Of a DNA stretch of 38,646 bases, positions 1 to 38,646 are shown piece after piece. The stretch comes from Gonapodya sp. JEL0774. Taxonomy: Eukaryota > Monoblepharomycota > Monoblepharidomycetes > Monoblepharidales > Gonapodyaceae. The DNA lies in NCBI GenBank assembly GCA_027604505.1, contig JADIIX010000164.1, positions 4,199 to 42,844 on the forward strand, written 5' to 3'. The notes under the pieces are model-generated. The model had not been told where the DNA came from, did not search any database, and saw only the letters and a list, made by a program, of their open reading frames with translations. Every line of letters begins with the position of its first letter. The first letter of the stretch is position 1. Made by a program: the position numbers and the translations under genes.

Positions 1-3000
1 TGTTGCCTGTAGTTCCCCTTGTGCGGTACCATCACCCACGCTGAATATTGTTCAAACTCTTTGACGACCAAATGCTCATTGCTGTCATGTGATGGCTTGC
101 ACAATGGGTGGCACATTCAACCTGCGGCACCTGGCCAGAATGGATGGGGCAGTCCTCAGCTGATGTGCTGTCCACAGCAGGCAAGCTCCATCATGTCAGC
201 CAACGCCAATTTTGCCACCAGAAAATTCAAGCATCCAGAGCATAAACTTCAAGTATGAGTGTGTGCAAGATCTGTAACTGTGTGATGCTGGGGCTACATG
301 ATGCAAATGTACGGTGTTGAGCCCAGCTGCTCCCATGTGTTTGTCCAGTGGAGGCTTTACGTGAACATGCCGCCCAAACTGAAAAATCACAGAATTCTTT
401 GCATCGCTCCATTTCATGATGCCGGCGAGTGTGGGTGCAAAGTTGAAATATATTTTGACCTGCGGCACCTGGTCAAAATGGAGGGTGAAGTTGCCAGGAA
501 CAAGGATGTGCTGCTTTCTACACGCACACCCAACATGCACACCCAGGCTGAATCTTGAGATTGTTACTCAAGGGCGCGAGACTGTGGCGCTCAGGGGGAG
601 CTGTTTAGCAGAGCTGCATTGGAAATTACATTCTGGCGAGCTGGTTAAAATGGATGGTGTTGAATCAAATGCCCTTTGTCCAAAACCATCACCCAGGCTG
701 AACACCGATCAAACTTTTCTTAGACTGGGAGCTCATAGCTGTGTTGTGGGCTTCTGCAAAGTGGTGTCGAGATTCAACCTGCGGCACCGGGCCCAAATGG
801 ATGTGGAAGTGGTCTGGGTGTGCTGGCCTTCTGTCACAGGGGGGACTCCAACCTGCACACCCACATGGATTCTCATTGCAACAGCTTGATGCCACCCCAT
901 AAAATATGATTGTGAGGAGAGACTGTTTGCAAAGAAGGAACTCAATTCTGACATGGCACTTGGGGCCCCACACAGGCTGGTGTTGCCTGTAGTTCCCCTT
1001 GTGCGGTACCATCACCCACGCTGAATATTGTTCAAACTCTTTGACGACCAAATGCTCATTGCTGTCATGTGATGGCTTGCACAATGGGTGGCACATTCAA
1101 CCTGCGGCACCTGGCCAGAATGGATGGGGCAGTCCTCAGCTGATGTGCTGTCCACAGCAGGCAAGCTCCATCATGTCAGCCAACGCCAATTTTGCCACCA
1201 GAAAATTCAAGCATCCAGAGCATAAACTTCAAGTATGAGTGTGTGCAAGATCTGTAACTGTGTGATGCTGGGGCTACATGATGCAAATGTACGGTGTTGA
1301 GCCCAGCTGCTCCCATGTGTTTGTCCAGTGGAGGCTTTACGTGAACATGCCGCCCAAACTGAAAAATCACAGAATTCTTTGCATCGCTCCATTTCATGAT
1401 GCCGGCGAGTGTGGGTGCAAAGTTGAAATATATTTTGACCTGCGGCACCTGGTCAAAATGGAGGGTGAAGTTGCCAGGAACAAGGATGTGCTGCTTTCTA
1501 CACGCACACCCAACATGCACACCCAGGCTGAATCTTGAGATTGTTACTCAAGGGCGCGAGACTGTGGCGCTCAGGGGGAGCTGTTTAGCAGAGCTGCATT
1601 GGAAATTACATTCTGGCGAGCTGGTTAAAATGGATGGTGTTGAATCAAATGCCCTTTGTCCAAAACCATCACCCAGGCTGAACACCGATCAAACTTTTCT
1701 TAGACTGGGAGCTCATAGCTGTGTTGTGGGCTTCTGCAAAGTGGTGTCGAGATTCAACCTGCGGCACCGGGCCCAAATGGATGTGGAAGTGGTCTGGGTG
1801 TGCTGGCCTTCTGTCACAGGGGGGACTCCAACCTGCACACCCACATGGATTCTCATTGCAACAGCTTGATGCCACCCCATAAAATATGATTGTGAGGAGA
1901 GACTGTTTGCAAAGAAGGAACTCAATTCTGACATGGCACTTGGGGCCCCACACAGGCTGGTGTTGCCTGTAGTTCCCCTTGTGCGGTACCATCACCCACG
2001 CTGAATATTGTTCAAACTCTTTGACGACCAAATGCTCATTGCTGTCATGTGATGGCTTGCACAATGGGTGGCACATTCAACCTGCGGCACCTGGCCAGAA
2101 TGGATGGGGCAGTCCTCAGCTGATGTGCTGTCCACAGCAGGCAAGCTCCATCATGTCAGCCAACGCCAATTTTGCCACCAGAAAATTCAAGCATCCAGAG
2201 CATAAACTTCAAGTATGAGTGTGTGCAAGATCTGTAACTGTGTGATGCTGGGGCTACATGATGCAAATGTACGGTGTTGAGCCCAGCTGCTCCCATGTGT
2301 TTGTCCAGTGGAGGCTTTACGTGAACATGCCGCCCAAACTGAAAAATCACAGAATTCTTTGCATCGCTCCATTTCATGATGCCGGCGAGTGTGGGTGCAA
2401 AGTTGAAATATATTTTGACCTGCGGCACCTGGTCAAAATGGAGGGTGAAGTTGCCAGGAACAAGGATGTGCTGCTTTCTACACGCACACCCAACATGCAC
2501 ACCCAGGCTGAATCTTGAGATTGTTACTCAAGGGCGCGAGACTGTGGCGCTCAGGGGGAGCTGTTTAGCAGAGCTGCATTGGAAATTACATTCTGGCGAG
2601 CTGGTTAAAATGGATGGTGTTGAATCAAATGCCCTTTGTCCAAAACCATCACCCAGGCTGAACACCGATCAAACTTTTCTTAGACTGGGAGCTCATAGCT
2701 GTGTTGTGGGCTTCTGCAAAGTGGTGTCGAGATTCAACCTGCGGCACCGGGCCCAAATGGATGTGGAAGTGGTCTGGGTGTGCTGGCCTTCTGTCACAGG
2801 GGGGACTCCAACCTGCACACCCACATGGATTCTCATTGCAACAGCTTGATGCCACCCCATAAAATATGATTGTGAGGAGAGACTGTTTGCAAAGAAGGAA
2901 CTCAATTCTGACATGGCACTTGGGGCCCCACACAGGCTGGTGTTGCCTGTAGTTCCCCTTGTGCGGTACCATCACCCACGCTGAATATTGTTCAAACTCT

Positions 3001-3328
3001 TTGACGACCAAATGCTCATTGCTGTCATGTGATGGCTTGCACAATGGGTGGCACATTCAACCTGCGGCACCTGGCCAGAATGGATGGGGCAGTCCTCAGC
3101 TGATGTGCTGTCCACAGCAGGCAAGCTCCATCATGTCAGCCAACGCCAATTTTGCCACCAGAAAATTCAAGCATCCAGAGCATAAACTTCAAGTATGAGT
3201 GTGTGCAAGATCTGTAACTGTGTGATGCTGGGGCTACATGATGCAAATGTACGGTGTTGAGCCCAGCTGCTCCCATGTGTTTGTCCAGTGGAGGCTTTAC
3301 GTGAACATGCCAGCCCAAACTGAAAAAT
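1..3328. repeat. Tandem satellite array, 980-bp higher-order unit, 3.4 copies
   Basis: The sequence starting at position 1 recurs at 981, 1961 and 2941, an exact 980-bp period. The three full copies look identical by eye, and the fourth is cut at about 3328 after a one-base insertion near 3312. Within a unit, the motif CCTGCGGCACC recurs at 121, 459 and 778. A related CTGGNNAAAATGG element recurs near 131, 298, 468, 641, 787 and 958, and ACCCAGGCTGAA-like blocks recur at 541, 691, 858 and 1014. The unit therefore appears to be a hexamer of diverged monomers of about 146-173 bp (mean ~163). The open frames inside are short, overlap on both strands and match nothing I recognise, so I call no gene. 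Satellites of this kind are usual at centromeres, subtelomeres or heterochromatin; which applies here is not known. The array reaches the window edge, so its true length is unknown. Confidence 0.95.
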
Positions 3329-4033
3329 GGTGTCAGCTTGCTGCCAGCAAATCCAGATGAACAATCTCTGACAGAACCAGCCTCGTACTGGACAATTGAG
3401 ACAGCTTGGAGTAAGGATACACCTGAGGAGATGAGAGGCTTAAAATTGAAAGAAAGGGTCAGTGAAACGTGGTCAGAATCACTGAATGGATGCTTGGTGC
3501 AAGCGGCAAATGGTCCTTTGTTAGCGACTACAAGGACCAACAGGGGAGCGAAGAAAATCACTGGACATGAAGAGGGGGACGCTGAGAACTGAGAAATGAT
3601 CCAATTGAATCCATGCTCTCCACAGCAGATTGACTGCTTAAAACTTTCCGACCTTCCACTCACTCGGTGATGTTTGTAAGCAAAGTCACCCATTGAAATA
3701 TGAACAACCAAATCACAAACTATTCACAGCTTCACAGCAGATTCACTGCAATTGCACTTTCCGCCTTGAGGTTTGAAAAATCTTGGCTTGGCGTTTATCA
3801 AGACTTTATGCAGTACTCATTGTCGCTGAAGAAGTATTGCAGGTACAGACAGCAAGCACACACCAAATTTGCTAATTCAAGATTCAAGAAGTTTGAGGAG
3901 AGATATGAAGAGAGATCTCCGACGCAGTTCAAGATATGCATTTAGTTTGCACTATTGTTTACGTACTGGCAACAGAACCCTAGTTACAAACGCCTCAGCT
4001 GAAAAAGTAAACTCACCAAAACTCTCCAATTTC
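3329..4033. other. Unique flank between satellite and GatA, no gene seen
   Basis: About 700 bp of non-repetitive sequence. The open frames are short and have no recognisable domain; the longest minus-strand frame runs on into the satellite and is judged spurious. The words CAGCAGATTGACTGC (about 3624) and CAGCAGATTCACTGC (about 3736) resemble each other and may be eroded repeat traces. The part next to 4034 should hold the GatA 3' untranslated region. Confidence 0.5.
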
Positions 4034-5900
4034 TCAAACGTCAACTACACCACCCTTCTCCACCACACTCGCCACCCTCAACACCGTTTCCTCATCCATG
4101 TACTGTCCCAATACCTGGACTCCAATTGGCATTCCCGCCCACTCACCGCCACCCTTGCCAACTTTCCCAAACGGCACCACACATGCTGGCAGTCCCGCCA
4201 GACTGGCAGGAATCGTCGCGACGTCGTTGACGTATTCAGAGACTGGGTCGGTAGGTGGGTATGACGATAAGGCAGGTGCAGGGCCAAGTGAAGCAGGTGT
4301 GAGAAGAACGTCCACTTTGGTTGAGTGCGTGCAAGGGGCATGCCAGGGCCCGTGAAGAGGGTTGGGGAGGCGGAATACCCGGTCGAAGTCGAGTTGGACA
4401 AGGCGGCGAAAGCGTTGGGAGTGGAGGAAGTAAGAGTGATACGAACTGACGTGTGTGGTGGGAAGTTCATATATCAGTTCGGACCCAGCGGATCCAACTT
4501 TGAAAAAGTCACCTACCTCTCCGTCAGTACAAATGTTCCAAGCAGCACCCTTCTCCGCACTTCTTCTCCAAAACCAGCTGTCCTCGTCTCCGCATACCAG
4601 GTTCCGCCATCCTGATCCTTCCGCTGTCTATCTCCATATCTGACACCGTCGTATCTCGCCAGGTTACTGCTGGCCTCAGCGGGAGCGATGATATAGTACG
4701 CAGAAAGAGCATGTCGCGTGTGGGGAAGGCTTACTGGGACGATGGTGGCACCGTGGAGGGTAAGATGGGTGAGGGCTGCGGAGATTGTAGAGAGGGATGG
4801 TAGGGAGAGCTCGGTGGGGAGGTATTCCTGCAAACGGAGAAGCACATCAAGTTGCCACAAAAACTCATGTGCGAATGCAGTGGAGAATTGACTGACCTCG
4901 GGTACTCCCACGACGATCCCTGTCAAATCATCAGGATCCCTCAGCTCGGGATGTCTAGTCCGTCCACTAACACTCCCCACATCACCGTCCCATGATGTCA
5001 TATCCAAAACATCCCCACCTTTGATTAAATCATACACCGCTGCAACGCACCCAACGGTCCTCGCCATGATTCCAACAGTGTCCAGACTTGAGCTGTAAGA
5101 AACGAGGCCCCACCGGGATATGCGGCCGTAGGAGGGCTTGAAGCCGACTATTCCGCAATAGGAGGCGGGCAGACGGACAGAGCCTCCTGTATCAGAACCG
5201 AGGGCACTTACAGCAGAAACATTGTGACACCCAGTCCCACAATGCAAATAGCCGTGAATGATGACCCCATGCACTGACACTCACAGCAAACACTCACGCG
5301 TAACACATACCCGACGCCACGGCCGCAGCGCTTCCACCGGAACTTCCGCCCGCTACTTTTGGTTCACTCACAGTGAGATCGCTATCCGCTCCGACTCCAA
5401 TCGGATTTACTACTTTCCCGAAGGCACTGTGCACACTCGCACTACCCATGGCAAATTCGTCCATATTTGTTTTACCCAGGATGACAGCGCCAGCGTTGAG
5501 GAGCCGGAGAACGGGTGTTGATGTGTACGGAGAGTGGTGATTTCGGAGGTGTGATGATGCACAAGTGATAGGTAGGGAGCCGCGGTAGCAGAAATTGTCC
5601 TTGAGAGCGATAGGGACACCGTCAAGCAGGGACTTGGGAGAGCCTTAGCACAGAAAGACTGCTGAATGCAGGGGTGGGGCGAAGTCGAAACGCTCTAATC
5701 ATCTCACCGCTCTCCCACCTTTCAGCTGGAGTTTGATTCTCATCCTTATCGCTGTGTTGCGTCAGGCTGGCCATGCAATCTTTCTTGTCTCGTTTAGAAA
5801 TGAATGCATTAACAGAAGAATCGAAGCGAGATATGCGATTATAGCAGGCATCTACGGCATCCACTGGTGACAAGAATCCAAGAGCGTAGCGAGAAACTAG
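4034..5900 (-). CDS. HER2: Mitochondrial glutamyl-tRNA(Gln) amidotransferase subunit A (GatA/Her2)
   Basis: Amidase-signature subunit of the GatCAB/GatFAB complex, which converts Glu-tRNA(Gln) to Gln-tRNA(Gln) in mitochondria. Exons, read right to left: 5900-5708, 5643-5298, 5206-4897, 4827-4517 and 4445-4034, with GT-AG introns of 64-91 bp. The Ser-Ser-Lys catalytic triad is visible: Lys in ALKDNF, Ser in [13 protein letters not shown], and Ser in [13 protein letters not shown], which crosses into exon 3. The conserved stretches [17 protein letters not shown] and [11 protein letters not shown] and the C-terminal [10 protein letters not shown] also fit the family. About 523 residues are accounted for, similar to family members. 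The 5' end is open: the frame reads back into [21 protein letters not shown] without a methionine, and an upstream in-frame stop lies near 5930. A first exon carrying the mitochondrial presequence is therefore probably missing. The 4828-4896 intron is 69 bp and has no in-frame stop, so it could be retained. Confidence 0.92.
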
Positions 5901-7400
5901 CTGCCTCCATGTTCGGGATATCGGAATCGTGATTATTCAATTGTGACAGGACATGCATGTAAGTATAATATCCGTGTCCCGACCTTCCCTGAAAAATGCA
6001 AAACAATATACAGATACCTGTGCAATCGAGAGGAAAGCTACATCCGTTTGTGCTTTTTCAGCGTCGCGCTCTCCCAGTTGGCCACGAGAGATCCCACTGC
6101 TGGCTCGGGACGTTTGCGACCTGTGTAACGATCGTACTCTCTGTCCTGCAGGAAACGCTCGTCTTTCCGTGATGCATCCCCTCGAATGACAAAAGTGAAT
6201 TCTGTGAAAAATTCGACTTGACATGACGGTACAATTATTGTTGAATCTCGCAGTTCGGGGTACTGAGGTCATTTGGCCAACAGCATAATTGGAACAGCGA
6301 CTCCAACATTTCCGCACGACCTGTGTACGCCGAAAGTGCAAAATGGACTTTTCTGCGAAATCAATGATGACAGCTCTTTCTTGGGTAGGCTCGCGATCAT
6401 GGATGACGGCGCATCAGAGCTACAGATAACTTCCAATGGGGATCGTTGGATTAGATCTCGTTCGCACTAGCCATATGCGCTGTGCTCCATGTTGGTATGA
6501 TTGCAGCTTTCTCGGACATGATGCGAGTCGTCTCCATTAGGACCAAATTACCCTTGTGGTTGGTGAGCATCACCGTGTTCTTACTTTGGGCACTTACCCT
6601 CATACGTTGATGTTCAGGTCCTGATTGTACCATTGCTCTTGCAATACTTAACGCCCACTGCAAAAGTTGTGAATGCTTCTCTCGAGGCAGCTGGTTTTCA
6701 AACGGAGATGGACAAACGAGTCTTGTTGGAGGTGAACTCTGCTCCTTCATCGCATTGACTGTCTCTCTCACTCTTGTCGCGATTATTCTCGAAATCTACC
6801 TTGTCTCGTGACAATTTCGGCCCCCTTCTTTGGGATCGACGTCTCTTTTTTGTCGGATAATATTTCAGATCATGAACACCATTCTGAGCTGGATTGTTGT
6901 CTTAGAAGCGTACTTGTTCCAAAAGCTACGCTTGTGCTGTCAATGGCCGCGCTTTGCGACCGTCTCTGTCGATAGGTCGGTGACAGTGCGCATAGCTGCG
7001 ATATGCGGGAATCACGGGAAGCTCGACCCCCCAATCGCACAATTCGACGGCAATGTTGCGTCAGCGTCTCTCACCCTTGCTCATGGGGCTGCAATCCACG
7101 TATCTGTGACACCAACATTGAAGACGAGTGAAGAGTGGGTTGGGCCCTTTGCTGGTCGATGGTGATGAAGTCATTATGGCTCCACCCGCATTCCTGCAAA
7201 AGTGCATCATAATATCTGCAGAAGAATGACACTTGACAGTCAACTTCAATTTCGAAATTCTGTCATTTCAATTGCAAATTTTGATTCAGTATACCTGTGA
7301 ATACATAATATGTAAATTGTTTCTTGGGGATGCCGATATTCAATTCCGCGATCAGTCCCCCAAAGCCGACGTTTACATAATTTCATAAACCGTCAATGAC
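5901..7400. other. Divergent intergenic region between GatA and ECH1
   Basis: A 1.5-kb stretch between the 5' ends of two divergent genes. It should hold both promoters and the missing GatA first exon. A minus-strand frame at 6451-6771 (106 codons) has no recognised domain or clear splice partners, and a plus-strand frame at 6830-7165 looks random. The part near 7260-7400 is AT-rich, as expected for an upstream region. No RNA gene or mobile element was recognised. Confidence 0.4.
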
Positions 7401-8626
7401 ATGGCCGGCCATCAATACACTTACACAACTTTACGATGCAACTTTGACCGGGAGCATGTATTGAACGTTGAACTCAATCGACCACCGAATAAGATGAATT
7501 CCCTCAATCAAGCGTGAGTTGACCTTCCTCGCCTTCCCGGTTACTCATTCCGACCAATCCCTTCAGTTTCTGGACTGAGTTTCGCGATTGTTTCCTCGCC
7601 GTTTCGAACGATTCCCGAGTTCGGGTCGTGGTCCTTTCGTCTTCCAATCCGCGTGCTTTCACAGCCGGTTTGGATTTGAAGGACACGCCTGCCAACTTTG
7701 GGGCTTCCACAACATCAGATCCGGGGAGAAAAATGATACGAAGTCGAAAATTCTTAAAAGTGAGTTGAGATGGTTGGTGTCGGAGCCAGATTGAGATTTG
7801 AGCTCCGATCTGTCGCCAGACTTGGCAATCGACATTCAACGCAGTGGAGCATTGCGGTAAACCCGTCATTGCGGTAGTGAATGGTGTTTGCATCGGAGGG
7901 GGGTTGCACATAATAAGTGCTTGCGACGTACGATATGCAAGCAAAGACGCGGTGTTTTCTCTGCGCGTGAGTCCCACATTAGCTCCCGAGTTTCCGTTCT
8001 AGCACCGAATCAAGTTCCTCTGCGCACAAGGAAACAGCTCTTGGGATGATTCCCGACCTTGGCTCACTCCAACGACTCACAAAAGCAATTGGGAACGACT
8101 CCATTCTTCGTGAGTTTGCGTTTACCGGTGGGAATTTCTCCGCCTCGGAAGCGAAGGAGCTTGGTATGGTCGGCCGCGTGTTTGAAACTCGGGAGGAAAT
8201 GTTGGGTGAGTTCGACAAACATATGGACACCAAGAAACATGGGAACTCATATTGGATACCAACGTTTCTCAGAGCACGCTGTGAAAGTAGCAACAACCAT
8301 CGCTGAAAACTCTCCAACAAGCACATCCGCAGTGAAGGAAGTGTTGAATTATTCTCGAGATCACTCGGTGTGTTTGCTCCTGATCCACTGGATAATGCGG
8401 ATCAATGACTGGAGCTTGACGTCCATCAGGTTGCGGACTCTCTCAATTTCGTGGGCGTATATGCATCTTCTCATGGATCTGACGCCGTGAGTCGCGCCAC
8501 TGTCGCGCTTTGTCGTCGCTCAGTTCCAAGAAAGTCGCTGACCATCATAGTTGACACCTTCAGGATCGCCTTGAAGCGTTTTCAGCGTTCGCGCAGAGGC
8601 GAAAGGGGGTCTTCAGTAGCCTGTGA
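7401..8626 (+). CDS. ECH1: Delta(3,5)-delta(2,4)-dienoyl-CoA isomerase (ECH1/Dci1-like)
   Basis: Crotonase-fold enzyme that shifts double bonds during beta-oxidation of unsaturated fatty acids. Seven exons (7401-7513, 7567-7759, 7820-7966, 8031-8205, 8273-8367, 8430-8486, 8564-8626) sum to 843 nt, giving 280 residues, the usual size. The start MAGHQYTYTTL leads into VLNVELNRPPNKMNSLNQA, the crotonase N-terminal strand. AFTAGLDLKD and VCIGGGLHIISACDVRYAS form the oxyanion-hole and active-site regions. LGMIPDLGSLQRL, NYSRDHS and the terminal FAQRRKGVFSSL match the ECH1 subfamily. Glu152 and Asp160 correspond to the catalytic Glu196 and Asp204 of the rat enzyme. The position of rat Asp176 is His132 here. 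The C-terminal SSL is a weak PTS1-like tripeptide and there is no obvious mitochondrial presequence, so a peroxisomal location is inferred. It is followed in tandem by the sugar-acid fusion gene. Confidence 0.93.
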
Positions 8627-8974
8627 GAACCATTTCTCTTCGGTCATTAATTCTATCTGCATATCAGCTGTTAGCCAGCAGAGACACGTGAATATGATTA
8701 TCGAGGTTTTCCCGAAATGTCCTGACAAGGCAGCCAGCGGATGCCGTTCCTCGATTGCCATTTCTCGCATCATGTCTCCCCCAGAGTACCGAAAACATTT
8801 ATAATCGTTTTGTCCGTCTTTTCTTGATGGATACCTCAGGAAATCGCCGGTGACCTCTGTTTCTCGTGTGTTTCTTCTGGAAAAGGGTTGTGAAGAGAAA
8901 TAGGACACTCCCGATGAAGTCCTTCGTCCTAAAATTTACTCGTTATAAGGCCCGAGGCATCATACCGAAAATCA
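8627..8974. other. Intergenic region upstream of the dehydrogenase/kinase fusion
   Basis: 348 bp between the ECH1 stop and the first methionine of the next gene. I translated all three plus-strand frames looking for the Rossmann domain (GxGxxG) expected upstream of the truncated first dehydrogenase module and found none; every frame is broken by stops. It presumably holds the ECH1 3' untranslated region and the next promoter. Confidence 0.5.
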
Positions 8975-11900
8975 ATGCCTTCCACACTTTCCAAGGTAGA
9001 TCGCACAGCGCCTTCTTCGGATGCAACTCAAAAGCCCGTCGGGGAGCTCGTTGTAGCCCTCCTTCGTGGAATTCACCTTGCTACGGCCGGTGAGGCAGTA
9101 TCCCTGGCCCGAAAGTGCAAGCTCGACGACCAATTGTGCTATGAAATCATAGCTGGTGCTGCAGGAGGGAGCTGGTGAGTGTATGATGATTTGGATTGGT
9201 CTCAGGCGATTTTCGGAGCTGGATGGAAGTGCTCGATTTTACTTGTCTGCAGGATGTACAGTACTTTTGCTCCTGGGATGATTTCGGGGCAGGGTTCTAG
9301 TGACAAGCGAACGATCCGGGACATTTTGTCTGATATGGTGGGTTTTTTGTCAAGTTTGTTTTTGTCCTCTTTATCTTTGGTTTCTGTTTGGGGAACATGA
9401 CATCATTGTTCTCTACATAGGACGACGTTCTCTCAGAAGCAAAGCGACGATCCTTCCCGCTCTTCCTTGGGAGCACAGCTCACCAGATAATCTTAAATGG
9501 TGCGATGGTCGAAAGCCTGCAATCGAAAATTATTTTCCTCTGATTTCGCTTCGATTCAAGCCACCACTGCGTGCGAGAACCCTGAAACCGAATCAGCATG
9601 CTCCATAGTCAAAGCATGGGGTCTCTCCGATGCCGAAACTGTTTTAACATCTCCCGCTCATGCCAATGGAATGCACTCCACAGTAGCTAAGACAACCGCG
9701 ACTTTACCCCGAATCGGCTTCGCCGGGCTTGGCGCCATGGGGTTGGGCATGGCCACGACTCTCGTCAAGAAAGGATACCACGTCGTGGGATTTGACGTAT
9801 GGAAGCCCTCGCAGGAAAAATTTGTTGCTGCGGGAGGACAAGGGGTTTCAATGCCTAAGGAAGCTGCCGCAGGCGCCGAAGTTTTTGTGGTGATGGTAAC
9901 GAATGCCAAGCAAGTTGACTCGGTTCTATTTGGAGAGAATGGCGCCATTGACGGTGAGCTTTGTCCTCACTCACAAATATCCGGGTTCCGGCGTAACCGT
10001 TGTGTGCACCCCAGCCCTCCCGGAAAATGCAACCATCGTCGTATGCTCCACAGTCCCAGCCGAGTACATTCGATCTTTGGATACCAGAATCACCGCCGTT
10101 GGCAAGGGACTAAAGCTCGTGGATGCTCCAGTGTCTGGTGGAATCGGACGAGCCGCAGATGGGACCCTCACAGTAATTTTCTATCAATCGCGTTTCAAAC
10201 CTTCCTTCAAGGTTCTGAGTATCTGTTTTTACATCCGTCCTAGATCATGGCCGCGGGTTCAAAGGCTGCCTTGTCTTCTGGTGACTCGGTCTTAAAGGCA
10301 TTATCTGAGAGACTCTACATCATTCCAGGCCCTTGCGGAGCCGGTTCAAGTGTTAAAATGATCAACCAGCTTCTTGCTGGTGTTCACATTGTGGCCGCTG
10401 CCGAAGCAATTGCGTTTGCAGCGAAGCTTGGTCTGAACACACGTGCGACATATGATGCCATCATGAAATCTGAGGGCGCATCGTGGATGTTTGGTCACCG
10501 AGTTCCGCATATCTTGGAGGCTGACTGGACACCGACATCGGCGCTTGACATTTTCGTCAAAGACTTGGGCATCGTGTTGGGGGAGGCAAGGATTGCTCAA
10601 TGCCCCACCTTTATGTCCGCTGTGGCGCACAATCTGTATATAATGGGTGAGTTCTATTGCCGGGTGACTAGCTGTTGGGGACTGTTTTAGATGGAAGTCC
10701 AGCAACTAATCGGGGCTTCGGCTCTTAGGTTCTGCCGCCGGCTTAGGTCGCGAAGATGACTCGGGCGTCGTTCGCGTTTGGGAACGAATGACTGGGGTTT
10801 CCACTGCATCTCCACAGCCATCGCCGTCCGTTTCAGATCCCCCGAAAGCGGTAGTTGCGGCAGCTGCACCCTTTTCTTACAGCCCCAGTGTTCCCTTCAC
10901 CAAAGTCAGTTCGGTTCCTCTGACCGATGTCCTCGCAAAACTACCCGCCGAGTACCCCGTGGACCCAACTCCAGAAATTCAAGCTCTTGTCGCTAAAGGA
11001 TCACTTCCTACTCTGGTCGTATTGGATGACGAGTGAGTCTCTTCGTACCACAATTGTAACTGGTCACTCCAACTGACTAAACACTATCTATAAAAGCCCG
11101 ACCGGTACGCAGACCTGCCATGATATCAATGTTTTGACTTCTTGGAACACGGATGAGCTCAAGGAGGAACTTGACACTGAGACGGCCGGTGGATTTTTTG
11201 TACTCACAAACTCGCGGGCGATGCTCACAGACGAGGTGAAACGCCGGCCATCGAGAGCAAGCTCTCTTTTGTTGTGCAATTTTGGTGTTATTTATTGACC
11301 ACTTTGTCACATCCTCGCACCCCGCTCTTACAATAAGGCTTACAACTTGACTCGAGAAATCGGCCAGAACCTACTCGCTGCGTCTGAAAAGTCTGCAAAA
11401 CGCTCACGAGGGGTCTCCATCGTATTAAGATCCGATTCCACTCTGCGCGGTCACGTGAGTAGCGACTCTCTTGATTCTAATATTGAGGCGGGTCTGCTTT
11501 GCCAATTCGAATATCAAAATCACGCTCACTGCCGCTCCGTCACCTATTTTCAGTTCCCCACAGAACCCGACGCCGTCGAATCCATTTTGGGTAAAGCCGA
11601 TGCCTGGATCGTGTGCCCTTTCTTCCTCGCTGGACTTCGCTACACAATCGATAATATCCACTATGTCGGCAACGACCAAGGCCTTCTGATCCCCGCCGGC
11701 GAAACTGAGTTTGCTCGCGATCGCACTTTTGGTTACCAAGCCAGTGATCTCCGAGAGTGGGTCGAAGAGAAGACTTCTGGGCGGGTGTCTCGTGACAGTG
11801 TGGTCCCCGTCTCAATCACGGACGTCCGCAAAGGCGGTCCCTCACGCGTAAAGGACATTCTCATGGGTGTACCGAAGGGAGGAGTGGTGGTAGTGAATGC

Positions 11901-12799
11901 CGCAAGCGATAGGGACATGTCCGTTTTTGCACTGGGTTTGCTGCAGGCGGAGCAAGAAGGGCGGCGTTTCATTTTGAGAACCGCGGCGTCATTTGTGTCT
12001 GCGAGGCTGGGAATACGGTCGAAACCCCCGTTAACCATGAAGGATTTGGGTGTCAAGGCCGAGGACGCGAGAAACGGAGGACTGATTGTCGTCGGATCGT
12101 AAGTAGAACTGATCATCCGACGATTATTGCAGGCGTCGACCGGTGCTCACTCTGTGCGTGCACTTCCATCCCAACAGTTACGTTCCGAAGACTACCCAGC
12201 AAGTTCAGTCTCTCCTAGACCGCCGAGGCTCCCTCCTCCACGTTGAAACCGTGTCTATTTCCACAATATCCCAATCTTCCGACGATGAGATTGCAGCCTA
12301 TGTCTCGGCCACCGCCTCTCGCTCCGCTGCTGCCATCGCCTCTGGTAAGGATGCATTGATTTTGACGGCTAGGGAACTGGTGACGGGCGCAACAGCTGAA
12401 GAAAGCCTGAGAATAAACGTGAAAGTGTCTCTGGGAATGGTGGCAATCGCGAGAGCGGTGCTGGAGAAGGTGCGGCCCCGTTACGTAATTGCAAAGGTTA
12501 GTTGGACCGTTCGGGGATTCTGTAGTAGGTGCGCATCAACACAGTGCATTTTACTCACAAACTTGTTTGCCACCCACACTTGATCTATCCAGGGCGGCAT
12601 CACCTCCTCAGACACAGCCACCAAGTCTTTGGGTATGCGTCGTGCGCGCGTTGCCGGGCAAGCAGCTCCAGGGGTGCCTCTGTGGGTTTCAGAAGATCCA
12701 CGGACAGTGAGACCTGGTGTGCCCTATGTGGTGTTTCCTGGAAATGTTGGGACCAAAGATACACTGGCGGCGATCGTAGAGAGGTGGGCGACCGTGTAA
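8975..12799 (+). CDS. 6PGDH/3-hydroxyisobutyrate dehydrogenase-like - four-carbon acid sugar kinase (DUF1537) fusion
   Basis: Twelve exons (8975-9174, 9253-9337, 9421-9499, 9561-9953, 10015-10172, 10244-10646, 10729-11032, 11097-11235, 11338-11454, 11554-12098, 12178-12496, 12593-12799) total 2949 nt, giving 982 residues. Residues ~18-121 are only the C-terminal helical domain of a 6PGDH-like enzyme (GIHLATAGEAVSLARK, EIIAGAAGGSWMY). Residues ~171-460 are a complete dehydrogenase with GFAGLGAMG, DAPVSGG and GAGSSVKMINQLLAGVH (catalytic Lys and Asn). Residues ~534-982 are the DUF1537 kinase, with VVLDDDPTGTQT, VLRSDSTLRGH, GGITSSDTATK and FPGNVG. Bacterial LtnD/OtnK-type enzymes oxidise and phosphorylate four-carbon sugar acids such as threonate, so a role in sugar-acid catabolism is inferred. 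The architecture matches the plant/fungal multidomain family, but the class II aldolase domain found at the C-terminus of the plant form is absent: the gene stops at ERWATV. The start at 8975 is the first in-frame methionine after an upstream stop. Confidence 0.92.
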
Positions 12800-13011
12800 A
12801 AGGAGCAAATAGATGCATAGATATTACGGGTTATGTACTATGCTGGTGAACCCAAATTTTGGATGTCCTTGACTTTGTTGTCGTTGGCGGGCAAGTCCGC
12901 CGCCCAGTTTCATATATAAATGAATGATGACATTGCCTTTGAATTGATTCAATTATCCACTGGAGCCTTTGAAACGTCAGAAATAACGCGGACTAAAACA
13001 CTCTTGGAGAG

Positions 13012-15536
13012 ATGAGTGACTGGCGAACGCCGCCGGTAACGGATCTGGGCTACTCGCTGGATGAGGCGAGCTCCACTGCTACACGGATCCTCCAGACATT
13101 GAATGCCAATGAAAGAACCACAGAGCGGAGTAGAGACGGTGGACATCAGTCGCCGCTGCGTCCCCCCCCACCTTCGCTTGCCATCTTTCATGGGGCGACC
13201 TCTTCACCAACAGATTCAAGTCTCCAAGGCCAGTCGCCACCTACACCACTGCCTCCTTCATCCCCACCACCTTCGCCACCGATTGCATCACAACCGGCTT
13301 CGCCACGCATTCCCCCCGCACGGATTCACCCCCCCTATCCGGCTTGGGTCAACCCGTTTGAGATTATTCTCCACGCCCTCGGGGGTGCCGTGCGAACAGC
13401 ACTACTTGCATATGCTACACGTGGCTCTATTTCAACTCTTTCCGCCATCCTTTCAATTCTTCGTGTGCGACGTTGGGACCATAATCGTTTAGTACTAGCT
13501 TTTTTTGGACCAGAATCACGGTCACTCGCGGAGGCAGCTGCGGGATTTTCGTTCACATGGAAGTTAACTTTTAATTTAATGAGTTGGTGGCGAGGCAAAG
13601 TAGACGGAGTGAACGCGGGTGTAGCTGGTGAGCAATGTGTTCAGAAATTGCGCCCTCCCAAGAATCTCAAACCAGTCGTTATTCAAGGAGCTCTTGCGGG
13701 TTTATGGATACTTCAAGAGCACCCGGACCGGCGACGCGTTCTCCTAGAACAAGTTGGTGTCAGAGCTGCACAGGTCCTTTATAACTGGGCTGGATCTTCG
13801 TTTGGTTTCAATGTACCGTATGGATGTAAGTTGTTTGCTCTGAAGCATGAATGAATAAGGGTTCATAGCCCTTGTCTCAGTGTTGACTGCTGCACACGCT
13901 CAGCGTCCAATATGTTCACCAGTTTTCAATCTGTCCACCCTCCACAGCGGCCCTCCTATTCATTCTTTGTACAGGTCCACTCACCTACAGCCTTGCGATG
14001 CGCCCTGAGACCTTACCATCAACCTATACCTCGTCCCTCATTGACCTGGTTGGACTCTCCCCGGAAATTCTCGACGCCAACATCCGAAATGTCAGAGCTC
14101 TTGAAGTTGTGCCAGGAGGATGGGATGAACACCCATGGGAATCGGCAAGGGGTGACGGTGGACTCGGGAGGCTGAGTAAGAGGGCAAGGGTAGCGGGCAG
14201 AGTCACTGCGGGCTTGAGTGAGTTTCACGTGTACCTGGGGGCGGGGGGCGGGGACGTCTCAGGCTCCCGCAAGTACACGCTCCGGCGGACTTTGTTCAGA
14301 AGCAAAAGATGGGGCACATAGATTTTTGCCAAACCTCCGTTTTGTTTCTGTGTTAAATCTGTTCTATTGGAGATTCATCTTGCACCTAATCTCCACCTCT
14401 CTCAAAGTTGCGCCCCCCACATCCTCCATTCCTGCACTCATCTCTTCGCGGCTGGCCTCATTCTCTCTACCCGATGCCACCTTCACCATCCTGGAACGCC
14501 TGGCACACACAGAGCTTCTCGCCTACGTCACCGAAAAAGGACTTGGCATTGCAACTCGCTCGCCTAACTCTTTTGAACCCGCGACAACAGAGTTACCTAG
14601 TTTGGGAGTCCCGAATGTGGATGCTGGGGAGCGTCCCGAGGCAACTGCGGAAGTACCTTTGAGTCCAGACGCAGAAAAAGCACGAATTGGTCACCTCCAC
14701 CATGCATCCCCGCTCCGCACGGTGCCTGTGCCAGATTTGCTATGTACACTCGCACACCCTCACTTTCCCTTTGCTTCCTTTCGACATGCACCGTTGGTGC
14801 CTTTACCCCGCTTCCCATCTCCCACTACTTTCCTCGAGTATTTCACCCTACGTCATCCTCACCTCTCGTTCTCCCTCTCTACTGCTTTTCGTGCAGTATC
14901 GCAAATTTTACCTCTCCACCTGGGGTTGAACATTCTTCCGCTCCTTTTGCTCCGTCTCCCCAAGCTCCGCCACGCGCCTGCTGCAGAACTCACCAAAGCT
15001 GTGCTGGCTGCGGCCAGAAGCGCAGGATTCATGGGGTGTCTGGTTATGGCGTATGTTTACTTGAACTGTGGTGTTGCTGGTGGACTCGTGAGGAGGGGTT
15101 GGTGGAGAAAAGCGCACAAGTGGCAATTCTTGGTGGTGAGTGAATATGTATACAGGGGAGGGTTGTTCAGGGGCAGCTCGAACGTGCTGTTGCATCTAAT
15201 TCCTTGTTCAGTCGGGCTACATCGCTGCTCTTACCATCTTTTTTGAGAGCCCGAGCCGCCGCCGCGAGCTAGCATCCTATGTCCTTCCACTCACCCTCGA
15301 GTGCACGTATGTTCTCCTGAGGAGTGACTGTTGGCAAATCGAGTTACAAACCCCACTTCCTCTCACACAGCTACAAAATACTTATGTCTCGTGGCGTCGC
15401 GGGTCGAATCCCTCACTGGCGCGCGCTCGTATTCTCGGCTTCGTGTGCAGTTCTAATGGCAACATATGTCCAGGCGCCCTCACAGATGGGGTCTTTGGCA
15501 TATGCCGTGGTAAGGAGAGGGATAGGGACGTATTAA
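13012..15536 (+). CDS. TMEM135-like multi-pass membrane protein
   Basis: Five exons are proposed: 13012-13825, 13948-14217, 14408-15135, 15212-15306 and 15371-15536. They total 2073 nt, giving 690 residues. The intron at 14218-14407 is the least certain. Residues ~45-110 are proline/serine-rich and look disordered. From residue ~111 (WVNPFEIILHALGGAV) the protein is hydrophobic, with several likely membrane segments such as SALLFILCTGPLTYSLAM and LPLHLGLNILPLLLLRLP. Near the C-terminus, SGYIAALTIFFESPSRRRE followed by LASYVLPLTLECTYKILMSRG matches the hallmark of fungal and animal TMEM135 proteins (an S-R-R-x-E-L-A-x-Y-V-L-P block). Animal TMEM135 is linked to peroxisomes and mitochondria; the same location here is inference. 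It starts only 212 bp after the preceding gene. Confidence 0.8.
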
Positions 15537-16117
15537 TATGTATCGGAGGTGGTGTTAACTGAGAAATGTAAGGTGACATGAATGCCGGGCACCCATCTTC
15601 GAGTTTGTCACTGGGCCCAATCGTCTGCACCCATCACGCTGCGTCCCCAACTCACACTGTACCCACAAACCATCTCTAGCCCCAAATTTTATTATCAGAG
15701 ACACCACGAGAACTGGAATCCAGCACCATTTCCTGCAAGTTCCATTGAGGAAGTCTGTGCCTTTTTTTGGAATTCAGCGTTGACAGGGACTTTTCGGGAA
15801 CCAGGCGGAGGGAACTACAGAACGGAGTCTGATGAAAAGCAAAGCGCCTGCCTAGTATTATTTAGTAGATAGCGTGGAAGCGTGAGGTGAGAAGTGGTCA
15901 AGCTCCGAAAATCAAAGATCCTTCTCAAAGATTTCTACATACTACCGACATTCTATCGGGCAGCGTGCCAGTATGGGGGGGGGGGGGGGGGGGGGGGNNN
16001 NNNNNNNCACCCCCCTCCCCGCTGACCTCTGCATCTCCAAAGTTGAATGACGGCAGTGACGATGTTCCTGACAGAGGCCCTGCCTCCGTGGACCAGCCAG
16101 TGCAGGAACATACATCC
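15537..16117. other. Intergenic region with assembly gap, upstream of RS/RGG gene
   Basis: This stretch holds the 3' flank of the TMEM135-like gene and the 5' region of the RS/RGG protein. It includes a 23-base G homopolymer (15975-15997), the N gap and a C-rich stretch. An open frame continues through the gap into the downstream gene, so the true first exon of that gene may lie here. Nothing else was recognised. Confidence 0.4.
15998..16007. other. Assembly gap (10 N) at the end of a poly-G run
   Basis: Ten N bases directly follow 23 consecutive G residues and precede CACCCCCCTCCCC. The fixed size of ten suggests a placeholder of unknown true length. The homopolymer probably broke the assembly. 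Confidence 0.98.
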
Positions 16118-19100
16118 ATGGATCGCGAAGAGCACAATTCTGGTGGTGGTGAACTAGACCAAAGTCTGAAAAAGAGTGATAGGAAGTCTCAGTCGGCGAG
16201 AAATTCACGGAGACGGTCGAAATCTCGATCTCGGTCCAAGTCTCGAAGTGAACGGAGAAGTACAAGGCACGGTGAACGAGACCGCGACAGGGACAAGGAC
16301 AAGGACAGGGAGCGTGTAAAGAGAGACAGGGACCGCCGGCGAGAAAGAGATGGGGATAAGCAACGCTCGTCAACGGACAAGGACAAAGAAAACGACCGTC
16401 GGGAAAGGTCGAAGGATAGAGAACGGGGTACAGATCGTCGGGAGGCGCGAGACAGAGACCGGGATCGGGACCGAAAGCACCGTGATGGGGAGCACGTGGA
16501 AGAGGAAGCAGAAGCGGCAGTGGGCGGGAGCGAAGGCAACGTGGAGGCTGCTGTCGAATCTGGAACCCCCACCGGTTCTGAGGAGGACAAGGTTGGGGAG
16601 GTTGAGGTGATTCCTTTCCAAAAATCTGAAACGAAGCTGCCATCGACAGAACCGACTCGTGAACGTGAAACAGATCGAAATCGAACGCGACGGCGTGACA
16701 GGTCGAAGGAGAGGGACAAAGAGCGGGACCGGGATAGTCGAAGGCATCGCTCTTCCCATCGGGATTACTCCAAAGAACGAGAGTCATCCCGCCCCGATCG
16801 CATCAAGGACCGGGACTCCCCCCGGGGTGATGGTTCAAAGGATACCTCACGCCGGGAGCGGTCGAAGGACCGCGAGTCCTCTCGCCGGGAGCGGTCAAAG
16901 GACCGTGAGCCCTCTCGCCGAGACCGTGATGGCGACGGGTCTAAAGACAAGGATCGCGAGCGCCGTCGTCCTCATCGAACCCGAGATCATAATCGGGATC
17001 GGTCTGATCGCAGGACTGCTCGAGATCGGGATGACGATTCCAATCGGGATCCCTCTCCAGGTATACGTGCAGCCGATGAACCAGATGTGGATGGGCGAAA
17101 GCGTGAACGTGTGCAGAACGGCTCTGCAGACGAAGACCGCAATCGGCATGACAGAATCGACAACCATACCAGCTCCCACCATCGTGTTTCAGCCGCGACT
17201 TCGAACGCCGAGTTTGCAAATTCACGCCCCCGATCTCCCACACAGCGGAAGCGGCGTCGTTCTCGCTCTCAGTCCCAATCTCGTAACAGAACTCCCACGC
17301 CTCCACCGCCACCCCGCTCCCGCTCCCCAACTTCAACTCCCCGTCCAGTGGCACCGGGTCCTGTTGTTGGGGGCTTTCCACGGGGATGGCAACCCCCACC
17401 CCCTTCGTGGCGGGCTCGTGGTCGGGGGTGGCGAGGTGGCTTCGATCCAGGATTTCGGGGCAGTTGGAGAGGTAGATGGGACGGGCGGCCACCAATTATA
17501 CCGCCTGGAGGAAGAGGATACTGGAGAGGTCCTGTTGGATGGAGAGAAGATGAAGGGGGCCGAGATGGGAGGGTGAACTTTCCCGAGAGAGGTCGGGGCT
17601 GGGAAGAACCATGGTCAGGTGAACGGAGGGATGCTGAAGGCTATACTGAGAGCGACCAGGAGCGAGTAGAGATGCGAGAGAGGGACGGAGAGCGCATGGT
17701 CGTTAAGGAAAAGGACGTGTTGTCACAGGAATGGACGTCTTCTCAGGAAGGGAACAAAAGTCGCCACGTTAGCGGCCACGAAATGAAGGAAGACATTGGT
17801 CTCCGCCGCGTATCAAAGCTTGAGGCCCGTGAAGACCAAAATAGACCTCTCACTACTGACCCGGCTCGTGACCCCCCTAATGTCAATGCCCGGGCCAGCA
17901 GCGAACATAATGACGGTCCTTCAGTTTTACCTGCACTCTCTGATAAAGCTTTGGTACTTGACAGCGACCAGCGGGCATCTTCTACAACCACTCTCGAGGG
18001 AGCCCGACCGACGGCCAGTGCAGGAGATAAGATTCAAGCGCAAAATGGGACCGCAGCAATTGGTGGTGCTGGCATTGGTGACGTCGCGGTTCGTGGCCGT
18101 TGGACTCCACGAGGCAGAGGAGAATGGCGGGGAGGAACTTCTGGTGGATGGCGGGGTGGAGGGGGTGGTCGAGGTGGAGGCTTCGGCTACAGTGGAGATG
18201 GCGGACAATGGTCCGGTAATGGTCGCGATGGTGGTGGTGGCTATGGGGACTGGAGAGAGTGGGATGAATGGGACGATGGTAGTTGGGGAGCTGGCGGATG
18301 GGGAGGCGCTGCAGCAGTGAATCCGATGGTGGCGGGTATGGGTATGGGTGCAATGAGTGGAATGGGTGGAATGGGCGGTATGGGCGGGGGAATGGGTGTT
18401 ATGGGAGGCGTTGGTGGCATCGGCGGGATGGGCGGAATGGGTGGCATGGGTGGCATGGGGTATGGGGGTTTCGGTATGATGGGGTGGGGAAACGGCTGGG
18501 GAGGGATGGACATGAGCGGAATGAGTGGAATGAGTGGAATGAGTGGGATGAGTGGGATGAGTGGGATGAGTGGGATGAGTGGGATGAATTCTTTAGGTTC
18601 AATGGGCGTCATGGGATACGGTAATGGATGGGGTGGAACGGGCGAAGGCTTCAATCAAACTCAGTGGGGTGCAGGTTGGCAGCAAGGTCGGGGACAGCAG
18701 CCGCAGGGGGGATCGAGCTACACTCGAAGAGGGCAAAGTAATGGTCAGATTCAAGGACCTCACGAGGAAAAAGTCGGCAACGGTGCTGACGAGAAACAGA
18801 TATTGATCACGGACAAGGATTCCACCGGTAACACTGTGCTCCCCGAAACACCGGCTGCCACTCAACCACCAAATTTGAACTCTGATGACCCTGAACCGTC
18901 GCGTGTAGCGGCACGGGAACGCGACCGAGCTCGACGGATCGAGGAATCCTCGGACCCCCACGAGAGGCGAAAATCTGATCTTCCCACTATAGCTGAAGTC
19001 AAACCATCCTTGGCCGAACCAGACGATCACTCTCTAGCGGCTATTGACAACTCAGCAACCGAGTTAGAAGTGCCCGAAGTTGGCAAAGCTGATCGGGGAG

Positions 19101-19216
19101 TTTCAACGGGGGTTCCAGCGATGTTAAGCGTGTTGGAGAAGAAAAAGAGGAGCGAAAGTCGCATATTTGGGGATGAAGACATGGTGGACTATGAGGTCGG
19201 CGACGACGTAATTTGA
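16118..19216 (+). CDS. RS/RGG/GM-rich putative RNA-binding protein, function unknown
   Basis: One uninterrupted frame of 1032 codons from the first in-frame ATG after the gap; the frame is also open upstream, so the start is uncertain. Residues ~25-290 are dominated by Arg-Ser, Arg-Asp and Lys-Asp-Arg-Glu dipeptides (RSKSRSRSKSRSERRS, RRERSKDRESS repeated), typical of splicing-associated RS/RD domains. A second RS patch with a proline run lies around 375-410. Two RGG/GWRGG regions occur near 426-476 and 661-707. A Gly-Met region follows, containing eight perfect Met-Ser-Gly repeats (~799-822). The C-terminus is acidic (GDEDMVDYEVGDDVI). No RRM or zinc finger is visible. The composition suggests a nuclear RNA-binding or condensate-forming protein; I do not recognise the family. 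It converges on the next gene with 234 bp between stop codons. Confidence 0.75.
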   Translation: MDREEHNSGGGELDQSLKKSDRKSQSARNSRRRSKSRSRSKSRSERRSTRHGERDRDRDKDKDRERVKRDRDRRRERDGDKQRSSTDKDKENDRRERSKDRERGTDRREARDRDRDRDRKHRDGEHVEEEAEAAVGGSEGNVEAAVESGTPTGSEEDKVGEVEVIPFQKSETKLPSTEPTRERETDRNRTRRRDRSKERDKERDRDSRRHRSSHRDYSKERESSRPDRIKDRDSPRGDGSKDTSRRERSKDRESSRRERSKDREPSRRDRDGDGSKDKDRERRRPHRTRDHNRDRSDRRTARDRDDDSNRDPSPGIRAADEPDVDGRKRERVQNGSADEDRNRHDRIDNHTSSHHRVSAATSNAEFANSRPRSPTQRKRRRSRSQSQSRNRTPTPPPPPRSRSPTSTPRPVAPGPVVGGFPRGWQPPPPSWRARGRGWRGGFDPGFRGSWRGRWDGRPPIIPPGGRGYWRGPVGWREDEGGRDGRVNFPERGRGWEEPWSGERRDAEGYTESDQERVEMRERDGERMVVKEKDVLSQEWTSSQEGNKSRHVSGHEMKEDIGLRRVSKLEAREDQNRPLTTDPARDPPNVNARASSEHNDGPSVLPALSDKALVLDSDQRASSTTTLEGARPTASAGDKIQAQNGTAAIGGAGIGDVAVRGRWTPRGRGEWRGGTSGGWRGGGGGRGGGFGYSGDGGQWSGNGRDGGGGYGDWREWDEWDDGSWGAGGWGGAAAVNPMVAGMGMGAMSGMGGMGGMGGGMGVMGGVGGIGGMGGMGGMGGMGYGGFGMMGWGNGWGGMDMSGMSGMSGMSGMSGMSGMSGMSGMNSLGSMGVMGYGNGWGGTGEGFNQTQWGAGWQQGRGQQPQGGSSYTRRGQSNGQIQGPHEEKVGNGADEKQILITDKDSTGNTVLPETPAATQPPNLNSDDPEPSRVAARERDRARRIEESSDPHERRKSDLPTIAEVKPSLAEPDDHSLAAIDNSATELEVPEVGKADRGVSTGVPAMLSVLEKKKRSESRIFGDEDMVDYEVGDDVI
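18512..18583 (+). repeat. In-frame 9-bp tandem repeat (ATGAGTGGR)x8
   Basis: Eight head-to-tail copies of a 9-bp unit encode Met-Ser-Gly. The first three copies end in A and the last five end in G, which suggests stepwise expansion. It is preceded by looser GGNATGGG repeats encoding Gly-Gly-Met. The length is a multiple of three, so copy-number change would keep the frame. Confidence 0.95.
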
Positions 19217-19450
19217 TTGTGATAGTCCCAAATTTTGCATTGAATCGTTACAGCCTGTCCCCACCCCATGAATCGTTACAATAGTTTCGATATTTTCTGT
19301 TACAATAACTTGGAAGACGGATGGAACCAGTCTCTCAATCTAAGTTACAATTGAACGATTTGACGGTTTCGCATGCCCTGAGTCGTGTTCCATTTCTGCC
19401 CGAATTCTTTGACATCCTTATTTTAACTCTTATCTATGATGCTTTGGAGA

Positions 19451-22400
19451 TCACTGAGCGATCCCTTTATGTCCTCGAGGGATTTTCACCAATACTCCGT
19501 TTTCTCTCGCCCATTCGAGGTAGCAAGGGTCGATGACGTAGTCCGTGATCATTTTGTATACAGGAGCACCATCCGGTCGCTTCGTGCTTTCCAATTCCAG
19601 TCTGAGAAATGTGTCGTCATCTGTCTTCGATTCGAGCGGTTGAAGCTTGTGATATAATGCAGTAAGCACTTCTTGATGTGTCAAGCCTATGCATTTCTTT
19701 TGGTTAGCCAAAGGCCTCAACTCTCGTACTCGATAAGGGCCCACCATCATCCTGCTTTGCGGTAATAAGAACGGCTTGATTTAGTGCCCGTACAAAAATT
19801 CGGGTCCTTGCTTGACGTTCTGTCACCACTGAAGGGTCGAATAAGCATTTACTCATGTCGAAGTCCCTAATGGAATCCTGAAACAGAGTTACGGTTACGG
19901 TATTTAATATGCAATGCGCTTGTGATAATCATTTCAACGCACTGTTTCTGTACTGAGAGTTTCAGAAAGCTCTGGTGGTCGCTTCATGTCCACAGAACCA
20001 AGTTGAGCCCATTCCTGCATGTCCTTTGTTGCCTTCCGAAAAAACTCGATCGGGTTCTCAAAAACATTCCACGCTTCGTAAGAGGCAAGAAGCGCAGTCG
20101 GAAATACATTCATTGGCAAGGTGTGCGCTCTGCGACTCTTGTGGCGCCTGGAATTTGAATGTTTTACAGTGTCATTATTGTTTTGTCGAGTTGTGACAAC
20201 CGGTGGCAATTCCTCAGAGACAGTCAGCACTGCTTGCACCGTATTACTACCCTGCTGTGGGAATGGAACATCGCCTATTCCGGGCGGTTGGGTAGAACCT
20301 TCGTCTGTAGGGCTGGTTTGATGATCATGCATGTTTCTCTCTTCGAGTCCACGCCTTCCAATTTTGTTGACATAATCGGGAAAGTCCAGGACATCTGGTT
20401 CCAGATCGATGCTGATAAGCGGTGATTCATCCTTCATCCAATTGTCTTCACCCAAGATTTCACTTCCCTGAAGTGGTGGGTTTTGCTCCAATAGTTGTGC
20501 TCGCAACTCAAGGTCTGTCCACGAGAATGTTGTTCGATGGGGGGAAGTTAAGTCCGATGATTCTAAAGCAGTGAAGTTCTCAAAGCTTGTAATTCTTGTG
20601 ACAGGAATTGTCGAATGTTCCAGGCGCTGAACTGTCAACTTGTTCTCCGGAATTAGTTTCGAACGTTTCGCTACATCCGCAATCAGAGGCAGATCTCGTT
20701 CGTGATCCGTTAGGTCATGGGACAGTTCCACTGCTACGAAGGGTACTAGCTTCTCGCGCTCTTCAACGTCTTGATCGGTGATCAAAGCGTCGTTTCTTCC
20801 GTTTTCACGTTGGCTTGACACACCGGCATCTTCTGTTGAGCCGGAAACAGACTGTTGATCGCTACCCGCGTTTCCTCTGTTCCCACATTTGCTTGAAGAA
20901 CCGTCTTCTGTTGAGTCACGGACAGATTGGTGCTCACTTCCCACATGATGTTGCCCAGTATCACATCTTGATAATTTCTCGCAATGAAAGGGTTCACTCT
21001 GAGTTTCTGTGAGGTCATTGACCAAGAGCTGCTCTTGTTCTGCAAGCCAGCGAGCATCATCTTCTTCCACATCGTCGTCCCTCGAAGAGGAAGCAGAAGA
21101 GTCACTCAGAAAGCGAGAATCCGTTCGTGTTTGATGATTCTTGTCAGCTGCCTTCGTGGTGCTGCGGGAACTTTCGTTGGTGCCCTCTGTATCCAGTTCA
21201 ATCAAAAAGGTCACCCCGGTTGCGAATTGCGCCTGATTAACGATCTCACGTTTGATATTGACATCCAGCCCGAATTGTGACAGGGAACTGGATTAATGAT
21301 CTCAGTAATGTGGTAGTGTTCAATTTAACAAAAATCGACACTTACTGGGAGAACTCTCGCTTCGGACCGTCTCGATGCCTTGGGTGACTCTTGGTTGGGT
21401 AGGGTCCCTCGGGTCTCTCCTCGTGATTTTCGAAGACCCTGACTTTCTTACGCTTGCCTGCTGGCGCATCCTCTGTTGCATCTGGCGTTCCAATATATCG
21501 CTTGGACTGAGGGGACGACTGCGATTTCAACCGGCAATTTAAACCATCACTATTGCATGGAGGGGTGTGGTCTACTCTGCATGGTCTCCCGGCCATGCTT
21601 TCCTTCGCGAGTCTCTTTCGTCCTGTAGCCAGCTCACTTTCAATACTATGATGCCTTTGACGCTTTGGTGCTTGTTTGCTTCCTGGATTACAGTCATCAG
21701 CAATGAGAGATTCCTCCTGCGCGACAACGTCAGTCATGTTTTCCTCAATTTGAAGTTTCTCTTCTTCATATCCTGGAGATTGTCCTTGCTGTGCTGGACC
21801 GCTGTGAAATGAACTCCGATCATATGTCTTGCACAACAGATCCAGCTCTATGCAGCGACAACAGCTTTTCGAATTGACATTATTGAAAATGCAGGACGTA
21901 CGGTGTTGCCGACAACTGGTATATGTGCCACAGATCAGATCTTCTGAATTGAAGCCAGCTTGTTTGTCTCCATTGTGATGGAGAGTTTGTTCCACCACCT
22001 GAACACGAGAATCTAAAGATCGTTCATCACCTACGTGGCAGGAAAGACCAAGCTCTAAGCAACGAACGCAAGTCTTTGAATCGGGTTGGAAGTGGCATGC
22101 TCTGTGCTTTTTGCGGCAAGCGATGCATGGTTGCCTCTTACGGGACTGCGCTGCAATGTTGCGTTTGCGACTTCTGCGAGAAACTTCACCTGATGAGCCC
22201 CTGGCATAAAGCATAAACGACCATCACACTTTAGCCGTCTGAATCGGCAGTTGTCGAAACTTACAGCGTTGTATCATTTGTGACATCCAAAGCGGGCTCA
22301 GTCAAGGTAATACCAGATGTGATCGCTCCAGATAGAAACTTGCCCATACTGCTCCCTGATTTCTCCGAACACTTTAGAAACCTACTTGCTATATCAGATT

Positions 22401-25400
22401 CGATGTTCAGAGAGGCACATCGCCGGCATCCCAACGACAAGTCGTCGTATTGGCATCTTGTGTGCTTCTCTCTGCACATTGCGCAGCGGATTTTAGGTGT
22501 TGATGTGCTCATTACCGCTGCTGACAAATCTACACTGGCGCTTCCAGTTCCAGATTGTTGTTGAGGTGTTGCAGGACGAACCGGCTGTCTCTTGTTCTTG
22601 GTTACTTTGAGTCCCAGCTTCTCTCCGCCAAGTTCATTCTCGTTTCTATAAGTATCTTCTGCAGGTCGGTTTGAACTTTCCACACTCTCAGATCTAGACC
22701 TGATCTTGCTTCGAAGACCGAACTCCCCCGCCACGAAGTCACGATACAAGTTATCGCCCTCTTTCCTCACATCTGTCTTGGCAGTGGCGTCTTTCTCGCT
22801 GTTGAGATGAATATGAGAGATATCACTTTCCAGGTTCAACTCCACACTGGTGACAAAATCTTCTATTGCACGTATCGGTGTCCTTAATCCAATTGGAGGC
22901 TTAGGCGAAAGCAAGGGTAGTGAGTTGGTGTTATCTACGTTAATGGGTATGGATACGTATTGATTACGTTACTGCTCGGTGCACGAGGAGACAACCCACC
23001 GTCGCTGCTAAACACCGGCACCTCCAGGAGTGGCTCTGTAGAGTCACTTAAGTTATCGCTATCGCTTTCCTCGTCAACTGATGGTGGAATCTCCTGAGTT
23101 GATGCTTCGCTTTGTTCACAGTCGACTACAGTTCCTATTCGCGGAGCATCACTCTGGTCCGAGAACGGCGCGCAAGGGTGCTGCACAGGTGAAGACAATC
23201 CACCTGGTACTTCGTGTAAAGCATGATCTGGGTCTAGAAACTCTTCAATAAACTTGGGGACGACAAATTGTGCAGCTGGTTCTCCTTTCGGATATTCGCG
23301 AGGAATTGGGGCCAATACTGGAGACGAGGAAGAAGAGCTAACAAACTGACTTGAGGTGGTTGCTAGAAATGAGAAGTCCAACCACGCGGCACATTAAGGG
23401 ATGTCAAACGTCAAACTCAGAAAGTTGGTGAAATCTTTCAACCAACCTTCAAACTTGACAGTCATGCCTAATTGTGGCGTGGATGCGTCTTTTTCCTGGC
23501 ATTTGTCAGACACCGAGCTCCGTGGCACCTCCAAGCACGCAGTATGTTGATGGTTCTCTCTGTTTGTGCGATCTTCCCGATCTCTCGTTAAATCGGCAAG
23601 CATTGTTTGAGATTGTGTCGTGCGGGGTAAGGTACAGTGTGTGGACGCCTGGTTAAGGTCTTGTGAATGCTGGGTGGTATCTTCGGGCTCAAAATCAGAT
23701 ATGTAACTTAGGGAAACTCTCAAGGTGCGGTAAAACTGACCTGACGAGGCACTCAAACCAGCAATTTTGTTGGTATAGTCCGCTGGATGGCTACTTGAGC
23801 AGTGTTCTAATGAGAATTGATCAAGAAGCAATCGTGTGATTGGGGAGCCAACAACACCACTTTGCCGTTTGGAGCTCAAGTCATCCATGGTTGTTACTTT
23901 TCGAGGAAGTATTTCATGGAATCGATCATTTTTGCCTAATGAGAAATTCAAAAAGTGAAGGAATTAAGTCCTCCGCGAGATACGTGGATCCAAAAGAGAT
24001 GGTACCTTTTGCAGCAGTTTCGTAGCTCTCTTCATCCTGGTTCTCATCACTGCTGTAGCTATCATGATATCTGTTCATTGTGACAACGTATCTCAAGGGA
24101 GACGGTGTGTGTGGTGCGGTTGTTGGTCGGTGCGACCGTCCGAGTCGGAGTCTCGTTATATGTTGGAAACCGACAGATCCTTGGTCCGCATCAGGGTTAC
24201 TACTATCCCGGAACAGATCCCAATCATTAACGACCAGATTCTGATGTTTTGATGGTGATACCCCAGTATCGGAGATAGGCGCGGACATTGTGCGTGTGGT
24301 GAGGTTTGAATCATCCTGGGACTGATCTGGCGATTGGTTCGTCGCAGGTGAGTTTGCATCTTCGACACATCGGTGATCATTCAAAGAACGTTTAAGGTCT
24401 TTTGCGACCAGTTTTGGGACATCCTGAACTCCATCCTCCAGTCCTTTTGCCAAGCCCAAACTTCCAAATCGATTGGCAGTCCCGGCTTTAAGATCGAGAA
24501 TTCGATTGTTCTCAACGTCCAACGCACTCAAGCGTCTATCCTTTTTATGTGTTGATGATTGATTAGCGTTTTTGTTTGATGAATTTTCGAGTGGCTGCGG
24601 AGGTCCATCATCCGAAATATTGAAGGTGCCGTCTCTGACAGAAAGAATATCAGGTGTCTTCGCTGCAAGATAATCGAGGTAAGGAACTACTTTAGCCGTG
24701 AAATCCATGGTGGTGGTTGTCGATGAGGTCCTGTAGGTTGCCTGAAAGTTGTGCTTGCGGAGGTCATTCTCCTTGTTCCCGGCCCCATTTTCCTCAATCT
24801 CCATTTCAATTGTTCCGTCATTGTCTGAACCGAATAGATCCCACTCGTCTACGTCCTCGTTTGGCTGCAAGGGACTGCTATTGGTGGGAAGAAGGATGCG
24901 TTTGGAGGGAGATCCACGCGACGGTGATGAGTGAGCAGAGCTACTGGAGCTCGGCAGCTGCGAATGTAAAGATGAAGGTGATCTAAGTCGATCGCCTTTG
25001 ATTTGCCGATACGAGGGTGATTGATCCAACTTTTCGAGGTTTGACGAGTTACGCCCACGTGTAGAAGACGGTGAATCCAACCTATTGCGAGAGAGAGACA
25101 ATGCTATCTCTTTTAAAGGCGACGATGAAGTGAATTCTGTGCTACCGTTGGCGCAGGTTGGCGGCGTATGGATGGTTCCCACGTTTGATTTTGGAAGGTT
25201 TGAGGTGCTAGCTCCAGATTTTACATCATGCGCAGTCGATTGTCGATGTTTGGATTTTTTGTTCCCCAGCGAAGATGATCCACCAAGGTCGAGTACTTGG
25301 TATTTAGACTTCGAAGAGAAGGGGGGGGCGATATGGAGAAACTTGTTAACCGAGACAGTGACGAGTGATCAACACTTACTGTGAAATGTTCACCCGACTC

Positions 25401-26362
25401 GACGGGCCAATTAGCCTTACTAGTTTTACGAGCTCCTTTTGATTTTGTGGGAACTCCCTTTGCGGCGCATGGATCTTGAACCTGAGGAACAGGCTTACTC
25501 TCGAACGTTCGCGACGGCTTTAGCGTTTTGTGTGCGCTATCTGCGAAGATATCCCACTCCTCAAAGTCCGTCTGATCTAGTTGATCCACTTCGTGTGATG
25601 TCAAGGGTCCACGGGAGTGATGAGAGTTGTCGGAGGTCGGCCGGAGGACGGGTTTCCTGCCAACATTATTCGATGTGGAAGCCCGATCAGCTCGTTGCAG
25701 AGCAGCATCTCCACCTCCTAGTAGAGAATTGTTTTTGATTATGTTTGCTGAGGTTGCGCCTTTTGGAGGGTGGAGAGGCAATTCGTAAAGATGTGAATGC
25801 GGAAATCATGTTTCGATTCTCTCAGATATCCCTCCAGAAAGCCGGATCAGGAGAGAAACACATAGATAAGTTAACGCACCATGCATTTCCTGAGCGACAA
25901 GTTGGATTGAGCGGGTCTCGTTGCCAATCTCCACGGGTCCCAGTTGTGTTCCATCCCTTTCAACCGGCTTCTGCGAGCTGGGACGCCCAGAATCACAGCT
26001 TGACTCCGTTTCTCTATGCAATACATAGCTGGAATTCCATCTTTGCGTCCGCTGTGCGGAGGTGAAGTCTCTCCCTTCGTTGCCGCCATTTCGCTCCGAC
26101 GAACGCACTCCAAGCATTGATCCAGGCTTGGGCTCAAGCAGCTTAGAGTCTGCTCCACCTTTGGAATGTCCCCTTTTATCTACCATTTTTGGGTCGAGTT
26201 GGTGGCGACTGGTTCAGTGTGCGAAGATTTGTGAAGCAAAGCAGTTGGGTCAGTTGGGGCAGCCAACCAAGTGCATGGACTTTCTTGCATCTTGCACTCC
26301 ATCCGATTGAAATAATCGCTTCCTGTGCCTAAGGACAAGAGTGCTTCTTCACATAGTAACAT
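19451..26362 (-). CDS. Large protein with three zinc-cluster-like motifs, function unknown
   Basis: Eleven exons, read right to left (26362-26268, 26208-25880, 25759-25380, 25308-24006, 23935-23447, 23362-22968, 22899-22265, 22200-21346, 21287-19943, 19877-19745, 19671-19451), total 6180 nt, giving 2059 residues. All junctions are GT-AG and every phase closes. Most of the protein is Ser/Asp/Glu-rich and probably disordered. Three acidic W-D-[LI]-F motifs lie at Trp210, Trp424 and Trp631. The middle carries Zn2Cys6-like motifs at ~1136-1165 (CAMCREKHTRC...CRRC, sixth Cys replaced by Ser), 1234-1263 (a complete C-x2-C-x6-C-x8-C-x2-C-x6-C) and ~1299-1332 (first Cys displaced). A basic stretch (RRSRKRNIAAQSRKRQ) precedes the complete one. 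The C-terminal ~120 residues look folded (TALYHKLQPLES, YKMITDYVIDPCYLEWARENG) but are not recognised. A role in transcription is inferred from the zinc cluster only. The start at 26362 is the first ATG after an in-frame stop. Confidence 0.8.
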
Positions 26363-26611
26363 TGCCTCGTAATATCTAGCGATCACTCCCTTTCAAATGG
26401 ATTGGCACAGATGTGATAAGGAGTCTCTTGATTCTGTAAAATCTACAAATGAGATTTCGGCGAAATTTGTTTTCTGACGTTTTTGAATGCACAAGATATT
26501 GGCATTATGTGCTTCGGAGCATGCACTTCTATTGTAGCTGCGGTGTGACCGCACGAGATCTCAAGCTGCCACTGAATGGACAATTGCTGAGAGGGATTCT
26601 CGGGTCGCTTT
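26363..26611. promoter_or_regulatory. Short divergent intergenic region, presumed shared promoter
   Basis: 249 bp separate the start codons of two oppositely oriented genes that both encode zinc-cluster-type proteins. Both promoters must lie here or extend into the genes. I see no clear TATA box. The role is inferred from position only. Confidence 0.4.
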
Positions 26612-28904
26612 ATGTCATCAGACTCGGACGATCCTTCTCATTCCGGCGCAGAAACAGCGGACTCCAATTTCGAGTTGTCTCTTACTTCCCAAATCAAAGA
26701 CGAATCCTCTGCCCCTTCCATCCGCAAACCAAGGGGCCGTCCAGCTGCTCTCCTCGCTGCCGGATCATCGAAAAAATCGAAGCGTGTATCATCTTCTTCC
26801 TCTGGCAAGAAGCGTGTTCACCAGAAAGTCAGAGTCGCCTGCTCGTACTGCCAACAGAGTCATCTCACCTGCGACGACGGTGAGCCATCGTGAAATTCGT
26901 TAGTGGCATGGATTCTAATTGCGGTTTGATGCCGCTACCTCAACTGCCCAACTTCCTGCTGTTCAGAACGACCGTGTTCCCGGTGTGTCAAGAGAGGATT
27001 TCCTGAACTGTGTGTTGACGGAAGCCGCAAGCGAGCCAAGTATCTTTCTGACGACGGTGAGTTTCTTGATTGTCTTCTTAGTATCATGAGCACATGGGAA
27101 CGGGCTTCACGGGACTTCAGTTCGCCTGTCCATTACTGACTGTGGATAAACTCATCGAGAGATTGGAACAGTAGTGTGGATGTTTTGAGACCGGTTGTAG
27201 ATGCGTCCTCGGAGTGCACTAGGAGAGTAGGTGAAGGAATTGGAAGACGCGCCCTTTTGGTGGTGGAACACCCTCGCTCTTTGTTGGTTCATAATTGACT
27301 CATCACGACTGAAACGATATACGCTTGTTGGCAGAAAGGTTCGCTTCTACTCCTGCTCCGTCGAACGCCTCAACACCGTCACACACCAACACCCCACCTC
27401 CTTCCTCCTTGTCCAACCTAATCATGCAGTCGGCCCACCAACCACAAACTTCTTCCGCTCCCGATACTCATACTCATCTCAATTCCAATTTTCCCCTCGG
27501 GAACCAACTCGCAAATCTCTCTTTACCCCTCCAGCTCCCCAACCAACAGTCATTCCCTCTCCAGCTCCAGCCGTACCCATTTGGATCGGAGGCGGCGAAT
27601 CTTGAATTCTCCATATTATCGAATATGCTCGCTCAGAGCGCGGCAATGGACGTCGGGACGGGACAGAATGCTGGTGCTGGTCAACCAACAGGGTCCCAAT
27701 TTAGCCTCGCGGACATGTTTGGGACACAACAAAGTTCCCACGCAACTGGAGCTGCTGTACCAACACCCGCGAATCAGCAGTCCGGTCGGAATCGACCTAT
27801 GCGGCGTTCCAATACCGGTGGCTCTTCAACCAATACGAGCGGCAGCGCTGTAGCAAACACGAAGTCCCACGGACATCACGGACACGGCCACGGCCACGGA
27901 CATCATGGGCACCACCAAGTCAATGGAGTTTATGTGAAAGTAACGAAGCCATATGACTACCGAGAAGGTTTCCATTATTTGGTGAAATATGTGAAGGAGA
28001 GGTGTGTTTCCATCGCAAAACGCTTCGCGACATGAAGGTTCTGAACCACCTTGGTGTCGCCATCGATTGGTTCGGTAGGATGGAAAAAACAGACATTATG
28101 CGAATATGGTGAGTTTCAAGGGTAGAGTCGTCTGGCTCTTATGATTCAGGCGGATATCTCAACAATGTCTAATAAATCACCAAAACATCAACGAATCGCA
28201 GTCGCGCTCTCGCACATTTCCGTCCTTCTTTTATGGGTGTGTACAATTGCAGAGCGGCGGACCTCGGCTCTACTCAAGTTATTGATCCAAACCTGCCCCC
28301 TCGAAACAGCCCAAATAATGAATCTCTCGGAGGAGGATCTCATCTTCATGGAACAATGCTTTCAGCGAACACTGCAGGAGTTCGACAAGCTCATAAATTT
28401 CTCCGGCACCCCTACGGTTGTATGGCGAAGAACAGGAGAGATTGCACTTGTAGGTGTTGCGGGGATTCATTTGGGTTATCAGAGTTGAAATCTCAACTGG
28501 CTCGCTGCTCTCTGCCGATGTAGGTTGGAAAGGAATTCTGCCTCTTGACACAGTGGACGAGAGATCAGTTGCTTGGCAAGAAAACATACATTTACGAGGT
28601 TCGTTGGTCCCCACCCCACCACCGACTGTCCCGAAGGAATAAAATTTACACCCCCCTTTTGTGCCAGCTTATGGACACGTCATCCGCTGTCTCCTACTGG
28701 GAGCTCTTTTCTATGATCGCCTTTGACAACTCGCAACAGTCAGTAATGACCACGTGCACTCTGGTGGGACCGCAGGGGCGCAAAGTGCCGTGTGCGTTTT
28801 GCTTCACCATCAAGCGTGACATCTTTGAAGTACCACTATGTGTGGTTGGCAACTTTTTGCCACTCTTTGACCGGGGACCTGGTGCTGGTGCAGCAGCACA
28901 CTAA
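26612..28904 (+). CDS. ERT1: Zn2Cys6/PAS transcription factor, ERT1/AcuK family
   Basis: Eight exons (26612-26879, 26967-27056, 27335-28001, 28079-28108, 28202-28236, 28310-28449, 28524-28598, 28668-28904) total 1542 nt, giving 513 residues. A zinc cluster at residues 77-105 reads C-x2-C-x6-C-x5-C-x2-C-x8-C ([26 protein letters not shown]), the spacing of ERT1/AcuK/Rds2-type regulators. An AT-hook-like KPRGRP precedes it (~39-44). The middle is low-complexity with a His-Gly run (~298-314). The C-terminal half is the family's PAS-containing region: [53 protein letters not shown], and [18 protein letters not shown]. Family members activate gluconeogenic and alternative carbon genes in the nucleus. 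The second intron (278 bp) is longer than the others. It is divergent from the 2059-residue gene and convergent with YAK1. Confidence 0.93.
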
Positions 28905-29307
28905 TAGTGGGATGATATTGCATATTCATTGTACACATAGAACCGTTTTGGTTTGGTTTGGGTTGCGGCTGATATCACTTTTTGATGAATAACAACACAT
29001 GACTGGGTGTCTCAACCCTCGACTGCCCGAAAGAAAGAAGTAAAGTTGAATGTTTCCAGGGCTACCTTGTCATGGTTGACATGGACATTTGCAGGAAGAT
29101 CCAATGGAAGACGTTTTTCCTTCATTAGTGACGAGACGCGTGAATTATTACACTTTCAAATGTCTGTACATAGCCCCCCGCTGCAATCCAATTCCGAAAC
29201 TCGCAGGGAGCGCAAATCACTTCATTCACACACAAAGGAAGGAGACCAGCCCTGACAAAATTAACTCGGCGACAGAGTCCCAAAATATGACATTTTCGAA
29301 TTGTCAT
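28905..29307. other. Convergent 3' intergenic region between ERT1 and YAK1
   Basis: 403 bp between two stop codons on opposite strands. It should hold both 3' untranslated regions. The short frames here show no recognisable domain. Confidence 0.5.
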
Positions 29308-33698
<4,391 letters not shown>

Positions 33699-35154
33699 CG
33701 ATGGATGGGCAGTCCTGCCCTGTGTTCCCAACACTAGAAGGTTACTACACTGAACCGGAGACTGTTTTCCCCCTTGTCCGTCTCACGTCTTCACTTTCAC
33801 CGTCCCAATTCGCCTGGTCGCCGCTGTCGGTCAGTGCTGGAATGGGTGAGGCCCGCCAGCTCCCCGAAAACCGTCACAGAGAACAAAGTCGCTCGCAGTC
33901 GCTGTTCAAGATGCACAGACGATTCCCAAGGTCTCGTTAACGTTATTCCAGCCTTGGTCTAATCCCGAACGGGCTTCAGGGATTCAAGTAGTTTGTGTGT
34001 GCTCTTTGCTGGGAGGGTTGGGGTGCGGAGACTGCAGGTGTGTCACCCACCAACCCAACTCAAGAAAGCGCCCACTGTGTGCGGATTCATTCTGACCCCT
34101 TTGCTATGTGGCACCCCTGTCTTCAACCTATTGCTTCGTCAGATATCGATTAGATTTATGACAATCTGCCTGTATGGATTACAAGAGCAGTCACATGTTT
34201 GCTCCCCAACAATTTAATGTCCCGCGCTCAACCATGTGTTGTTCCAATGAAGCCTGCCTCTACACAGTTGGATTTCCAACTTAGCATATGTTGCCTTATC
34301 GCATGAATGTCTCGGAGACTGGTATTGCATTTGTGTATTGCTTGATGACCAATGTCCACGGCCGTGTTGACATGATACGCTTCAAGCACTCCCCTGACCT
34401 TCATTTGCACACTCACTTATCAGTTCTTTGGCTCTGTTCTCTCATCCTTGGCCTCTTTATTGCCTTCTCCCCACCCCAAATATCAGGATGGCTGTGAATG
34501 TTCACTACATACTTGATTACAGTATTTTGGTTTGGGCTGGGAAAAAGAATGGAAGAGAATGTTTTGTGATGGATGAGACGAGAACTACGGTACAGGCAAT
34601 GAAGTGAAGGGAGCAACCAAAAAATTGGACACAAAAAGGCGGCCATTCTTCCGATCGTTCTCTTGTGAACATTTTAAGGGAGCTTTCATTTCAGATGTAC
34701 TCCTGAGTCCCTGAATTTCCATCCAAAGTCTTCTGGGGCGACGTGATGGATGCGATGCTTGCCTCTGGCACTGGACCGAAAGAAGAACACTGGTCTTGAC
34801 CTCGAAAAGAAACGGCGGGAACACACTCTATTTATTGCAATCGCACCGGCATTTCGTGACCTTGTTGCGATATGCCAGGCTACAACCATAGGGTAATTCT
34901 CCGAAAGCACAGATGAGCTGCCTGTCGATTGATAACTACATGAAGGAACCCTTGCAAGGGCTCGCAGTCAAATTGAACTCTAGAGATTCCACGGTTTGCA
35001 GATCGAATCGATCCGTAGCTGCATCGTAAGCATTATCGCCGTTGGACAGAACGTGTGTGAACCTCCAAACCACACTCCTCGTCACCGTCGCGTATCTGTT
35101 GCCTCATCTCCAAAGACAATTCATCTCAGCTGTGCTCTGCAACATTTATTGGCG
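33699..35154. other. Divergent intergenic region between YAK1 and first carbonic anhydrase
   Basis: About 1.45 kb between two 5' ends. The YAK1-proximal part (33735-33960) follows a TTCTAG acceptor-like site and may hold a 5' untranslated exon. Open frames at 34228-34910 are short, overlap on both strands and show no domain. No repeat or RNA gene was recognised. This is presumably promoter sequence for both genes. Confidence 0.4.
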
Positions 35155-36600
35155 ATGGCCTTCTCCCTCTCCTCCTCGTTGCTCCTCCTCTGCCTCCTCG
35201 TATCCGCAGCGGTAGCATCTCCCATTCCCAAGTCCGAGATTGATTCCAACCTCCATCATGAGTCACACGGTCCGAACTGCTTAACGTCGGCCATCGTACC
35301 TCCACACGAGCTCTCTTTGTTCAAACGGAGCCCCACATGGGGTTATGAGGGCGCCGCTGGCCCCGCCTTTTGGGCGAACATCAACCCGAATTATACCACG
35401 TGTTCGGCAGGACAGAGGCAGAGGTACGAATTTCATTACGGTGGTTGCTCTGTCGGAGCTAGATTGCGGTAATCAAGGTTTCAATTCCTCCACTGAATCC
35501 CACAGCCCCGTCAATTTCATGCCCACTGACAACAGTACGTAGATCCTTACTTGAAAGAACCTTGTCTCTCCGACGTGAAAGACTCAGACGCCTTTAACTA
35601 AACTCTCTTTAACGCAATTCCCCAGGAACTTTCACTCTTCCTTTCACATTCAACTACCCCGAGAATATCAATGGCGCGACCGTGGAGAATCTCAAATATA
35701 CCGTTGAGCTGTTCGCGCCGCCAAATATGTGAGCAGACCCGATACGGCCTCCATTCATTTCGGCGGAGCATTCTTTGAACTGACACATCCACTCTCCGCA
35801 AGGGCGTCTATTGTTCGGGACAACGTCACATACTACCTTGTCCAGTTTCACATGCACATTCCGTCCGAAGTGAGTCGTCCGTGGTCCGTGGTGTGATGTG
35901 TGCGTGACGTTTCTCACATTCTACGACGCAATTTCTGGCGCTCCATTGCCACCAGCACCGGATCATGGGTCGTAGCCCCGACGCTGAAATCCACTTGGTG
36001 CACAAGTCTGATTCCGGTGCCCTCCACGTCATCGGCCTGTTTATCCGAAGGGGGGCGAACAAGGACGATGATTGGACCCGCCTGTTTGCCAAAGCTGTGA
36101 GTGCGAAGGGGGGCCGTGTAGGGGGAGCAACCCCTCGCTCAGAACTTTTTCGGTAAAACTTGTGGTTGTCGAATGCCATCAGATCCCACCAACACCGGGG
36201 CCTGAAAACACAATCAACACCTTCCCCCTCTGTGACGTGGAGCAGATAGTGCGACAGTCTGGACCGTTCTGGTACGCGATTTTACATTTCACGATTCGAG
36301 GGCCCGCCGTGTTCATCTCAGTTCATCCATCATTGCCTAATTCTACTATTGCTCAAGGTCATACGAAGGAAGTCTCACCACGCCGCCTTGCACCGAGGGC
36401 GTGCGCTGGGTTGTGGGTGAGTGTGTCGAGGATACTTCGAGTCTTGACTTGAACATGTTCTGAACAGTCGCATGTCTCAATCCTCTGCAGCGACGAAGCC
36501 GTACGAGATGGACCACAAGGTCTTCGATTCGATCAAGAGACTCATCCCGTTCAATTCGAGGTTGACGCAGGATAATGTTGGGATGAGTTCCCCGGCGTAG
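35155..36600 (+). CDS. Secreted alpha-carbonic anhydrase (copy 1)
   Basis: Eight exons (35155-35423, 35506-35534, 35626-35728, 35803-35869, 35956-36096, 36183-36271, 36358-36420, 36468-36600) total 894 nt, giving 297 residues. It hydrates CO2 to bicarbonate with a zinc ion. A signal peptide (MAFSLSSSLLLLCLLVSAAVA) is followed by a ~35-residue pro-region ending in a dibasic FKRS site. The alpha-class core follows: WGYEGAAGP, QSPVNF, FHMHIPSEH (two zinc His and the Glu of SEH), AEIHLVH (third zinc His), YEGSLTTPPCTEGVRWVV (Thr199 equivalent) and FNSRLTQDN near the end. The position of the usual proton-shuttle His64 is Tyr (NLKYTVEL). Introns are 47-91 bp. The last intron is placed as GT at 36421, which restores VVGDRMSQSS. 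It is in tandem with a second copy downstream. Confidence 0.94.
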
Positions 36601-37275
36601 AGGGAGGGGGAATCTTGTATTCACATGTACACATTTGTATGATATATGTATGTCCGCGAGCCGAGCGGTGCGGTGATCTGGTATGTACTTTTGGTTTTCA
36701 TGCGTGTACAATATAAGTATCCGACAACTAGAGATTCCAAGAGCGGATGGTCTACGCCGCGGGTTCACTCCTGGCCATGTCGTTGAAGTAACTGTAGCAT
36801 CCGGCAGATCCATTCAACGGCGCCACCCACCACACGCCCTCCCCCCCCCCCCCGGAACCAATCCACAATCTACACTCTCAATATAAAGGCTCTGTCCCTT
36901 TACTATTTTTAACGCGTTTCTACGTTTCAGAGATCCCTCCAATGGCTCATCTGGAGAATTATGGAGTATCTGTGCCACGCCCAGGGCACAGACAGGCAGG
37001 CTCATCTGGGAGAACTGTATTCAGACCCGGAGATTTTCTTCGTTCACGTCAAAAAGGGCCACAAAGTTTTGAGCAGCCCCATCGATCCATCTTCGTGAAC
37101 GGAGATCCGCGACACCCTGGAATTGGATCTTCTCAACCGGTCGATCTGCACCCGCAATTGCGTGAGTACAGACACGAGCGCCGTCAATTCCCCTGCTCAT
37201 CAGATCGTCCGCCGCGCCGTGGATCGTGGTTGCTCTATTCTCATCCCCCACTCACCCACCGCCCACACCAGCACG
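36601..37275. other. Intergenic region between the tandem carbonic anhydrase genes
   Basis: 675 bp containing the 3' end of copy 1, a 13-base C homopolymer (36841-36853), a CCAAT/TATA pair (36858-36887) and a presumed long 5' untranslated region of copy 2. Open frames here (for example from 36942) show no domain. Confidence 0.45.
36858..36887 (+). promoter_or_regulatory. CCAAT box and TATA box upstream of carbonic anhydrase copy 2
   Basis: CCAAT at 36858-36862 and TATAAA at 36882-36887, spaced as in a core promoter and oriented toward the second copy. The start codon is about 390 bp downstream, so a long leader or a 5' untranslated intron would be needed. Confidence 0.3.
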
Positions 37276-38646
37276 ATGCCCCCCGCTTCCCACCTCGCAA
37301 TCCTCCTATTGGTCCTCCTCGTGTCCCTCACACGCGCGACCCTCGTGCCGCAGGCCGAGTATCCGTCCCACCCAAACTGTCTCGCTTCGGCCATCCTCCC
37401 TGCTCACGAGATGGCCATCGTGAAGAGGGGGGTGAGTGTGGGGACGGGAGTGTTGTTGGGGGAAGGACTGCTGACCGATCGTACCCTCTTCCACCACACT
37501 TCCCACCACTTCCGCACCCGATCCCCTCTGCATAGTGGTCCTACGATGGCAAAACCGGCCCGCTCAAATGGGGATCTTTGGATCCAAACTACACGATGTG
37601 CTCTTCAGGGCACCGGCAGAGGTGGGTCCACACCGACCGGTGAAGATGTATTTTATCATGTGTTGGCAAGGTGCTGATCTGTGGTTCGACGCTTGATCGG
37701 GATCGGTCGATGGTATGGTGTGGATTGGATACCCCTGACGCACACCACGGCGCGGAACACGCACACACAAATGCATACCCCGCCCCCCATTCCAGCCCGG
37801 TCAATTTTGAGATGACCGATACCCGTAAGTTCGTACAGTACAGCGCACCCCCATGGTACCGCGCAGACCTTCTCACGTACACAATGTCCACCCATTTCGC
37901 ACCTTTTGCCCCATGTAGGGACCCCCACCCTCCCCCTCGAGATACACTACCCCGAATTCTTCGACGAGGTGACGGTGGAGAATCTGGGGTACACTGTGGA
38001 ACTGTTCGCGCCGCAGAAGAGGTGAGCGGGGTTAGACGGGGATAAAGGTTGCCGCACGTTTGTGCATGAGGGTTCTGTTAATTTTGATGTTTTTTGTTTT
38101 CTTACCCCATTCCTTGTACTCTTTTTACGGAACCTGCGTCAATACAAATCGCACCCTACTCCACCCCAACCCTCCCTCGTTGCACCATCGACCCTTCCCA
38201 CCGTCCCACAGAGCTTGGATCGTCCGCGACAACGTTACGTACTACCTCGTGCAGTTCCACGTACACATTCCCGCGGAGGTGAGCAAGTGTGGTGGGACTG
38301 TGCGGAGTGTGGTGGAGTGTTGATGCATCGTCTATCTCTCAACTAATCGATGGTCCGATTTCCGGCTGCTGGTTCCCACGACCTGTCATCACGGCCCGCC
38401 ACTTGACTTTCACTTACCTCTCCACTCCTTTCTCCTTCTTCCCCCTTGAATCCCACTCTGCCATCCCCCCTCTCGCCCCCACCAGCACCACCTCTCCTCC
38501 AATGCCCACGCCGCCGAACTCCACTTTGTGCACCGTTCCGACGCGGGACAAATCCACGTGCTGGCTCTGTGGGCACGCAAGACTTCCAACAAGGCCAGGG
38601 GGTGGTGGGTGAGGATGTTTGCTAGGGAGGTGAGCAAAGGATGCGG
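37276..38646 (+). CDS. Secreted alpha-carbonic anhydrase (copy 2), cut by window end
   Basis: Visible exons are 37276-37431, 37536-37621, 37796-37824, 37919-38021, 38212-38278 and 38486-38629; the last intron (GTGAGC) runs off the window. A signal peptide (MPPASHLAILLLVLLVSLTRA) and a pro-region ending in VKRG precede WSYDGKTGPLKWG, QSPVNF, NLGYTVELFAP, VRDNVTYYLVQFHVHIPAEH and AAELHFVH. All three zinc His and both conserved Glu are present. Tyr replaces the proton-shuttle His64, as in copy 1. Introns fall at the same positions and phases as in copy 1, plus one extra intron between VKRG and WSYDG. The introns after the first are longer (94-207 bp against 47-91 bp). The C-terminal part, including the TTPPC motif, is outside the window. 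Confidence 0.93.

Follow-up and report, generated by a model that had tools for sequence, protein, structure and literature searches.

The window analysed here is the whole stretch of 38,646 nucleotides from Gonapodya sp. JEL0774 (GCA_027604505.1, contig JADIIX010000164.1). On its minus strand lies a gene for a long predicted protein with three cysteine clusters of the Zn2Cys6 kind, head-to-head with a second gene on the plus strand, as listed below by position in the window.

19451 to 26186, minus strand: triple-cluster protein gene, 10-exon model, 2012 residues, ATG at 26186 and stop at 19453-19451
25880 to 26186, minus strand: exon 1
25380 to 25717, minus strand: exon 2
24006 to 25308, minus strand: exon 3
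23447 to 23935, minus strand: exon 4
23000 to 23362, minus strand: exon 5, 3' end uncertain
22265 to 22934, minus strand: exon 6, 5' end uncertain, containing M1, with its 5' part open
21346 to 22200, minus strand: exon 7, containing M2 and M3
19943 to 21287, minus strand: exon 8
19745 to 19877, minus strand: exon 9
19451 to 19686, minus strand: exon 10, the last coding exon
26612 to 28904, plus strand: ERT1/AcuK-like PAS regulator gene

All nine introns are GT-AG with matching phases, and the junction between exons 5 and 6 is ambiguous, with alternative donors and acceptors. The original prediction had 11 exons and 2059 residues with motifs near residues 1136, 1234 and 1299; in the present model these numbers give way to 10 exons, 2012 residues and motifs at 1084, 1182 and 1247, while the three motifs and their place in a single gene are retained. 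The clusters lie in neighbouring exons, 6 and 7, of a single open gene model. The own-frame codon scores of exons 1, 5, 7-10 and the 3' part of exon 6 range from 0.031 to 0.166, compared with -0.188 to 0.012 for the introns taken as control, where the training set of the score includes exons 2-4, 7 and 8 of this same gene.

The three clusters, designated M1 to M3 in the order of the protein, are located as follows.

22417 to 22485, minus strand: M1, residues 1084-1106, C1-C5 of a zinc cluster with the canonical C6 absent (Pfam and pattern)
22038 to 22127, minus strand: M2, residues 1182-1211, complete C-x2-C-x6-C-x8-C-x2-C-x6-C (Pfam, pattern, model and Foldseek)
21831 to 21932, minus strand: M3, residues 1247-1280, C2-C6 with a displaced upstream Cys (alignment to M2)

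Only M2 has the six Zn2Cys6 cysteines in standard spacing, just as was predicted for the middle motif, and it matches the test pattern C-x2-C-x6-C-x5-12-C-x2-C-x6-8-C, as given in PMC7295025, which M1, having no C6, and M3, having no C1 in place, do not. In M1 the next cysteine comes after 15 residues; in M3 a Tyr occupies the place of C1 and a Cys stands three residues further upstream. The three zinc clusters of the original prediction are thus three related motifs, but one is intact and two are diverged copies; likewise the CRxxH core ascribed to all of them is found in M1 and M2, but M3 reads CRQHR. The loops between C3 and C4 have 8, 8 and 9 residues in M1, M2 and M3, and the segment between C2 and C3 of M2 (CRKKHRAC) is strongly basic. 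The three clusters are not due to chance: neither the full pattern nor either five-Cys pattern appeared in any of 5000 shuffles of the whole protein, and 20,000 shuffles of the Cys-rich stretch 1070-1420 gave the full six-Cys pattern once, C1-C5 27 times and C2-C6 91 times. A hidden splice supplying a sixth cysteine to M1 was considered and dropped, as the first GT past codon 1106 falls in codon 1117 and no acceptor is apparent by eye. Residues 1364-1379 (PCRVDHTPPCNSDGLNC) were likewise rejected as a fourth motif: of 2000 shuffles each, 257 with fixed Cys and 196 full ones reached their similarity to M2, they have no Pfam match, and they score 2.9 bits against a profile of other clusters.

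With an alignment score of 76, matched by none of 2000 Cys-fixed shuffles, and with a likeness that covers non-Cys positions too, M2 and M3 clearly arose by internal duplication. The similarity of M1 to M3 is modest (reached in 23 of 2000 such shuffles), which counts against the reading as a regulator; by computed comparison of the sequences, M2 is related to both M3 and M1. For Pfam Zn_clus (PF00172), whose curated cut-off is 21 bits, the isolated peptides of M2 and M1 score 24.7 and 22.5 bits, M2 reaches 23.1 bits in a genome scan, and the isolated M3 peptide has no Pfam match. The exon-level ORFs stay below the cut-off with 17.8 and 18.9 bits, and so does the whole 2012-residue protein with 14.0 bits, the latter again counting against a regulator. 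The same holds for M3 compared with a profile of 12 other clusters, where it scores 6.4 bits, a value that 11 of 1000 Cys-fixed shuffles also reach; in full-length context the score is -0.1 bits. The profile search proposed for each motif gives a mixed picture, with M1 and M2 over the cut-off as peptides, M3 without a match and the longer sequences under the cut-off. A lack of Zn_clus similarity in the flanking motifs, named beforehand as evidence against the prediction, is seen in M3 at the Pfam level, but M3 is strongly related to M2 by direct comparison. The full-length model, scanned against Pfam, yielded neither PF04082 (Fungal_trans) nor another family; according to PMC7295025, PF04082 is present in 43 of the 66 Zn2Cys6 members of Pleurotus, and many members are without it.

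The histidine of CRxxH is ordinary, being found in 7 of 19 readable clusters of the same genome, and it is therefore no mark of a special family. The loops of the three clusters are less ordinary. Asp directly after C3 is found in none of M1-M3 as against 17 of the 19 other readable clusters, and Pro in the last three loop positions, just before C4, in none as against all 19, though this Asp and Pro between C3 and C4 are usual rather than universal in Zn2Cys6. The loop of M2 has its Pro and Asp in the middle. Among 10 clusters not readable by the pattern, two have no Pro just before C4, namely L015, with a long loop free of Pro, and L035, with a single mid-loop Pro, so the three motifs are not the sole exceptions in the genome. 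Apart from the gene itself, no paralogue of the array or of the C-terminal region was found in the 25.0-Mb genome. The survey for multi-cluster genes comprised 35 loci, namely 30 from Zn_clus scans (one being the triple-cluster gene) and five from the paralogue searches on that gene; 13 of the 43 genome-scan matches fall outside this set, and three of these, on C37, are read in L036. The search pattern matched 14 loci, three of them in the triple-cluster gene with two matches each and 11 others with one match each; the remaining 21 had none, two of them because they are other parts of the triple-cluster gene or because introns or spacing interrupt the cluster. C37, C71 and C132 have paired matches at distances of 3-5 kb, which look like distinct genes with one cluster each. 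As weakly tested by this pattern, no other gene of the genome would carry several clusters.

For the structure prediction called for by the original prediction, M2 was modelled, M1 and M3 serving as the alignment, and the model was compared with the PDB by Foldseek; all 24 rows returned are Zn2Cys6 DNA-binding domains, every one at E of at least 0.13; the profile matches are likewise Zn2Cys6 in three of three. M2 is thus predicted to adopt the zinc-cluster fold, and the Foldseek and VIA-align values are weak because this domain is tiny. A shared fold is no proof of function. Alignment-free folding of a part of exon 7 that contains M2 and M3 reached a pLDDT of 43, a meaningless result.

Outside the array, three acidic motifs are found in the N-terminal third.

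25545 to 25556, minus strand: acidic WDIF motif 1, residue 157
24832 to 24843, minus strand: acidic WDLF motif 2, residue 371
24211 to 24222, minus strand: acidic WDLF motif 3, residue 578

The occurrence of three WD[IL]F motifs is beyond chance, since two or more were seen in none of 20,000 protein shuffles. Basic runs are present in the protein, one of them between M1 and M2, and judging from composition the protein is probably largely unstructured and nuclear. For the C-terminal stretch 1816-2012 the full-length scan gave no Pfam family, and the PDB no confident relative (best E 0.062, a carbohydrate-binding module). The neighbouring gene, with 73% identity to Gonapodya, resembles the array in that a His stands four positions past C2 (CQQSHLTC, in the splicing modelled here), but it differs in its one cluster near the N-terminus, its Pro before C4 and its good conservation in other chytrids, and there is no sign that the triple array derives from it.

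No homologue at E<=10 was found for residues 1000-2012 among 7982 scored candidates of 1106-3521 residues chosen by shared words, nor for the exon-7 ORF among 242 candidates of 161-513 residues. The database includes Gonapodya and many chytrids; low-complexity words may crowd such a choice of candidates, and the null is weak because an orthologue would escape if its gene model were shorter or longer or if other candidates crowded it out. The earlier statement that the family is not recognised stands within these limited searches. Among the matches listed in the open-licence PMC literature there is no protein with three Zn2Cys6 clusters, and in the three papers that contain it the phrase "three Zn2Cys6" refers to three separate factors. 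More than one cluster per polypeptide is described for CCG_02279 and CCM_00582 (PMC6471507), PoZCP55 (PMC7295025) and an Alternaria factor (PMC10305253), but these have two clusters, not three, in contexts of the DUF3468 class, septin domains and a transmembrane domain. In the account of PMC5559640, fission yeast Pho7 has a DNA-binding domain that is not N-terminal and a site without internal symmetry, a monomer being one of two proposals, and Aspergillus AlcR is cited as a monomeric binder; both differ in having one cluster per protein, as described there. A single cluster in the N-terminal third is what most zinc-cluster factors have; in Pleurotus it is reported for 59 of 66 Zn2Cys6 proteins (PMC7295025). 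Compared with the PF00172 regulators Gal4, Ppr1, Lac9, Put3, Leu3 and Hap1, M2 shares the six-Cys spacing, the predicted fold and a C2-C3 segment with basic residues, whereas the present protein, with its 2012 residues, differs in its mid-protein clusters, their three copies, the loops that have neither Asp following C3 nor Pro directly ahead of C4, and the missing PF04082.

Altogether the protein is probably an unusual gene regulator; it is unusual in that the clusters lie inside the chain, come in three copies and all lack Pro before C4 and Asp after C3. More specifically, the likeliest reading, to which we give an even chance, is a nuclear DNA-binding Zn2Cys6 regulator with M2 as the DNA-reading cluster and M1 and M3 as its diverged helpers. 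The mid-chain array, a product of intragenic duplication, would be the reader: M2 would fold round two zinc ions and touch a short DNA site with the basic helix after its second Cys; M1 and M3, with weaker or altered zinc binding, would add weak contacts with DNA or partners; and the transcription machinery would be brought in by the acidic WD[IL]F motifs. The predicted fold of M2, the basic runs, the acidic motifs and the coding stretch ahead of M1 support the earlier idea of a regulator-derived protein with clusters in mid-chain. A multi-site DNA binder, as also suggested earlier, is a possibility; of relevance to that idea, two of the three copies (M1 and M3) are without a canonical zinc ligand in place.

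A possible though rather unlikely alternative is that the clusters no longer read DNA and serve as docking modules, stabilised by zinc, of a large nuclear scaffold or co-regulator of regulator origin. Their internal place in so long a chain, the ligand missing from M1 and from M3, the loss of the usual loop residues in all three, and the lack of PF04082 or of any family or confident PDB relative for the C-terminal stretch would fit such a role, but M2 retains its six cysteines and strongly basic segment, a basic run separates M1 from M2, and the fold matches are all DNA-binding domains, for what a shared fold is worth. We consider it doubtful that the protein is an ordinary single-cluster regulator with M2 alone at work and M1 and M3 as decaying, functionless duplicates: one canonical Cys is gone from each flanking copy and M3 is without a Pfam match and scores weakly against other clusters, yet the M1 peptide still passes the Zn_clus cut-off, and the likeness of M2 to M3 beyond the cysteines suggests some retained constraint.

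That the model joins two genes is very improbable. The second would begin at M1075, whose ATG is in frame and lies nine codons ahead of M1, so that M1 would be N-terminal as usual; this ATG exists, exon 5 could run on to a stop at 22937-22935, and in the 3' part of exon 6 the codon score separates the frames weakly (0.049 in frame against 0.032 for an open frame on the opposite strand). However, the stretch 22892-22516 before this ATG is free of stops in the frame of M1, where its score of 0.099 is the highest of the six frames in the 5' part of exon 6, against -0.167 to -0.002 in the five others; M1075 is the sole Met ahead of M1 counted from the start of exon 5, so this stretch would have to splice to something upstream; and M2 and M3 share one exon regardless. 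It is scarcely conceivable that the motifs are some other Cys-rich zinc module: the Pfam hits in its favour, zinc_ribbon_6 (14.1 bits, cut-off 27) and Defensin_5 (13.2 bits, cut-off 25), are weak, both falling far under their cut-offs, and all fold and profile matches are Zn2Cys6.

For the DNA-binding regulator, an evolutionary reading can be offered as a long shot. Textbook zinc-cluster factors pair by dimerisation. In an early-diverging Gonapodya-like lineage, three clusters per chain might replace this dimerisation and read several adjacent half-sites at once, and the relaxed cluster without the loop Pro and Asp might form a distinct subclass. Sampling of the early evolution of zinc-cluster factors, a hallmark of fungi, is thin. 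Their share of transcription factors is given as about 40% for Pezizomycotina and about 10% for chytrids and zygomycetes (PMC5415576). If the flanking copies are dead, the array is a minor curiosity; if the reading is true, a one-chain array with relaxed loops would be another route to specificity and would show the module tolerating ligand loss.

Following frames and splice signals, we arrived at a minus-strand gene (window 26186-19451) of 10 exons with GT-AG introns and matching phases, whose product has 2012 aa; the original prediction of 11 exons and 2059 residues is revised accordingly, and its placing of the three cysteine clusters (M1, M2 and M3) in a single open gene very probably stands. 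Where exon 5 joins exon 6 the splice sites are ambiguous, which shifts residue numbers by no more than a few positions. Ahead of M1, the 5' part of exon 6 is stop-free in the M1 frame and has a codon score of 0.099, while its five other frames give -0.167 to -0.002. For comparison, the values are 0.031-0.166 for exons 1, 5, 6-3' and 7-10, each read in its own frame, and -0.188 to 0.012 for the intron control; exons 2-4, 7 and 8 of this gene itself were part of the training set. With an independent training set of other window genes the score of the 5' part of exon 6 is lower (0.024), the M1 frame still being the top of the three on its strand. Since this part is open and best-scoring in the M1 frame, and M1075, nine residues ahead of M1, is the sole Met from the exon 5 start to M1, M1 very probably lies mid-protein in the predicted model.

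The three motifs
Residues 1084-1106: M1, CAMCREKHTRCQYDDLSLGCRRC, without the sixth Cys in place
Residues 1182-1211: M2, CIACRKKHRACHFQPDSKTCVRCLELGLSC, complete
Residues 1247-1280: M3, CGTYTSCRQHRTSCIFNNVNSKSCCRCIELDLLC, first Cys shifted by three residues

The full six-Cys pattern was met in 0/5000 shuffles of the whole protein and in 1/20000 of the Cys-rich stretch (residues 1070-1420), in which the partial patterns of the first five (C1-C5) and last five cysteines (C2-C6) arose 27 and 91 times in 20000. As to the three zinc clusters first claimed, isolated M1 and isolated M2 pass the Pfam Zn_clus cut-off, and M3 fails in the Pfam scan, as do the exon ORFs and the whole protein. A small profile of 12 other clusters (11 of the same genome and that of the neighbour gene) gave 18.3, 18.1 and 6.4 bits for short pieces with M1, M2 and M3, scores reached by 0, 3 and 11 of 1000 Cys-fixed shuffles and by 0, 0 and 3 of 1000 full shuffles, and 6.5, 11.1 and -0.1 bits in the full-length protein; by this test M3 is weak. 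The protein is Zn2Cys6 by M2; M1 and M3 are diverged copies of unproven membership.

In the genome searched (25.0 Mb, 381 contigs; window at C164 4199-42844), the Zn_clus matches of 29 other loci were compared, 19 readable by pattern and 10 not, owing to introns or long loops. Of the 19 readable clusters, 7 have a His at the position of the one in the CRxxH core first noted, so that this His is a common local feature, not a distinguishing mark. All 19 have Pro in the last three positions of the C3-C4 loop and 17 have Asp after C3; M1, M2 and M3 have neither, although one Pro and one Asp in mid-loop of M2 temper the strict contrast. Their loops measure 8, 8 and 9 residues, and lengths of 8 and 9 are already published for CCM_01975 and CCG_00047 (PMC6471507). 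Two Zn_clus matches left out of the 19, L015 (G000:C17) and L035 (G000:C151), have long loops lacking the usual Pro just before C4 (no loop Pro in L015, a single mid-loop one in L035), and relaxed loops may therefore occur outside the triple-cluster gene as well. At another locus, L036 (G000:C37:93500-101500), the zinc clusters of two open frames some 5 kb from each other start very much alike (YRPRLRPTCDGCVKRK), and the C3-C4 loop of the first frame either is long as read or contains an unspliced intron.

Cys-fixed shuffles reached the M2-M3 alignment score of 76 in 0/2000 cases, that of M1-M2 (66) in 8/2000 and that of M1-M3 (48) in 23/2000, and M2 and M3 have SK-x-C-x-RC-x-EL-x-L-x-C in common. 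The simplest reading of these alignments is internal duplication. A protein search and a nucleotide search with 84 bases around M1 found no further copies of the array in the genome. In Pleurotus, the cluster lies in the first third of 59 of 66 zinc-cluster proteins and in the middle of 3, and PoZCP55 is described with two clusters (PMC7295025). The published case of Pho7 shows that a zinc cluster in an internal position can work as a reader, perhaps a monomeric one (PMC5559640).

Acidic WD[IL]F motifs in the N-terminal third (minus strand)
Window 25545-25556: motif 1, residue 157
Window 24832-24843: motif 2, residue 371
Window 24211-24222: motif 3, residue 578

These three are far above expectation (two or more in 0/20000 shuffles), and we take them to resemble acidic-aromatic activation segments. 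Nuclear signals may be among the basic runs at residues 470, 1165-1170, 1406-1411 and 1823. For the C-terminal region, the Pfam scan assigned no family and no confident PDB relative was found.

Neighbouring gene
Window 26612-28904, plus strand: ERT1/AcuK-like PAS zinc-cluster regulator gene, head-to-head with the triple-cluster gene

Its best relative is a Gonapodya prolifera JEL478 protein, with 73% identity and 98% of the query part covered. Judged by this single gene, the host is probably related to Gonapodya. Elsewhere in the window, a 980-bp unit occurs in four copies (starts 1, 981, 1961 and 2941; window 1-3240 and on), identical in 4/4 over a 300-nt reference stretch, and the array may extend leftward beyond the window. 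Window 9497-12102 (+) encodes 6-phosphogluconate/3-hydroxyisobutyrate dehydrogenase-like domains (NAD_binding_2, NAD_binding_11) and then SBD_N, perhaps as a single multidomain gene. A 1115-codon open frame (15869-19216, +) has many RS/RD and GM/MSG repeats, 9-bp tandem repeats and an N run near its start, and matched no Pfam family.

Most likely the triple-cluster protein would regulate genes in the nucleus, with M2 as the DNA-reading cluster, M1 and M3 either assisting it or having drifted, and the acidic motifs of the N-terminal part serving activation. This putative regulator is of some interest for zinc-cluster evolution.
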